NCBI GenBank assembly: GCA_021820965.1
Contig: JAKACZ010000017.1
Span: forward strand, 1-64,000
DNA: 64,000 nt
Origin: Bacillota bacterium
GTDB lineage: Bacteria > Bacillota > Sulfobacillia > Sulfobacillales > Sulfobacillaceae
Reading direction: 5' to 3'
Positions 1 through 64,000 of this stretch are shown here, piece by piece (position 1 is the stretch's first letter; each line of letters begins with the position of its first letter). The position numbers were made by a program, and so were the translations under genes. The notes beneath the pieces are model-generated. The model worked only from the letters and a program-made list of their open reading frames with translations, had not been told where the DNA came from and ran no database searches.

Positions 1-391
1 TCACCCACAAATTTTTTTGGAGGCGTGAGACTTTGGATGGCGGCGTGAGAACGGACCGAATAATGGGCGCGCCAGCACGTCAGGACCAACCACTCGCGGG
101 CCTTCATCCAGGGGTGCGAAATACGAGTTTATATACCGTAATTCCAGCCCAGTGAACTTGACATAACATTTAGAGGGATTCGCTCTGGTGGCAAGAGGAC
201 GGCGCGCTTGAACCCGGTAACGGGGGCACATGTCAACTCCGAGGCGGGTTCGGGGGTTTTGGCGGCCGGCTTCCACCCACCGTCGGCTCTCGATACGCCG
301 CAATCAAGCTGTACTAGTCTCGTCATCGCCAGGGGATGTTTTGCTGTACTATACGGGGCGGGAGCGAGGATGTCAACTGCTGCACGGAGGA
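1..391. other. No recognisable gene at window start
   Basis: Short open frames occur on both strands, but none has a convincing ribosome binding site or a recognisable family motif. I see no RNA gene or clear repeat. It is probably part of the decayed accessory region that continues to about position 5990. Confidence 0.5.
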
Positions 392-811
392 TCACCCCGC
401 GTGCGATAGGATTGCGACGCCAAGATGGCGGGCCGCGCTAAGAAGCTTCTTGTCTTGCGTTGCCAAAGGGCAAGCTAGGCGCAAGGCCAAAGTGAGGTAG
501 GCCGTACCATAAGCGGTCAGATCGGTGGCTCGGCCCCGCAAGAGCAGCGTCTCAGCTTGGTTGGGCCAATGAAATTCTTCCACCATAATTGGCAGTTCGG
601 CTAGCGTATAGAGAAATTCATCTGCCAGGGCAGCCGAGATCCGGCCCTTGCGCTCGGCTATCAATAGCACGTTGACAACTTCGTATGCCCAGATTGAGGG
701 GACGACCGCGGTCTCTGTCGACAGAGAGTCGAGGACAGACTCAGTGTATGCGTTTTGCTCGTCCTCAAAACACCAAGCCATCGCGACAGATGCATCTACG
801 ACACATGCCAT
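392..811 (-). CDS. vapC: VapC-like PIN-domain toxin
   Basis: A 139-residue PIN-domain ribonuclease, the toxin of a type II toxin-antitoxin pair. The N-terminal VVDASVAMAW motif supplies the first metal-binding aspartate. A later acidic residue lies in AYEVVN, and the C-terminal TQDKKLLSAA motif carries the last conserved aspartate. The length fits VapC. Its ATG overlaps the antitoxin stop codon by one base (TAATG), so translation is coupled and the antitoxin is made first. VapC proteins cleave tRNA or rRNA; the exact target cannot be read from sequence. Confidence 0.88.
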   Translation of the reverse strand: MACVVDASVAMAWCFEDEQNAYTESVLDSLSTETAVVPSIWAYEVVNVLLIAERKGRISAALADEFLYTLAELPIMVEEFHWPNQAETLLLRGRATDLTAYGTAYLTLALRLACPLATQDKKLLSAARHLGVAILSHAG

Positions 812-1050
812 TACTTCCTGCCCTCCTCAATCAACTGTTTGAGCGATAACCCATCAAGCCGGGCCCGCTTTCGAATGCGCCGCAATTTTGCAATGGTGTC
901 GATGGGGGCAGCCTTTTTGTGAGGAGGGACCGGCACAACAATAGCCACCGGCGTCCCATGACGAGAAATCGTAATACTTTCTCCACGGCTGACTTCGTCC
1001 AACAGTTCAGCAAGATGTGTTTTAGCTTCATAAGAACCGACTTCTCTCAT
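811..1050 (-). CDS. Phd/YefM-type antitoxin
   Basis: A small antitoxin of about 79 residues partnering the PIN toxin. The N-terminus (VGSYEAKTHLAELLDEV, then SRHGTPVAIV) is typical of the Phd/YefM DNA-binding fold. The basic, leucine-rich C-terminus (KLRRIRKRARLDGLSLKQLIEEGRK) should wrap the toxin. GTG at 1053 or ATG at 1050 could start it; I prefer the ATG because it is better spaced from the GAGGGGG element upstream. It probably represses its own promoter through the palindrome at 1067-1083. Confidence 0.85.
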   Translation of the reverse strand: MREVGSYEAKTHLAELLDEVSRGESITISRHGTPVAIVVPVPPHKKAAPIDTIAKLRRIRKRARLDGLSLKQLIEEGRK

Positions 1051-1066
1051 CACATGACCCCCTCAG

Positions 1067-1083
1067 ACTGGTCTAGGACCAGT
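1067..1083. promoter_or_regulatory. Candidate toxin-antitoxin operator palindrome
   Basis: A perfect 7-bp inverted repeat, ACTGGTC-TAG-GACCAGT, lies directly upstream of the antitoxin start and its Shine-Dalgarno. Phd/YefM antitoxins bind short palindromes in this position, so autoregulation is a reasonable inference. Confidence 0.5.
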
Positions 1084-1537
1084 CCATAATCTGCTTTATC
1101 AGATGTCAACATTCTTCGTGGTCGACTACGTCACGGGTAAACCATCATGGCAGTACACAGCCACTTGGATATCCGGCCTCTTGGTACGGGGGATGAAGCA
1201 AAGACTCCGCGTAAACTGGTTGGCGGTCTGCTGGGGCACATTAGCATTGTGGTCGCGCTACTCCGGGTGCATGCGAAAACGTCAAACGTTTTTCAGACGA
1301 TCTAGTGGAGAAGGCAATGCGCAGACACACACCGTTCCGTACGTGGATTGAGGGGGACAGCTTTGCGTCAAATCAGCAGGGATGAGTTCCGAGGCCGTCA
1401 CCGAATGTGAGACAATCACACCAATCTTTTGTCATATAAAGTGAGACTTGACACTGTGGCTACCACTGCCGCCACGGGCTTTGCAACCCCCATCTGCCAT
1501 GGGATCAGACCCGGCTTGAGGCGATCACCGGGGAGGC
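1084..1537. other. No intact gene; probable IS debris
   Basis: No open frame here has a recognised motif or good start site. The right end runs into an IS66-type transposase remnant, so this stretch may be further decayed transposon sequence. I cannot identify it. Confidence 0.4.
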
Positions 1538-1894
1538 CTGAAAGTGAAGCAGAAAGTCTCTTGCGCCTTTCGCACCGCCCACGAGAGCCATATCGTTGCG
1601 ACCATTCGTGTTGGGGCTAACTTATTTAGTCATGGGGTTTGACTCATTAGGTTGCCATCATGGTTTCCGTTGTGACCACTCGCTATGTTAAGGTTCTGGG
1701 AATGACTGTCGAACGCCTGCGCCTCCCAGCCCATTGGGCTGATTCTTGTACGTTCCCATGCCCCCGCCATGCCCCCCGAGAATACCCGGCAGATCCCTGT
1801 GATAGGCTTAGTCGAAGTGATGACAATTAGCCGTACCGTCAACGCCATTCGGAGCTACATCGTGACGGCGATGCGACAGGGGCGGTCGCCCTGA
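1538..1894 (+). pseudogene. IS66-family transposase C-terminal remnant, interrupted
   Basis: Read across an inserted element (1610-1843), the frame gives LKVKQKVSCAFRT followed by HIVATIRSYIVTAMRQG and a stop. This matches the IS66 transposase C-terminus (KVKQKxSGCFRT...IRSY). Removing the insertion and one copy of the 7-bp duplication restores the reading frame exactly. No intact N-terminal or catalytic region remains upstream, so this is a fossil. Confidence 0.65.
1610..1843. mobile_element. Miniature element, copy A (inside IS66 remnant)
   Basis: A 234-bp non-coding element with ends GTTGGGGCTAA and (on the other strand) GTTGACGGTACGGCTAATTG. It is flanked by direct CCATTCG repeats at 1602-1608 and 1845-1851. 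Its reverse complement matches the element at 55728-56009 over both outer parts. The middles differ: this copy has a short CAGCCCA/TGGGCTG hairpin, the other a long one. It carries no transposase, so it would need one in trans. Ends, duplication and second copy together make mobility well supported. Confidence 0.8.
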
Positions 1895-1965
1895 CCAGAC
1901 ACCTTACGGGGAGTGCTGACTAACGACATCAGGCGTCTCGAGTGAGTGTCTATCCCACCATTCAA

Positions 1966-2001
1966 CCTCAGGGACACGCGGTTATCCGGGTGTCCTTGAG
2001 G
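1966..2001. other. Strong stem-loop
   Basis: CCTCAGGGACAC and GTGTCCTTGAGG form a 12-bp stem with one mismatch around an 11-12 nt loop. No T-run follows on either strand, so it is not a standard terminator. It may be an IS66 end or a structured remnant. Confidence 0.4.
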
Positions 2002-2090
2002 CGTAAAATCAGTTACCTAAGTAGTTACGTTGAATCCTAGAAAGCGGTGGGCTACTCTAAGGAAAACCGGATCGTCATCAGGAGGATGCT

Positions 2091-3131
2091 GTGGCCGACG
2101 GAAACACCAAGGGCGCGAGACTGGAGCAGCAGGTCGCGTCATACTTTCGGGTCAATGGTTATGAAGCGGACACCAATGTTAGACGGGAAGGGAAATCCGG
2201 GGGCTCGCATGAGATAGATGTGCTGGCTAAGAAATCCGACGGGATAACCGACATTACCATTGCGGTCGAATGCAAGGCTTGGTCGCAGCCCATCGAAAAA
2301 GATGTGGTGTCCAAGCTGTCCATGGTAATCGGCGACTTAGGCATCAACAAAGGCATTATTGTCTCCCTCCAAGGCTGGCGCAGCGGCGCCGAAACCGCAG
2401 CTCGGCAGGAGGGGATTGAGTTGTGGGGTCCGGCCGAATTAGCTCAGCGCTTGGGCAGCGTGGCCGTGGCCGAACTAAATGGAGCCACCGCTAACCAATA
2501 TCAGGTCCTGGGCATACAGGGAAAGATGGTGTCGGACACCGATTTGTCTTTGGCCCTCGAAAGAGAGTCGCGCGGTTTTATGGGAATGGGCCGGGAGGAA
2601 GAGGTATGGGCTGGCCTGGTTTACGTGCCCTTTCACCTTGTTGAACTGCACCACGCCACGGTGGTCAAAGAGTTCCTGCGCAAACCGGCGGTTAAGATGA
2701 CACCGGTCTTTGGTCTCTACAACGCGCTCGATGACAGTTGGTTCGCGTCCTATGACGCCGAGCCTCAGTACACCAGCATTGAGGCGCCGTATGTCTTGCC
2801 GGCCAAGACCAAGGCCAAGTCCCTGGCTGCGAGCTTGGTGGCAGCCGTGAAAAGGGCGCATGAGGTGACCACCTCGAGTGCGCTGGCCCGCCACCAGGAG
2901 AAGCTGAAAACGCTGGGACTGCCGCTTAATCTGGAAAACCTGTCGGCGGAGCGGATGCTGGTGGTGCACTACCCGTTCTATCTCGGGCTGTTTCGCCGAC
3001 GGGGCAACGAACGCATCGTCGCTGTCGAGGTGTTCCGTGGCAAATACCATCCACTGGTCAGCACCACCTTGACCGCCAACATGGGCTTTGTCACCAAGGC
3101 GCTTAACATCTCGGATCGATCGGAGAACTGA
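2091..3131 (+). CDS. Mrr-like restriction endonuclease-fold protein
   Basis: A 346-residue protein with an N-terminal PD-(D/E)xK nuclease domain. EID at residues 41-43 and ECK at 60-62 (in IAVECKAW) form the catalytic core, followed by KGIIVSLQGWRSGA typical of Mrr-cat and related domains. Residues from about 135 on are unrecognised and may bind DNA or sense a ligand. The start is GTG with AGGAGG 6 bases upstream. No methyltransferase or specificity subunit is nearby. A methylation-dependent (type IV) or DNA-repair role is possible, and the substrate is unknown. It is the only intact large gene among decayed transposons, which suggests it arrived by transfer. Confidence 0.75.
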   Translation: MADGNTKGARLEQQVASYFRVNGYEADTNVRREGKSGGSHEIDVLAKKSDGITDITIAVECKAWSQPIEKDVVSKLSMVIGDLGINKGIIVSLQGWRSGAETAARQEGIELWGPAELAQRLGSVAVAELNGATANQYQVLGIQGKMVSDTDLSLALERESRGFMGMGREEEVWAGLVYVPFHLVELHHATVVKEFLRKPAVKMTPVFGLYNALDDSWFASYDAEPQYTSIEAPYVLPAKTKAKSLAASLVAAVKRAHEVTTSSALARHQEKLKTLGLPLNLENLSAERMLVVHYPFYLGLFRRRGNERIVAVEVFRGKYHPLVSTTLTANMGFVTKALNISDRSEN

Positions 3132-3409
3132 GGTCGACATCAGTATCGTGGAAAGAACGCCGGGGCGAAGTGTGCCTATTTCGAGTCCAAGGTTTGGAAC
3201 CCACTTTGTGGCCAAATCTATCCCGTTTGAGACCCCCAACGGGGTTAGCCAGTCACTCTTGAGAACCATCAGAACCCCGGGGCCGCACGCTACGCGGCTT
3301 GGCATAAAATCTGTTCCAGCTCTTGGATAATTTTGTGCAGGTGATGTCCGTGGACCGACTCGCGCTGAATTCGATCACGCCAAGAGTCGCTCGGCGTGGC
3401 GCAAGCGCA
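3132..3409. other. Gene-free spacer
   Basis: No open frame with a recognised motif. It separates the Mrr-like gene from the transposase remnant on the opposite strand. Confidence 0.4.
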
Positions 3410-3900
3410 TCATGAAACGAGGGGCCAGAACCACATCCAGACCAGGGCCACCAATGCCAACCCGAGCGTGGCCACCCGTGCGGGGCCAGCGTGACTCCAG
3501 CTTTGGGGGTCTTCAACCCAGACCTCTTGCTTCGTGTCCCGAAACACTACTTCGATCGGCCAGCGCTGCGCATAGGTCTCGGGTACCGCCTGACAGGCGT
3601 TGGCGGCGAGGGTGGACCTGTCGAAAAGAAAAAGTTATCCGGCTGGGAGCCCGACGGGTCACGCATCGGCACGACAGTGATGGGTGTGTGACTGACCCGC
3701 CACCACAGCACCGTCTGAGAGGCGATCAGCCGGTCGACGGGCGTCCCCCGGTCGTTTACGGTGACGGCGGTCCAATCCGCGGGCAATAAATTCTGCACCC
3801 AGGCGGCCGGCAGTGCATACAGCGCCGCATCGCGGCGCAGGCGGGAGGCGAGTGGGATCTGGGCATACCGGATTATTTGCTCCGTGAAGTACCAGCCACA
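3410..3900 (-). pseudogene. IS701/IS4-like DDE transposase remnant
   Basis: The minus strand encodes RLRRDAALYALP, later WRVSHTPITVVPMRDPSG, and after a frameshift in FFFST it resumes as ANACQAVPETYAQRWPIEVVFRDTKQ and ends WMWFWPLVS-stop. The YAQRWPIEVVF block carries the last acidic residue of the DDE triad, as in IS701-like transposases. The N-terminus is missing and there is at least one frameshift, so it is not functional. Confidence 0.7.
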
Positions 3901-3932
3901 TTCTCATGCCATACTGACCAAATGGTGGGCCT

Positions 3933-4133
3933 CTATTTGTAGATGTCGCCACGTGAACCGATGGCGTCCACGAAGATAACTTCCTGCTGGTGGTCGATGT
4001 GGAAGAGGAGGCGACACCCACCGACCCGCAACCGGTAGACGCCGGCCTGTCCTGTCGGTGGTCGAATGTCTCACGCAGGTGGGACTTCCGTGAGCCCTTC
4101 GATGGCAGCCGCGAGACGCCGATGGGTGGGCAT
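3933..4133 (-). pseudogene. RelE/ParE-family toxin remnant
   Basis: The frame reads from MPTHRRLAAAIEGL, contains an internal TGA, then gives VYRLRVGGCRLLF and IFVDAIGSRGDIYK before a TAG. That C-terminal half matches RelE/ParE mRNA interferases (YRLRVGDYRVLY...IGHRxDVYR). The premature stop and the abutting transposase remnant make this a dead gene. No antitoxin partner is visible. Confidence 0.65.
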
Positions 4134-4181
4134 ATCCAAATTTGTTGAGGTAGTTGAGCGCCAGACCGTCTAATGCGGACC

Positions 4182-4618
4182 TCATACTCCATGGTGCTTG
4201 GATTCCGGATCCCAGGATACAAACTCAGGATCCCACGCACCTCGGATCAAGAGATGCTGATGAGGCGCACGCGGCCCGATGAAGAGATCGTAAATGTCCG
4301 CCTCGCGATCCCCGATGAGCACGGTGTGAATTCCGGCCGGCATGCCGGCCGCCACTTGCTCCTGGATTTGCAGCCACCGATAGCTCTCTTTGTCTTCGAT
4401 CGGGCGTTGCTTCCGATCAGCACTCTTGCCCTGCGTGTCGGGGTCCCGGGCCCACAGAATTTCCGCCACGAGTCCCAGCGGGACGCCGTCCGCGGTCATC
4501 GCTAAGGCACTATGCAGTAAGAGTCCTTGGTCCGGACCCGACCCAATGGGCCCGAGACCTTCCGTCGCCGGATGATTGGTATAGTTAAGATAGGTCGTAT
4601 CCTGAGCGATCAGTGCGC
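4182..4618 (-). pseudogene. IS4-family (Tn5-like) transposase fragment
   Basis: The minus-strand frame gives LIAQDTTYLNYTNHP, GLLLHSALAMTADGVPLGL, WARDP, RPIEDKESYRWL and GDREADIYDLF. The order matches Tn5/IS4 transposases, with the first aspartate in QDTT and the second in GDREADIYD. The N-terminal domain and the C-terminal glutamate region are missing. It is a fragment lying head to tail with the other remnants. Confidence 0.75.
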
Positions 4619-5116
4619 CTGTAAGTCGCGTCTTCCGACGCGACGGGGGTGGAATCGAAATCTACCGCTGGCACGGTAGTGGGCTCGATAGGACAATGGC
4701 CCATCCTCACCCCGCTTATCCGAACGGGAAACCCGACGGGGAGTGTCGCATGCGGGGAAAAGCACAAGTCAGCCAACCATCCGGCTGCGACTGCGTGTCG
4801 AGAGGACAGGAACGGTATAAGGATGAAGGCTGTACTGCCTAAACGACAGTCAGAGGGGCTTTATCAGGGGCTACGGCGGAAGATGGTTACAACCGCCGCA
4901 TGGGCACGAGGTGTCGTTGAGCTTGAAACTCGGCATGGTCACGGAGCTCTCGTAGTAGTCTGAGGCCGGGAAAGCCGGTCACATGGCCAAGGAGAGCAGT
5001 GGACTCTCCCCCATGCTGTAGAGCCGATGCGTGAGGCATCTCAACCGCTTTGATGGGGATGGGGGAACACTGGAACAGTGGCAGACCCTCTGCCCGCCAC
5101 ATGATGAGTCCATGGA

Positions 5117-5150
5117 GAGCCGTATACATCGAGAGGTGTACGGATGGTTC
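5117..5150 (+). ncRNA. Group II intron domain V (remnant intron)
   Basis: Exactly 34 nt fold as a group II intron domain V. The basal helix pairs GAGCC with GGTTC and contains the AGC catalytic triad. A two-base bulge follows, then an upper helix closed by a GAGA (GNRA) tetraloop. The GC-rich structured sequence upstream (about 4880-5110) would be domains I-IV. No reverse transcriptase ORF is present in or near it, so this is an ORF-less or deleted intron. Intron ends were not determined. Confidence 0.7.
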
Positions 5151-5262
5151 GGGGGCGAGCATCCAGAAATCGGTCCCCGCAAGGAGATGCGGCGCTGGAT
5201 GCTTAGCCTACGGACCCACTCTTCTTGCGCACACCGTTCCCACGTCACCGCCTGATGGGGGG

Positions 5263-5403
5263 CTAAGGCACACGCAAAAATAACCTTTGTGGTTTGGGCT
5301 GCGGGCGGATCACGTAGTTCCACTCCCCGTGAAAGGTATGACGGGTTAGATTGAGCGCGTTAAGGGTCTCGTCAGCCACCTTACGACCTTTCTCGTATGT
5401 ACG
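5263..5403 (-). pseudogene. ISAzo13-family transposase C-terminal fragment
   Basis: The last 46 codons give RTYEKGRKVADETLNALNL then HTFHGEWNYVIRP and a stop. The FHGEWNY motif and the preceding TYExGxKV block are characteristic of the C-terminus of ISAzo13 (Rhodopirellula-type) transposases. Everything upstream on this strand is unrecognised or frameshifted. Confidence 0.7.
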
Positions 5404-5992
5404 CTTTGGACCGCTCCCCCTCGGCGGCGAAGAGGTAGGCGGCCATCCAATCCTTGATTGCAAATAGCCAAAATAACACCTGCAGACACTCAGGCCCTGG
5501 CCCTGCATTCACGGGATGTACTTCCGAGCTAGGTCGTATACGGCAACCGGTCCCAATACCTCGATCTTGAGCGCTCCTCAGTTCCTCAGTTTGACCATTT
5601 GGGCGGCAATTTCCGTCATCTCCGGCGTTTTTCGCACCCGATCCGTGTGCCCTTCGCGGCACGCGACCGTCTCCGCCGTCCGTCTGCCACGGTACACGAG
5701 AGACTGCGCACACGGCCATCAGGTCAGACCGGAGCCTCTCTCGTCGAGCGGAACGGGCGCGCTGTTTAGCACACTAAAAACATGACTCCGATCAACCTGC
5801 ATCGTCTTCGTTCACAGCATCAAAGATTAGGAGTAAGGAATCAAGAATACCCTCAATTTATCCGGGAGGCCATGGTCCTAAGCGCTAAACGGCCGGAACT
5901 GGTGCAACGCGAAGCATGGGCCTTGGAATCCGGCGTAGTGGAGATGAGGGTATGAATCTCCGATCGGCTTTCGCTATTTTTCCAGAGATACC
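5404..5992. other. No recognisable gene before rplJ promoter
   Basis: Only short overlapping frames are present. A small hairpin (GGAGAT...ATCTCC, about 5940-5961) lies just ahead of the rplJ promoter. The nusG, rplK and rplA genes that usually precede rplJ are absent, so this is a rearrangement boundary. Confidence 0.5.
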
Positions 5993-6021
5993 TTGACAAC
6001 ACAAAATTGGCCTGCTACCAT
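5993..6021 (+). promoter_or_regulatory. Promoter of rplJL-rpoBC
   Basis: TTGACA (5993-5998) is followed after 17 bp by TACCAT (6016-6021), a good sigma-A-type promoter. It would start transcription near 6028, at the front of the L10 leader. Confidence 0.7.
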
Positions 6022-6028
6022 CCTGTCG

Positions 6029-6180
6029 AAGCCCAAGACGACGGGTGCCGCTAAGCGGCTTAATTTTCCCGTCCAGGTAGACATAGAGCGGCAGCAGCTA
6101 CTGTGCCTTCTCTCCCTGTGGGTGGAGGTTATTTTTTTCTGTTCCGGCGATGCGGAACAGACGAAGCGAGGAGGTGAGTT
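6029..6180 (+). promoter_or_regulatory. Ribosomal protein L10 leader
   Basis: The transcribed leader before rplJ contains GTAGACATAGAGCGGCAGC resembling the L10 leader core. Next come a CTCC...GGAG stem with a T7 run (6132-6138), and then a perfect 9-bp hairpin TCTGTTCCG/CGGAACAGA (6138-6161) just ahead of the Shine-Dalgarno. In Firmicutes this leader is bound by the L10-L12 complex to repress the operon. Fit to the covariance model was not tested. Confidence 0.6.
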
Positions 6181-6183
6181 TCA

Positions 6184-6702
6184 ATGCCGACAGCACAAAA
6201 GGCCGCAGTGATTGAGCAAACCCGGCAAGCGCTGGAGGCGTCGCAGGGGACAGTGCTGGCGAACTATCGTGGCCTCACGGTGAAGCAACTGGGTCAGCTG
6301 CGCGAACGGCTCTCCAAGTCCGGCGTGAGTCTGCGAGTGGTAAAGAACACCTTAATCAAGCGGGCCGCCGATGCAGTGGGTATTGAAGGCCTCGATCCTT
6401 ATCTCACCGGCCCCACCGCGGTGGCATACTGCCCCGATGACCCCGTGGCCGCGGCCAAGGTTTTGGCCCAGGCACAGCGCGAGTTCCGCAAAATGGAAAT
6501 CAAGGCGGGAATCTTGGATAAACGGGCGATTTCCGCCGACGGGGTAAAAGAGTTGGCTGATTTGCCTCCCAAGGACGTGCTGCTGGCCCAGGTGGTCGGA
6601 ACCTTGAATGCCCCGATACAGCAGTTGGCCTGGGTCTTGAACGCTCCCATGGCCAATTTGGCCCGGGCATTGGACCAGATTCGGCAGCAGCGTGAGGTTT
6701 AA
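6184..6702 (+). CDS. rplJ: 50S ribosomal protein L10
   Basis: A 172-residue stalk base protein that anchors L7/L12 dimers to 23S rRNA near the GTPase centre. The N-terminus (MPTAQKAAVIEQTRQAL) and motifs ANYRGLTVKQL and LRVVKNTL are standard. The start ATG follows GAGGAGGTGAG. It is the first gene of the rplJ-rplL-rpoB-rpoC run and probably represses its own translation through the leader at 6029-6180. Confidence 0.97.
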   Translation: MPTAQKAAVIEQTRQALEASQGTVLANYRGLTVKQLGQLRERLSKSGVSLRVVKNTLIKRAADAVGIEGLDPYLTGPTAVAYCPDDPVAAAKVLAQAQREFRKMEIKAGILDKRAISADGVKELADLPPKDVLLAQVVGTLNAPIQQLAWVLNAPMANLARALDQIRQQREV

Positions 6703-6744
6703 GGATAGGGTCGGAGCTTTTTAAGATCTTGAGGAGGTAAATTG

Positions 6745-7134
6745 ATGGCAAAGGTCGAAGAAGTCATCGAGATCGTTAAAGGGTTGAATGTGCTTGAGCT
6801 GTCGCAGTTGGTGAAGGCGCTGGAAGAAGAGTTCGGCGTCACCGCTCAAGCTCCGGTGGCAGTAGCGGCTGGCGCCGCTCCCCAAGCCGGTGCGGCGGCT
6901 GGCGTCGCCGAGGAAGTAGAGCAGACCGAGTTCGATGTAGTCCTGACTGCAGCTGGAGACAAGAAGGTTCAGGTCATTAAGGCTGTACGCGAGTTGACCG
7001 GCTTATCGTTGACGGAGGCTAAGGCCATGGTTGACGGCGCTCCGAAGGCGATTAAGGAGAAGATTTCGAAGGCTGACGCAGAGGCGGCGAAAGCGAAACT
7101 TGAGGAAGCCGGCGGTTCGGTCGAAATTAAATAG
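6745..7134 (+). CDS. rplL: 50S ribosomal protein L7/L12
   Basis: A 129-residue stalk protein that recruits translation factors. It has the N-terminal dimerisation helix ([26 protein letters not shown]), an Ala/Gly-rich hinge and the C-terminal factor-binding domain ([27 protein letters not shown]). A TTG precedes the ATG in frame, but the ATG at 6745 is better placed after GAGGAGG (6731-6737). It lies 42 bp after rplJ. Confidence 0.97.
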
Positions 7135-7157
7135 CGTTCAACGCTAAACGCATCGGG

Positions 7158-7194
7158 AGCCCTCCTCCAGGTCTACTTGACCTGGGGGTGGGCT
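7158..7194 (+). terminator. Attenuator-like hairpin between rplL and rpoB
   Basis: AGCCC..CTCCAGGTC pairs with GACCTGGGGG.GGGCT around a short TACTT loop, 24 bp after the rplL stop. Only a weak T-rich tail follows, so it probably acts as a partial terminator or processing site that lowers rpoBC expression relative to rplJL, as known in other bacteria. Confidence 0.5.
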
Positions 7195-7302
7195 TGTGAT
7201 ACTGTTTTATATTGCGATATTTCATAGTCCCAATTCATTCCTCCGGCTCGCAGGGGTGAGCCTCATTTGCGTGTGACCTGCCAAAAAAGGAGTTGAACCT
7301 GA

Positions 7303-10947
<3,645 letters not shown>

Positions 10948-10968
10948 AGCCGGGGGAGGATCAGCGGA

Positions 10969-13900
10969 ATGCTAGACGTGAACAACTTCGATTCCATGCG
11001 GATTGCGCTCGCCTCACCCGAGCAGATTCGCGAATGGTCGAAAGGCGAGGTCAAAAAACCTGAGACCATCAACTACCGCACGTTGAAGCCGGAGCGGGAG
11101 GGGCTTTTCTGCGAGAAAATCTTTGGACCCACCAAAGACTGGGAATGCCACTGCGGAAAGTACAAGCGTGTCCGCTATAAGGGTGTGGTGTGTGACCGCT
11201 GCGGCGTGGAGGTGACGCGCTCCAAAGTGCGTCGTGAGCGCATGGGCCACATTGAACTGGCCGCGCCGGTTTCGCACATTTGGTACTTCAAGGGCATCCC
11301 CTCGCGAATGGGCTTAATTTTGGACATGTCGCCGCGTGCCTTGGAAAAGGTGCTGTACTTCGCCTCCTATGTCGTCATTGAACCCGGAACCACTCCGCTG
11401 ATGAAAAAGCAGCTGCTGGTGGAAACCGAATACCGGGAGTACCGCGAAAAGTACGGACAGCATTTTCGGGCGCTGATGGGCGCCGAGGCCATCAAAGAGC
11501 TCCTGTTGGAGCTGGATTTGGATCAGTTGGCCGAAGAGCTGCGCGAAGAATTGAATTCCTCTACCGGGCAGCGTCGGATTCGGGCCATTCGCCGGCTTGA
11601 GGTGGTCGAGGCCTTCCGTAATTCCGGCAACCGGCCGGAATGGATGATTATTGACGTGATCCCGGTAATCCCCCCGGATCTCCGGCCGATGGTTCAGCTG
11701 GATGGTGGCCGATTTGCCACCTCGGACCTGAATGACCTCTACCGACGGGTGATTAATCGAAACAATCGCTTAAAGCGGCTCTTGGATTTGGGCGCGCCGG
11801 ACATCATCGTCCGCAACGAAAAGCGTATGTTGCAAGAAGCGGTGGACGCCCTGATTGACAACGGTAGGCGCGGCCGTCCGGTTACGGGGCCGGGCAACCG
11901 TCCCTTAAAGTCGTTGTCTGACATGTTGAAGGGCAAACAGGGCCGGTTCCGCCAAAACCTATTGGGCAAGCGTGTTGACTACTCGGGGCGTTCGGTGATC
12001 GTGGTCGGCCCAAAACTTAAGATGCACCAGTGCGGGCTGCCCAAGGAGATGGCGCTTGAGCTGTTTAAGCCGTTTGTGATGAAGAAGCTGGTGAATGAAG
12101 GCTACGCGCACAACATTAAGTCTGCAAAGCGTATGGTTGAGCGGGTGCGCGATGAGGTATGGGATGTGCTGGAGGATGTTATTCGCGAGCATCCGGTGCT
12201 GCTGAACCGGGCTCCAACATTACACCGCCTCGGCATTCAGGCATTTGAGCCGGTGCTGGTGGAGGGTCGTGCCATCCAGATCCATCCGTTGGTGTGTACG
12301 GCGTACAACGCCGACTTTGATGGTGACCAAATGGCTGTGCACGTGCCGTTGTCGGCGGAGGCGCAGGCAGAAGCCCGGATCTTGATGCTGTCCTCGCAAA
12401 ACATTTTGAATCCCAAGGACGGCCGGCCGGTTGTGACGCCAACTCAGGACATGGTGCTGGGATCCTATTACTTGACCTTGCAACTTGATGGTGCCAAGGG
12501 TGAGGGGATGATTCTGGCCGACCTTAAGGAAGGTGAGATGGCGTACAGCCAGGGGGTGCTGGATCTGCATGCGCGCGTTACCATGCGTTATGACGGGGAG
12601 CGGCGCGAGTCCACTCTGGGACGTTTCTTATTCAACGATGCGCTGCCGAAGGAACTGCGCTTCATCGATAAGGTGGTGGACCGGAAGATTCTGGGGGTGC
12701 TGGTGGCGGATCTTTTCCGCCTGTTCGGCAACCAGACTACGGCCGAAGTGCTGGACCGGATCAAGAGTCTTGGATTCAGCTACGCCACCAGGGCGGGGAT
12801 TACCATCTCGGTAGCCGACATTAACATTCCCGCCCAGAAGAAGGCCATTTTGGCCGAGGCTGAGGGGGAAGTGACCCAGGTGGCGCGTCAGTACCGCCGC
12901 GGGCTCATCACCGCTGATGAGCGCTATGAACGGGTGATTGAGATTTGGACCCGCGCCAAAGAGCGCGTGACCGAGGCGCTGATGGAAAATATGGATGCCA
13001 CCAACTCGGTGTATATGATGGCCACATCGGGCGCCCGGGGTAACGTACAGCAGATTTCGCAACTGGCGGGGATGCGGGGACTGATGGCGGACCCGTCTGG
13101 TCGCATTATCGAGCTGCCTATCCGCGCCAACTTCCGCGAGGGACTGACGGTGTTGGAGTACTTCACCTCAACCCACGGTGCTCGGAAGGGATTAGCCGAT
13201 ACGGCGCTCCGCACCGCTGATTCGGGGTACCTAACCCGTCGGTTGGTCGATGTGGCGCAGGACGTGATTGTGCGCGAAGTGGACTGCGGCACCGCGGAAG
13301 GAACGCTGGTAAGCGAGATTCGCGACGGCGGCCAGATAATTGAAGGGTTTGAGGAGCGTCTCATTGGCCGGGTGGCGGCGGAGAATATTGTTCACCCCGG
13401 GACCCAGGACGTCATCGTTGAAGCCAACCATCTTATCGATGAAGACATCGCGCGCGAGATTGTCGCGGCGGGCATCGAGGAAGCGATGGTGCGCAGCGTT
13501 CTAACCTGCCAGTCGCGCTACGGAGTGTGTGTGGCGTGTTACGGTCGCAACCTGGCGACCGGCCGCATCGTCGAGGTGGGCGAGGCGGTCGGCATCATCG
13601 CCGCCCAGTCCATCGGAGAGCCGGGCACTCAGTTGACGATGCGGACGTTCCATATGGGTGGTGTGGCTGGCGACGACATCACCCAGGGTCTTCCCCGTGT
13701 GGAGGAGTTATTTGAAGCGCGCAAGCCCAAAGGCCAGGCCATTATCGCCGAAACCGCCGGGGTTGTGCATCTCGGTGAGAGTCGTGGACGCCGCGAAATT
13801 ACGGTGACATCCGAGACCGAAGCGGACAGCCACGTGTACGTGGTGCCGTTCGGCTCCCGGCTGAAGGTTCACGACGGCGACCGGGTGCGCGAAGGTCAGG

Positions 13901-14430
13901 AACTCACCGAGGGTTCGGTTAATCCGCATGACCTCTTGCGTGTGCTAGGACCCCGCGGCGTGCAGGAATATCTCTTGCATGAAGTGCAGCGAGTCTATCG
14001 GGTGCAGGGTGTCGACATCAATGACAAGCATATCGAGGTTATGGTGCGCCAGATGATGCGCAAGATCAAAGTGGAAGAGGCGGGCGACACCACCATGCTG
14101 CCCGGAGCATTGGTCGACCGGTTCGAATTTGAGGATGAGAATGCCGAGGTGCTGATGGAAGGCCGTTCGCCGGCCGTAGCCAAGCCAGTGGTCCTCGGGA
14201 TCACCAAGGCCTCCTTGGCGACCGACTCCTTTTTGTCGGCGGCCTCGTTCCAAGAGACCACCCGGGTTTTGACCGAAGCCTCCATCAAGGGCAAGAGGGA
14301 CCCGCTCTTAGGTCTTAAGGAAAATGTGATTATCGGCAAGCTGGTGCCGGCTGGCACTGGGATGTCGCGGTACCGCAACGCGGCGGTGATCGCCGAAGAG
14401 GAGACCACCGACGCCGAGCTGTATCAGTAG
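10969..14430 (+). CDS. rpoC: RNA polymerase beta' subunit
   Basis: The 1153-residue beta' subunit, containing the Mg2+-binding catalytic motif [12 protein letters not shown] (about residues 447-458). An N-terminal zinc site is formed by [21 protein letters not shown] second cysteine cluster lies in [13 protein letters not shown] in the C-terminal part. The length is close to Firmicutes homologues and shows no large insertion. It ends the rpoBC operon; a promoter for the next gene begins 45 bp after its stop. Confidence 0.99.
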
Positions 14431-14450
14431 CTGTCGCCATGGCCGGAGGG

Positions 14451-14503
14451 GGCGTGTCGCGCGAACGAATCGCGTTGACACGCCTCTATGGCGGTGATAA
14501 AAT
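14451..14503 (+). promoter_or_regulatory. Promoter of the L7Ae-rpsL operon overlapping a hairpin
   Basis: TTGACA (14475-14480), a 17-bp spacer and TAAAAT (14498-14503) form a near-consensus promoter. The -35 box lies inside the 3' arm of a hairpin (GGCGTGTC 14451-14458 with GACACGCC 14477-14484), which may also end or stabilise the rpoC transcript. Confidence 0.75.
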
Positions 14504-14544
14504 AGCGAAGTGTGTCTTAGCCAGAATGGCCGGGAGGAATAGCC

Positions 14545-14841
14545 GTGGATAGGGGGGCGCTCAAGAACTTCCGACAGCGTGTGGTCGGCCGGCGTGAAAC
14601 CGTGAAACATATTCAACGGGGCGATGCGTCGGTTGTTTATGTGGCCGGCGACGCCGATCCGGCGATTCGATCGGAAATCCAAAGCCTGTGCCGTACCTAT
14701 CAAATACCGATGGACTCGATTGATACGATGCGCGAGCTTGGCCAGCTGTGCGGCATAGAGGTCGGCGCTGCCTGCGCTGCGGTGATTGCTCAGGAGGCGG
14801 CGAGAAACCAGAAAGGGGGTCGAACGGGTGCCAACTATTAA
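14545..14841 (+). CDS. rplGB: L7Ae/L30e-family K-turn-binding protein
   Basis: A 98-residue protein of the L7Ae/L30e fold, the YbxF/RplGB position between rpoC and rpsL in Firmicutes. Motifs are [20 protein letters not shown] and [34 protein letters not shown]. Family members bind K-turn RNA; the cellular role of the bacterial forms is not settled. The start is GTG after CGGGAGG. The reading frame overlaps the start of rpsL by 14 bp, so the two are translationally coupled. Confidence 0.9.
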
Positions 14842-15214
14842 CCAATTGATTCGCCATGGACGAAAGAAGACCAAGAAGAAGTCGGCGGCTCCGGCGCTGC
14901 AGCGTAATCCGCAAAAGCGCGGTGTGTGCATCAGCGTGAAGACCGTGACGCCGAAAAAACCGAATTCGGCCTTGCGTAAGGTGGCACGTGTGCGCCTGAC
15001 CAACGGCGAAGAAGTGACCGCTTATATTCCGGGTGTTGGTCACAATCTGCAGGAGCACAGCGTCGTGTTGGTACGCGGCGGGCGTGTTCGGGATTTGCCG
15101 GGTGTGCGCTATCATGTGATTCGCGGAACTTTGGACACGGGAGGCGTACAAAAGCGCGAGCAGGGACGGTCGAAGTACGGAGCCAAGAAGAATCAGGCCG
15201 GGGCCAAGAAGTAA
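14828..15214 (+). CDS. rpsL: 30S ribosomal protein S12
   Basis: A 128-residue decoding-centre protein. I place the start at GTG 14828 ([11 protein letters not shown]), preceded by AAAGGGGG; an upstream ATG in frame would add an unlikely 14-residue leader. [15 protein letters not shown] and the [12 protein letters not shown] block are standard, with the lysine of the streptomycin region present. First of the S12-S7-EF-G-EF-Tu (str) genes. Confidence 0.97.
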
Positions 15215-15226
15215 AGGGGGAAAATC

Positions 15227-15697
15227 ATGCCAAGGCGTGGAACGGTTGTGGCGCGTGAGATCGAGTTGGACTCGGTCTACCACAGCCCCTTAGTCTCAAA
15301 GTTTATCAATAAAGTTATGATGAGCGGTAAGAAAAGCTTGGCCGAGCATATTGTCTACGGCGCCTTTGACATTATATCCGAAAAGACCGGAAAAGATGCG
15401 CTGGAGGTCTTTGAGACTGCCGTCAAAAATGCGACCCCGCTTCTTGAGGTGCGGCCTCGCCGTGTTGGCGGCGCGACGTACCAGGTGCCCATGGAGGTTC
15501 GGCCCGCCCGCCGCACATCTTTGGCCATCCGCTGGCTGGTGCAGTATGCCCGGCAGCGTGGTGAGCGTTCGATGCAGGAACGGCTGGCGACAGAGATTGC
15601 GGATGCCGCCCAGAATGCAGGAGGAGCCGTCAGAAAACGTGATGAAACGCATCGTATGGCTGAAGCAAACAAAGCTTTCGCGCATTACCGCTGGTAG
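15227..15697 (+). CDS. rpsG: 30S ribosomal protein S7
   Basis: A 156-residue primary 16S rRNA-binding protein that nucleates the small-subunit head. [34 protein letters not shown] and [15 protein letters not shown] are family signatures. The ATG follows AAAGGGGGAAAATC, 12 bp after rpsL. Confidence 0.98.
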
Positions 15698-15714
15698 GAG
15701 GGAGTTCGCCGGTT

Positions 15715-17790
<2,076 letters not shown>

Positions 17791-17875
17791 GCAATTGGTG
17801 CGAGACGGCAAAGTTGCGCCTGCGGCCTGCACAAAAAGGCACTAAGCGTAGTAATCCGAGGAGGGTACCAATCCA

Positions 17876-19078
17876 ATGGCGAAGAAGAAGTACGAGCGCA
17901 CCAAGCCTCACGTAAACGTGGGGACTATCGGTCACGTTGACCACGGCAAGACCACGTTGACGGCGGCTATTACCCGCGTGTTGGCGACCAAGGGCGGAGC
18001 GGAATTCACCGCCTACGATCAGATTGACAAAGCGCCAGAAGAGCGCGAGCGCGGCATTACCATTGCCACCGCGCACGTGGAGTATGAGACCGACAAGCGG
18101 CACTACGCGCATGTCGACTGCCCTGGACACGCGGACTATGTTAAGAACATGATTACCGGTGCGGCGCAAATGGACGGAGCAATTTTGGTGGTTTCCGCGG
18201 CTGATGGTCCCATGCCCCAGACCCGTGAGCACATTTTGTTGGCCCGCCAGGTGGGGGTGCCCAACATTGTGGTGTTCCTGAACAAAGCCGACATGGTGGA
18301 CGACGCCGAGCTCATGGAACTGGTCGAGCTTGAAGTGCGCGACCTCTTGTCTAGCTACGAGTTCCCCGGCGATGAGATTCCGATTGTCGCAGGTTCGGCG
18401 TTAAAGGCCTTAGAGTGCGGCTGCGGCAAGCGAGAGTGCGAGTGGTGTGGCAAGATTTGGGAACTGATGGACGCTGTCGACGAGTATATCCCCACCCCCG
18501 AGCGTGACACCGACAGGCCGTTCTTAATGCCGGTTGAAGACACTCACTCCATCACCGGTCGTGGCACCGTCGTGACCGGCCGTGTCGAGCGTGGTCAAGT
18601 GAAGGTGGGCGACGAAATCGAGATTGTCGGGCTGACGGACAGTGCCAGGAAGTCTGTTGTCACCGGCGTTGAGATGTTCCGTAAGACGTTGGATGTGGCA
18701 GTAGCGGGCGACAACATTGGCTGCCTCTTGCGCGGCATTGAAAAGGACCAGGTCGAGCGTGGGCAGGTCCTGGCCAAGCCCGGCTCCATCAAGCCTCACA
18801 CCAAGTACAGCGCGGAGGTATACGTGCTGACGAAGGAAGAGGGCGGTCGCCACACGCCGTTTTTCAACGGTTACCGTCCGCAGTTTTACTTCCGGACCAC
18901 CGACGTAACCGGTGTCGTCAACCTGCCTGAAGGTGTGGAAATGGTGGTACCCGGCGACAACGTGCAGATGGAAGTGGAACTGATTTCGCCGATTGCCATG
19001 GAAGAGGGGCTTCGGTTCGCTATCCGTGAGGGCGGCCGGACTGTGGGCGCCGGCGTTGTGACGGCCATTAAGGCGTAA
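17876..19078 (+). CDS. tuf: Elongation factor Tu, with a four-cysteine insertion
   Basis: A 400-residue aminoacyl-tRNA carrier GTPase. [18 protein letters not shown] and NKAD are intact. After ALKALE the protein carries [14 protein letters not shown], with Cys181, Cys183, Cys188 and Cys191, where most EF-Tu proteins have the short GDxEWExK loop. The C-x-C-x4-C-x2-C spacing could bind a metal; that is inference. The ATG follows GAGGAGGGTACC. Only one tuf copy is visible. Confidence 0.98.
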
Positions 19079-19100
19079 CCAAGGCAGGAGGAGAAATCAC

Positions 19101-19409
19101 GTGGCCCAGCAGAAGATACGCATTCGACTGAAGGCATATGATCACGAGGTGCTGGATCAATCTGCGGTACGGATCGTGGAGACGGCGCGGCGTAACGGTG
19201 CCGCCGTCTCCGGGCCGATCCCGCTGCCGACAGAAAAGACTATCTACACTATTTTGACCGCGCCCAATGGGGAAAAGGACATTCGTGAGCAGTTCGAGCG
19301 CCGGATCCATAAGCGGCTCATCGATATTATGGATCCAAGCCAGAAGACGGTGAACGCGCTGATGCGTCTGGATCTCCCCGCTGGAGTTGACATCGAGATC
19401 AAGCTGTAG
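19101..19409 (+). CDS. rpsJ: 30S ribosomal protein S10
   Basis: A 102-residue protein that begins the S10-spc-alpha cluster and also serves as NusE in antitermination. [18 protein letters not shown] and [15 protein letters not shown] are standard. The GTG start at 19101 follows CAGGAGGAG. The gap to tuf is only 22 bp, so transcription probably reads through from the str genes. Confidence 0.97.
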
Positions 19410-19422
19410 GCAGGGGGACGTC

Positions 19423-20073
19423 ATGAAGGGAATTATGGGAGTAAAGCTGGGGATGACCCAGGTGTTTGACGAGGATGGCCGGGCGGTTCCGGTCACCGTC
19501 ATTCATGCTGAGCCGAACCAGGTCTTGCGCATTCGCACCCTGGAGCGGGACGGCTACGAAGCTGTGCAGCTTGGCGTCGGAGCCATAAAGGACCGCAAGG
19601 TTGCATACGCGAACCGCATTGACTATCAACGGCGCGGGTTAAATCCGGCCCGTTACGTGCGGGAGTTTCGCCTCGCGGGCGCTACCGAGCTGGAGCCCGG
19701 TCAGTATGTGAAGGTCGACCAGGTATTCCAGCCGGGTGATATCGTGGACGTCATCGGCACCAGCAAGGGCAAAGGTTTCGCCGGCGTGATTAAGCGCTGG
19801 GGATTTCACCGCGGACCTACCACCCACGGTTCAAAATATCACCGCCGGGTCGGTTCTTTAGGGTCGCGGACGTCGGGCGGCGGCGGGCGCGTGCACCCGG
19901 GCCGCAAGCTTCCGGGGCGCATGGGGCATCGCCGCGTCACCACGCTGCGACTGAAGGTTGTGCGGGTGGATGCCGACCGTAATCTTCTTTTGATTCGCGG
20001 GGCGGTCCCCGGCCCCAGGGGATCATTGGTGATGGTCCGGGATTCGGTGCGCAATCAGAAAGGAGCCGTCTAA
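19423..20073 (+). CDS. rplC: 50S ribosomal protein L3
   Basis: A 216-residue 23S rRNA-binding protein reaching the peptidyl transferase centre. I start it at ATG 19423 (MKGIMGVKLGMTQVF), which has AGGGGG upstream; the in-frame upstream ATG would overlap rpsJ. KGKGFAGVIKRWGFHRGPTTHGSK and the GRMGHRRVT loop are standard. The stop overlaps the rplD start (TAATG). Confidence 0.97.
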   Translation: MKGIMGVKLGMTQVFDEDGRAVPVTVIHAEPNQVLRIRTLERDGYEAVQLGVGAIKDRKVAYANRIDYQRRGLNPARYVREFRLAGATELEPGQYVKVDQVFQPGDIVDVIGTSKGKGFAGVIKRWGFHRGPTTHGSKYHRRVGSLGSRTSGGGGRVHPGRKLPGRMGHRRVTTLRLKVVRVDADRNLLLIRGAVPGPRGSLVMVRDSVRNQKGAV

Positions 20074-20699
20074 TGCCGACCGTAAACGTGTACAATTTGG
20101 CCGGCGAAGTTGTCGGTGAAGTGGAGCTCTCCGAGCGTGTGTTTGACGCGCCGGTAAATGTCGCGCTGCTGCACCAGGCGGTGGTGGTTCATCGGGCCAA
20201 CCAACGCGCTGGCCGAGCGGAGACCAAGACCCGCAGCCAAGTTCGCGGCGGCGGGAGAAAGCCGTGGCGCCAAAAGGGGACCGGCCGCGCCCGAGCCGGA
20301 ACCACCCGAGCGCCACATTGGCGGCACGGCGGCGTGGCGTTTGGCCCGCATGCCCGCGATTACAGCATGCGATTTCCGCGCAAGATGCGGCGGGCAGCGA
20401 TACACCAGGCTCTATCGGCCAAACTTCGCGATCAGGAGCTCATGGTGGTGGACCATCTCGATTTGCCCGAAGCCAAAACGCGGGTAATGCTAGAGGCCCT
20501 GGACCGCTTGCATCTAGGGCGCAATGTGCTGTTTATCACGGCCCAGCCCAAGGACACCTTGAAACTGTCCGTGCGAAACTTGAAGGATGTGCACGCCACC
20601 ACGGCCGGTAGTTTGAACGCGTACAACCTTTTGAAGTATCATCGTTTGGTGCTGGACCGCGAAGCGGTTGCCGCGGTGGAAGGAGTGTTGAACGCATGA
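20073..20699 (+). CDS. rplD: 50S ribosomal protein L4
   Basis: A 208-residue protein lining the exit tunnel. The basic tunnel loop [27 protein letters not shown] is intact. It overlaps rplC by one base and rplW by four (ATGA), typical of tight ribosomal protein operons. Confidence 0.97.
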
Positions 20700-20980
20700 G
20701 TCCATATGACATTCTTAAGCGCCCGATTATCACCGAAGCCAGTACCGATGCCATGAAGTTCAACAAATATACCTTTGAAGTGGACGCCCGGGCCAACAAA
20801 GTAGAGATTCGTCGGGCCGTCGAAGAAATCTTCCACGTTAAGGTGACCAAGGTTAACACCATGTGGGTTCCGGGCAAGACCAAGCGCCGCGGTTATGCCG
20901 TGGGGCGCACCCCGGACCGCAAAAAGGCCATCGTCACGCTGGCTGTGGGCGACTCTATTGAGCTGATTGAAGGAGTCTAG
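20696..20980 (+). CDS. rplW: 50S ribosomal protein L23
   Basis: A 94-residue protein at the tunnel exit that docks trigger factor and [38 protein letters not shown] and [18 protein letters not shown] are family hallmarks. Translation is coupled to rplD by an ATGA overlap. Confidence 0.97.
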
Positions 20981-21000
20981 ACGACGGAGGAGGAACGACT

Positions 21001-21828
21001 ATGCCAGTACGCAAGATGAAACCGACCTCCCCCGGAGTTCGGCAGATGACAGTCTCGACGTTTAGCGAGATTACCAAGACGCAGCCCGAAAAGTCGCTAA
21101 CCCAGGGTATGCACCGAAAAGCTGGTCGTAATCATTATGGGCGCATCACGGTGCGCCATCGCGGCGGGGGCACCAAGCGCCTGTATCGCATCATCGACTT
21201 TAAGCGAAAAAAGTTGGGCGTACCGGCGACAGTCATCGCGATCGAGTACGATCCGTTCCGGACGGCGCGGATCGCGCTGCTTGAATATGAAGACGGTGAA
21301 AAATCTTATATTTTGGCGCCGTCGGGTCTCAAGCTGGGCGACAAAGTGCAGGCCGGGCCGGGCGCCGACATTAAGCCCGGCAATGCCTTGGCATTGTCGG
21401 ACATCCCGGTGGGTACCGTGGTGCATGCGGTTGAGATGCACCCCGGGCGGGGTGCCCAGTTGGCGCGATCTGCCGGCACTTCCGCGCAGCTGGCCGCCCG
21501 CGAAGGACGCTATGCGCTTTTGAGACTGCCATCGGGCGAGCTTAGACGGGTTCCGGTGACGTGTATGGCCACGGTGGGTCAGGTTGGCAATGTAGAGCAT
21601 GAGAACATCACTATCGGCAAGGCGGGCCGCAGTCGCTGGGCCGGGCGCCGTCCATCTGTGCGCGGTGTGGTCATGAACCCGGTCGACCACCCGCACGGTG
21701 GCGGTGAAGGCAAGGCTCCGATTGGGCGTAAGCATCCCGTCACCCCGTGGGGCAAGCCGGCATTGGGAAAGAAGACGCGGAAAAAGCGGAAGGCCTCGGA
21801 TCGGCTGATCGTCCGACGGCGGAAGTAG
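21001..21828 (+). CDS. rplB: 50S ribosomal protein L2
   Basis: A 275-residue core 23S rRNA protein needed for peptidyl transferase assembly. [21 protein letters not shown] and the C-terminal [17 protein letters not shown] block with its conserved histidine are present. The ATG follows GGAGGAGGAACGACT. Confidence 0.98.
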
Positions 21829-21838
21829 GAGGCGAAGC

Positions 21839-22123
21839 ATGGGCCGTTCAGTCAAAAAGGGACCTTATGTCGAGGGCAGCCTCTTGAAGAAGATTGAGGC
21901 ACAAAACGCGCGCAACGAGAAGCGGGTTATCAAGACCTGGTCTCGGGCCTCGACGATTGTTCCCGATATGGTCGGGCACACCATTGCCGTGCATGACGGG
22001 CGGCGGCACGTGCCCATCTACATTAGCGAAGAAATGGTCGGTCACAAGCTGGGCGAGTTCGCACCCACCCGAACGTTCAAGGGTCATGCGGACAAATCCG
22101 AGCGGTCGACCGGGATGCGATAG
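21839..22123 (+). CDS. rpsS: 30S ribosomal protein S19
   Basis: A 94-residue head protein. [19 protein letters not shown], the [15 protein letters not shown] block and [12 protein letters not shown] are canonical. It starts 11 bp after rplB with AGGAGG upstream. Confidence 0.98.
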
Positions 22124-22135
22124 GGGGGCGAGGAC

Positions 22136-22489
22136 ATGGAGGAAACAGCCGAAGCGCGTGCACGTGTGCGGCATGTGCGCATCGCTCCGCGCAAGGTCCG
22201 TATTGTGGTCAACTTGGTGCGGGGAAAGAATCTCCGCGATGCTGAGGCCATCTTGCGGCATACCCCCAAGCGGGCGTCCAAAGTGGTCTCCAAGCTCATT
22301 CAAAGTGCGGCCGCGAATGCTGAAAACAATCATGACTTGGACCGGCGCGATTTGTTTGTGGCGGAGATTTGGGTCGACGGGGGGCCGATTTTAAAGCGGA
22401 TTCACCCCAGAAGCCGCGGTCAGGCCTTTTCCATTTTCAAGCGCACCAGTCATATATCCGTGGTACTTAGGCCGCGGCACGGGGGTTAG
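22136..22489 (+). CDS. rplV: 50S ribosomal protein L22
   Basis: A 117-residue exit-tunnel protein. [20 protein letters not shown] and the tunnel hairpin followed by [17 protein letters not shown] are standard. It sits between rpsS and rpsC with short spacers. Confidence 0.97.
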
Positions 22490-22500
22490 GGGGGAAAGCA

Positions 22501-23175
22501 TTGGGTCAAAAAATACATCCCAAGGGGCTTCGGCTGGGCATCGTGAAGAGCTGGGATTCTCGCTGGTATGGCACCGAGAAGACGACCCCGGACCTCTTGG
22601 GTGAGGATTACCAGATTCGACGGTACGTGAAAAAGCGTCATTACAACGCCGGGATTTCCCGGGTGGAGATTGAGCGTGGTGCGGCCAACAAACTCAAGAT
22701 TACGGTCCATACCGGAAAGCCGGGTATGGTCATCGGAAAGGGTGGTGTTGGCGTCGAGCAGTTGAAAAAAGACCTGGAAGCGCTATCCAAGAAACAGGTC
22801 AATTTGAATATTGTCGAGGTCAAAGCGCCGGAGACAGACGCCCAGTTGGTGGCCGAGTCGGTCGCGGCCCAGCTGGAAAAGCGCATCGCCTTTAAGCGGG
22901 CGATGAAGCAGGCTGTCGGCCGGGCCATGCGGCAAAACGCCAAGGGCATCAAAATTATGGTCTCAGGTCGCCTCGGCGGTGCCGAAATTGCTCGTCGCGA
23001 ATGGACCTGGGAAGGCTCCATTCCCTTGCACACGCTTAGGGCCGACATTGATTACGGATTTGCCGAAGCACACACTACCTACGGCATTATTGGCGTCAAG
23101 GTGTGGGTCTATAAGGGTCAGGTGCTGCCCGGCAACAAGCGGCGCCCGGCCGCGGGCTCGGAAGGGGGACGTTAA
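22501..23175 (+). CDS. rpsC: 30S ribosomal protein S3
   Basis: A 224-residue mRNA-entry-site protein with a KH domain ([23 protein letters not shown]) and the C-terminal [31 protein letters not shown] block. The start is TTG ([12 protein letters not shown]) preceded by GGGGGGAAA. The stop lies one base before the rplP GTG. Confidence 0.97.
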
Positions 23176-23176
23176 G

Positions 23177-23611
23177 GTGTTGCAGCCGAAACGCACCAAA
23201 TACCGCAAGATGCACCGCGGGCGAATGAAGGGCCGATCTCATCGCGGCAATCGGCTTGCCTTTGGGGATTACGGGCTTCAGGCTTTGGAGCCCGCCTGGA
23301 TTACCGACCGGCAGATTGAGGCGGCGCGTGTGGCGCTGACACGTTACATTCGTCGCGGCGGCCAGGTGTGGATCACTATTTTCCCGGATAAGCCGGTCAC
23401 CAAGAAACCCGCCGAAACCAGGCAGGGATCCGGGAAAGGAAATGTGGAGTATTGGGTAGCGGTAGTCAAACCCGACCGGATTATGTTTGAGCTGTCCGGC
23501 GTGCCGGAAGAGGTAGCGCGCGAGGCCATGCGACTAGCGCAGCACAAGCTTCCCATCAAGACCCGGTTTGTGAAGCGGGAACAGTCAGGGGAGAATGCCC
23601 ATGAAGCCTAA
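23177..23611 (+). CDS. rplP: 50S ribosomal protein L16
   Basis: A 144-residue protein contacting the A-site tRNA elbow. I start it at GTG 23177, giving [19 protein letters not shown], which matches the family N-terminus; longer in-frame extensions overlap rpsC and lack support. The Shine-Dalgarno GAAGGGGGA lies inside the rpsC end. It overlaps rpmC. Confidence 0.96.
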
Positions 23612-23804
23612 GGAATTGAGGGAGATGAGCCAGGATGAACTCTCGGCGCAACTGAAGTCTCTCAAAGAGCAGCTGTTCCGACTGCGGTTTCAGCTGGCGA
23701 CGGCCCAATTGGACAATCCCATGCGTATCCGTCAAGTCCGTAAAGATATCGCGCGGGTGCATACCATTCTCCGGGAGCGCGAGCTCCACGAGAACGCGAG
23801 ATAG
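23601..23804 (+). CDS. rpmC: 50S ribosomal protein L29
   Basis: A 67-residue coiled-coil protein near the tunnel exit ([46 protein letters not shown]). ATG 23601 is chosen over ATG 23595 because it is properly spaced from CAGGGGAG. It overlaps rplP by 11 bp. Confidence 0.95.
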
Positions 23805-23815
23805 GGGGGAGCGAC

Positions 23816-24079
23816 ATGGCAGAAGCGCAGGGGAAGCGCAAGGTTCGGGAAGGCGTGGTCGTCAGCGACAAGATGAACAAAACGGTGGTGGTGGCCGTCG
23901 AGTCGCTGGTCACGCATCCGATCTACGGACGGCGCATGCGTCGGACTAAGCGTTACAAGGCCCACGATGAGGACAACCGCTGCCGCACCGGGGATCGGGT
24001 ACGCATCGAAGAGACCCGACCGCTGTCCAAAGAGAAGAACTGGCGGGTTGTGGCAATTTTGGGCCATCAGCAAGACTAG
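23816..24079 (+). CDS. rpsQ: 30S ribosomal protein S17
   Basis: An 87-residue primary 16S rRNA-binding protein. [36 protein letters not shown] and [21 protein letters not shown] are canonical. The ATG follows AGGGGGGAGCGAC. Confidence 0.97.
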
Positions 24080-24108
24080 CACTATCACTCACGAGAGGAG
24101 GGTGGCCG

Positions 24109-24480
24109 ATGATCCAGCCACAAACGCGGCTGGCTGTCGCCGACAACACCGGTGCCAAGGAGCTCATGTGCATTCGGGTGCTCGGAGGTTCCTACCGGAA
24201 ATACGGCAATATTGGCGATGTCATCGTGGCCTCCGTCAAGTCGGCTTCGCCCGGAGGCGTGGTTAAAAAGGGCGACGTGGTCAAGGCGGTCATTGTGCGA
24301 ACCAGGACCGGGTGCCGCCGCAACGACGGGTCCCACATAAAATTTGACGAGAATGCGGCCGTGATTCTGCGCGGCGAGGAAAAGGAACCCCGGGGCACGC
24401 GTATTTTCGGACCGGTAGCCCGTGAGCTGAGAGAACGGGACTATATGAAAATCATTTCACTGGCGCCGGAGGTTCTCTAG
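24109..24480 (+). CDS. rplN: 50S ribosomal protein L14
   Basis: A 123-residue interface protein. [36 protein letters not shown] and [14 protein letters not shown] are standard. The ATG follows GAGAGGAGGGTGGCCG. Confidence 0.97.
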
Positions 24481-24517
24481 GCGGTTGGGCACGGCAGTGA
24501 GGGAAGGGGGTGCAGCG

Positions 24518-24826
24518 GTGCACGTTAGGAAAGGCGATTTGGTCAAGGTGTTGGCTGGACGCGACAAGGGCAAAGAAGGGCATATCATCCGGGCCATTCC
24601 CAAGGAAAATCGGGTGGTGGTGGAAAAGGTCAATCTGGTGAAGCGGCATCAACGGGCGACGCCCGACAGCGAGGGTGGCGTCATTACCCTGGAGGCTCCC
24701 ATTCATGTCTCTAACGTGATGAAAGTGTGTACGTCCTGTAAAAAGCCGACGCGCATTGCCCACAAGTTTCTCGCAAATGGCAAGAAGGTTCGGGCCTGCA
24801 AGCATTGCGGTGCGACGCTTGATTAG
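24518..24826 (+). CDS. rplX: 50S ribosomal protein L24
   Basis: A 102-residue KOW-domain assembly initiator ([20 protein letters not shown], then [14 protein letters not shown]). A longer frame begins at 24485, but GTG 24518 gives the family N-terminus and follows GGAAGGGGG at 7 bp. The C-terminus has a [28 protein letters not shown] zinc-ribbon-like pair of CxxC motifs (shown in parts: CTSC and CKHC). Confidence 0.95.
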
Positions 24827-24849
24827 GGGAGGAAAGGAACACAGACACG

Positions 24850-25404
24850 ATGGCAATTGAGTCGGCGTTGAAAGAGCGCTATCAGTCCGAGATCATTCCG
24901 GCGTTAACGGAGCGGTTTCACTATAAGAACCCCATGGAAGTCCCTAAGATGGCTAAAATCGTGGTCAACATGGGCGTGGGCGACGCAGTCGGCAACACCA
25001 AGGCCTTGGATGGTGCCATGGAGGATTTGGCTGTCATTACCGGCCAAAAGCCGATGGTGACGCGGGCCAAGAAGTCCATTGCCAGCTTTAAGATCCGCGA
25101 AGGCATGCCGATTGGCGCCAAGGTGACACTCAGAGGTCAACGCATGTATGACTTCTTAGAGAAGCTGTTCTATATCGCATTGCCGCGTGTGCGCGACTTC
25201 CGTGGATTGTCGAGCCGGGGATTTGACGGCCGTGGGAGTTACACGCTGGGTATTAAAGAACAGTTGATTTTCCCCGAGATTAATTACGACAAGGTTGAAA
25301 AAATTCGGGGCATGGACGTGACGCTGGTGACGACGGCCACGACCGATGAAGAGGCGCAGGTGCTGCTCACCATGCTCGGCATGCCGCTGGCGCACCATCG
25401 TTAA
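24850..25404 (+). CDS. rplE: 50S ribosomal protein L5
   Basis: A 184-residue 5S rRNA-binding protein. [42 protein letters not shown] and [19 protein letters not shown] are canonical. The ATG follows GGGGAGGAAAGGAAC. Confidence 0.98.
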
Positions 25405-25424
25405 CAAGCTGAAGGAGGTCGAGT

Positions 25425-25610
25425 ATGGCAAAAAAGTCACTGATTGCCAAGGCCAAGCGGAAGCCTAAGTATGGTGTCCGCAAGTATCATCGCTGCCAGT
25501 TGTGTGGCCGGCCCCATGGCTATTTGAGGGACTTCGGCCTATGCCGTCTCTGCTTTAGAGAGTTGGCACATCAAGGGGCCATTCCCGGAGTGAGAAAGGC
25601 TAGCTGGTAA
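25425..25610 (+). CDS. rpsN: 30S ribosomal protein S14, zinc type
   Basis: The 61-residue short, zinc-binding form of S14, with CQLC and CRLC as the four ligands. The zinc-free long form would be about 100 residues. The ATG follows AAGGAGGTCGAGT. Confidence 0.97.
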
Positions 25611-25628
25611 GGAGAAAGGGGGATCGTC

Positions 25629-26021
25629 GTGACTGATCCAATTGCCGACATGTTAACCCGCATTCGTAACGCGAACATTGTGTATCGTGACGTAGTAGAC
25701 GTTCCTGCCTCGCGCATGAAGCGTGCATTGGCGCAAATCCTCAAAGAGGAGGGTTACATTCGGGACGTTGAGCTCGTAGAGGACGGCAAACAGGGCATGC
25801 TTCGGCTGCATTTGAAGTACGGCAAAAACCGCGAACGCGTGATTAGCGGACTGAAGCGCATCAGCCGGCCGGGTCTGCGCGTGTATGCGGGACATGATCA
25901 GCTGCCGCGGGTGCTGGGAGGCTTGGGTATTGCCGTGCTGTCCACCTCTCGGGGAATTATGACGGAAAAGCGTGCGCGCGAAGAGCATATCGGCGGCGAA
26001 GTACTGTGCTACGTATGGTAG
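25629..26021 (+). CDS. rpsH: 30S ribosomal protein S8
   Basis: A 130-residue protein that binds the central 16S domain. [41 protein letters not shown] and GGEVLCYVW are family signatures. The start is GTG. Confidence 0.97.
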
Positions 26022-26048
26022 AATGCCCGCTTAGGGGAGGAAGAGGCA

Positions 26049-26588
26049 ATGTCACGGATAGGTAAAGTGCCGATTACCATTCCGGCTGGCGTTGAAGTCA
26101 CGCTTGACGGCCAGACCGTGAAGGTAAAGGGAAGCCGGGGGACGCTTCAGCGAACCCTGCGGCCGGAAGTGAAGATTACGCTGGAAGGCAGCGAAGTGCG
26201 GGTAGCACCGATTGACGACAGCGGGCAGGCCCGCGCCCAGTGGGGCCTATCCCGGACCCTCATCGCCAATATGGTGGAGGGGGTATCCAAGGGCTTTGAG
26301 AAGCATCTCGAATTGGCTGGCGTGGGATACCGTGCCTCCAAACAGGGGCAGCGGCTGGTGTTGGCAGTGGGCTATTCTCACCCTGTGCACATCGATCCCC
26401 CGTCCGGCATTGAATTTGACGTGCCAAACCCCACCAACGTACTGGTGAAGGGATATGATCGCGAAATGGTGGGCGAGATTGCCGCCAAGGTGCGCGGCGT
26501 CAGGCCGCCAGAACCGTATAAGGGCAAAGGAATTCACTACAAAGGCGAACGTATTCGGCGCAAGGTCGGGAAGACCGGAAAGAAGTGA
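26049..26588 (+). CDS. rplF: 50S ribosomal protein L6
   Basis: A 179-residue sarcin-ricin-loop neighbour with two alpha/beta repeats. [16 protein letters not shown] and the C-terminal [22 protein letters not shown] stretch are standard. The ATG follows GGGGAGGAAGAGGCA. Confidence 0.98.
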
Positions 26589-26598
26589 GGGATTAGGC

Positions 26599-26964
26599 GT
26601 GTACAAGCGATTTGACAGGAACGCGGCGCGTAAAAAGCGTCACTATCGAATTCGGGCCAAGGTGCAAGGGACGCCTGAGCGACCGCGCCTTAATGTCTTT
26701 CGATCCAACTTGAATATGTATGCCCAGATTATTGACGACACGCGCGCGTACACCATTGCCGCGGCGTCGACTTTAGAGGCGGCGGTCAAGGCGCTGCCGG
26801 GCCGTCTGACGGTAGCCAAAGCCGAGGTTGTCGGGCGTTTGGTGGCGGAGCGGGCGCTGGAACAAGGCGTCAACAAGGTTGTTTTTGACCGCGGCGGCTA
26901 TCACTATCACGGGCGCGTCAAGGCATTGGCCGACGCAGCGCGTGAAGCCGGGTTGGAATTTTAG
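26599..26964 (+). CDS. rplR: 50S ribosomal protein L18
   Basis: A 121-residue 5S rRNA protein. I use GTG 26599 ([20 protein letters not shown]) with GAGGG upstream; an open extension overlapping rplF is not supported. [20 protein letters not shown] and [26 protein letters not shown] are canonical. Confidence 0.96.
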
Positions 26965-26979
26965 TCAAGGGGGGCACTT

Positions 26980-27513
26980 ATGGCACGCGCGCAAACGCAA
27001 TCAAGCGGCGATAGACGCGAGGGCGAGTATAAAGAAAAAGTTGTGGCCATCAACCGTGTGGCCAAGGTTGTTAAAGGTGGGCGGCGCTTCAGCTTTAGCG
27101 CCTTGGTGGTTGTTGGCGACGAGGATGGCAAGGTCGGAGTCGGTTTGGGCAAGGCTGCCGAAATTCCAGAGGCCATTAGAAAAGGCATCGAGGATGCCAA
27201 GAAGCACATGATTACCGTACCCCGACTCGGCACCACCATTCCGCATCAGGTTATCGGCACATTTGGCGCAGGCCGAGTTTTATTGAAGCCCGCCGCCGAA
27301 GGTACCGGCGTGATTGCCGGTGGACCGGTGCGCGCCGTACTAGAAGCGGCCGGCGTCCGCGACGTGCTGACCAAATCCCTGGGAACGGCCAATCCCAATA
27401 ACGTGGTGGCCGCGACTATGGACGGACTCGGGCAGTTGAAAAGCGCGCACCACGTGGCGCAACTGCGCGGATTGACGCTCAGGCAGGTTTTGGGAGGGGC
27501 GCACCATGGCTAA
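26980..27513 (+). CDS. rpsE: 30S ribosomal protein S5
   Basis: A 177-residue fidelity protein. [34 protein letters not shown] and the [12 protein letters not shown]-like block (here [19 protein letters not shown]) are present. It overlaps the start of rpmD by 8 bp. Confidence 0.97.
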
Positions 27514-27700
27514 GATCCGCATCACGCTGGTCAAGAGTCCCATTGGTTACGCCAGAGATCAAAAAGACACCGTCAAGTCCTTGGGACTGGGCAAGATGTG
27601 GCGCACGGTTGAGCACGAGGACAATCCCTCAATCCGCGGCATGGTGCACAAAGTCCGTCACCTGGTGCACGTGGAAGAGGTCGAGGAAGGAAGCGATTAA
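27506..27700 (+). CDS. rpmD: 50S ribosomal protein L30
   Basis: A 64-residue protein ([26 protein letters not shown], then [14 protein letters not shown]). The start overlaps the end of rpsE, and rplO begins on the next base after its stop. Confidence 0.96.
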
Positions 27701-28138
27701 ATGCGACTCCATGATTTGCGGCCGGCCAAGGGATCACATCAGCGAAAGACCCGCCGCGGAAGGGGACTCGGGTCGGGTCTGGGGAAGACCGCGGGCCGCG
27801 GGCACAAGGGGCAAAAGGCTCGCTCCGGAGGACGGATTCGTCCGGGCTTCGAAGGCGGCCAGATGCCGCTGCAGCGGCGGTTGCCCAAGCGCGGGTTTAA
27901 AAATCCGTTTCGGGTTGAATATGAAGTGGTCAACCTGGGGGATTTGAACCGGTTTGAGCCTGACACCGTGGTCACGGTGGATTTGCTGAAACGGCACCGG
28001 TTGGTGCGGCGCAATTTGCCTGTCAAGATTCTGGGCGACGGGGCCATTGACCGGGCCTTAGTGGTTCAGGCCAATGCCTTTTCCCAGTCGGCCAAGGAGA
28101 AAATCGAGGCGGCTTACGGACGGGCCGAGGTGGTTTAG
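27701..28138 (+). CDS. rplO: 50S ribosomal protein L15
   Basis: A 145-residue protein with the glycine/arginine-rich N-terminal extension ([22 protein letters not shown]) that threads into 23S rRNA, and [15 protein letters not shown]. It directly abuts rpmD and secY. Confidence 0.97.
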
Positions 28139-29437
28139 GTGGCTCAAAACGCGATGATGGGAGCCCTGAGAGGCTCACAACTGACCCGGCGGCTCCTGTT
28201 TACGCTAGGCATGCTGGTGGTCTATCGCCTCGGTGTGCACATCCCCATCCCGGGCGTAAATGCCACTGCGATACAAAGCCTCTTTCACAGCAACGCCAGC
28301 ATTTTCGCTTTGCTGAACTTATTCAGCGGCGGTGCCACCGCCACGTTGTCGGTATTCGCCCTCAGCATCATTCCGTACATCAACGCCAGCATTATCATGC
28401 AGTTGATGACGGTCGTCATTCCTCAGGTTGAGGAGTGGAGCAAGGAGGGCGAAGACGGGCAAAAGAAGATAACCCAATGGACGCGGTGGCTTTCGTTGGG
28501 TTTGGGCTTTTTGCAGGCGGTGGGCATCTCGTTTTACCTATACCGGCTCCATCCCGTCAATGCGCATGGTGTGCCTATGGTCGTGTACACGCACCATACG
28601 GTGTGGATGCTCTTCTTTACGGCATTTATGCTCTTGGCCGGTTCGACGTTCCTAATGTGGATCGGCGAGCGGCTGAGTGAAAATGGCGTAGGCAACGGCA
28701 TCTCGCTTTTGGTGATGTTTGGCATCGTGTCACGTCTTCCTTTCGGTCTGCAAACGCTGGCCAAGTATGTCACCTCCGGTGTTTTGACCGTGCCCAAGCT
28801 GGTGATTTTCCTCATTGTGGCGCTCCTTATCATTGCGGCGGTGGTTTACGTCAACGAAGGGCAGCGCAAAGTTCCGGTGCAGTACCCTAAGCGGGTCGTA
28901 GGCCGCCGCATTTACCAAGGACAGAACACACACCTGCCGATTCGCGTTAATCAGGCGGGCGTGATTCCCGTCATCTTCGCCATTTCGCTTTTGATTTTGC
29001 CTTATACCATTGCCCAGTTTTTCCACGGCAACTGGGTCACGTTCCTGCAACAGTACTTTGGCTTTACCTCGCCGGCGTACATTGTCATTGAGTTTCTGCT
29101 GGTGGTCGTGTTCACCTTCTTCTACACCCAGGTGGTGTTTAAGGTGGATGACGTGGCCGACAACCTGAAGAAAGGCGGCGGCCACATTCCCGGCATACGA
29201 CCGGGTAAGCCGACGGCCGACTACCTGGCGCGGGTAAGCAACCGGCTAACAACTGTGGGTGCGATATTCCTGGGACTCGTCTCGATTCTGCCTAGCATTA
29301 TTAGCATTGCTATGAGTATCCCAAACCTGTACTTTGGAGGTACCTCGCTTCTCATTATTGTCGGTGTATCATTAGACACCTTGAAGCAGATGCAGGCGCA
29401 AATGATTATGAGGCAGTACCAAGGCTTCATGAAGTAA
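28139..29437 (+). CDS. secY: Preprotein translocase channel subunit SecY
   Basis: A 432-residue protein with ten predicted membrane segments forming the Sec channel. RRLLFTLGMLVVYRLGVHIPIPG, the plug region GGATATLSVFALSIIPYINASIIMQL and the cytoplasmic loop GGGHIPGIRPGKPTADYL are hallmarks. The GTG start lies directly after the rplO stop. It is cotranscribed with the spc ribosomal genes. Confidence 0.98.
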   Translation: MAQNAMMGALRGSQLTRRLLFTLGMLVVYRLGVHIPIPGVNATAIQSLFHSNASIFALLNLFSGGATATLSVFALSIIPYINASIIMQLMTVVIPQVEEWSKEGEDGQKKITQWTRWLSLGLGFLQAVGISFYLYRLHPVNAHGVPMVVYTHHTVWMLFFTAFMLLAGSTFLMWIGERLSENGVGNGISLLVMFGIVSRLPFGLQTLAKYVTSGVLTVPKLVIFLIVALLIIAAVVYVNEGQRKVPVQYPKRVVGRRIYQGQNTHLPIRVNQAGVIPVIFAISLLILPYTIAQFFHGNWVTFLQQYFGFTSPAYIVIEFLLVVVFTFFYTQVVFKVDDVADNLKKGGGHIPGIRPGKPTADYLARVSNRLTTVGAIFLGLVSILPSIISIAMSIPNLYFGGTSLLIIVGVSLDTLKQMQAQMIMRQYQGFMK

Positions 29438-29450
29438 GGGAGGGCGACGC

Positions 29451-30104
29451 GTGGAGTTAGTGCTGCTGGGCCCTCCGGGTTCAGGTAAAGGAACCCAGGC
29501 CAAGCTTTTGGCGGAACGGTTTTTGATCCCGCACATTTCCACCGGGGAGATCTTTCGCAAGAACTTGGGCGAAGGCACCGAACTGGGTCTCATGGCGCGG
29601 CGTTACATGGACCAGGGGGTGCTGGTGCCCGACGACGTTACCGAGGCTATGGTGCGGCAACGGCTAACGGAATCAGATGCCCAAAACGGTTTCATTCTGG
29701 ACGGTTTCCCCCGCAATCTGGCGCAAGGTGAGCACTTTGAAAGCATGCTGACGGAGTTGGGCCGGTCGCTCACGGCGGTCATCTACTTGGTGGTCGGTCG
29801 AAAGACCCTGATTGATCGGCTGACCGGGCGGAGGGTTTGTCCACAGTGCGGGGCGGTCTATCACCTCATTTTAGACCCGCCAAAGCGTCCGGGGGTGTGC
29901 GATGTCTGCGGCTCTGCCTTAGAGCAGCGGCGCGATGACACGGAGGAGACGGTGATAAAACGGCTGGAAGTGTACGACCAGGAAACCGCGCCGCTGGTGG
30001 CGTTTTACCGTCGCCGAGGACTGGTCCAAGAGTTTGACGGCGAAGCTCCGGTCGAGGTGGTGACGCGCGATATCGTGCAAGGCCTGGAGGGTGCCCGTGA
30101 TTGA
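29451..30104 (+). CDS. adk: Adenylate kinase, zinc-binding LID
   Basis: A 217-residue enzyme interconverting AMP + ATP with 2 ADP. The P-loop is GPPGSGKGTQ (residues 7-16), AMP-site residues lie in HISTGEIFR, and GFPRNLAQ is canonical. The long LID carries CPQC and CDVC, so this is the zinc-stabilised type common in Gram-positives. The GTG start follows GGGAGGGCGACGC. It overlaps map. Confidence 0.98.
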   Translation: MELVLLGPPGSGKGTQAKLLAERFLIPHISTGEIFRKNLGEGTELGLMARRYMDQGVLVPDDVTEAMVRQRLTESDAQNGFILDGFPRNLAQGEHFESMLTELGRSLTAVIYLVVGRKTLIDRLTGRRVCPQCGAVYHLILDPPKRPGVCDVCGSALEQRRDDTEETVIKRLEVYDQETAPLVAFYRRRGLVQEFDGEAPVEVVTRDIVQGLEGARD

Positions 30105-30849
30105 GCTTAAGAGCACCCGCGACCGGGAAAAGATGCGTCGCGCCGGACGGGTCGTGGCCGAGGTGCTGGAAATTTTGCGCCGATCGGTGCGCGCCGGCAT
30201 CCCCACCCGGGAGCTGGACCAAATTGCCGACCAGGAAATACGAGAGCGCGGCGGCATCCCCGTTTTCAAAGGGTATCACGGCTACCCCGCCAGCGTGTGC
30301 GTCTCCATCAATGATCAAGTGGTTCACGGGATTCCCGGAAACCGCGTCATTCAACCGGGTGATTTGGTTAGCATTGATTTAGGAGCTATCGTAGACGGAT
30401 TTGTCGGGGACGCGGCCTTCAGCATGTTTGTCGATCACCCGCCCAATAAGCGCGCCGAAGAGCTCTTACGCGTGACCGAGGCGTCGTTGTACAAGGGGAT
30501 TGAGAAGGCTCAAGCGGGGGCGCGGCTCGGGGACATCGGGGCGGCGGTGCAGGAGTTTGTCGAGTCTCACGGATTCAGCGTGGTGCGTGATTTTGTCGGC
30601 CACGGTGTGGGCCGTCAAATGCACGAGGAACCGCAAGTGCCCAACTACGGCACCGCCGGCCGGGGACTCCTGTTGAAGCCGGGACTTGCGATCGCGATTG
30701 AACCCATGGTCAACCTTGGCCAACAATACGTCCAGGTGGGCGCCGACGGGTGGACAGTCACCACTCGGGACCACAGTTTATCTGCCCATTTTGAACATAC
30801 CATCTTCATCGACGAAGACGGCCCCGAGATTCTCACGGCAATTTCATGA
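30097..30849 (+). CDS. map: Methionine aminopeptidase, type I
   Basis: A 250-residue enzyme that removes the initiator methionine. GTG 30097 gives IELKSTRDREKMRRAGR, the usual N-terminus, 6 bp after GGAGG. Metal-ligand blocks are SIDLGAIVDGFVGDAAF, GHGVGRQMHEEP and AIEPMVNLG. It overlaps adk by 8 bp. Confidence 0.97.
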   Translation: MIELKSTRDREKMRRAGRVVAEVLEILRRSVRAGIPTRELDQIADQEIRERGGIPVFKGYHGYPASVCVSINDQVVHGIPGNRVIQPGDLVSIDLGAIVDGFVGDAAFSMFVDHPPNKRAEELLRVTEASLYKGIEKAQAGARLGDIGAAVQEFVESHGFSVVRDFVGHGVGRQMHEEPQVPNYGTAGRGLLLKPGLAIAIEPMVNLGQQYVQVGADGWTVTTRDHSLSAHFEHTIFIDEDGPEILTAIS

Positions 30850-30858
30850 GAAATCGGG

Positions 30859-30864
30859 TATAAT
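30859..30864 (+). promoter_or_regulatory. Candidate -10 element before infA
   Basis: A perfect TATAAT lies in the 113-bp gap between map and infA. No good -35 box is seen 16-18 bp upstream, so an internal infA promoter is possible but weakly supported. Confidence 0.35.
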
Positions 30865-30962
30865 GGATCGGATACTGTTGGGGATACCATCGGGCCGATT
30901 TGGGCAAAATTGTCAGTGCAGGAAGGCGAGGCATAATCGGTTTCGTGAAAGGGGGGAAAAGT

Positions 30963-31181
30963 TTGGCCAAGGAAGACGCGATCGAAGTCGAGGGCACTGT
31001 GGTTGAGCCGTTGCCCAATGCCATGTTCCGTGTGGAATTATCCAATGGTCATAAGGTTTTGGCTCACGTCTCGGGGAAGATCCGCATGCACTTTATTAAG
31101 ATCTTGCCCGGCGACAAGGTCACTGTTCAATTGTCGCCCTACGACTTGACGCGCGGTCGCATTACCTACCGCTTCAAGTAG
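30963..31181 (+). CDS. infA: Translation initiation factor IF-1
   Basis: A 72-residue OB-fold factor ([40 protein letters not shown] in overlapping family blocks). I choose TTG 30963, which follows AAAGGGGGGAAAA and gives exactly the usual length. An open frame continues upstream ([14 protein letters not shown]) and could be the relic of the small KOW protein often found here. Confidence 0.95.
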
Positions 31182-31218
31182 GCGGAAGACAGCATGAGTT
31201 GTTGAGGAGGCTGACCCA

Positions 31219-31332
31219 ATGAAGGTTCGAGCATCGGTAAAGCCGATTTGCGAAAAGTGCAAGGTCATCAAGCGCCATGGACGTGTCATGGTGATCTGTG
31301 AAAATCCGAAGCACAAGCAGACGCAGGGATAA
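31219..31332 (+). CDS. rpmJ: 50S ribosomal protein L36
   Basis: A 37-residue protein, [19 protein letters not shown] then [13 protein letters not shown]. Cysteines 11, 14 and 27 and the histidine in PKHKQ make the zinc-binding form. It is preceded by GAGGAGG and lies between infA and rpsM, the normal place. Confidence 0.97.
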
Positions 31333-31363
31333 CGCTTGAGTCGGCTGAGAAGGAGGATCTGGA

Positions 31364-31735
31364 GTGGCTCGTATTTCAGGAATTGACCTGCCCCGGGACA
31401 AGCGTGTCGAAGCTGCGCTGCCCTATATCTACGGCATTGGCGGGTCGGCGGCGCGGCAGATTTTGGCGCAGAGCCAAGTGGATCCCGACACCCGCGTGCG
31501 TGACTTGACTGAAGAAGAGGTGAGCCGCATTCGCGAAGTGATTGACCGCGACTGGCGGGTCGAGGGTGACTTGCACCGTGAGGTGCAGATGAATATCAAG
31601 CGGCTCAGCGACATTGGATCGTATCGAGGCATGAGGCATCGCCGCGGGCTCCCCGTGCGGGGCCAGCGCACCAAGACTAATGCGCGCACCCGCAAGGGTC
31701 CTCGCCGCACGGTTGGTGCCAAAAAGAAGCGATAA
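31364..31735 (+). CDS. rpsM: 30S ribosomal protein S13
   Basis: A 123-residue head protein bridging to L5 and t[28 protein letters not shown] and the basic tail [20 protein letters not shown] are standard. The GTG start follows AGGAGGATCTGGA. Confidence 0.97.
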
Positions 31736-31759
31736 TCATAAGGAGGGATTTCCCACTAT

Positions 31760-32152
31760 ATGCCAGCGCGTCGTACTACACGGACCAAGCGCCGCGATCG
31801 GCGCCATGTCGATCGGGGAGTGGCCCATATTCGTTCCACCTTTAACAACACTATCGTGACGATTACCGATCCGCAGGGCAACACCTTATCATGGGCGTCG
31901 GCCGGCGGGTCAGGGTTTAAAGGCTCTCGTAAGAGTACCCCATTTGCGGCCCAGTTAGCCGCGGAAACAGCGGCAAAAGGTGCCATGGAGTACGGAGTGA
32001 AAGAAGTCGAAGTGTTGGTCAAAGGACCGGGTTCCGGCCGTGAAGCCGCGATTCGGTCACTGCAATCGGCAGGACTCGAGGTTAGCATGATTAAAGATGT
32101 GACCCCGATTCCGCACAACGGATGTCGGCCGCCTAAGCGGCGCCGCGTCTAA
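31760..32152 (+). CDS. rpsK: 30S ribosomal protein S11
   Basis: A 130-residue platform protein. [35 protein letters not shown] and [17 protein letters not shown] are canonical. Confidence 0.98.
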
Positions 32153-32182
32153 TTTAACAGAAAGGAAGGAGGCGCAACACCA

Positions 32183-32809
32183 ATGGCACGTTATACCGGA
32201 CCCGTCTGCAAGCTGTGTCGGCGGGAGGGAACCAAGTTGTACCTAAAGGGTGAAAAGTGCTTTACCGATAAGTGTCCACTGACTCGGCGGCCTGTTCCGC
32301 CTGGGCAGCACGGCCAAGGGCGCCGTAAACTTTCTGAGTACGGGGTACAGTTGCGTGAAAAGCAAAAGGCACGCCGGACCTACGGGGTCATGGAGGGCCA
32401 ATTTGCCCGGTACTTCGAGAAAGCTGCGAGGAAGAAGCAGGGCGTCACCGGCGAGGTACTGCTCCAGACGCTGGAGCGCCGCCTCGACAACGTGGTCTAT
32501 CGCATGGGCCTAGCCGCGTCGCGAGCAGAGGCTCGCCAACTGGTGCGGCACAACCACTTTCAGGTCAACGGCCGGCGGGTGAACATCCCATCGTTTTCCG
32601 TCAAGCCGGGTGACGTCATCGAAGTACGCGAGTCCAGTCGGCAAAAGCCCCGGTTCAAGCAGATGGCTCAAGTAACATCGCGTCTGGTTCCTGCTTGGCT
32701 GGAAGTGAACTCGGAGGCCTTGCGTGGCACAGTGCTGCGACTGCCCAACCGGGATGAGATTGATGCACCGGTACAAGAGCAGCTGATTGTTGAGTGGTAC
32801 TCTCGATAA
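32183..32809 (+). CDS. rpsD: 30S ribosomal protein S4, zinc type
   Basis: A 208-residue primary 16S-binding protein. The N-terminal cysteines C9, C12, C26 and C31 (VCKLC, KCFTDKC) mark the zinc-binding form. The S4 RNA-binding domain ([32 protein letters not shown] in parts) is intact. In Firmicutes S4 often represses its own mRNA; no leader was recognised here. Confidence 0.97.
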
Positions 32810-32863
32810 TTGGCGAACCAGGGATTTTGAAAGGGGGAAGGCCTGCTGACGCAGGCTGGTGGA

Positions 32864-33811
32864 ATGACCGAGATCGAGAAACCGGAAATTCGGCGGGTTG
32901 ATGATGGCAGTGAGCCTAACTATGGGCAATTTATAGTGGAGCCGTTAGACCGTGGCTACGGCATCACGCTGGGCAATTCACTTAGGAGGATCCTCCTTTC
33001 TTCGCTTCCCGGGACGGCTGTGACGACCGTTCGGATCGAGGGTGTTCTGCATGAATTCTCGGTCATTCCGGGTGTCCTCGAAGATACCGCGGACATTATC
33101 CTGAACCTTAAGCGGTTGGCGTTAAAGTCGTGGGCGGATGAGCCAAAAATGATTCGCATTGACAAAGAAGGTCCGACGGAGGTGACGGCGGGCGATATTA
33201 TGGCTGACGCCGACGTGGACATCTTGGACCCGTCACAGCACATTGCCTATGTGGATGAGGGTGCCCGGCTCTCGATGGAAATGTCCATTGAGCGTGGGCG
33301 CGGGTATGTGCCTGCCGACAAGAACAAGAGGGCGGAACAAGCCATCGGCGCGATTCCGGTGGATTCGATCTTTAGTCCGGTACTCAAGGCCAACTGGCGG
33401 GTCGAAGACACGCGTGTCGGACACATCACCGACTATGACCGCCTTACCTTGGAAGTTTGGACGGATGGTTCCTTGTCGCCCGAGGAAGCGGTGTCGATGG
33501 GCAGCAAGATTTTATCTGACCATCTGCGCTTGTTTGTTAATTTGACGGACGGTGTCCCGGGCGTCGAGATTGGGGTGGAGCGCGAGGAAGACAAGCGCGA
33601 TCGCCTCTTGGAAATGCCGATCGAAGAGTTGGATTTGTCGGTTCGGTCCTTCAACTGCCTGAAGCGCGCCGGTATTAACACGGTTGGGGAACTGACTGCC
33701 AAGACCGATGAGGACATGATGAAGGTGCGCAATTTGGGCAAAAAGTCGTTGGAAGAGGTTAAAGAAAAGCTGACCAGCCTCGGCTTGTCCTTGCGTCCCT
33801 CGGAAGAGTAG
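32864..33811 (+). CDS. rpoA: RNA polymerase alpha subunit
   Basis: The 315-residue alpha subunit. The N-terminal assembly domain has [23 protein letters not shown], and the C-terminal domain ends with [20 protein letters not shown], which contacts UP elements and activators. The Shine-Dalgarno is weak. It sits between rpsD and rplQ as usual. Confidence 0.98.
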
Positions 33812-33855
33812 CCGGTGGTGGCGACGACCATTAATTTGTCAAAGGAGACAGTACC

Positions 33856-34200
33856 ATGCCTGGACATCATCGCAAACTAGGCCGCAACGGCGGTCATCGC
33901 CGGGCCATGATGCGAAATCTCGTGACCTCTTTATTGCGGGAAGAACGTATCCAGACGACGGTGACGCGGGCCCGCGAGGTTAACCGGGTGGCTGAGCACA
34001 TGATTACGTTGGGAAAGCGCGGCGACTTGGCCGCGCGGCGCCAAGCGCTGGCCTACATTCTCGATGAGGATGTGGTGACCAAGGTGTTTACCAACTTGGC
34101 TCCGCGTTATGAGGGGCGCAATGGCGGATATACCCGGATTATGCGGACGGGGTTTCGCCAGGGGGATGCAGCCCCGATGGCAATTTTGGAATTGGTGTAG
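33856..34200 (+). CDS. rplQ: 50S ribosomal protein L17
   Basis: A 114-residue protein ([20 protein letters not shown]; RILKTxxR-like [21 protein letters not shown]). It closes the ribosomal cluster. The ATG follows AAAGGAGACAGTACC. Confidence 0.97.
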
Positions 34201-34221
34201 TACGCCCATGGGCGTGGACCG

Positions 34222-34255
34222 GACGGCACCTGGAATCAGCAATCCGGGTGCCGTC
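34222..34255 (+). terminator. Terminator-like hairpin after rplQ
   Basis: A perfect 9-bp stem GACGGCACC/GGTGCCGTC with a 16-nt loop is followed by a short TTTG tail. It would end much of the ribosomal transcript. It also argues that truA starts downstream of it, at GTG 34259. Confidence 0.6.
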
Positions 34256-34258
34256 TTT

Positions 34259-35056
34259 GTGCCTCCTAGCCGTTGCGCTTTATGTCTGATTGTGCGTTAT
34301 GACGGTACGGACTATTATGGATTCCAGAAACAGAGTGGGAAGCCTACAATACAAGGCGAATTGGAGCGATGCCTTCAGGGGTTTTGGGGTCGAGGGCAGG
34401 TTCTGGGGGCCAGTCGAACGGATGCCGGAGTCCATGCGGAGGGGCAAGTCGTGGTATGGCGCGGACCAGTGCGTATGCCGCTGGACCGGATTTCGGAGGT
34501 GATTAACCGGCGCCTTCCGCCCGCTATCAAGATTGTCCACGCCCGGTGGGTGCCTGCCGGGTGGGATCCGCGCCGCGCCCAGGCCAAGCAATACAGTTAT
34601 CGCGTATGGCGCGACGCGCTGCCGCCTAGCTTGCCTTGGCATCGCTTGGTGTATCCCTATTCGGCGCCGCTGTCTTGGTCGCGGTTGACTGAAGCGGCCC
34701 AGTTCTTTGTCGGTACCCATGACTTTCGGGCTTTTCGCACCGAGGGCTCCAGCGCGCGAACCACGGTGCGTACTGTCTTAGTGAGTCGATGGGCGGCGGA
34801 AGACGGCGGACGAGTGTGGCGGTACGAGGTTATCGGCACCGGCTTTTTATATCGCATGGTACGGCACATGGTGGGGAGCATGCTGGCGGCCGCGGAGCCG
34901 GGCAGATCGGTTGCACCCATTCGGCAGGGTCTGACCAACGTGAGCGCGAAGGTGACCTCGTTGGCGCCGGCCCAAGGATTGACGCTGGACTGGATTCAGT
35001 ACGGACAGGAGGAATCGACCAATGTTTCGGGAAGTTGTGTTGGGATTGGCGGGTAA
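34259..35056 (+). CDS. truA: tRNA pseudouridine synthase A
   Basis: An enzyme of about 265 residues modifying U38-U40 of the tRNA anticodon arm. The catalytic aspartate lies in GASRTDAGVHAEGQVV, and YDGTDYYGFQ is the N-terminal signature. Starts at 34208 (ATG) or 34259 (GTG) are possible and neither has a good ribosome binding site. I prefer the GTG because it matches family length and lies after the hairpin. It overlaps the next gene by 35 bp. Confidence 0.93.
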   Translation: MPPSRCALCLIVRYDGTDYYGFQKQSGKPTIQGELERCLQGFWGRGQVLGASRTDAGVHAEGQVVVWRGPVRMPLDRISEVINRRLPPAIKIVHARWVPAGWDPRRAQAKQYSYRVWRDALPPSLPWHRLVYPYSAPLSWSRLTEAAQFFVGTHDFRAFRTEGSSARTTVRTVLVSRWAAEDGGRVWRYEVIGTGFLYRMVRHMVGSMLAAAEPGRSVAPIRQGLTNVSAKVTSLAPAQGLTLDWIQYGQEESTNVSGSCVGIGG

Positions 35057-35933
35057 TCCAGTCGTTGAAGGCGCGCTCAAGCGATACGGAATGCAGCTGG
35101 GAGCGGCCCGATTTGTCGCGGGCGCGACGCTGCCGGAGGCCATAGAACACATCCGCTCCATCAATCAGAAAGGCGTCACAGTGACACTGGACCACTTGGG
35201 TGAGGCGGTGCGTCAGCAGTCCGAAGCAGTAAACGCCAAGGACAGCTATTTGGCGATGCTTGATGCCATTCACCAAAGCGGCGTGGACGCCAACGTCTCC
35301 TTGAAGTTAACCATGATGGGACTGGGGCTAGATGAGGAGCTGGGACGAAAGCATCTACTGGAGATTGTCGATAAGGCGGCGGAATATAATAATTTTGTAC
35401 GGATCGACATGGAGGACAGTCCGTATACCGAGGTCACCCTGAAATTATTTGAAGAGGCTCATGCGGCCCATCCCCAAAATGTGGGGGTGGTGTTGCAGGC
35501 CTACTTGTATCGCACCATGGATGACCTGAAGCGCCTGTCCGGTCCAAACAAGAACTTTCGCATCGTCAAAGGCGCTTATCGCGAACCGGTGTCTGTAGCG
35601 TTTCCGTCGAAAGCCGATGTCGACGAGAATTACGTGCGGTTGGTCGAGGAATCCTTAACGCGTGGCAATTACACAGCCGTAGCCACCCACGACGAGCGAA
35701 TTATTGGCCGAGTGCTGAAATTTGTCCACGAGCATAATGTGCCCCGAGATCAGTTCGAGTTCCAAATGCTTTATGGCGTGCGTTTTTCCGTGTTGGAATC
35801 CCTGGCCAAACAGGGGTTTGCGACACGGGTATATGTCCCCTATGGTGAGGATTGGTACGCATATTACGTGCGCCGGGTGGCGGAACGTCCAGCCAATTTG
35901 CTCTTCTTCGCCCGCGCCTTGTTGGACCGGTGA
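35022..35933 (+). CDS. Proline dehydrogenase
   Basis: A 303-residue FAD-dependent enzyme oxidising proline to pyrroline-5-carboxylate, the monofunctional Gram-positive type. NVSLKLTMMGL, FVRIDMEDSPYTEVTL, VLQAYLYRTMDDL and RIVKGAYREP cover the barrel and substrate site, and the C-terminal YVPYGEDWYAYYVRRVAERPANL is characteristic. The start overlaps truA; CAGGAGGAATCGACC precedes it. No P5C dehydrogenase is adjacent. Confidence 0.95.
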   Translation: MFREVVLGLAGNPVVEGALKRYGMQLGAARFVAGATLPEAIEHIRSINQKGVTVTLDHLGEAVRQQSEAVNAKDSYLAMLDAIHQSGVDANVSLKLTMMGLGLDEELGRKHLLEIVDKAAEYNNFVRIDMEDSPYTEVTLKLFEEAHAAHPQNVGVVLQAYLYRTMDDLKRLSGPNKNFRIVKGAYREPVSVAFPSKADVDENYVRLVEESLTRGNYTAVATHDERIIGRVLKFVHEHNVPRDQFEFQMLYGVRFSVLESLAKQGFATRVYVPYGEDWYAYYVRRVAERPANLLFFARALLDR

Positions 35934-36080
35934 GGAATTGGAAGCTTTTTCTTCCGATTCCCGTGCGGCACTGTGGTAATATTAGGCAGGTCCAGTACCG
36001 CAATCGGGGTTATTTGCAAATGGGTAGGGCTCGCCAGTTTTGCAATCAAACCAGGAGACTCACAGCGTCGGAGGGTAGCT

Positions 36081-36524
36081 ATGGCAGATCAGGAGCAGGA
36101 ACAGGCCATCGATCGTCTCGATTCAATTTTCACCCGGATTGGTAGATTATCCCGCCGGAGACTGCCCGACGATACGTTGACCTTTGGTCAGTTTGCGGTG
36201 CTACGAATGTTGTTTGACGAGGGGCCGTTGGCCATGGGAGCCATTGCGGAACGACTGGGAATTTCCTTGGCGGGCGCTACCGGTATTATTGACCGGCTGG
36301 TTAACCAAGGCGCGGTGCTAAGAACGCGCTCACGCGAAGATCGCCGTGTGGTTTGGGTAGATTTGAGCGAGTCCGGCCGGGATCGGATGAGAGGCCTCAA
36401 AGAAGAGCGTCGCCAGCAAATGCAGGAGCTACTCAAGCCCCTTACGGCAGATGAAATCGAAACGTTGCTGGTGTTGCTGGACCGGATTGCGCAAGGGGCC
36501 GAAGCACGTGAGCAGGAGGCCTAG
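36081..36524 (+). CDS. MarR-family transcriptional regulator
   Basis: A 147-residue winged-helix regulator. LTFGQFAVLRMLFDEGPLAMGAIAERLGISLAGATGIIDRLVNQG is the helix-turn-helix, and RSREDRRVVWVDLSESG is the wing. The ATG follows GGAGGGTAGCT. A longer upstream frame lacks a binding site. The ligand and targets are unknown; it may control a neighbour or itself. Confidence 0.93.
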   Translation: MADQEQEQAIDRLDSIFTRIGRLSRRRLPDDTLTFGQFAVLRMLFDEGPLAMGAIAERLGISLAGATGIIDRLVNQGAVLRTRSREDRRVVWVDLSESGRDRMRGLKEERRQQMQELLKPLTADEIETLLVLLDRIAQGAEAREQEA

Positions 36525-36889
36525 TCAGGTCCCCTTTTTCGCAGTGAGTTTTGGCGGTCGGTCGGTTATTTCTATGCGGGAGGTCCTAAACTCCTCCCGC
36601 ATAAAGCAAGAGTCTGTGACTTTTGGATGTGGCAGGTCCGTGCATTCGTCATGGGAGTGGGATGGCGTCGTAGCAGAGTTGCGGCCTCCCTGGAGTGGGC
36701 GCGGCGACCCGTGCTGCGCTTTTGAAATGCGCCGCGTGGTGGTTGCAGCTCTTGGGCACGACGACATTCCTTTTTAGAAAAGAGTGCCTGGGTCAACAGT
36801 TGTCTTCGCATAACGATTCGTTCATAGAAAGAGAGGTGTCGGCGCGGTTCTCTCGGTCTGACCGCCGAGGTTTCCGCATCGCGATTGCG
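36525..36889. other. Intergenic region with a perfect hairpin
   Basis: No gene is apparent. A perfect 11-bp hairpin, TATGCGGGAGG with CCTCCCGCATA and a 9-nt loop, lies at 36573-36603. It has no T-run, so it could be a regulator-binding palindrome or an RNA-stability element rather than a terminator. Confidence 0.45.
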
Positions 36890-37753
36890 ATGAATATTAT
36901 TGTGACCGGGGCTAGCGGTTATGTTGGTGTGGCAGTTGTGTCCGCGCTCTTAAACGCGGGGCATGCGGTTAAGGGGATATCCCGCCACAAACCCGATGCG
37001 TTCCAAGAACTTCGCTGGGTGCCCGGCGACGCCCGCCACATGGACTTGGTTGAGCCGCTACGAGGCGCCGATGCCGTGGTTCATCTCATCGGCATTATCC
37101 GCGAAATCCCGGAAAAACAGATCACGTTTGAATCAATGCATGTGGGGATTACGGAACGCCTCCTGCTGGCCATGCGCTCAGCCGGCGTAAAGAGACTGGT
37201 GCATATGTCCGCTTTGGGAACGAGACCGAACGCCGTGTCTCAGTACCATCAGACCAAATGGCAGGCGGAACAGCTGGTGCGATCGGCGGATGATATCGAT
37301 GCGACCATCCTGCGCCCGTCCCTTGTCTTTGGAGGCTCTCCGCCGTTTTTTGAGCTGCTGAAAAGTCTGGCCAAGCTGCCGCGAGTACCGGTCCCGGGAG
37401 ATGGCCAGACGTTGTTTCAGCCGGTGTCCCGGCGTGACATCGGCGCACTCATTGTGGGGGCGTTGGGTGATTCGGCGTCATATGGCCAAACACTGCAGGT
37501 GGGGGGGCCGGAGCGCTTCACCCTTAACCAGCTGATTGATCTGATGGCGAGCAAAGTCGGGCGTAGGAATCCTGCAAAGATACATTTGCCCTTAGCAATG
37601 GTCGGCGCGGTGGCACGATTAAGCCGGGTACTGCCAGTGCCGATTACGCCCGATCAGCTGGCCATGTTGACGGAGGCCAACACAACAACGGACGACGCCT
37701 GGCATCGGTGGGTGCCGTATCCCGAACCGCTTTCGTCATGGGACACGGAATAA
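36890..37753 (+). CDS. NAD(P)-binding NDUFA9-like epimerase-family protein
   Basis: A 287-residue atypical short-chain dehydrogenase. The Rossmann motif is TGASGYVGVAVV near the N-terminus, followed by GDARHMDLVEPLRGADAVVHLIGI. A YHQTKWQAE block holds the Tyr-x3-Lys pair. This is the NDUFA9/YbjT-like group, often linked to quinone or lipid metabolism; substrate unknown. I use ATG 36890 because upstream in-frame codons lack motif support. Its end overlaps the convergent methyltransferase by 18 bp. Confidence 0.85.
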   Translation: MNIIVTGASGYVGVAVVSALLNAGHAVKGISRHKPDAFQELRWVPGDARHMDLVEPLRGADAVVHLIGIIREIPEKQITFESMHVGITERLLLAMRSAGVKRLVHMSALGTRPNAVSQYHQTKWQAEQLVRSADDIDATILRPSLVFGGSPPFFELLKSLAKLPRVPVPGDGQTLFQPVSRRDIGALIVGALGDSASYGQTLQVGGPERFTLNQLIDLMASKVGRRNPAKIHLPLAMVGAVARLSRVLPVPITPDQLAMLTEANTTTDDAWHRWVPYPEPLSSWDTE

Positions 37754-38581
37754 CAGGCGAACCGTTGCGGTGGATATATAGGTAAAGTGCGGAAAAGTCG
37801 CTCGGTATTGCGAACGCGCCTCGAACCACTCCTGTTCGGTCAGTAGACCCTGCCGAATCATCGCTGGCACTTCGCGGCCAATGCGATCAATGTCAAACTG
37901 GACCGACAAATCGTCGGCAGTCATGGGACCGGCATATACCGACGGATTGGTGGTTAGGTCCTCCAATACGAGTCCTGCTCGCGTCCCCGCCTCGGCGAGC
38001 TTTCGGCCCACGTATCGGTCTCCCGCATGGTTTTGGTGTGTCTGAAACGCACGAACTGCGTGTTGCCAAGCCTGGGGCGGTTCCGGATATTCGACCAGGT
38101 AGCCGTCATCGATATCCTCGATGGCTAGATATCCGCCAGGCTGTATGTGCTCGTGCACGCGAAGAAAAAAGCGGTCCAGATCGCCCACATACTGGGCTAC
38201 GAATCTCACTAAGGCCAAAGTTGCTTCCTGTTTCCCGGCATCTTCCAAAATGTCGCCTAAGCGAAATTTCACTCGTCCTTGATTATCGAACAAGCGATTG
38301 ATGTTTTGTGCAAGGTCGAGTACGTTGGCATCAATGTCATATCCAATGACGCGGCAAGATTTCAGCACCGCAATCTCTTGAGCGACAACACCAGGTCCGC
38401 ACCCCAAATCCAAGACGAATTCGCCGGATATGCCGGGCCACGATGCAATCCAAGCCCGGCGAGACGCCGCTGTGGCTAGAGTTTGCAGCAAAAGCCACTG
38501 ATATTCTTGCGGCGCTCCGGCCCAGCTGCGGCTAAGCCACCGATCCAATCCATCCAACGATGAGATATTTCCATTGCTCAT
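37736..38581 (-). CDS. Class I SAM-dependent methyltransferase
   Basis: A 281-residue methyltransferase. The SAM-binding motif is VLDLGCGPGVVAQEIA with the acidic IGYDIDANVLDLA after it, followed by RLGDILEDA and GGYLAIEDIDDGYL. The C-terminal half is variable and probably binds the substrate, which is unknown. It converges on and overlaps the epimerase-like gene. Confidence 0.85.
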   Translation of the reverse strand: MSNGNISSLDGLDRWLSRSWAGAPQEYQWLLLQTLATAASRRAWIASWPGISGEFVLDLGCGPGVVAQEIAVLKSCRVIGYDIDANVLDLAQNINRLFDNQGRVKFRLGDILEDAGKQEATLALVRFVAQYVGDLDRFFLRVHEHIQPGGYLAIEDIDDGYLVEYPEPPQAWQHAVRAFQTHQNHAGDRYVGRKLAEAGTRAGLVLEDLTTNPSVYAGPMTADDLSVQFDIDRIGREVPAMIRQGLLTEQEWFEARSQYRATFPHFTYISTATVRLLFRVP

Positions 38582-38717
38582 AGGCTGATGATACCGTTAT
38601 TGCCTGCACTCCGCCAATTTTTGTATGGTATCCTGACTTTCCTCTGGAATTGCTAGAATAGTAGGTGTATGACTGGGTTTGCATTCGACATCGAGGTGAC
38701 TACCGACGGGGGGATGC

Positions 38718-39143
38718 ATGATGCACAGCCAACTCAGAACCTATTACTTTCGCAAGTTCGTCAATACCATCGTTGATGCCACACTGATGAGCCCCAGCCT
38801 GGCGGAACTGGTCAGCCATCATTTGTCGGTGGATTGGCGGCGCCAGCAAAGGCCGCCTTACTCGGCCGTATACCAGGTTTTTGACGACCGCGAATCGTAT
38901 TTGGAGTTGTCCGTGACCGATGCCCGGGGTTATGCGGATCCGGTTTATGAGCGTGGATTAGCGTTGTTAAAAATCGGGGTAAACGGCGCCTTGGTGTCGC
39001 TAGAAGATGAGACGTACGCGGCCAGAGCCTTCGAAGGCCGTCCCTTTCGCACCTGTCCCCACTGTCAACGCCCATTTCTGCGTTGGCTCGACTATTACGG
39101 CCATATTAAGACCAGCCATTGGGAGACTAAGGCGATTAGTTGA
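38718..39143 (+). CDS. Hypothetical protein with C2H2 zinc-finger-like C-terminus
   Basis: A 141-residue protein with no recognised N-terminal domain. The C-terminus has Cys113, Cys116, His129 and His134 (CPHC, 12 residues, HIKTSH), a C-x2-C-x12-H-x4-H arrangement that could bind zinc. GGGGGGATGC precedes the paired ATG codons. It stands alone between the methyltransferase and the TusA-like gene. Confidence 0.7.
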   Translation: MMHSQLRTYYFRKFVNTIVDATLMSPSLAELVSHHLSVDWRRQQRPPYSAVYQVFDDRESYLELSVTDARGYADPVYERGLALLKIGVNGALVSLEDETYAARAFEGRPFRTCPHCQRPFLRWLDYYGHIKTSHWETKAIS

Positions 39144-39525
39144 CAGCGGCGGGACACCGGTTGAACACGATGCCTGCGCATGCCCCTTCCCAGGCGAAGC
39201 CGGGCGGGGTCAAGCGGAAAGGACCCTGGGGTCTCCATCATCCCATGGGTCCTCAGCCCTCCCGGAACGCCCCCACCAGAGCAGCGGGGTGTGGTGATAG
39301 ATAGCGAGCGGATGGTGATTGATTGAGGCTTAAAGGGGCTATCACTTGCGTCGGTACCAAACAAAGCACTGGACAGATTTTGCCTGGTGTATCGGATGTA
39401 GGCGGTTAAGCCAACTGATCTGGGCCGATCTTTGACAGAACCTCCACGAAGCGGCGGCTCAATTATGCTATGGTCACATTAATCGGAAAATGGTTCTGTC
39501 GTGGCTAAATGGTTGGGAGGAATCC
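39144..39525. other. Gene-free region
   Basis: No supported gene. A TTGACA occurs at about 39433, but the nearest good -10 (TATGCT, about 39466) is too far away for a standard promoter. I see no strong terminator or repeat. Confidence 0.45.
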
Positions 39526-39846
39526 ATGGATGTGCACGCCTTCGCGGAAATGACCTCTATACCGCTTGTCCAAGTGGCGGATGCGGTCCGCGCTGCCCAG
39601 GTGGGGGAGGAGGTCCGCGTTTTCACCGACGTCGAAGCCTTGATTCGCGACATGCGCGCGTTTGCCCATATGTCTGGAAACGAAGTGACTCGCGTTGAAG
39701 CCAGCGTCATGATAACCGTTGATCTGCACAAGACCGTCAACGACGTGTTTTCTGCAGACCCCGCGGCCTTTCGCAGCACGGAGCCCGGCTGGGTCATTGT
39801 GCTAAAGGTGCTGCCCACCAACCGGTTAGCTAGCCGTAACGGATAA
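39526..39846 (+). CDS. TusA-like protein lacking the CPxP cysteine
   Basis: A 106-residue protein that aligns with TusA (compare the tusA at 49547). VGEEVRVFTDVEALIRDMRAFAHMSGNEVTRVE mirrors VGQVVEVLCTDPGSMADFKAFANSTGHELL. The catalytic cysteine position is replaced (SIPLVQVADAV instead of ACPMPIFKAK), and the protein has no cysteine at all. It cannot carry persulfide, so a structural or regulatory role is inferred. ATG 39526 follows GGGAGGAATCC. It converges on csoR with a 17-bp overlap. Confidence 0.65.
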   Translation: MDVHAFAEMTSIPLVQVADAVRAAQVGEEVRVFTDVEALIRDMRAFAHMSGNEVTRVEASVMITVDLHKTVNDVFSADPAAFRSTEPGWVIVLKVLPTNRLASRNG

Positions 39847-40108
39847 TTTCTTCGAGCGCTTCTTTAATGGCCTCTTCCGGGTGCTCCCCGCCTGATATTT
39901 GTGCCACCCGCTCGGCGATGCTACAGGCATTGATAATGCGCGAGACTTGCTTAAGCGCCCCTTCGATGGCGGCAACCTGCACGAGAATGGCGTCGCAGGT
40001 CTTCTCCGCCTGAATCATGGATTGCACGCCCCGAACCTGACCCTCGACGCGGCGCAGCCGCATCAGCAGATCCTCGCGGTCCCAGTATATCGTTGGTTTA
40101 CTGGCCAT
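39830..40108 (-). CDS. CsoR-family repressor with atypical cysteines
   Basis: A 92-residue all-helical DUF156 repressor (LLMRLRRVEGQVRGVQSMI, then QVAAIEGALKQVSRIINAC). Cys38 is conserved. The His and second Cys of copper-sensing CsoR and the second Cys of CstR are absent, and a cysteine sits at 62 instead. Copper binding is therefore unlikely; persulfide or another thiol-reactive signal is possible given the neighbouring sulfur genes. It overlaps the upstream gene by 11 bp, so they are coupled. Confidence 0.82.
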   Translation of the reverse strand: MASKPTIYWDREDLLMRLRRVEGQVRGVQSMIQAEKTCDAILVQVAAIEGALKQVSRIINACSIAERVAQISGGEHPEEAIKEALEEIIRYG

Positions 40109-40475
40109 ACGGATTATTTCTCCTTTGCCGATCAATTTTTAAAACATTGGTGCGCCACGCGTCATCGACCCGCTCATTCCATTCGCTCCAGTTAGAGGTC
40201 GGGGCACGGTGCTCCACCAGCCAAGTGCAGTACCATACGGCCGCCCGGAGCTCTTCCGGGCCAATGCCCAGATCCATGGCCAGTGTATCGATTGAGGGAT
40301 GGGTCTCGAGAGCTTTCAACACCGCCGGCAAATCCTGGCCGGCATGGCGCAGATAGGGGACGTTGTCCCACTCGCCGGAGGCGTGGCCGATGAACTTGAA
40401 GATGACCCAGAGAGGGAAGTCCGGATTTGTCCGGGTATCTTCCCAGTATTCCAAGCGCAGCTGCTCTTCGTCCAT
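40098..40475 (-). CDS. Hypothetical protein upstream of csoR-like gene
   Basis: A 125-residue protein of unknown function. The middle, HPSIDTLAMDLGIGPEELRAAVWYCTWLVE, looks helical and helix-turn-helix-like, recalling DUF433-type small domains, but this is weak. It is rich in tryptophan. GGGGGGAAATAG precedes the ATG. The overlap with the CsoR-like gene suggests joint function in regulation. Confidence 0.6.
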   Translation of the reverse strand: MDEEQLRLEYWEDTRTNPDFPLWVIFKFIGHASGEWDNVPYLRHAGQDLPAVLKALETHPSIDTLAMDLGIGPEELRAAVWYCTWLVEHRAPTSNWSEWNERVDDAWRTNVLKIDRQRRNNPYGQ

Positions 40476-40554
40476 CTATTTCCCCCCGGTATCATAACGG
40501 ATGCTGTGAACACTGTATCATACGAATAGATGCAGTATTCAGGGAGTGTTACAA

Positions 40555-41250
40555 ATGTGGGTCGATCACCTCACCCTGGCCGTGCACCACATCGAGGCGC
40601 TTGATGAGGTTGTGCGCCACTTCGGCCTCTTGCGCCGCCCCGCCCCGCCGCTGTTTGGGGGCACCGAGCGCGCCGTCGTTCCGCTCTCACAGGGTTTTCT
40701 CGAATTGGTTGCCGTCTCCGACCGTCCGAGAGCCCGGCAGTACACGCTGGGGCGGGCGCTTCTTCGTTTTCTGGCGGCCGGCGAGGGTATTTTTCGGGTT
40801 GTCGCCGGCGTCCCTGACCTTGACCGCTTTATCCGTGGACGCGCCGCCCTGGGCGTCCACTATTGGCCCCCAATCGATGAGCAGATCACCGGAATCGGGC
40901 CGACCCCCATTCCCATTCGGCTTACTCAAATGGAGCCGATGCTGCCGTGGATTATGGCGTACCAGAAGCCGCAGCATCGCGACACGGAGAGCAGCGTCCG
41001 TCTGGCCGTGATCGACGTTCAGTCTCTTAATCCGGTCCTGACGGCGGTCCAGTTTCGGATGGCTCTCGGACCCCCGCTGAACACCCCACCCCCGGGGGGT
41101 ACCGCTGTGATGGATCTGGACAACGTGACGTTCCGCTTCTACCGCGGTGCGTATACCGGCTTCAGCGGTCTGCTGCTGGAAGGGGAGGCGGCGTCTGCAG
41201 CAATAGAGATGAGAGATGGCACCTTATCCGCCACCGTGTTGCGAGTCTGA
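40555..41250 (+). CDS. VOC/glyoxalase-like domain protein
   Basis: A 231-residue protein whose N-terminus (WVDHLTLAVHHIEALDEVVRHFG) and second half (a VMDLDNVTFRFYRG block) resemble vicinal-oxygen-chelate proteins of the glyoxalase-like type. The metal-binding residues are not clear, so no reaction can be assigned. ATG 40555 follows CAGGGAG. It is divergent from the csoR operon and overlaps the convergent gene by 27 bp. Confidence 0.7.
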   Translation: MWVDHLTLAVHHIEALDEVVRHFGLLRRPAPPLFGGTERAVVPLSQGFLELVAVSDRPRARQYTLGRALLRFLAAGEGIFRVVAGVPDLDRFIRGRAALGVHYWPPIDEQITGIGPTPIPIRLTQMEPMLPWIMAYQKPQHRDTESSVRLAVIDVQSLNPVLTAVQFRMALGPPLNTPPPGGTAVMDLDNVTFRFYRGAYTGFSGLLLEGEAASAAIEMRDGTLSATVLRV

Positions 41251-41604
41251 CGAATTGCCAAAAAACGGCTCGCTCTCGGGAGAGGGCCCGCATAGAAAAA
41301 CCAGTTCCGCCAGTTCCGTACCTTGGTCCGCCTTTCCCTGCAGGATCAGGCGATACGGGTGGTCCTGGCGAATCACCTCAAGTTGCCAGTGACCCATGGA
41401 CGGAGGCTTTCCCGGCCCCTGGGGCTTTAATTCCGAACGCATGGCCAGCTCATATCCCGCGATCGGCTCGTCGTAGGGTAGGTAATCCATCCGCCCGAAG
41501 TTGATATTGCGAAGCGCCTTATTGATCTCAGGCAGCAGCTGAACCAGATCGGGAAACAGGCTGTCGCAGGCGTCGACCGGCAAACTTTTTCGGAGAATCG
41601 GCAT
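41224..41604 (-). CDS. Hypothetical protein
   Basis: A 126-residue protein with no recognised family. It starts MPILRKSLPVDACDSLFPDLVQLL and contains GKPPSMGHWQLEVIRQDHPYRL. There is no signal peptide or membrane segment. The start follows AAAAAGGTGG on the minus strand. It lies beside and divergent from the dsrE2/sHdr cluster; whether it takes part in sulfur metabolism is unknown. Confidence 0.6.
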   Translation of the reverse strand: MPILRKSLPVDACDSLFPDLVQLLPEINKALRNINFGRMDYLPYDEPIAGYELAMRSELKPQGPGKPPSMGHWQLEVIRQDHPYRLILQGKADQGTELAELVFLCGPSPESEPFFGNSSDSQHGGG

Positions 41605-41684
41605 GTTTCACCACCTTTTTGGGGAGCGGTATCATCATTTAAGTGAATCCCGCGAATGATCTGAAAAAAAAGTATCCGAAAACA

Positions 41685-41713
41685 TTGTAAATTAGATGGA
41701 AGAAGAATAGAAT
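41685..41713 (+). promoter_or_regulatory. Candidate promoter of dsrE2 and the sHdr cluster
   Basis: TTGTAA (41685-41690), a 17-bp spacer and TAGAAT (41708-41713) are the best promoter match in the 168-bp upstream gap. Transcription would start near 41720. Confidence 0.5.
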
Positions 41714-41723
41714 ACGTCATGTA

Positions 41724-41753
41724 AATAACTACCCATACCCGTACCCGGTTATT
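41724..41753 (+). promoter_or_regulatory. Candidate operator with three TACCCR repeats
   Basis: AATAAC and GTTATT flank three tandem hexamers, TACCCA-TACCCG-TACCCG (41730-41747), just after the expected transcription start. The C-tract repeats resemble the G/C-tract half-sites recognised by CsoR-family repressors. Binding by the local CsoR-like protein is inference. Confidence 0.45.
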
Positions 41754-41772
41754 CGTTGTTGAGAGGGAAGGG

Positions 41773-42246
41773 ATGTCTCTTATGGAGGACCGACTGGCAA
41801 TTGTCTGTTCCAAAGGCAGCCTAGATATGGCCTACCCGCCGTTTGTGCTGGCCACGGCTGCCGCCGCCATGGACATGGAGGTCATGCTGTTTTTCACCTT
41901 TTGGGGTCTCGACATCATCAACCGCAACAAGATTGACTCCCTCGAAGTGTCCATCGCGTCCAATCCAGGAATGCCGGCCATAGCAAAAGTGGCGGGTGTT
42001 GTGCCATTTGGAACAAAGATGGTCAGCAGCATGATGAAGGACCAATTTGCCAAATCCCATGTGATGTCCATTCGAGAGTTCGTAAGCACTTCCGCTGAGA
42101 TGGGCGTACACATGGTGGCTTGTCAGATGTCGATGGACGTGCTGGGCGTCAAGCGCGAAGACCTCATTCCTGAGGTGGAGGATGTCGTGGGAGCTGCCAC
42201 ATTTCTCGACTTCGCACGAGACGCCAAGATTCAGTTGTTCATTTAA
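41773..42246 (+). CDS. dsrE2: DsrE2-family sulfur-carrier protein
   Basis: A 157-residue DsrE/DsrF-like protein. The N-terminus (DRLAIVCSKGSLDMAYPPFVLATAAAAMDMEVMLFFTFWGL in parts) and ACQMSMDVLGV with its conserved cysteine are typical of the DsrE2 group found next to hdr and tusA genes. Related proteins relay sulfane sulfur between rhodanese, TusA and the oxidising complex. A short start at 41773 or the ATG at 41782 are both possible; GAGGGAAGG precedes the first. It leads the sulfur cluster, 179 bp before sHdrC1. Confidence 0.9.
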   Translation: MSLMEDRLAIVCSKGSLDMAYPPFVLATAAAAMDMEVMLFFTFWGLDIINRNKIDSLEVSIASNPGMPAIAKVAGVVPFGTKMVSSMMKDQFAKSHVMSIREFVSTSAEMGVHMVACQMSMDVLGVKREDLIPEVEDVVGAATFLDFARDAKIQLFI

Positions 42247-42425
42247 CCGTCGACACCGCGAGAGAGCACGGCCCTCAAGCATGAGCGCTCCAGGCTTGGA
42301 GGCTCCCGCCCCACAACTAGCGTTGGCCTGAATTGGAGAGTTCAGACTTGAAGGCCTTAGCCTTCGGCATGCCTGAATGAGGGCAGCCGAAGCACCTCAC
42401 ATTCTATGCAAGGAGATGGTCGGGA
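42247..42425 (+). promoter_or_regulatory. Leader region before sHdrC1 with hairpin
   Basis: The 179-bp gap contains a stem-loop, CTTCGGC-a-TGCC with GGCA-GCCGAAG (42362-42392), shortly upstream of the sHdrC1 Shine-Dalgarno. No T-run follows, so it may affect mRNA processing or translation rather than termination. No clear promoter is visible, so the cluster probably reads through from dsrE2. Confidence 0.4.
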
Positions 42426-43112
42426 TTGCTCTCGAACCTCTATCCTGAAGTGCCACTGGAGGAAAAGCAGCGCCTGTTCGATCAGGTCAAAGCTGATGCG
42501 CGCTTTGAGGACTATCTTTACGGGTGCTATGAGTGTGGCATCTGCGTGGCGGCCTGTCCATCCGCCCGCTTCTATGATTTTTCCCCGCGCAAGATTGCCC
42601 AGACCCTGGCTCGCGAAGACATCGAGATGTTCTACGAGCAGATGAACGACGATATCTGGAACTGCTCGCAGTGCTTCTCCTGCCTTCGCTGTCCGCGGCA
42701 AAACAATCCCGGGGGCCTCATCACCATCATGCGCGAGGTGGCGGTCAACAACGGGCTCAAGACGACGAAAGAGGCGCTGGCGGGCTACACCCGCATCATA
42801 TACAAGATTATGACCACCGGGACCCAAGTGTCGCCCGACATGCTGCAGGAAGACGCCTTTCCGGACTGGGGTCCGCAGGTCAAGGAGGTGGCCACCCATC
42901 TCGATTTGTGGCGCCGGGCGCTGCCTCCCGAAACGCTGCATACCACCGGCCTTTCCTGGCAGGTGGAAGAGCGCACCATGCTGGAGCTCTACACCATTTG
43001 GAAGTACACCGGGGTGTTGGACATGATTCTGGAACTCGACGAGGGGCTGCACGACATCATGGAGGAATTGATGGACGATGCCCTCGAGGACCAGGGCTTC
43101 TCCATTGCATAA
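42426..43112 (+). CDS. shdrC1: sHdrC1, iron-sulfur subunit
   Basis: A 228-residue HdrC-like electron carrier. The first cluster motif is C-x2-C-x2-C-x3-C (Cys34, 37, 40, 44 in CYECGICVAACP). The second is Cys80, 83, 86, 89 (CSQCFSCLRCP) with shorter final spacing. The start is TTG at 42426 with AAGGAG upstream at a long distance. It begins the C1-B1-A-Hyp run that defines sulfur-oxidising rather than methanogenic Hdr complexes, and should pass electrons between HdrB1 and HdrA in the cytoplasm. Confidence 0.92.
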   Translation: MLSNLYPEVPLEEKQRLFDQVKADARFEDYLYGCYECGICVAACPSARFYDFSPRKIAQTLAREDIEMFYEQMNDDIWNCSQCFSCLRCPRQNNPGGLITIMREVAVNNGLKTTKEALAGYTRIIYKIMTTGTQVSPDMLQEDAFPDWGPQVKEVATHLDLWRRALPPETLHTTGLSWQVEERTMLELYTIWKYTGVLDMILELDEGLHDIMEELMDDALEDQGFSIA

Positions 43113-43149
43113 TCAACCGTGCTAACCGAACAAGAAGGAGGGAGAGCGC

Positions 43150-44355
43150 ATGAATCCGATGGATCTGCCAATGGCGCGCCGTGGGACCGACCCCGAAACC
43201 AGCCGAACGTTCTCGCCGGATCCCGACAACGCGCCCGATGAAGATATCCGGGAAGCCATTGTCGCACTGGGGCGGGAAGGCGAGTGGATTGTTCAGCCGG
43301 TCCCCGAGCCCTATTACGAGGCCCGCACCAAGTACGGGCGGGTCAAAAAAATCCCCTTGGAAAAGACCTGGCACCACAAGAGTTGCGGCCAGTGCGGGCA
43401 TATTCCGGGGTACTCGACGTCGATCTTCTGGCTTAACCGGTTGCTCGGCTATGACTACTTCGATCCCCGCGATCAGACCTCGTGCACTGCCTGGAACTAT
43501 TATGCGTCCGCCACCTCCAATCAGGTGGCGCAGGCGGCGGTGGCTCTGCGGAACTTCTCGGCCGCCTATGAGACCGGCTACTATCCCTTGATCCACTGCG
43601 GTACCAGCTTCGGGCACTACAAGGAAGTGCGGCACGAGCTGGTCCACAATCACGACCTGCGCCGCAAGGTGCGCGACGTCATTACCAAGCTGGGCCGTCC
43701 GTTTGTGATGCCGGAGGAGCTGGTGCACTACAGCGAGTGGATGTATGCCATCCGCGATCAATTAAAGTCGCGGCTGGTCGTAGACCTGTCAGACATTACC
43801 GCTACGGTCCACCCGGCCTGCCACTACTACAAGCTGCAGTCCGGCGACGCCATATACGATCCCGAAATCTATGGCGGGCAACGGACGGCAGCCGTCACGG
43901 CGGTGGTGCAGGACATGGGCGCCCATGTGGCCGACTACTCGACCTGGTATGACTGCTGCGGTTTCGGGTTTCGCCACATTCTGGTGCAGCGCGACTTCAC
44001 GCGCAGTTTCGCCACCATGCGAAAAATCGAAGTGATGAAAGAGGAGGCCGATCCCGATGTGGTGCTGACCCACGATACCGGATGCGTGACCTCGCTGGAC
44101 AAGAGCCAGTTCGCCACCCAGGCCCATGGCCGCAATGTCGGCATACCGGTGATGTCGGAATCCCAGTTTGCCGCTTTGGCAGTGGGCGCGCATCCGTTTC
44201 GGGTCGCCCAGCTGCATTGGCACTCGACCGACTATCGGCCGCTATTGGCCAAGATGGGGATCGACGTGGAGGGCGCATGGGCGGAGTTCCAAGAGGACCT
44301 GGCAAAAATCGAAAAGGGCTCGATGGAATATCTGACCTGGGACGCTGTGTTGTAA
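43150..44355 (+). CDS. shdrB1: sHdrB1, CCG-domain catalytic subunit
   Basis: A 401-residue HdrB-like subunit. After an N-terminal extension of about 75 residues come the cysteine blocks SCGQCGHIPGYSTS and TSCTAWNYYASATSN, then HPACHYYKLQSG and YDCCGFGFRHI, then THDTGCVTSLDKSQ. In HdrB such CCG motifs bind the unusual iron-sulfur clusters that cleave disulfides; in sHdr they should act on persulfides carried on lipoate or TusA. GAAGGAGGGAG precedes the ATG. Confidence 0.93.
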   Translation: MNPMDLPMARRGTDPETSRTFSPDPDNAPDEDIREAIVALGREGEWIVQPVPEPYYEARTKYGRVKKIPLEKTWHHKSCGQCGHIPGYSTSIFWLNRLLGYDYFDPRDQTSCTAWNYYASATSNQVAQAAVALRNFSAAYETGYYPLIHCGTSFGHYKEVRHELVHNHDLRRKVRDVITKLGRPFVMPEELVHYSEWMYAIRDQLKSRLVVDLSDITATVHPACHYYKLQSGDAIYDPEIYGGQRTAAVTAVVQDMGAHVADYSTWYDCCGFGFRHILVQRDFTRSFATMRKIEVMKEEADPDVVLTHDTGCVTSLDKSQFATQAHGRNVGIPVMSESQFAALAVGAHPFRVAQLHWHSTDYRPLLAKMGIDVEGAWAEFQEDLAKIEKGSMEYLTWDAVL

Positions 44356-44376
44356 ACGGCCGGAAGGAGACGGAGT

Positions 44377-45438
44377 ATGGCAGGACATCGTCTGTTGGTG
44401 ATCGGCGCCGGGCCCGCCGGGTTGGAAGCGGCCCGGGGCGCCGCCGATCTGGGACGCGAAGTATTGCTGGTCGAAGCCACGGGGGAACTGGGGGGCACGC
44501 CCTATGCACATTACGCCACCTTGACCCCGCATCTCAAGGGAACGCAGGACGCCATGCAAAACATGCTGGACGGGGTGAAGTCGCATCCTGCCGTCGATAT
44601 CCGCTACAACACCCGGGTGGTTGCCAGTGAAGGAGAAGCCGGCAACTTTCGCGTCACGCTGGAAAGCAGCGACGGCGGGCGCTGCGTGGAGACTGTGGGC
44701 GCGGTGGTGGTGGCCACCGGCTTTCAGCACTTTGACCCGGGGCGGGAAACCCAGTTGTACGGATATTACGAATTCGACGATGTCATCACGCTGGTCGACG
44801 CGGAGCACATGATGAAAGAGGGCAAGATTGTCCGGCCCTCCAACGGCGAACCGCCCAAGCAGGTGGCGTTCATCCAGTGCGTGGGCTCCCGCGACCGGCA
44901 GATTGGCAATCGCTGGTGTTCCAAAGTGTGCTGCGGCATCGCTTCCAAGCAATCCATCGAGATTAAGCGCATGCTGCCCGACGCCAAGGTCTTCATTTTC
45001 TACATCGACATGCGCATGTACGGATTCTGGGAGGATCAGCTGTACTGGAAAGCGCAGGAGGAGCACAAGGTCAATTACGTCCGCGGCATTGTTACCGAGA
45101 TCCTCAAAAAGGGCGACAAGCTGCTGATGAAGGGCGAAGACACCACCATGGGCCGGCCGGTGGAAGTGCTGATGGACCTTATTATCCTGTCAGTGGGCAT
45201 GGAGCCGTCCAAGGGGACCTTGGAGATGGCGCAGGTCTTCAACCTCCCCCGGGAAGACCATGGGTTTTTGGCAACAGTGGGTGAGCCGCTCGATACCGTC
45301 ACCACGCCGGTTCCTGGCATCTTTGTGGCGGGCGCGGCCGCCGGACCCAAAGACATTGAGGACAGCGTGTCGATGGGAGGAGCCGCGGCGGCGAAAGCCG
45401 TGAGCTTCCTCAACCGGCTATGGAAGAGTTCTGCGTAG
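44377..45438 (+). CDS. shdrA: sHdrA, FAD subunit
   Basis: A 353-residue flavoprotein, much shorter than methanogen HdrA as is usual for sHdrA. The N-terminal dinucleotide motif is VIGAGPAGLEAARGAADLG, and FIQCVGSRD is followed by WCSKVCCGIASKQS, which supplies cluster-ligating cysteines. The C-terminal VPGIFVAGAAAGPKDIEDSVSMGG binds FAD. It is the flavin hub of the complex. GGAAGGAGACGG precedes the ATG. Confidence 0.95.
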   Translation: MAGHRLLVIGAGPAGLEAARGAADLGREVLLVEATGELGGTPYAHYATLTPHLKGTQDAMQNMLDGVKSHPAVDIRYNTRVVASEGEAGNFRVTLESSDGGRCVETVGAVVVATGFQHFDPGRETQLYGYYEFDDVITLVDAEHMMKEGKIVRPSNGEPPKQVAFIQCVGSRDRQIGNRWCSKVCCGIASKQSIEIKRMLPDAKVFIFYIDMRMYGFWEDQLYWKAQEEHKVNYVRGIVTEILKKGDKLLMKGEDTTMGRPVEVLMDLIILSVGMEPSKGTLEMAQVFNLPREDHGFLATVGEPLDTVTTPVPGIFVAGAAAGPKDIEDSVSMGGAAAAKAVSFLNRLWKSSA

Positions 45439-45442
45439 CGCC

Positions 45443-46144
45443 ATGGCTTCCAACACGCCGTTGATCGACGCGGAAGTGCTGCGCGAGTTTTTGAACAAGG
45501 CGGAACCATTCCTCACGGAGGAATATCTTTGCCGGCTCTCGTCCGACCTGGAATTGCGCCGGCGGTGCGTGGCGGAGCGCTATCCGGACTGGCCGGACTT
45601 GTGGAACTTGGTGTCGGCAACCAAGCGCTTGGCGGCGGAGGAACGGGCGGCCTGGCAGCCGCAGCTATCCCCCATGCGGCCGTTATTAAAACAAGCCGAC
45701 GTGCATGCGGTACTGGCCGGGCTGGAGGAGATGTCCGATCCGCGGCCCAAATGGCTGGTTGACTGGGCCACCTTTTGGGCCCATGCCGCGAATCCAGAAG
45801 TTGTGTGGTGGGCCCGCTGGGTCTATGCGCCCACGGCTGAAACCGGTGCTCTGCTGCTTTTGCTGGACAATCCCACGGTGCTTCAGGGAGCGCGGGATCT
45901 CACGGCTCAGTACCGACGGGTGAGCGATGCGGTGCGATTTCTCAAGGCTGTTCTTGAAAGCACCCGGAGCCTCGACACGGTGGCAGCCGAGTATCGCCCG
46001 GTGGTCACCCTGGCAGTGGTCTACACCGTCTACATGTTCACCATGGCCTCCTGGAAGCTGACCGAGGAATTCACCCAAGTTCTGCCGCCGTTTCCCACGG
46101 TTGTTCGGATGGTGTTAGGCCTAAATCGATGGGAGGGAAAATGA
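45443..46144 (+). CDS. sHdr-associated conserved protein (Hyp)
   Basis: A 233-residue soluble, mostly helical and tryptophan-rich protein with no recognised domain. Its place between sHdrA and sHdrC2/B2 matches the conserved gene called Hyp in sHdr clusters, which co-occurs with them. The function is not known. The gap to sHdrA is 4 bp, and the stop directly precedes the next gene, so it is cotranslated with the complex. Confidence 0.85.
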   Translation: MASNTPLIDAEVLREFLNKAEPFLTEEYLCRLSSDLELRRRCVAERYPDWPDLWNLVSATKRLAAEERAAWQPQLSPMRPLLKQADVHAVLAGLEEMSDPRPKWLVDWATFWAHAANPEVVWWARWVYAPTAETGALLLLLDNPTVLQGARDLTAQYRRVSDAVRFLKAVLESTRSLDTVAAEYRPVVTLAVVYTVYMFTMASWKLTEEFTQVLPPFPTVVRMVLGLNRWEGK

Positions 46145-47422
46145 TTGGCACAGAAAGCCACCCCGATTGAATTAGATGTCGCCGTCGTCAATGGCGTCGA
46201 ATTGAACGGGCAGTGGAATCGAATATTCCAGCCGCGGGCGATTTCCGAATACGATTTGTCGGTACTGGAAGAAGTGACCGCGATCCCCGGGGCCGAGTCG
46301 CTCGGCTACTGCTACCAGTGCGGGAAGTGTACATCAGTCTGCCCCGTCGACGTGGTGGGCGACTATTCCCCGCGCAAGGTATTCCGGCGCACCCAGCTCG
46401 GCATCTCGCTCTTTGAGAGTCAGGACCTGTGGCTCTGCACCACGTGTGCCGACTGCCTCAGGGTCTGCCCCAAAGAGGTCAACATGATTGACATCATGCC
46501 GGCGGTGCGCGAAAAGGCAGTCATGGATGGTAATGCGCCTCAGGAACTGCTTACGGCATTCGAGAATACCGCTCGCTATGGAAACCCGCTGGGCGAGCCG
46601 GCTCGCAGGCGGGCCGAGTGGTCTAAGAGCGCGGGCGTGCCCGTACCGATCATGAAGGAGCACAAGTCCCCGGTGGATGTGCTGTGGTTCGTGGAATGCT
46701 ATCCTGCCTACCATCCCCGCGGCAAAGATGCGTCGGTGGCGCTGGCGCGCATTCTCAATGCGCTGGGCGTCGACTTCGGCATCTTGGGCGCTGAGGAAAA
46801 GTGTTCGGGCGATTCACAGCGGATGGCCGGAGAGGCGGGGCTCTTTGAAATGCTGGCGGAGGATAACATTAAGGCGCTCTCCAAGTACGAGTTCAATACC
46901 TTGATGGTCACCGATCCGCACGCCTTCAATGCCTTCCGCCACGAGTACCCCAAATTCGGTGGGGAGTGGCCTACCTATCACTACACCCAGATGTTGGTGC
47001 CGCGGATCCCCGACATGACGTTTACTCAGCCGATTGAGCGCAGGGTCACCTTCCACGATCCCTGCTATCTCGGCCGCCACAACGGCGAATATGAAGCACC
47101 CCGCCAACTGCTTCAGGTCATACCGGGCCTGAACTTGGTGGAGATGGGGCGCTGTCGCGAGAACTCGTATTGCTGCGGTGGTGGTGGGGGCGGCATGTGG
47201 ATGGATAGTTTCACGTCCGAACGGCTAACCATGCGGCTCTCCGAACGGCGGGTACGAGAGGCGGTCGAATACGGGGCAGAAATTTTGGCTGTCACCTGTC
47301 CGTACGAGGTGTCACGCTTCGAGGATGCGGTGAAATCCACCGGCAATGCCGGAAAACTGAAGGTCTTAGACATCGCCGAACTGCTGGCTCATTCGATGGG
47401 TTTGGTGACGGCCGATGTATAA
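46145..47422 (+). CDS. Fused sHdrC2-sHdrB2 (HdrD-like) subunit
   Basis: A 425-residue protein that joins the two final sHdr subunits. The N-terminal HdrC part has two [4Fe-4S] motifs, Cys56/59/62/66 (CYQCGKCTSVCP) and Cys98/101/104/108 (CTTCADCLRVCP). The HdrB part has VECYPAYHP, then CYLGRHNG at Cys307, and a CCGGGGGG block at Cys343-344. The start is TTG with GGGAGGG upstream, overlapping nothing. The architecture resembles HdrD and the C-terminal half of the membrane protein at 52447. Confidence 0.9.
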   Translation: MAQKATPIELDVAVVNGVELNGQWNRIFQPRAISEYDLSVLEEVTAIPGAESLGYCYQCGKCTSVCPVDVVGDYSPRKVFRRTQLGISLFESQDLWLCTTCADCLRVCPKEVNMIDIMPAVREKAVMDGNAPQELLTAFENTARYGNPLGEPARRRAEWSKSAGVPVPIMKEHKSPVDVLWFVECYPAYHPRGKDASVALARILNALGVDFGILGAEEKCSGDSQRMAGEAGLFEMLAEDNIKALSKYEFNTLMVTDPHAFNAFRHEYPKFGGEWPTYHYTQMLVPRIPDMTFTQPIERRVTFHDPCYLGRHNGEYEAPRQLLQVIPGLNLVEMGRCRENSYCCGGGGGGMWMDSFTSERLTMRLSERRVREAVEYGAEILAVTCPYEVSRFEDAVKSTGNAGKLKVLDIAELLAHSMGLVTADV

Positions 47423-47452
47423 CACGCACTGGGCAATTTGGGAGGCTGTCGC

Positions 47453-47893
47453 ATGGGTGAAGTGAATGGGTGTCTTCTGCCCGAGGATCTCTGGTATTGG
47501 CCGGAAAAGCACGTGTGGGCACGGCCGGAGGATGATGGCACGGTGGTCATGGGGATGACCGATGTGGCACAGAACCTGGCCGGGAAAATCGTGGCGGTCA
47601 ATCTGAAGGCGCCGGGCAAAGTACTGGCCCAGGGCAAGAGTGCCGGCACACTGGAAAGCGGCAAGTGGGTGGGGTCCATCCCCACGCCAGTGGCTGGCCA
47701 GGTCATGGCGGTGAACGACGCCGTGAAGAGAGCTCCGCACATCGTTAATGAGGACCCCTATGGGGAAGGTTGGCTCATTCGCATTCAGCCGGCCGATTGG
47801 GAAGCGGGGCAAGCGCTCTTGGTACATGGGCCGGAAGGCATCGAAGCCTACCGGGGCCGGCTCGATGCTGAAGGCATCCGCTGCCAGCATTAG
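47453..47893 (+). CDS. lbpA: Lipoate-binding protein (GcvH-like), first copy
   Basis: A 146-residue LbpA-type protein. The lipoyl lysine is Lys71 in LESGKWVG. VVMGMTDVAQNLAGKIVAV and NEDPYGEGWLIRI are shared with GcvH. No glycine-cleavage genes are near; in sHdr clusters such proteins carry sulfur substrates on their lipoate arm. The ATG at 47453 follows GGGAGG. A homologue follows in tandem. Confidence 0.93.
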   Translation: MGEVNGCLLPEDLWYWPEKHVWARPEDDGTVVMGMTDVAQNLAGKIVAVNLKAPGKVLAQGKSAGTLESGKWVGSIPTPVAGQVMAVNDAVKRAPHIVNEDPYGEGWLIRIQPADWEAGQALLVHGPEGIEAYRGRLDAEGIRCQH

Positions 47894-47919
47894 CGGTTTG
47901 ACCGGGAGGAGGGAGAACG

Positions 47920-48414
47920 TTGGCGTTCGTCTTTGCTTGTGAACTGCCCGACGACCTCTGGTTCGATGTCGAGCGGGATGTGTGGGTGGGCGATTTGGGC
48001 AACGGAACCGTGCGGATGGGCATGACCGATCCGGCACAGACCCGGGCCGGCCGCATTCTTTACCTGCGCATCCGCGCTGGCAAGTCGGTGGCAGCGGGCA
48101 AAAGCCTGGCCACTGTGGAGAGTGCCAAGTGGGTCGGTCCGGTACCGTCACCGCTAGCGGGCACGGTGGTGGCCGGCAACCCCGCGGTGTTGGAGGATCC
48201 CAACCTTATCAACCGGGACCCCTATGGTACGGGATGGCTGCTGGAATTCCGTCCGGCTGACCCAGCGCTTGATCAGTCCGGGCTGTTGAAAGGGGATGCG
48301 GCCGTCCGTGCCTACCGCGAGAAGCTGCAGGCGGAGGGGCTGACCTGCATGCGTTGCGCCGACCCGGCGGGTGAGACCGAAACGGGTTCGTCCGAACCCC
48401 GGTTACAACTTTAG
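47920..48414 (+). CDS. lbpA2: Lipoate-binding protein (GcvH-like), second copy
   Basis: A 164-residue paralogue of the preceding gene. The lipoyl lysine is Lys70 in VESAKWVG, followed by GPVPSPLAGTVVAGN and NRDPYGTGWLLEF. The C-terminus is extended and contains CMRC. The TTG start follows GGGAGGAGGGAG. Divergence from copy 1 suggests two distinct roles or partners rather than a recent duplication. Confidence 0.92.
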   Translation: MAFVFACELPDDLWFDVERDVWVGDLGNGTVRMGMTDPAQTRAGRILYLRIRAGKSVAAGKSLATVESAKWVGPVPSPLAGTVVAGNPAVLEDPNLINRDPYGTGWLLEFRPADPALDQSGLLKGDAAVRAYREKLQAEGLTCMRCADPAGETETGSSEPRLQL

Positions 48415-48440
48415 TGGTGAGGCCGAAGGAGCGAGGGGGC

Positions 48441-49520
48441 ATGCGTTATTTGAATTTGGGCACCGTAGGTGCCCGCGAATCGCAAGCCGTATATCACGCT
48501 TTGGCGGAGTTGATGGAGCCGGGAGACCCGGTCACGCTGGTGACGGTGAGTCCTGACTCGCCCTACGTGTGCGTGGGATATCACCAGGTGGCCAGCCGTG
48601 AAGTCGATCGCTGCTACTGTGAGGCGCACAACATTCCGGTGGGGCGCCGCATGGTCGGAGGCGGGGCGGTATGGCTAGACCATGACCAGATTTTTTGGCA
48701 TCTCATCATGCCGCGCCGGAACCTGGCGATCGACGCGCTCTACCGTCAGTTTCTAGCCGCACCCGTCACCGCCTATCAGCGCATGGGCATCCAAGCCGCG
48801 CACCGCCCGGTTAATGACATTGTGGTGGGGCCGCGGAAGATTGGCGGGACCGGTGCCAGCACCATGGAAAACGCCGATCTACTGGTGGGCAGCATCATGA
48901 TGGACTTCAACACGGAGGCAATGGCCCGGGTATTGAATGTGCCCTCGGAGAAGTTCCGCGACAAGATGGTGTCTTCCTTAAAGGACTACATGACCACGGT
49001 GAAGCGTGAGCTGGGGTCCCGGGCGCCCTCGCGCGAAGACGCCACCCGACAACTGGTCGAGGCGTTCGCGGAGGTGTTGGGCGAGAGGCTGGTCGCTGAT
49101 GTGCTCACGGCGAACGAAACGGAACGGCTCCATTATTATGCCGACCTCTTATTCGATCCCAAATTTGTGTACCGCCGCGAGGGGTACCTTCAACCCGGCA
49201 TCAAGATTCGCGATGGCGTGCGGCTGCTGGAGGGTGTGCACAAGGCCCCGGGCGGTCTGGTGCGTGTGGTCTGGCGAGAGACTGAGGGGCGCGTAGACGA
49301 CATTGTGATCGGCGGAGACTTTTTTGTCGATCCGGCTGATGCCTTAGCCAAACTGGAAGACCAGGTCCGCGGCGTGCCGGCTGATCCCGAACGCATCGAA
49401 GCGGTGTTGAGGGAAGCCTGGCGGAACCTGGATGCTCCGGGCGTGAGCGCCGGGGACATTATTCAGGCCTTTAAGCAGGGACAGACGCTGGAACCGTCGC
49501 GGTCTGGGGACCGGGTTTGA
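48441..49520 (+). CDS. Lipoate-protein ligase (sLpl type)
   Basis: A 359-residue ligase that should lipoylate the two LbpA proteins. The lipoate-AMP motif is RRMVGGGAVWLDHDQIFWHL; the catalytic lysine region is GPRKIGGTGASTM. The C-terminal part after about residue 240 (GYLQPGIKIRDGVRLLEGVHKAPGGLVRVVWRE in parts) matches the accessory LplB-like domain, so both domains are fused. I use ATG 48441, 9 bp after AAGGAG; GTG 48414 is also open. Confidence 0.88.
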   Translation: MRYLNLGTVGARESQAVYHALAELMEPGDPVTLVTVSPDSPYVCVGYHQVASREVDRCYCEAHNIPVGRRMVGGGAVWLDHDQIFWHLIMPRRNLAIDALYRQFLAAPVTAYQRMGIQAAHRPVNDIVVGPRKIGGTGASTMENADLLVGSIMMDFNTEAMARVLNVPSEKFRDKMVSSLKDYMTTVKRELGSRAPSREDATRQLVEAFAEVLGERLVADVLTANETERLHYYADLLFDPKFVYRREGYLQPGIKIRDGVRLLEGVHKAPGGLVRVVWRETEGRVDDIVIGGDFFVDPADALAKLEDQVRGVPADPERIEAVLREAWRNLDAPGVSAGDIIQAFKQGQTLEPSRSGDRV

Positions 49521-49546
49521 TGTTTTGAGAAAAGGGAGGGTTCACG

Positions 49547-49786
49547 ATGGAAACGGAAGCTGTGGCGTTGGTGGTTGATGCTAAGGGGTTGGCATGCCCC
49601 ATGCCAATTTTCAAGGCCAAGAAGGGTCTAGGGACGGTGGAGGTGGGGCAGGTGGTCGAGGTGCTGTGCACCGACCCGGGTTCCATGGCCGATTTCAAGG
49701 CGTTCGCCAACTCGACTGGTCATGAGCTGTTGCTGGCCGAGGAAAGTAATAAAATCTATCGGTTTTTGGTGCGCCGGGCCAAATAG
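49547..49786 (+). CDS. tusA: TusA sulfur carrier
   Basis: A 79-residue TusA-family protein. The active cysteine is Cys17 in GLACPMPIFKAKKGL (CPxP). VEVLCTDPGSMADFKAFANSTGHELL completes the fold. It receives sulfane sulfur from rhodanese or DsrE proteins and feeds the sHdr system. GGGAGGGTTCACG precedes the ATG. Confidence 0.96.
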   Translation: METEAVALVVDAKGLACPMPIFKAKKGLGTVEVGQVVEVLCTDPGSMADFKAFANSTGHELLLAEESNKIYRFLVRRAK

Positions 49787-49802
49787 CGAAGGGGGCTAAT
49801 CC

Positions 49803-50183
49803 ATGTCGGACGAAACCAAGAAGTACCTGTATCTCATTACGCATGGTACCGAAACGCCGGAGCGGTCGGCCTCACCCTTTTTTCTGGCCACCACTGCAGC
49901 GTTGATGGATCACGAGTCCACCATGGTCTTCACCATCACCGCGACCAGCCTTTTGAAGAAAGGCGTGGCCGAATCGCTCCACATCAAAGAGAGCGGTGAA
50001 AGTTCTACCCTTGACTTCTTTATCGACCAGGCCCGCGAGGCGGGAGTTAAAATGTACGTTTGTGCACCCAGCCTGGATTTGAACAACTGCAGCATGGATG
50101 ACCTGATTGAGGTGGATGGGGTGGTCGGGGGTACCGCCCTGAATGAGATGGCGGCTGAAGCCGATGTCGTCATTACGTTCTGA
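49803..50183 (+). CDS. dsrE: DsrE-family protein
   Basis: A 126-residue DsrE-fold protein (LYLITHGTETPERSASPFFLATTAALMDHES, then MYVCAPSLDLNNC). The cysteine in YVCAPSLDL is at the position used for persulfide transfer in the family. It directly follows tusA, the usual TusA-DsrE partner arrangement. Its stop overlaps the next start (TGATG). Confidence 0.92.
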   Translation: MSDETKKYLYLITHGTETPERSASPFFLATTAALMDHESTMVFTITATSLLKKGVAESLHIKESGESSTLDFFIDQAREAGVKMYVCAPSLDLNNCSMDDLIEVDGVVGGTALNEMAAEADVVITF

Positions 50184-50725
50184 TGGAGACCTCTGACCGC
50201 CTGTGGAAAGAAGTGTTGAGGCTGTCCCGGGAAACCTCCGTCGAGACGATTGATGAAGTGGCGCGCCAATGTCTCGAGATGGAGCTTCCCTGGACCAGCC
50301 GGCTGGCGGGCGTGGCCGGCGTGCTGCACCAAGTGGTCGGCCTGCCAACCGGGGTATCCATTTATGGGGTGGTGAAACCTGGAAGCGGCCTGGTGCTGGC
50401 CGCCGGTGCCGGGCTGGCGGGGCCGATGGCCGCCGCATGGGGGGCGCCCATTGCCGGACTCGCCGCGCAGGAACAGGCCGCGCAATTTGCGGGCCAAGCG
50501 CGCGCCTTCCACGACTACCTGGGGGGCTGGATGGGAGTGGCAGAGTGCATCGCGGTACCCGTGATGCGCGACAGACGACTCTTCGCGGTGCTTGAAATAC
50601 GGTCGCATGAGGAGGGACGCTTGGGACTCGCGGAGGCGGAACTGACAGCCAGGCTGGCCGCGGACATCGCTCTTGTATGGCCCCAACCAAGTCAAAATCA
50701 CGAAACCTGGAGGACGAGTAGATGA
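50183..50725 (+). CDS. GAF-domain-like protein in the sHdr operon
   Basis: A 180-residue protein resembling a single GAF domain (GLPTGVSIYGVVKPGSGLVLAAGAG and, near the end, CIAVPVMRDRRLFAVLEIRS). It contains two cysteines. There is no DNA-binding or catalytic domain. It overlaps dsrE by one base and etfB by four, so it is firmly part of the operon. A sensory or assembly role is inferred only from the fold. Confidence 0.7.
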   Translation: METSDRLWKEVLRLSRETSVETIDEVARQCLEMELPWTSRLAGVAGVLHQVVGLPTGVSIYGVVKPGSGLVLAAGAGLAGPMAAAWGAPIAGLAAQEQAAQFAGQARAFHDYLGGWMGVAECIAVPVMRDRRLFAVLEIRSHEEGRLGLAEAELTARLAADIALVWPQPSQNHETWRTSR

Positions 50726-51489
50726 ATATTGGTGTGGTGATGAAGGATGTACCCGACCTGGTGGAGGATCTGGAAGTGGAAGACAGCGTCCTGCCACTGG
50801 ATGACATGAGCTTTGTCCCCAGCGAGTGGGACGATCAGGCGCTTGAGGAAGCACTGCTCTTGAAGGAAGAGGAGAACGCGCACATTACGGTGGTCACCAT
50901 CGACACCGGAGATGTAGACAACATGCTATTCACCGCGCTGGCGAAAGGCGCTGACCGGGCGGTTAAGCTAGTCGGTGACTTTACCCGGGAACTGTCCAAT
51001 CGTCAGCGGGCAACGCTCTTGGCCCACTACTGCCAAGACCAGGGGTTTGATCTGGTGTTGACCGGCGTGCAGGCGATCGACGACCTCGACGGCCAAATCG
51101 CCGGATTGACTGCCGGTCTTATGAACGTGGCACACGCGTCGGTGGTGCGCGACGTGCACCTGAGCGGCAATGCGGTCACCTGTGTGCAAGAGTATTCGGG
51201 CGGTAAGATGGCCGAGCTGGAACTGCCCACACCGGCGGTGCTGGGAGTCCAGGCGGCCCGCAAGCCGCCCCGCTACGTCACCATCGCCAAAGTGCGGCAG
51301 ATACAAAAAACGGTCGAGCTAGAAGAGATTGAAGCCGACAGCGGAGCAGGGGACGCCCCGCTGGTCACCATTCGCCGCCTGTACAAACCGGAGGCGTCAG
51401 GCCACGCCGAGATGTGGGGAGACGATGTCGACGAGGTGGCCGACAAAATCGTGAGTCTGTTGGAAGACAAAAAGCTCTTGAGGAGTTGA
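50722..51489 (+). CDS. etfB: Electron transfer flavoprotein beta subunit
   Basis: A 255-residue EtfB. KGADRAVKLVG, DLVLTGVQAIDDLDGQIAGLTAGLM and PTPAVLGVQAARKPRYVT-like block (here KPPRYVTIAKV) are typical. With EtfA it would take electrons from the sHdr complex or another dehydrogenase. The ATG overlaps the GAF-like gene by four bases. Confidence 0.95.
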   Translation: MNIGVVMKDVPDLVEDLEVEDSVLPLDDMSFVPSEWDDQALEEALLLKEEENAHITVVTIDTGDVDNMLFTALAKGADRAVKLVGDFTRELSNRQRATLLAHYCQDQGFDLVLTGVQAIDDLDGQIAGLTAGLMNVAHASVVRDVHLSGNAVTCVQEYSGGKMAELELPTPAVLGVQAARKPPRYVTIAKVRQIQKTVELEEIEADSGAGDAPLVTIRRLYKPEASGHAEMWGDDVDEVADKIVSLLEDKKLLRS

Positions 51490-51493
51490 AACT

Positions 51494-52447
51494 ATGGGAC
51501 AGATTGTCGTTGTGGGAGAGTGCCTGGACGGCCGTCTCACCGATGTCAGCCAGGAACTACTGACTCGGGGATGCGAACTGGCGGCCGAAAGCGGAAATTC
51601 GGTGCTGGCGGTGGCATTTGGCGACGACGCCCAAGAGGCTTTGAAAAACGCGGAAGCTGACGAGGCGGTGGCTGTTTCCGGCGACGCAGTCCGCATGTAT
51701 AATCCCGAAGCGTACGAAGGCGCCCTGGCCGCAATCTTCCAAGAGAGCCCGCCGGATTTGGTGCTGCTCGGCAACACCACGATGGGGATGGATCTAGGGG
51801 CCGCCTTGGCGGCGCGGCTCAACAGACCCATGGTGGCGTACTGCACTGCACTTTGGCGGGAGAACAGCATGGTTGTGGCCACCAGCCAGATTTACGGCGG
51901 AAAATTGGCGGCGGAGGTGGAAGTGCCGACCGGCACGATTGTGACCGTCATTCCCGGCTCCTGGCCAGCGAGCGGCAAAGCGGGCACTCCCCAGCTGCGT
52001 GACATGTTGGCGCCCGAGGCCAAGACCACGGTGTTGAAGGTGGTCGAGGCCGACTCCAGCGGTGATGTGGACATTACCCGGGCAGACATTCTGGTCAGCG
52101 TGGGCCGCGGCATTGCGGATCCGGACAACTTGGAACCGGCCGACGAGCTGGCCAAGGCGATTGGCGGGGTAGTAAGCTGTTCGCGTCCGGTGGTGGATGC
52201 GGGATGGCTGCCGCGGTCGCGCCAGGTGGGCAAGTCTGGACAAACGGTCAAGCCGAAGTTGTATCTGGCACTGGGAATCAGCGGCGCGCCTGAGCACCTG
52301 CAAGGCATGAAGGATTCCGAGATCATCATCGCCGTCAACAGTGATGAGAACGCGCCCATCTTTGAGGTGGCCCACTACGGAGCCACCGCCGATATTCTCG
52401 ATTTGATGCCGGCCTTGACGGAGAAGCTTCAAGGGAGGGCTGGGTAA
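51494..52447 (+). CDS. etfA: Electron transfer flavoprotein alpha subunit
   Basis: A 317-residue EtfA. The C-terminal FAD domain has SVGRGI near residue 200, then SRPVVDAGWLPRSRQVGKSGQTVKPKLYLALGISGAPEHL and AVNSDENAPIFEVAHYG. AGGAGTTGAAACT precedes the ATG. Its stop overlaps the next start (TAATG), linking it to the membrane oxidoreductase. Confidence 0.96.
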   Translation: MGQIVVVGECLDGRLTDVSQELLTRGCELAAESGNSVLAVAFGDDAQEALKNAEADEAVAVSGDAVRMYNPEAYEGALAAIFQESPPDLVLLGNTTMGMDLGAALAARLNRPMVAYCTALWRENSMVVATSQIYGGKLAAEVEVPTGTIVTVIPGSWPASGKAGTPQLRDMLAPEAKTTVLKVVEADSSGDVDITRADILVSVGRGIADPDNLEPADELAKAIGGVVSCSRPVVDAGWLPRSRQVGKSGQTVKPKLYLALGISGAPEHLQGMKDSEIIIAVNSDENAPIFEVAHYGATADILDLMPALTEKLQGRAG

Positions 52448-54456
52448 TGGCGGTGCGCACCCTGTTGATGGTTCTCACTATTGCCATGATTTTGGCTAGC
52501 GGCGGCCTCTTCCTGCGGCGTCTTGCGACCATTTATGGGGTGATGAAGGCGGCCCGGCCGATTTACCGCATGGACCGGATCGGCGAGCGCATCAAGTCGG
52601 TGGTGGAGCACGTAGTGCTTCACCGCCGGATGTTTCGCATTACGTTTTCCGGCCTACTGCACTACTTCATCTTCAGCGGATTTGTGGTTCTCTTGATCGA
52701 TATCGTCGAAACGGTAGGCGAAATTTTCTTCCCCGGATTCACGGTGGGACGGATTCTCGCCCCCTTGGTCGATGTTTGGGTCATCCTGGTCGCCATCGGC
52801 ATTGTGATGGCGCTCTACAACCGAGTGGTGATCCGTCCCGCGCGGTTTAAGGGCTCGGATGAGCACGATGCCTTCTTAATTCTGGGCCTCATCGCCGCTA
52901 TTATTATCGGGATTGTTGTGCACGATTCGTTCTTCCCCTTCGTGGCCCGGGAAGTGTTGCACGTGCCTGATCCGGTGGCCCAGTCGCACTTTTTGGGCTA
53001 TGGTTTGTCCCATCTGTGGGTGTCCCTGGGATGGACCGGACCGACAGCCGCCTCAATTGGCTATGCGGTGGGGTACCTGTTGGACATGGGCATGGTGTTT
53101 GCGTTTCTGGCCTACCTTCCCTATTCCAAGCACTTTCACATTTTCACCGCGGTGCCCAACATCTTCGTCCGAAACCTCAATCCCAAAGGCGAGCTGCTGC
53201 CCAACCCGGTAGAAGAAACCATGGCTATCCGTACCTTTCAAGATCTGACCTGGAAGGATATCGGCGATCTCTACACCTGCACGGAATGCGGCCGCTGTCA
53301 GGCGGTCTGCCCAGCGCATGCGGCGGGTCAGCCGCTCTCCCCCAAAATGGTGATTCTTGAGCTGCGCGACGCCCTCAACGAGCGCATTGCCAACGGCACC
53401 CTCAACGACCCCGATCAGTCTCCCTTGGCCGGCGGGGTGGTTTCCCAGGAAGAGCTTTGGGCCTGCACCACCTGCGGCGCTTGTCAGGAAGCCTGCCCGG
53501 TCTTTATTGAACACGTGCCCAAAATCGTCGGCCTGCGTGCGGCACTGCTTGAGGAGGGTGAAGTGGACCCCAACGCACAGAAGGTTCTGGTCGCGTGGGA
53601 CCGTCAGGGCAATTCATTTGGGCAGCCGGCGCGAAAGCGTCCGGCCTGGGCGAAGAGCATCGACGTGCCCATCAAGGATGCGCGCAAGGAGCCGGTGGAC
53701 TGGCTGTGGTTTGTGGGGGACTTTGCCTCCTGGGATCCGCGGGTGCAGCGGCTGACCCAGTTGATTGCGCGTCTCCTTCATCACGCGGGGGTTGACTTTG
53801 GCATCTTGTACGAGTCGGAGGCCAATTCTGGCAATGAGGCGCTGCGCATCGGCGAGTACGGGCTGTTCGAAGCTCTGGCTCAAAAGAACATCAAGGCGCT
53901 GGAAAAGGCGCAGTATCGGCGCATCTTCACCACTGACCCGCATTCCTTAAACGCGCTCAAGAACGAATACCGCAAGTTCGGGTTTGAGGCGGAGGTGCTG
54001 CATTACACCGAAGCGTTTCTGGAACTCATCGACCAGCGACGGCTATCGGTGGGCTCGGTGCCGGTGCGGGCCACGTATCACGATCCGTGCTACCTGGGCC
54101 GCTGGAACGGCATCGTCGAAGCGCCCCGGCAGCTCATGCAGCGCCTGGGGGTGAATCTGGTGGAGATGCCACGGCACGGCGCGCAGAGCTTTTGCTGCGG
54201 TGCCGGCGGGGGGCGCATCTGGATGGACGAGACCGGCATTCAGGATCGGCCCGCCAATCAGCGCATCCGCGAAGCGCTGGCGCTTCCCGGTGTGGGATTC
54301 TTTGTGGTGGCCTGTCCCAAGGATGTCTCCATGTTTTCTGCATCGGTGACGGCAATGGGAGTCGAGGAGAAAATCCGCGTGGTGGATATGGCCGAATTGC
54401 TGGCGGTGGCGGTAGGGCTGGAAACAGCAGAAGAGGCTGCATTGGTTTCTTCATAG
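52447..54456 (+). CDS. Membrane ETF:quinone oxidoreductase (EMO-like FeS protein)
   Basis: A 669-residue fusion. Residues 1-240 hold about six membrane helices of the NarI/gamma-subunit type with histidines for haem or quinone. Two [4Fe-4S] motifs follow at Cys278/281/284/288 and Cys340/343/346/350. The CCG-domain part ends with CYLGRWNG and CCGAGGG. The first CCG motif has lost its cysteine (FVGDFASWDP). Such proteins pass electrons from EtfAB to menaquinone, and position directly after etfA supports that. It ends the cluster. Confidence 0.92.
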   Translation: MAVRTLLMVLTIAMILASGGLFLRRLATIYGVMKAARPIYRMDRIGERIKSVVEHVVLHRRMFRITFSGLLHYFIFSGFVVLLIDIVETVGEIFFPGFTVGRILAPLVDVWVILVAIGIVMALYNRVVIRPARFKGSDEHDAFLILGLIAAIIIGIVVHDSFFPFVAREVLHVPDPVAQSHFLGYGLSHLWVSLGWTGPTAASIGYAVGYLLDMGMVFAFLAYLPYSKHFHIFTAVPNIFVRNLNPKGELLPNPVEETMAIRTFQDLTWKDIGDLYTCTECGRCQAVCPAHAAGQPLSPKMVILELRDALNERIANGTLNDPDQSPLAGGVVSQEELWACTTCGACQEACPVFIEHVPKIVGLRAALLEEGEVDPNAQKVLVAWDRQGNSFGQPARKRPAWAKSIDVPIKDARKEPVDWLWFVGDFASWDPRVQRLTQLIARLLHHAGVDFGILYESEANSGNEALRIGEYGLFEALAQKNIKALEKAQYRRIFTTDPHSLNALKNEYRKFGFEAEVLHYTEAFLELIDQRRLSVGSVPVRATYHDPCYLGRWNGIVEAPRQLMQRLGVNLVEMPRHGAQSFCCGAGGGRIWMDETGIQDRPANQRIREALALPGVGFFVVACPKDVSMFSASVTAMGVEEKIRVVDMAELLAVAVGLETAEEAALVSS

Positions 54457-54966
54457 CCTACGGAGCAAAGGAGGTTCAAACTGCTTACTGCCAATATATG
54501 ATTATCTATGGAAAGCTGGTCTAATGCTTCGACTTTCCACGAGCAAGAACAACTTGAAAGTCTTGCCCTGATTGACTTAGGGGGCGCGGTAAGTCAACCC
54601 CAATCCATCAATGTCTCAATGCGTGGAGGCATCAGGGTGTCAGCCACAATGCGAGCGTGGAAAGCTGAGTGGATCAATGACCCTTTCAGAGGACAAATCG
54701 TTCGACACCACTCCTCTGGTGGATTGACTCTGCGCGGGGACCATGATACACTGTGCCGAAACATATGTATTGACAGAGAGTTATCGTCCTGATCGAAAAG
54801 GCCCCGTACGGCAGACCCCTGACTTCATTCAGGGGGTCAGGGGTACCACAACGCGGAGGCTCGAGGCCGAAGCGTGGTCCGAATCTGAGCGCTATAGTCG
54901 AGATCATGCCCTCCCCCGACCCCAGTGGGACCGGCGGTTTGCGCCGCCGTTACGGGTGCGGAAAGG
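54457..54966. other. Junction after the sHdr operon; possible IS110 left end
   Basis: An orphan Shine-Dalgarno, AAAGGAGG (54467-54474), is followed by only seven sense codons before a stop, as if a downstream gene was lost. The rest holds no gene. From about 54800 the sequence is rich in hairpins and leads into the IS110 transposase remnant; that part may be the element's left non-coding end. Confidence 0.45.
54816..54843. terminator. GC-rich hairpin near the IS110 left end
   Basis: CCCCTGAC and GTCAGGGG form a perfect 8-bp stem around a 12-nt loop. There is no T-run, so termination of the sHdr transcript here is only possible. It may instead belong to structured RNA of the IS110 element. 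Confidence 0.35.
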
Positions 54967-56251
54967 ATGGTTCCAACGATGGAAGTCTTATATCCGGCTT
55001 GTGCGGGGCTGGATGTCCACAAGAAGACGGTCGTGGCCAGCATCTGCCTGACGGATCCCCGCGGTCGGGCCACGTTTCGCACGCGCACCTTTGGCACGAC
55101 AACCCCCGATCTGCTGGACCTCCAAGCCTGGCTGGCTGGCTGGCCATCGGGTCACCCATGTGGCGATGGAGGCCACCGACTCCTATTGGAAGCCGGTGTA
55201 TAACCTGCTGGACGGCCCGTTCACCACGTGGGTCGTCAACCCCGCGCACATCAAGAACGTGCCCGGGCGGAAGACAGACGTCAACGATAGCACCGGGATT
55301 GCCGATCTCTTGCGCCATGGTCTGCTGCGGCCCAGTTTTATCCCCGATCGCCCGCAGCGCGAGCTGCGGGAGCTCACGCGGCAGCGGACCCAGTGGATCC
55401 CGCCGAGCGTTCCCGGGATGTGAACCGCATCCAAAAGGTGTTGGCAGGCGCCAATATCAAGCTGGCCTCCGTGGCGACCGACGTCCTGGGCGTGTCCGGG
55501 CGGGCCATGATCGAGCAGCTTATCGCCGGGGAAACCGCGGTGGGCCGGCTGAAGGCCAAGTGTGCGGCCTTGATTCCCGCGTTGGACGGGCGGATGGGAG
55601 CGCACCAACGCTTCCTCCTCCAGTAGCTCCTCACGCATGTCGACCAGTTGACCGTGCTCATTGAGGCGCTTGATGCCGAGATCGCCCGTCGCGTGGATGC
55701 CTTCGAGGCCCTCATCCAGCTGCTGTTGTTGGCGCTAATGCTAATTGTCATCACTTCGACTAACATGCCTGTCACAGGATCTGCCGGGTATTCTCGGTTC
55801 AGACGGGGCCTGGGAATGTAGAAGAGTCAGGCTGGGATTCGCGTTTGGCTGACGGCTGAAGCTCACGACGTGCGCCAAACGCGAATGCTATGGGGAGGCG
55901 CATGCGTTCGACAGTCATCCCCAGGATCTTAACGTAGCGAGTGCTCACAACGGAAACCATGATGACAACCTAATGAGTCAAACCCATGACAAAATAACTT
56001 AGCCTCAACAGCTGTGCACCATTCCTGGGATTAGCCGGCGCATCGGGGAAGTGATCCTGGCTGAACGCCGCCCCGACCTGAGCCGGTTCCCCGACGCCGA
56101 TCATCTGGCGGCCTGGGCCGTGACTCATACCAACACCTTCCTGGCCGCCTTGTCCAAGCGCTGGGTCCGCCGGCTGGAGAAGCCCGGCTACCGGGTGACC
56201 GTGCAGCCCGCCGCATCGGACGACACCGACTCGCTCCCCAACACTGGCTAG
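54967..56251 (+). pseudogene. IS110-family transposase, multiply broken
   Basis: The start has CAGLDVHKKTVVAS, the DEDD RuvC-like N-terminus. After a frameshift near 55140 it continues as [20 protein letters not shown] and [18 protein letters not shown], shifts again near 55390 to [18 protein letters not shown], meets a TAG at about 55624, and is interrupted by a miniature element at 55728-56009. It resumes as LCTIPGISRRIGEVILAE and ends RRLEKPGYRVTVQPAA after an internal deletion. It cannot make an active enzyme. Confidence 0.88.
55728..56009. mobile_element. Miniature element, copy B (inside IS110 remnant)
   Basis: A 282-bp non-coding element, opposite in orientation to the copy at 1610-1843. 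Its ends are GTTGGCGCTAATGCTAATTG and, on the other strand, GTTGAGGCTAAGTTATTTTG. CAGCTG is present on both sides (55717-55722 and 56008-56013, the latter overlapping the element end). Its centre has a perfect 13-bp hairpin, ATTCGCGTTTGGC with GCCAAACGCGAAT, that copy A lacks. Removing it restores IQ-LCTIPG of the transposase. Confidence 0.8.
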
Positions 56252-56275
56252 CGGACCGCGGAGTACCTGGGTAGT

Positions 56276-56486
56276 CGGGGTTGCTGTAGCAAACGACCGA
56301 AAATGGCAATGGCCATACCGAAAGCCATGCTTTCGCCCGAAAATAGTCCCGCGCGGCCCCATTTCTCGCCTGAAGGAATCACGGAAACTTCTTGATCTTG
56401 TGCCCAACCTCACGAATGGCGAATTCATTACATATCAACGAACGGCAGACTTATTGCCATTTTTGTTCCAATGATACAGGAACCCC
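56276..56486 (+). repeat. Long direct repeat, left copy
   Basis: A 211-bp sequence starting CGGGGTTGCTGTAGCAAACG and ending GATACAGGAACCCCA. It is repeated nearly identically at 61557-61775; the main difference is an 8-9 bp gap in TTCTTGAT...TTGTGCCC. It directly precedes the truncated GH25 gene. No coding function is evident. Confidence 0.85.
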
Positions 56487-57082
56487 AACTGCACCTGGCA
56501 CTAAGAGTTGGTGGCAAACGATTCGCAGTCAGAACGGCGTGCGATTTGGAGTGATCAAAGCCACCGAAGGAATTTCTTACGTAAATCCCTACGCCCAGTC
56601 AGCGTGGGCTGCCTGCAATGCGGTGAATGGTGAAAGTGGCACCGGGCTTTACCATTTTCTTGATTGGCAGTACTCAGGTACAAAACAGGCTAATCACTTC
56701 TGGAGTAAAGTGCAATCGCTTACGAACCCGACATACAACATTAAGGGCAGTATTTTAGCGGTGGATATCGAAGAACCCAATGGCAGTAGTTCCACAGGGA
56801 CACCCTCGGTCACTGTTGTCAATGACTTTATCAATGAGCTATCCGCAAAACTCGGCGGTTTCTTGGGCAACCTGGTGATTTATGCCAACAAGGATACATG
56901 AGTGAGACTATTGGGAAACCCCACTAATTGGTCCGACATTGCCATGTGGCTCGCCGCAATGGATGGCGAATCGTATTGCCCCCCTTACACCTTTTTGGTG
57001 GTTGGGTCAACTGGTCCTATATGCAATATGGCATTGCCACTTTAGATGGGGTCCCCACCGATTTAGATGAGATGAATGTCTA
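56487..57082 (+). pseudogene. GH25 muramidase remnant
   Basis: The frame gives NGVRFGVIKATEGISYVNP, GLYHFLDWQ and AVDIEEPNG, which are the GH25 lysozyme core with its D-x-E motif, then stops after VIYANKDT at a TGA (56901-56903). The remainder continues in other frames to GGWVNWSYMQYGIATLDGVPTDLDEMN. The N-terminus, including the first GH25 aspartate, is replaced by the direct repeat. It is a truncated, frameshifted wall hydrolase. Confidence 0.8.
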
Positions 57083-57101
57083 AGCATATCGAGCGAGCGA
57101 T

Positions 57102-57140
57102 CTAAAAAGTCAAAGAGCAGAGCAATCTTTGACTTTTTAG
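57102..57140. terminator. Strong bidirectional terminator
   Basis: CTAAAAAGTCAAAGA and TCTTTGACTTTTTAG form a perfect 15-bp stem with a 9-nt loop and A/T-rich ends. It would terminate transcription from either side and insulate the lipoprotein gene downstream. Confidence 0.8.
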
Positions 57141-57216
57141 CTTTATTATCGACACCTCGGGAGCGTAACCAAACAGATCATGGCAGCGTTTTTTGCTGAG
57201 AGGAGGCTCGCCGAGC

Positions 57217-57999
57217 ATGAAATCCCATAAGAAGCAAATCGGAATCGCACTCATTCTGTTGGCGGCTCTTACAGGATGCGGCACCCGTCATGGGGGTGAA
57301 ACGGCTCTGCGCCCCCAGGGGACAGGGGGCTTCCCCTCGATTGTGCAACAGGTCATGATGAGCCTAAAAGGGCATACCACGATCCCTCTCCTCGCCCCGA
57401 CCTTTGTCCCTACGGGGAGCGGACATCTTACGGCCACCAAAAACCCGGGGGGAGTGTCACCAAACAGTTACCACGTTAATCTGTTGACGACAAAATCTCC
57501 GGTTGCAGTGAATGCGCCGTCACTTGCCAATAGTACGTACCCCGAGGTAGCCTCTTTTGGCGCTTCACGATGGCCATCGTCAGCCCAAGCCATGCGGGCG
57601 CTTTCCGCCTGGAACGCGAATGAAGGCATCATTCCTCAACCGCCTGAACAACGACGCGCCGTGGCACTAGGCTATCACGTCACAGCCACGATCTACACGA
57701 TGGGCAATGTCACCAGCATACAATGGCAGGTCGGACGATGGCTTTTCGAGGTCAATGACTCCCACAACGTCGCTCGTACCGCAGTAGCGAAACAAATCGT
57801 TCGTTTTACGCACCAGACCCCCTTTCCGCGGGCGGATCAAGCCGGCCTTGTGATCATCAATGACAACACGACAGGGATCCACGAGACTATCCAAAGCCAA
57901 AGTCTGGTGATATGGACCCGAGGACCCATCTCATACAGCGATCAAACCACGATGCCGCTGAATGCTCTGCGCATGGCGGTGTCAATGAAAGAATTTTAA
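57217..57999 (+). CDS. Predicted lipoprotein of unknown function
   Basis: A 260-residue secreted lipoprotein. The N-terminus MKSHKKQIGIALILLAALTGCG has a basic n-region, a hydrophobic stretch and an LTGC lipobox. The mature part has no recognised domain. GAGAGGAGG precedes the ATG. It follows a strong terminator, so it should have its own promoter, which I could not identify. Confidence 0.75.
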   Translation: MKSHKKQIGIALILLAALTGCGTRHGGETALRPQGTGGFPSIVQQVMMSLKGHTTIPLLAPTFVPTGSGHLTATKNPGGVSPNSYHVNLLTTKSPVAVNAPSLANSTYPEVASFGASRWPSSAQAMRALSAWNANEGIIPQPPEQRRAVALGYHVTATIYTMGNVTSIQWQVGRWLFEVNDSHNVARTAVAKQIVRFTHQTPFPRADQAGLVIINDNTTGIHETIQSQSLVIWTRGPISYSDQTTMPLNALRMAVSMKEF

Positions 58000-58037
58000 T
58001 CCAGGACATGGCTTATGGCGGCCGCCCTGCTCCCTTC

Positions 58038-58555
58038 TTATCGCTTCCACGGCCACCATGAGCGTTTTTGGGCTTGCGCGTGGTCTGCTGCCTGTTGTTG
58101 CATGGCGCGAATGGCCTTCATCAACTGATGGTCTCGGGCGTCCAGGTGATCATCAATGACGCGTCGCAATTGTTCCGTTTTTTGGCGGCTTTCCGCCACT
58201 TCCTGCCGCAAAGGGCCATCTCGGTGGCGATGGCCGTCATGGCTGTGGCCAGGGATTGTTGCAGGGTTTGCAAGGCTTCGGTGGCCGTCATGGCCATATC
58301 ATGGCCATCGACCGCCACCGTGACCTGCAGGCCGCTTTCGGATAACGCGCCCTCGATCCGTTCCGCGTTCCACCCCGCCTCATACCACTCTCGGATCTGT
58401 TGGAGAATAGATATCACGGATTCTGCCACCAAGACGCGCCGGCCCTGCCGACGGGTCTGAAGATGATGGCCGTGAAGTTCCAAATACCGCCGGAGGGTCC
58501 GTTCGGGGATTCGTGTCTGTCGTTCGATCTCGCCTACGGTTAGCCAATCATCCAT
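58038..58555 (-). pseudogene. MerR-like HTH regulator, probably frameshifted
   Basis: The N-terminus WLTVGEIERQTRIPERTLRRYLELHGHHL is a MerR/excisionase-like helix-turn-helix. The annotated frame runs to a poor C-terminus. A one-base shift near 58215 instead gives RQEVAESRQKTEQLRRVIDDHLDARDHQLMKAIRAMQ, a good coiled coil ending SWWPWKR-stop at 58038. A single-base deletion in GGGCCC would explain it. Either a recent pseudogene or a sequencing error. Confidence 0.65.
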
Positions 58556-58632
58556 TTCAACCACCTCGTGACCGGGATTCCGTCGTCATGCCGTCAGGAT
58601 ACTCCAATCCTTGATTTATTCAGATATTTTTG

Positions 58633-58656
58633 TGGCCATGGCCATAGCCATGGCCA
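58633..58656. promoter_or_regulatory. 10-bp palindrome upstream of the MerR-like gene
   Basis: TGGCCATGGC-cata-GCCATGGCCA is a perfect 10-bp inverted repeat 78 bp upstream of the MerR-like start and within the divergent intergenic region. It is a plausible operator for that regulator. Confidence 0.45.
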
Positions 58657-58851
58657 TGGTTCGGCCACTATCGTCATGCCATCTTAGGTTGAACATAAGC
58701 TAGTTGCTTCCTTGCCCGAAAATTCCACAAGCGCGCCTACTTACCGTAACTTCGGGTTTTATGGCAACGTTATACATTTACCAGAAAATGGACAAGATGG
58801 GAGGCCGTTGCTGAAGGTCATACCCCACCCACAAATTCGAGGAGGGAGAAC

Positions 58852-59190
58852 ATGGCGAAGTCTGTCGAAGAGCTCTGTATCCAGGACTGTTTATTAATTG
58901 CCCCGTGGATTGGCATTGACTTTGCTCAACAAGGTGTGTGGCGTGGAACACGGTTTATCCCTTTGCCGGCTCGAACCTTTGCCATCTTAAGCTGCCTTGC
59001 GCGGCACCCCAACACGGTCATGGCAATCGATCACCTGCTGGCGATCGGGTGGCCGGGGGAACTGCATGCTCCCAGCGACTTATCGCGGCATATTCACCGG
59101 ATTCGTCAGGCTATTGAAATTCACCCAAAACAGCCACGAATTCTGGTGAACCGTCGGGGGGTGGGGTACTGCTTTCGGGATGGCTCTTAA
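58852..59190 (+). CDS. Stand-alone OmpR/PhoB-type winged-helix DNA-binding protein
   Basis: A 112-residue Trans_reg_C domain. PLPARTFAILSCLARHPNTVMAIDHLLAIGWPG is the domain core, and SRHIHRIRQAIEIHPKQPRILVNRRGVGYCF is the recognition helix and wing. There is no receiver domain or sensor kinase nearby. GGAGGGAGAAC precedes the ATG. The four 11-bp-spaced repeats just downstream (59220-59259) are the expected type of binding site. Confidence 0.85.
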   Translation: MAKSVEELCIQDCLLIAPWIGIDFAQQGVWRGTRFIPLPARTFAILSCLARHPNTVMAIDHLLAIGWPGELHAPSDLSRHIHRIRQAIEIHPKQPRILVNRRGVGYCFRDGS

Positions 59191-59219
59191 CGTTTCGCCT
59201 CCCCGATGAATGTCCGAAA

Positions 59220-59276
59220 AGTGTCTAACAAGTGTCGATCAAGAGTCCTCCTAGTGTCGATTTCGGGCCCTATGCT
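59220..59276 (+). promoter_or_regulatory. Pho-box-like tandem repeats and promoter of the DUF1906 gene
   Basis: AGTGTCT, AGTGTCG, AGAGTCC and AGTGTCG start at 59220, 59231, 59242 and 59253: 7-bp repeats with 4-bp spacers. A TATGCT -10 lies 11 bp after the last repeat (59271-59276) and no -35 box is present. This is the layout of OmpR/PhoB-activated promoters. Confidence 0.7.
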
Positions 59277-59335
59277 GAAGATGCCTTCAGATGGAGAAGG
59301 CATACAAGCGTTTGATAAGTGGAGGTGGATTCACA

Positions 59336-60148
59336 ATGGCATGGGCAGTAGACACGGTGGATTCTTTGGCTAGCATCGATTGGGCTGCGTTCTATAACTG
59401 GAAAAAGGCTTGGCCTCAATGGGCCGGTCGTTATTTTTACGGCGGGGCGGATTGGTATTCCGGAGAGTTCACCACGGCTAAAAAGAATACTGATGGAAAC
59501 CTTGTACGAATAGCGCCGTTACAAGGTGGGTTATCCGGCCATGAGAAAACCGCAGGAATCGATGGACACAATTGGGGAATTTCCGATGCGACAGCAACGT
59601 GTAAAAGCATCATTAGCGCGATTGCAGCTAAGCAACTGACCCTCCCCTCAAATGGTGATCCGGTCATAGTTTGGTTGGATGTGGAACCCGGAGTTAAGAT
59701 CGCGCCAGCCTATTGGGCTGGTTGGGCGAACACGGTGTTCAACTACGACTATAATGGCGTACTGCCCTTCCTTCCTGGCATTTACACCCAGTTCACGCCA
59801 TCGGGTGGGCTATGGTATCCCCAGTCGTCTGTTCAAAACTGCCTAAATACTGTGTGCGAGTATTGGCCGGATGATGAATACACGTGCTATGGGCTCTGGA
59901 CGGCTCAACCCGAGGACTGCAGCTATGCGAGCGATCCAACAGCCATCCCTGATTGGTCTGTATTCGGCAGTTTCACGCAGACCAGATGTGGCAACAAGTT
60001 CCCTGTTCCCCTGTACCTCTATCAGTATATGGAACCGGGGTCGGCATTAAATATCTGTGGGGTCAAGGGATTTGCTGGCGGACAGAACCTGGACCTCGAT
60101 AGTTCGGATAATCGGGGCGGTCAAAGTTATATGCTGTCGATCGTGTAG
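59336..60148 (+). CDS. DUF1906 glycoside-hydrolase-like protein
   Basis: A 270-residue protein of the DUF1906/Rv2525c-like TIM-barrel group related to GH25. WAVDTVDSLASIDWAAFYNW and GRYFYGG are at the N-terminus, VIVWLDVEPG is the acidic strand, and FAGGQNLDLDSSD ends the barrel. No signal peptide is visible. GGAGGTGG precedes the ATG. It is probably activated by the upstream winged-helix protein; a peptidoglycan-related role is inferred from the fold. Confidence 0.82.
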   Translation: MAWAVDTVDSLASIDWAAFYNWKKAWPQWAGRYFYGGADWYSGEFTTAKKNTDGNLVRIAPLQGGLSGHEKTAGIDGHNWGISDATATCKSIISAIAAKQLTLPSNGDPVIVWLDVEPGVKIAPAYWAGWANTVFNYDYNGVLPFLPGIYTQFTPSGGLWYPQSSVQNCLNTVCEYWPDDEYTCYGLWTAQPEDCSYASDPTAIPDWSVFGSFTQTRCGNKFPVPLYLYQYMEPGSALNICGVKGFAGGQNLDLDSSDNRGGQSYMLSIV

Positions 60149-60165
60149 AGGCACGAGGATGTCAC

Positions 60166-61338
60166 TCATCGTTGTGGGGTGCGGAGGGCCCGCCAGGCTT
60201 TTCCACCATCGTGTGTCATCCACAGCGCATAAGCATTGCCTGACGATCGAACGGCCAGGAGATCGCCATCACGGGGGCCAGAAAAAGTCACGCTAACCAG
60301 GTCCCACCGTGGTGGCGTTTTCCATGCGTCATGCCAGGTAATACCCGCGTCGTGGCTAACCCACAGTTGGTGGCCGACGGTAACCCATAACGACGTCGAA
60401 GAGGACGCTGTAAAGTCCCATTGCGTTGTCCCAACGGGGCCGGGAATCGCGCCGGTCAGCTTCCAACGGTTTGTCGCTTGATCACGGGAATAGATCGCCA
60501 GTCCGTTAAATGTGCCATTCACGGTTACGGGCAAAAAGCCGCGATGATCGCTCGGGAATACCGGAGGATACGAAGCTAACTCAGAATTCGCCCACTTGTT
60601 CGGTACAGGGAGGGGGCTCGATGACCAACGGCGTGCGTCGGCTCGGCCGTAATAAAGCCAGCCGTACCCGAGTCCCATCGTGGTCCCGGTTAGCCACAGG
60701 TTCCCCTGAGGATCGGCGGCCAGACCGGTTTTGTCCCCATAATACGGCAAAGCATGGGGCTGATTCGAGCTCGTGGCTAAACGAGTCCATGAGGCCCCTT
60801 CGTTGGTGCTAGTCCAGATGGCGATACTTTCGTTTCCCGAGGCGCCGGCCCCGTACGCGAGGAACCACCATCGGTGACCCGTGCCGGTAATGGACGCAGC
60901 ACTACCTAAAAACGACGGTAGCGTTCTCGCAATCCAGTGGTTTTGATGGAGGACCCACAGGTTCGTGCAACCGGTCACCACGGTGTCGAATCCCACATGA
61001 CTCAGCATCCCGGAGCCGGCACAGTCTATCGTGGGGTAGGGAATGACTAAGTGAGGACGTGATGTGGAGGGGCTCGTTTCAACAATTAGGTTGCGATGGG
61101 CATGAATAGTCACCCACGTACGGTGGTTTTGTAAGGCGCTGATTGCATGACCGACGAGAGATTGTGGATTCAGTGTGCGAGGAGCCATCGCCGATTGGCT
61201 AGCAGAGACGTTCGAAGGGGTATTTTTGATCGTCTGATGTTTTGTGGGTAGCACGGGTTTAGTGGGGCCGCACCCTGCTGAGATCGCACCGATGAAAACG
61301 AATGCCCCTATGATGCCGGCCACTCGAACGGATTTCAA
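60166..61338 (-). CDS. Lipoprotein with BNR/Asp-box beta-propeller
   Basis: A 390-residue secreted lipoprotein. The TTG start at 61338 follows AGAGGGT and gives LKSVRVAGIIGAFVFIGAISAGCG, a lipoprotein signal with an AGC lipobox. Asp-box motifs STNEGASW, SHDAGITW and THDGGKAW point to a sialidase/HCF136-like propeller. There are no catalytic sialidase residues that I can assign, so it may be a binding protein. A longer ATG start at 61428 is possible. Confidence 0.75.
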   Translation of the reverse strand: MKSVRVAGIIGAFVFIGAISAGCGPTKPVLPTKHQTIKNTPSNVSASQSAMAPRTLNPQSLVGHAISALQNHRTWVTIHAHRNLIVETSPSTSRPHLVIPYPTIDCAGSGMLSHVGFDTVVTGCTNLWVLHQNHWIARTLPSFLGSAASITGTGHRWWFLAYGAGASGNESIAIWTSTNEGASWTRLATSSNQPHALPYYGDKTGLAADPQGNLWLTGTTMGLGYGWLYYGRADARRWSSSPLPVPNKWANSELASYPPVFPSDHRGFLPVTVNGTFNGLAIYSRDQATNRWKLTGAIPGPVGTTQWDFTASSSTSLWVTVGHQLWVSHDAGITWHDAWKTPPRWDLVSVTFSGPRDGDLLAVRSSGNAYALWMTHDGGKAWRALRTPQR

Positions 61339-61556
61339 ATTACGTACCCTCTTTCGAACTTGGTTGCCAGTTAAAACGCTCCATTGGCCTTGAAGGTCAC
61401 TGGGCTTGAGTCTTCCCATCCCAGTCATTTTCTTCCTTCAGGCCGACTTGGCTACAGACAGCTGGCACCTTAATCCCTTGCCTTACTTACGTTTGGCGTG
61501 ACGTCCCCTTTTCCCTTCGGCGGATCTGCTGGGGGTTTCTCCACGGCGGTCAGTAC

Positions 61557-61775
61557 CGGGGTTACTGTAGCAAACGACCGAAAATGGCAATGGCCATACC
61601 GAAAGCCATGCTTTCGCCCGAAAATAGTCCCGCGCGGCCCCATTTCTCGCCTGAACGAATCACGGAAACTTCTTGATGAAGGTTCTTGTGCCCAACCTCA
61701 CGAATGGCGAATTCATTGCATATCAACGAACGGCAGACTTATTGCCATTTTTGTTCCAATGATACAGGAACCCCA
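61557..61775 (+). repeat. Long direct repeat, right copy
   Basis: A 219-bp sequence matching 56276-56486 almost base for base in the same orientation. The two copies bound a segment of about 5.1 kb. The right end meets an 11-bp direct repeat described at 61767-61861. Confidence 0.85.
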
Positions 61776-61861
61776 TTTTCTCCGGCTAGTTCGGCTGCCG
61801 TGCATGGCGATAAAGGACACGCGGTATCCGTGGATAAACCGCGTGCCACGGGAACCCCATT
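61767..61861. repeat. 11-bp direct repeats around an 84-bp hairpin insert
   Basis: GGAACCCCATT occurs at 61767-61777 and 61851-61861. Between them lies an inverted repeat, CACGCGGT with ACCGCGTG, around TATCCGTGGATA. This looks like a small insertion with a target duplication, but one copy only was found. Confidence 0.45.
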
Positions 61862-62061
61862 ATTTTTCAGGCAATATATGGTATCGTTTTTCATGGTTGT
61901 TATCGCTTGAAACTCGCTGTGAAAGAAGCTACGGATGCTGCTTAACGTTATCAGGGGAACATGATCAGGAGGGCCAAAACTTCGGTGACCGCGTATCCCT
62001 CTTGCTTCTCAAGCCGCGTCTGCCGGGCAATGGAATCGAGCTTGAAGGTCTGCATGGACAT
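61856..62061 (-). pseudogene. IS4-like transposase N-terminal remnant
   Basis: The minus strand reads MQTFKLDSIARQTRLEKQ, VTEVLALLIMF, then after a one-base shift ITLSSIRSFFHSEFQAITTMKNDTIYCLKNN. The pattern of a leucine-rich helix, SFFxSEF and the KDTIYxLKNN block resembles N-terminal parts of IS4-type transposases. The catalytic domain is missing. Confidence 0.45.
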
Positions 62062-62400
62062 GGAATACAATCAAGTCTATTCAATACAGGTGTTTATCGA
62101 ACTCTTATTGATTTCTGACGTCGGTTTGCCGCATGATAAACGCTCTGTTTTTGGTGACTGGTGCCTTATACCAAAAAACCAGTGTTCGGCGGGCGGGCGA
62201 AACTTGTTGTGAATTCGCGGTGCGAACGTCAAGTTAAACTATGCCCGTATTTCGAATCGGTCCGTGACGAATTTTTGACCGGTCGGCCAATCAGGAGTCT
62301 CACAAGGTCGGTCCTCCGCGCCGTCTCCGTGTCCACAGGGCTAGTTCTTGATGCAACAAGTCCGTTTCCCCCAGATGAGGAAAACGGACCTGCTAAGATA
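62062..62400. other. No recognisable gene
   Basis: Short frames only, without motifs or good start sites. It lies between the transposase remnant and the candidate toxin gene; a promoter for the latter is expected here but was not located with confidence. Confidence 0.4.
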
Positions 62401-62424
62401 ACTGTGAGGGTATGCCCTTGGGCA

Positions 62425-62440
62425 ACCTCCGAAAGGAGGT
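62425..62440 (+). promoter_or_regulatory. Hairpin sequestering a perfect Shine-Dalgarno
   Basis: ACCTCC-GAAA-GGAGGT is a perfect 6-bp stem with a GAAA tetraloop, and its 3' arm is the Shine-Dalgarno of the 28-codon ORF that follows. It would block ribosome loading unless opened. Confidence 0.7.
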
Positions 62441-62447
62441 GAGGGCA

Positions 62448-62534
62448 ATGCACCTAACGATTACGGTGTCGATCTCGCTGCCGGCGACGGCACTGTATCT
62501 TTGGTGGCGCACTATGCGATCGAAAGACCGATAG
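62448..62534 (+). CDS. 28-residue hydrophobic peptide, candidate type I toxin
   Basis: The ORF begins MHLTITVSISLPATALYLWW and ends RTMRSKDR: one short membrane-spanning stretch with a basic tail, like toxins of type I systems. AAAGGAGGTG lies 8 bp upstream inside a hairpin. Bases 62439-62446 (GTGAGGGC) are perfectly complementary to 62535-62542 (GCCCTCAC), just after the stop, so the 5' and 3' ends of the mRNA can pair. A terminator follows. No antisense RNA gene could be proved. Confidence 0.6.
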   Translation: MHLTITVSISLPATALYLWWRTMRSKDR

Positions 62535-62542
62535 GCCCTCAC

Positions 62543-62576
62543 GCCGCCCCTGTTCCCGCGGGGGCGGTTCTTGCTT
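62543..62576 (+). terminator. Rho-independent terminator of the small ORF
   Basis: CCGCCCC (62544-62550) pairs with GGGGCGG (62561-62567) and is followed by TTCTTGCTT. It would end a transcript of about 150-180 nt covering the small peptide gene. Confidence 0.75.
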
Positions 62577-62678
62577 ACACTATACCCATTGCTCCCATCC
62601 TATGCAAATCGACGCCTTTAAACCGCGTCAGCGGCGTTTTAGGGGTTCGGGTAGTAACAGAACGAAAACTGCATTAGA

Positions 62679-62935
62679 CTTGAGTTTCGCCATTAGCTGG
62701 CAGGAAAACCCGGAAACCGTTGCTGGTCGTTGAATCAGAGGCTTGAATAAGTGTAAGGGTACACCAAGACTTAAAGGAGTGCTCGATCTTCCCGCATCTA
62801 AAAAATTCGGCATGAGCATAAAATACTCCTGCGTTGGTACGCAGGAAAATCGTACCCTTACACTTGAGATGACGCCAAAAGCCTGTATTTATGCGGGTTT
62901 TAGGGATGCATAAAATGATAATGGCGAAACTCAGG
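62679..62935. mobile_element. 257-bp palindromic miniature element with TTAGA duplication
   Basis: The ends CTTGAGTTTCGCCATTA and CCTGAGTTTCGCCATTA (other strand) form 17-bp terminal inverted repeats with one mismatch, flanked by TTAGA at 62674-62678 and 62936-62940. Nested internal arms also pair: AAAACCCG/CGGGTTTT, a 14-bp AAGTGTAAGGGTAC repeat (62749-62762 with 62852-62865), and AGGAGT/ACTCCT. There is no ORF of note. The ends and 5-bp duplication suggest mobilisation by an IS1380-type transposase, which is inference. Confidence 0.8.
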
Positions 62936-62940
62936 TTAGA

Positions 62941-63152
62941 GATCAAAGACGCCTTGAAAAGTCATGAAATGCCCCAGAAGACCGCCCTTGGACGCCCCGC
63001 GTGAGCGATTTTGGAATGAATGGTCAAAAAGGGGGACTCTATCTATTCGGTGAATCCCGCACTAGGCTTGGTTTTCGGGTTCTACTGCACTTTTCGGTCA
63101 GATACTACCCAAACCCCGAGATCGTGATTCAGTTCATATGGATCAAAATAGA
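62941..63152. other. Gene-free spacer
   Basis: No supported gene or RNA. It lies downstream of the convergent secreted-protein gene and may contain its terminator, which I could not identify. Confidence 0.35.
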
Positions 63153-63734
63153 TTAACCAGCGGCACTATCATTGAGGGTAAGAGTAGCAATAAACCAATG
63201 GCCGTGGCTATATTGTAAAGTGGCCGAACCGGTCCACGCTCCAGGTAACTGGTGGGCGCGCCAAGGTCCTGTAAATGTATCCCCTGTGCGCACTTGACTG
63301 AGGGTTGTCGATTGAGCTGTAAATGCGACCGTGGCTTTGGTGTCGGTTTGATTAAAAACCGTTGAAGTGAAATGGAATGACGTAAATGTGTTGGAGTCAT
63401 TGCGCGCCGACCCTACCATGTTCAAAGCGTTTTGGTAATAGATCGGAATCTTTTGTAGATAGGGATCAGTGGGGGTAAAGACGTGGTTGGCGGCAGCGGT
63501 TTCCGATGAAAGCAGTGGGGCCATCGCAGAAGAAGAAGGAACGTGTCCCAACGGCACTACAGTAGTCGGGATCACTTGGATAGACATAGAGATGGCTTGC
63601 TCCAATACGTGCTGAATCGCCACATCGGTAGCGGGAGTACTTGTTCCTGTACCAGATGATAAAGAAGCACCAGTCGCTAGCCCGAGAACCGCTATGCTAC
63701 TCATGAGAAGAAAAAATGTTTGGTGTTTAGTCAA
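63153..63734 (-). CDS. Predicted secreted protein
   Basis: A 193-residue protein. The TTG start at 63734 follows AAGGAGGT and gives LTKHQTFFLLMSSIAVLGLATGASLSSG, a clear signal peptide with probable cleavage after ATGA or GAS. The mature part, with YYQNALNMVGSARNDSNTF and WTGSATLQYSHGHWFIATL, has no recognised domain but looks like an NTF2-like or adhesin-type beta fold. It lies downstream of the partial amidase gene on the same strand, 14 bp away, so they are likely cotranscribed. Confidence 0.72.
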   Translation of the reverse strand: MTKHQTFFLLMSSIAVLGLATGASLSSGTGTSTPATDVAIQHVLEQAISMSIQVIPTTVVPLGHVPSSSAMAPLLSSETAAANHVFTPTDPYLQKIPIYYQNALNMVGSARNDSNTFTSFHFTSTVFNQTDTKATVAFTAQSTTLSQVRTGDTFTGPWRAHQLPGAWTGSATLQYSHGHWFIATLTLNDSAAG

Positions 63735-63747
63735 TGGGGATACCTCC

Positions 63748-64000
63748 TTATGGAATATGGACGAGATAAATCGTGGTGGACGCTCTGTGTGTATTATAGG
63801 TGTATAAAGACCATAGTACGTGGTAGCGATTATTTGTATGGGAATCCACATAATTTGCGTTTGTATAGCTGTCTGATGTGGTCCCATATCCAGTTTGGAT
63901 TGTCGCATGATTGATTCCAGCAGTACCAGAAGGGTTACCAGCCTCCCCCCAGTTGTAAAATAAAACATCGCCTTTGACCATCCCGGTCATTAATACGGTA
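63748..64000 (-). CDS. Amidase-domain protein, C-terminal part (runs off the window)
   Basis: At least 83 residues of the C-terminus. GDVLFYNWGEAGNPSGTAGINHATIQTG and YVDSHTNNRYHVLWSL match the putative amidase domain (Amidase_6 type) found in Gram-positive secreted wall enzymes. The frame stays open to the window edge, so the start and any signal peptide lie outside. It ends 14 bp before the secreted protein gene. Confidence 0.72.
   Translation of the reverse strand, partial: TVLMTGMVKGDVLFYNWGEAGNPSGTAGINHATIQTGYGTTSDSYTNANYVDSHTNNRYHVLWSLYTYNTHRASTTIYLVHIP

Follow-up and report, generated by a model that had tools for sequence, protein, structure and literature searches.

What switches on a gene whose promoter has a −10 box and no −35 element that scores, and what reads the short direct repeats standing in front of it? 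The question is raised near position 59,200 of the 64,000-nucleotide stretch analysed here (hereafter the window), which comes from an acid-loving bacterium and where a small regulator gene, a row of repeats, a −10 box and a gene for a 270-residue protein follow one another on one strand. The first-pass annotation had described a compact one-gene switch controlling a secreted or wall-linked enzyme. We find the following features:

58852–59190, plus strand: stand-alone winged-helix regulator of 112 aa (Trans_reg_C, 4.2e-12, its sole Pfam family; family profile)
59209–59219, plus strand: array unit 1, AATGTCCGAAA, a weaker unit, absent from the first-pass annotation
59220–59230, plus strand: array unit 2, AGTGTCTAACA
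59231–59241, plus strand: array unit 3, AGTGTCGATCA
59242–59252, plus strand: array unit 4, AGAGTCCTCCT
59253–59263, plus strand: array unit 5, AGTGTCGATTT, occupying the −35 place
59262–59265, plus strand: TTCG element, 9 bp 5' of the −10, common to clades with different arrays
59271–59276, plus strand: −10 box TATGCT, a TAnnnT at fixed array distance in 28 modules (anchors chosen by eye)
59281–59303, plus strand: 5' leader hairpin ATGCCTTC/GAAGGCAT, mRNA start presumed, fold z −3.06
59321–59325, plus strand: ribosome-binding site GGAGG, read from the sequence
59336–60148, plus strand: leaderless 270-aa protein, probably a DUF1906/GH25-like barrel, via indirect homology
60166–61428, minus strand: convergent exported lipoprotein-like beta-propeller (BNR/sortilin-like; PF15902 at 1e-5, below cut-off), a recurrent partner

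Regulator, array and promoter

The gene upstream of the repeats had been taken for an OmpR/PhoB-type DNA-binding domain without a receiver, and this holds: Trans_reg_C, at 46.4 bits against a curated cut-off of 26.2, is the only domain in its 112 residues. An N-terminal receiver is absent, and full-length response-regulator models such as YycF align to the protein only at model positions 149–229. The protein ends after the winged helix, without the BTA domain of SARPs, and its domain is Trans_reg_C, not the MerR-type winged helix of the BldC family. Its domain content sets the regulator apart from both response regulators and SARPs. A phage or plasmid origin of the regulator was considered and rejected, there being no viral-contig relative and no phage or plasmid match reaching 60% identity; where named, such matches are response regulators.

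The AGTGTC-type cores start at 59220, 59231, 59242 (here AGAGTC) and 59253, exactly as first reported, and are preceded by a fifth, weaker core, AATGTC, at 59209, so that the array comprises five 11-bp units from 59209 to 59263 on the plus strand. Its cores agree with AGTGTC at 28 of 30 letters and the spacers between them differ, which argues against a recent tandem duplication. The pattern TGTC-N7-TGTC-N7-TGTC, with at most one mismatch, has five matches in the window against 0.23 expected, three of them in this array, and none of 100 shuffles of the window reaches five. With a four-unit pattern and up to three mismatches, the array is the sole site in its own 4.63-Mb genome, where the reversed control pattern has no match. 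In the same genome search, the region 5' of the regulator gene has no such array, leaving autoregulation through an 11-bp array unsupported.

TATGCT begins 11 bp past the last 7-mer of the array, and promoter scoring finds no sigma-70-type −35/−10 pair there; both the coordinates and the missing −35 of the first-pass annotation are thus correct. The leader hairpin has a perfect 8-bp stem and a 7-nt loop, and no RNA family was found between 54400 and 64000 of the window.

Repeats of the pho-box type end about 10–11 bp before the −10, and PhoB engages sigma region 4 at the promoter. The window promoter has this tandem form, with 11-bp direct repeats before the −10 replacing the −35, and the activator architecture of the OmpR/PhoB type proposed at first pass is supported by the tandem units, the last of them in the −35 place, and by the winged-helix regulator alongside. 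PMC3978041 gives the PhoB site as 22 bp made of two 11-bp direct repeats. The locus and its relatives thus share with PhoB/OmpR and pho boxes the winged-helix domain and tandem 11-bp TGTC-core units of which the last replaces the −35, but differ in having no receiver, arrays of about 4–8 units, a single private target and many paralogues with different unit sequences. SARPs of the AfsR type, as described in PMC10936776, likewise combine an OmpR-type domain with direct repeats, 11 or 22 bp apart, a 3' repeat 8 bp from the −10, a weak or absent −35 and engagement of sigma region 4. The window array has the same 11-bp period and a gap to the −10 of 11 bp if counted from the 7-mer, or 7 bp if counted from the 11-mer; unlike SARPs, its regulator lacks a BTA domain (112 aa), the repeats are more numerous and the host belongs to Bacillota, not Actinomycetota. 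Streptomyces BldC, according to PMC5859096, is also a very small, bare DNA-binding domain without an effector domain, binding head-to-tail and cooperatively on a variable number of direct repeats; its domain is of the MerR type, its repeat length is different and its role is pleiotropic, not private.

We consider it very likely, from comparative sequence analysis, that the locus is a private activator–operator–promoter module, in which the 112-residue protein on the 11-bp array switches on the adjacent gene. Lacking a receiver, the regulator would bind DNA without phosphorylation, its copies arranged head-to-tail along the five units at intervals of one helical turn. The copy on the last unit would occupy the site at which sigma region 4 normally contacts a −35, and would engage that region, as SARPs and PhoB do. 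Bound regulator would recruit RNA polymerase to the −35-less TATGCT promoter and turn on the leaderless GH-like gene, whose product would have enzyme activity, while the 5' hairpin would act in mRNA stability. Were several units to fill cooperatively, the response would rise steeply with regulator concentration, so that the input would be whatever controls the regulator gene. A small MerR-like gene, divergent to the module (58121–58564, minus strand; below the Pfam cut-off), may matter for this control.

Arrays behind related regulators

Stand-alone relatives of the regulator are concentrated in one family. A 30-protein profile gives 47 matches of at least 66.7 bits, mostly in short open frames, in 17 of the 34 genomes of the family (Sulfobacillus type), and weaker matches fall mostly in frames of response-regulator length; a 12-protein profile run over 154 genomes of the class reaches E≤1e-22 in 16, all within the family. 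The hosts shown by named records are Bacillota bins, among which one bears the name Sulfobacillus, and, with one contig each, Alicyclobacillaceae bacterium I2511 (locus L104) and an Actinomycetes bin (L103).

The first-pass annotation had proposed conservation of the 11-bp repeats in relatives as a check, and the repeats recur. We scored the 300 bases behind 51 winged-helix ORFs (at least 50 bits; from 45 stretches and the window's end, two ORFs being pieces of the broken L023 gene) at periods 7–16, with 100 shuffles each. A period-11 array exceeds all 100 shuffles behind 27 of the 51, the two L023 pieces among them, and 11 is the best period in all 27; at 31 of the 51, five or fewer shuffles reach the array score. 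The same test on response-regulator genes was positive at 0 of 14, with scattered best periods. Behind the other 24 winged-helix ORFs, some of them broken or truncated, the array does not exceed all shuffles, and intact genes without a passing array (L026, L122, L123, L124, L034, L037 and L038) count against the array being universal.

Several arrayless cases were noted in passing. In the window's own genome, L027 (contig C98, about 4217–4660) carries a broken stand-alone winged-helix gene followed by a long transposase-like ORF, with no array detected (13 of 100 shuffles reach the score) and a TATGCT retained by eye, and the intact gene of L026 (C80, 4251–4610) lies, by eye, directly 5' of a gene for an exported BNR-like protein. 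Extra stand-alone winged-helix genes without an array of their own occur in L029 (4054–4413, minus strand) and as second copies in L116 and L033; those in L029 and L116 are directly upstream of a gene for a small MESLE-type protein. An array-like pattern match at L063 (G029:C66) was put down to chance, no −10 layout being visible by eye.

Aligning 28 modules on their TAnnnT −10 boxes, with anchors chosen by eye, reveals a shared layout; among these modules is L117, where only 21 bases separate stop codon and −10. T stands at −14 in 24 of 28 modules and at −25 in 21 of 27, and TTCG lies exactly at −9 in 20 of 28. Eighteen modules outside the TGTC clade favour T at −20, AA at −19/−18, G at −17, T at −14 and G at −11; the TGTC clade favours the same bases except at −20, where it is mixed. 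Unit positions −16, −15, −13 and −12 differ between clades, which together with the shared positions indicates a common scaffold carrying clade-specific bases. The arrays hold a fixed register to the −10 across modules. The first 40 nt behind the −10 are also more stably folded than their shuffles (mean z −1.51, with 16 of 28 modules below −1), whereas 84 control stretches further downstream are not (mean z +0.03, 10 of 84 below −1).

This register bears on whether the regulator activates at all. The same protein could bind the array and repress, its copy at the −35 position blocking polymerase and the gene being on without regulator, and the array does extend into the promoter spacer. We regard repression as improbable: no −35 scores at the window array, so the promoter should be weak unaided, and activators at PhoB promoters, too, stand at a set distance from the −10. 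The SARP promoters described in PMC10936776 have that activator layout as well.

Comparing modules shows what the array varies with. Over the 351 pairs that 27 modules form, regulators that are more identical go with more similar arrays (Spearman 0.445). Mean array similarity is 0.56 where regulators are at least 60% identical and targets unrelated (46 pairs, 12 of them involving the broken L023 piece), and 0.35 where targets are homologous and regulators less than 55% identical (17 pairs), against a baseline of 0.38 (254 pairs). The comparison supports an array that tracks the regulator rather than the target gene; since the module pairs lack independence and flanking DNA is inherited together with the regulator, this co-variation supports recognition without proving it. 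Regulator clades differ in their unit, which is about TAAGTGTCGGA, TAAGACTKCAA or TAAGGKGCAGA. In the regulator tree, from which L023 was left out, TGTC regulators form one clade (8 rows, support 100/98) and CTKCA regulators another (6 rows, support only 87/60). The L030_3576 regulator groups with the CTKCA clade and is 75% identical to that of L131; their recognition helices read DLYAQIHHLR and DLQDHLHRIR, respectively, and their units AAAGAATTcG and TAAGaCCTGCa.

These comparisons also weigh on a reading in which a global regulator, such as a true PhoB/PhoP-type response regulator, reads the array and the winged-helix neighbour is a bystander. In its core, the array is similar to CTGTCAT, the pho box of E. 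coli, and OmpR-type response regulators are present in the family's genomes. Such a role is nevertheless very improbable, as the array varies with the clade of the neighbouring regulator and not with the target, the window's own genome holds a single such array, and the stretches behind response-regulator genes have none. The private-activator reading is the one we carry forward, and the one-gene switch of the first-pass annotation stands as far as it concerns a receiver-less regulator with its own 11-bp array before one gene, by comparison with relatives; its secreted wall enzyme fares differently.

The controlled product and its convergent partner

Translation of the product more likely starts at the ATG at 59336 than at the ORF-list start, 59291, given the GGAGG at 59321–59325 and the homologue start MAWAVDT. 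By eye, the 270-aa protein has no signal peptide and opens straight into its domain, leaving the secreted or wall-linked location of the first-pass annotation unsupported. It has no Pfam match up to E 5, hence none to PF08924 (formerly DUF1906), and its relatives are rare, with any match in only 11 of 61 genomes. A link to that family runs through intermediates. The product aligns to L030:6990–7802 (hhalign probability 69.5, E 4e-5; reversed-sequence control 0.2; profile to profile, probability 51, E 1.5e-4), that protein to L031:1314–1979 (blastp 31%, E 3e-7), and the latter matches PF08924 at its cut-off (5e-6). On this chain, the product would probably be a DUF1906/GH25-like barrel; the DUF1906 kinship proposed at first pass runs through intermediates, without a Pfam match for the product itself. 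Direct profile links from the product to most other module products failed, and a PDB profile search of its family gave a chance-level match only. Two predicted structures have pLDDT 30 and 46; Foldseek with the latter finds nothing at E 0.001, its best match, not significant at E 0.21, being 1sfs, presumably a DUF1906-like protein.

Products of other modules match PF08924 (1.2e-30 and 1.7e-10) or GH25 (9e-23), and many have no match. Products of several related modules thus match Rv2525c/DUF1906 (PF08924) and GH25 lysozyme-like proteins, from which the window product differs in having no family match and, by eye, no signal peptide. Inspection by eye shows that several products share a D-x-E within a hydrophobic stretch and, late in the sequence, a QY...DLD; equally by eye, no GH-like first product of a module shows an obvious signal peptide. 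A phage lysis role was tried and rejected, endolysin PHROGs matching only the scanned GH25 and PF08924 members.

Other small genes accompany the modules. Membrane proteins of 88–97 aa, holin-like by eye and without a PHROGs holin match, lie near modules in L128 (6497–6760), L031 (265–528, minus strand), L127 (3718–4008, minus strand) and L131 (1638–1901). The product behind the winged-helix gene of L127 (4358–4954, minus strand) has a Cys-rich hydrophobic C-terminal segment that by eye resembles a bacteriocin; Pfam finds nothing in this product, and PHROGs nothing below E 0.05. One type of glycosyltransferase-like protein, with weak family matches, recurs inside modules (L131 3076–3663; L036 2505–3008, minus strand; L124 6325–6942; L117 3555–4139, minus strand; L030 938–1555, minus strand).

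Of the 28 anchored modules, 14 (window, L022, L032, L023, L024, L103, L104, L040, L041, L030_3576, L031, L117, L126 and L128) have a convergent gene of at least 140 aa downstream of their product gene or genes; judged by eye, 13 of these 14 genes begin with what resembles a signal peptide or lipobox. Ten of them were scanned, and 7 match propeller models (BNR, sortilin or YCF48) at E≤0.05, as does the window's; several of these matches lie below Pfam cut-offs, and the genes of L103, L126 and L128 match no propeller model. PF15902 has only four matches in the window's own genome, one of them the convergent gene. This recurrence suggests that the propeller gene is a functional partner of the module product, perhaps an immunity protein or surface receptor.

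Exchange of module halves

The window and L098 are 85.5% identical from 58039 to 59277, one base past the −10, after which their products differ; homology of L103 with L105 and with L031 stops 3–4 bases behind the −10, and that between the window and L102 stops at 59295. Endpoints just past the −10 point to recombination of regulator halves before different genes. A 2.7-kb block covering regulator, array, product and convergent gene is 93% identical between L103 and L104, whose bins belong to different phyla; this indicates that whole modules have moved between hosts, a binning error being possible for L103. That modules move in this way and that inter-module homology breaks just past the −10 could suggest that the repeats serve recombination or a mobile element (as an iteron or integration site) and are not an operator. 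We hold this reading to be the least probable of all, since spacer sequence varies, the units keep one phase relative to the −10, the −10 and the hairpin come next in that order, and, by eye, no integrase or transposase is regularly attached.

In the window, direct repeats of about 215 bp, 98–99% identical (56276–56487 and 61557–61775), flank a block made up of the module, the beta-propeller gene and the MerR-like gene together with a lipoprotein gene and a GH25 remnant. The GH25 gene (56392–56901; 3.3e-16) has lost its first ~20 codons and its regulator relative to L112, where its counterpart stands behind a winged-helix gene and array; judged by this comparison, it is a remnant of another module.

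The single parts of these modules are of known kinds; what is new is a family of many private, clade-specific, exchangeable activator–array pairs. Literature searches found no description of such modules, nor of regulated leaderless wall-hydrolase-like genes of acid-mine bacteria as a class. Tentatively, and with the odds against it, the modules may form a lineage-restricted library of exchangeable 'weapon' cassettes, in each of which a private, orthogonal activator and its array would drive a leaderless effector of lysozyme type, while the convergent exported beta-propeller would provide immunity or act at the surface as a partner. Regulator halves, cut just past the −10, would have been recombined before different effectors, giving each new effector a switch free of cross-talk with the rest. 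If the private-activator reading is true, these genomes contain some two dozen naturally occurring activators, small (~110 aa) and receiver-free, together with their matching operators; these would be built on one scaffold, TAAG--T--G at a fixed −10 distance, and vary in only a few bases and residues of the recognition helix. The protein–DNA recognition code of the OmpR/PhoB fold would then become directly testable, and the pairs would offer ready-made orthogonal switches for acidophiles and Bacillota, as well as marking out acid-mine bacteria as carriers of such a class of regulated leaderless genes for wall-hydrolase-like proteins.
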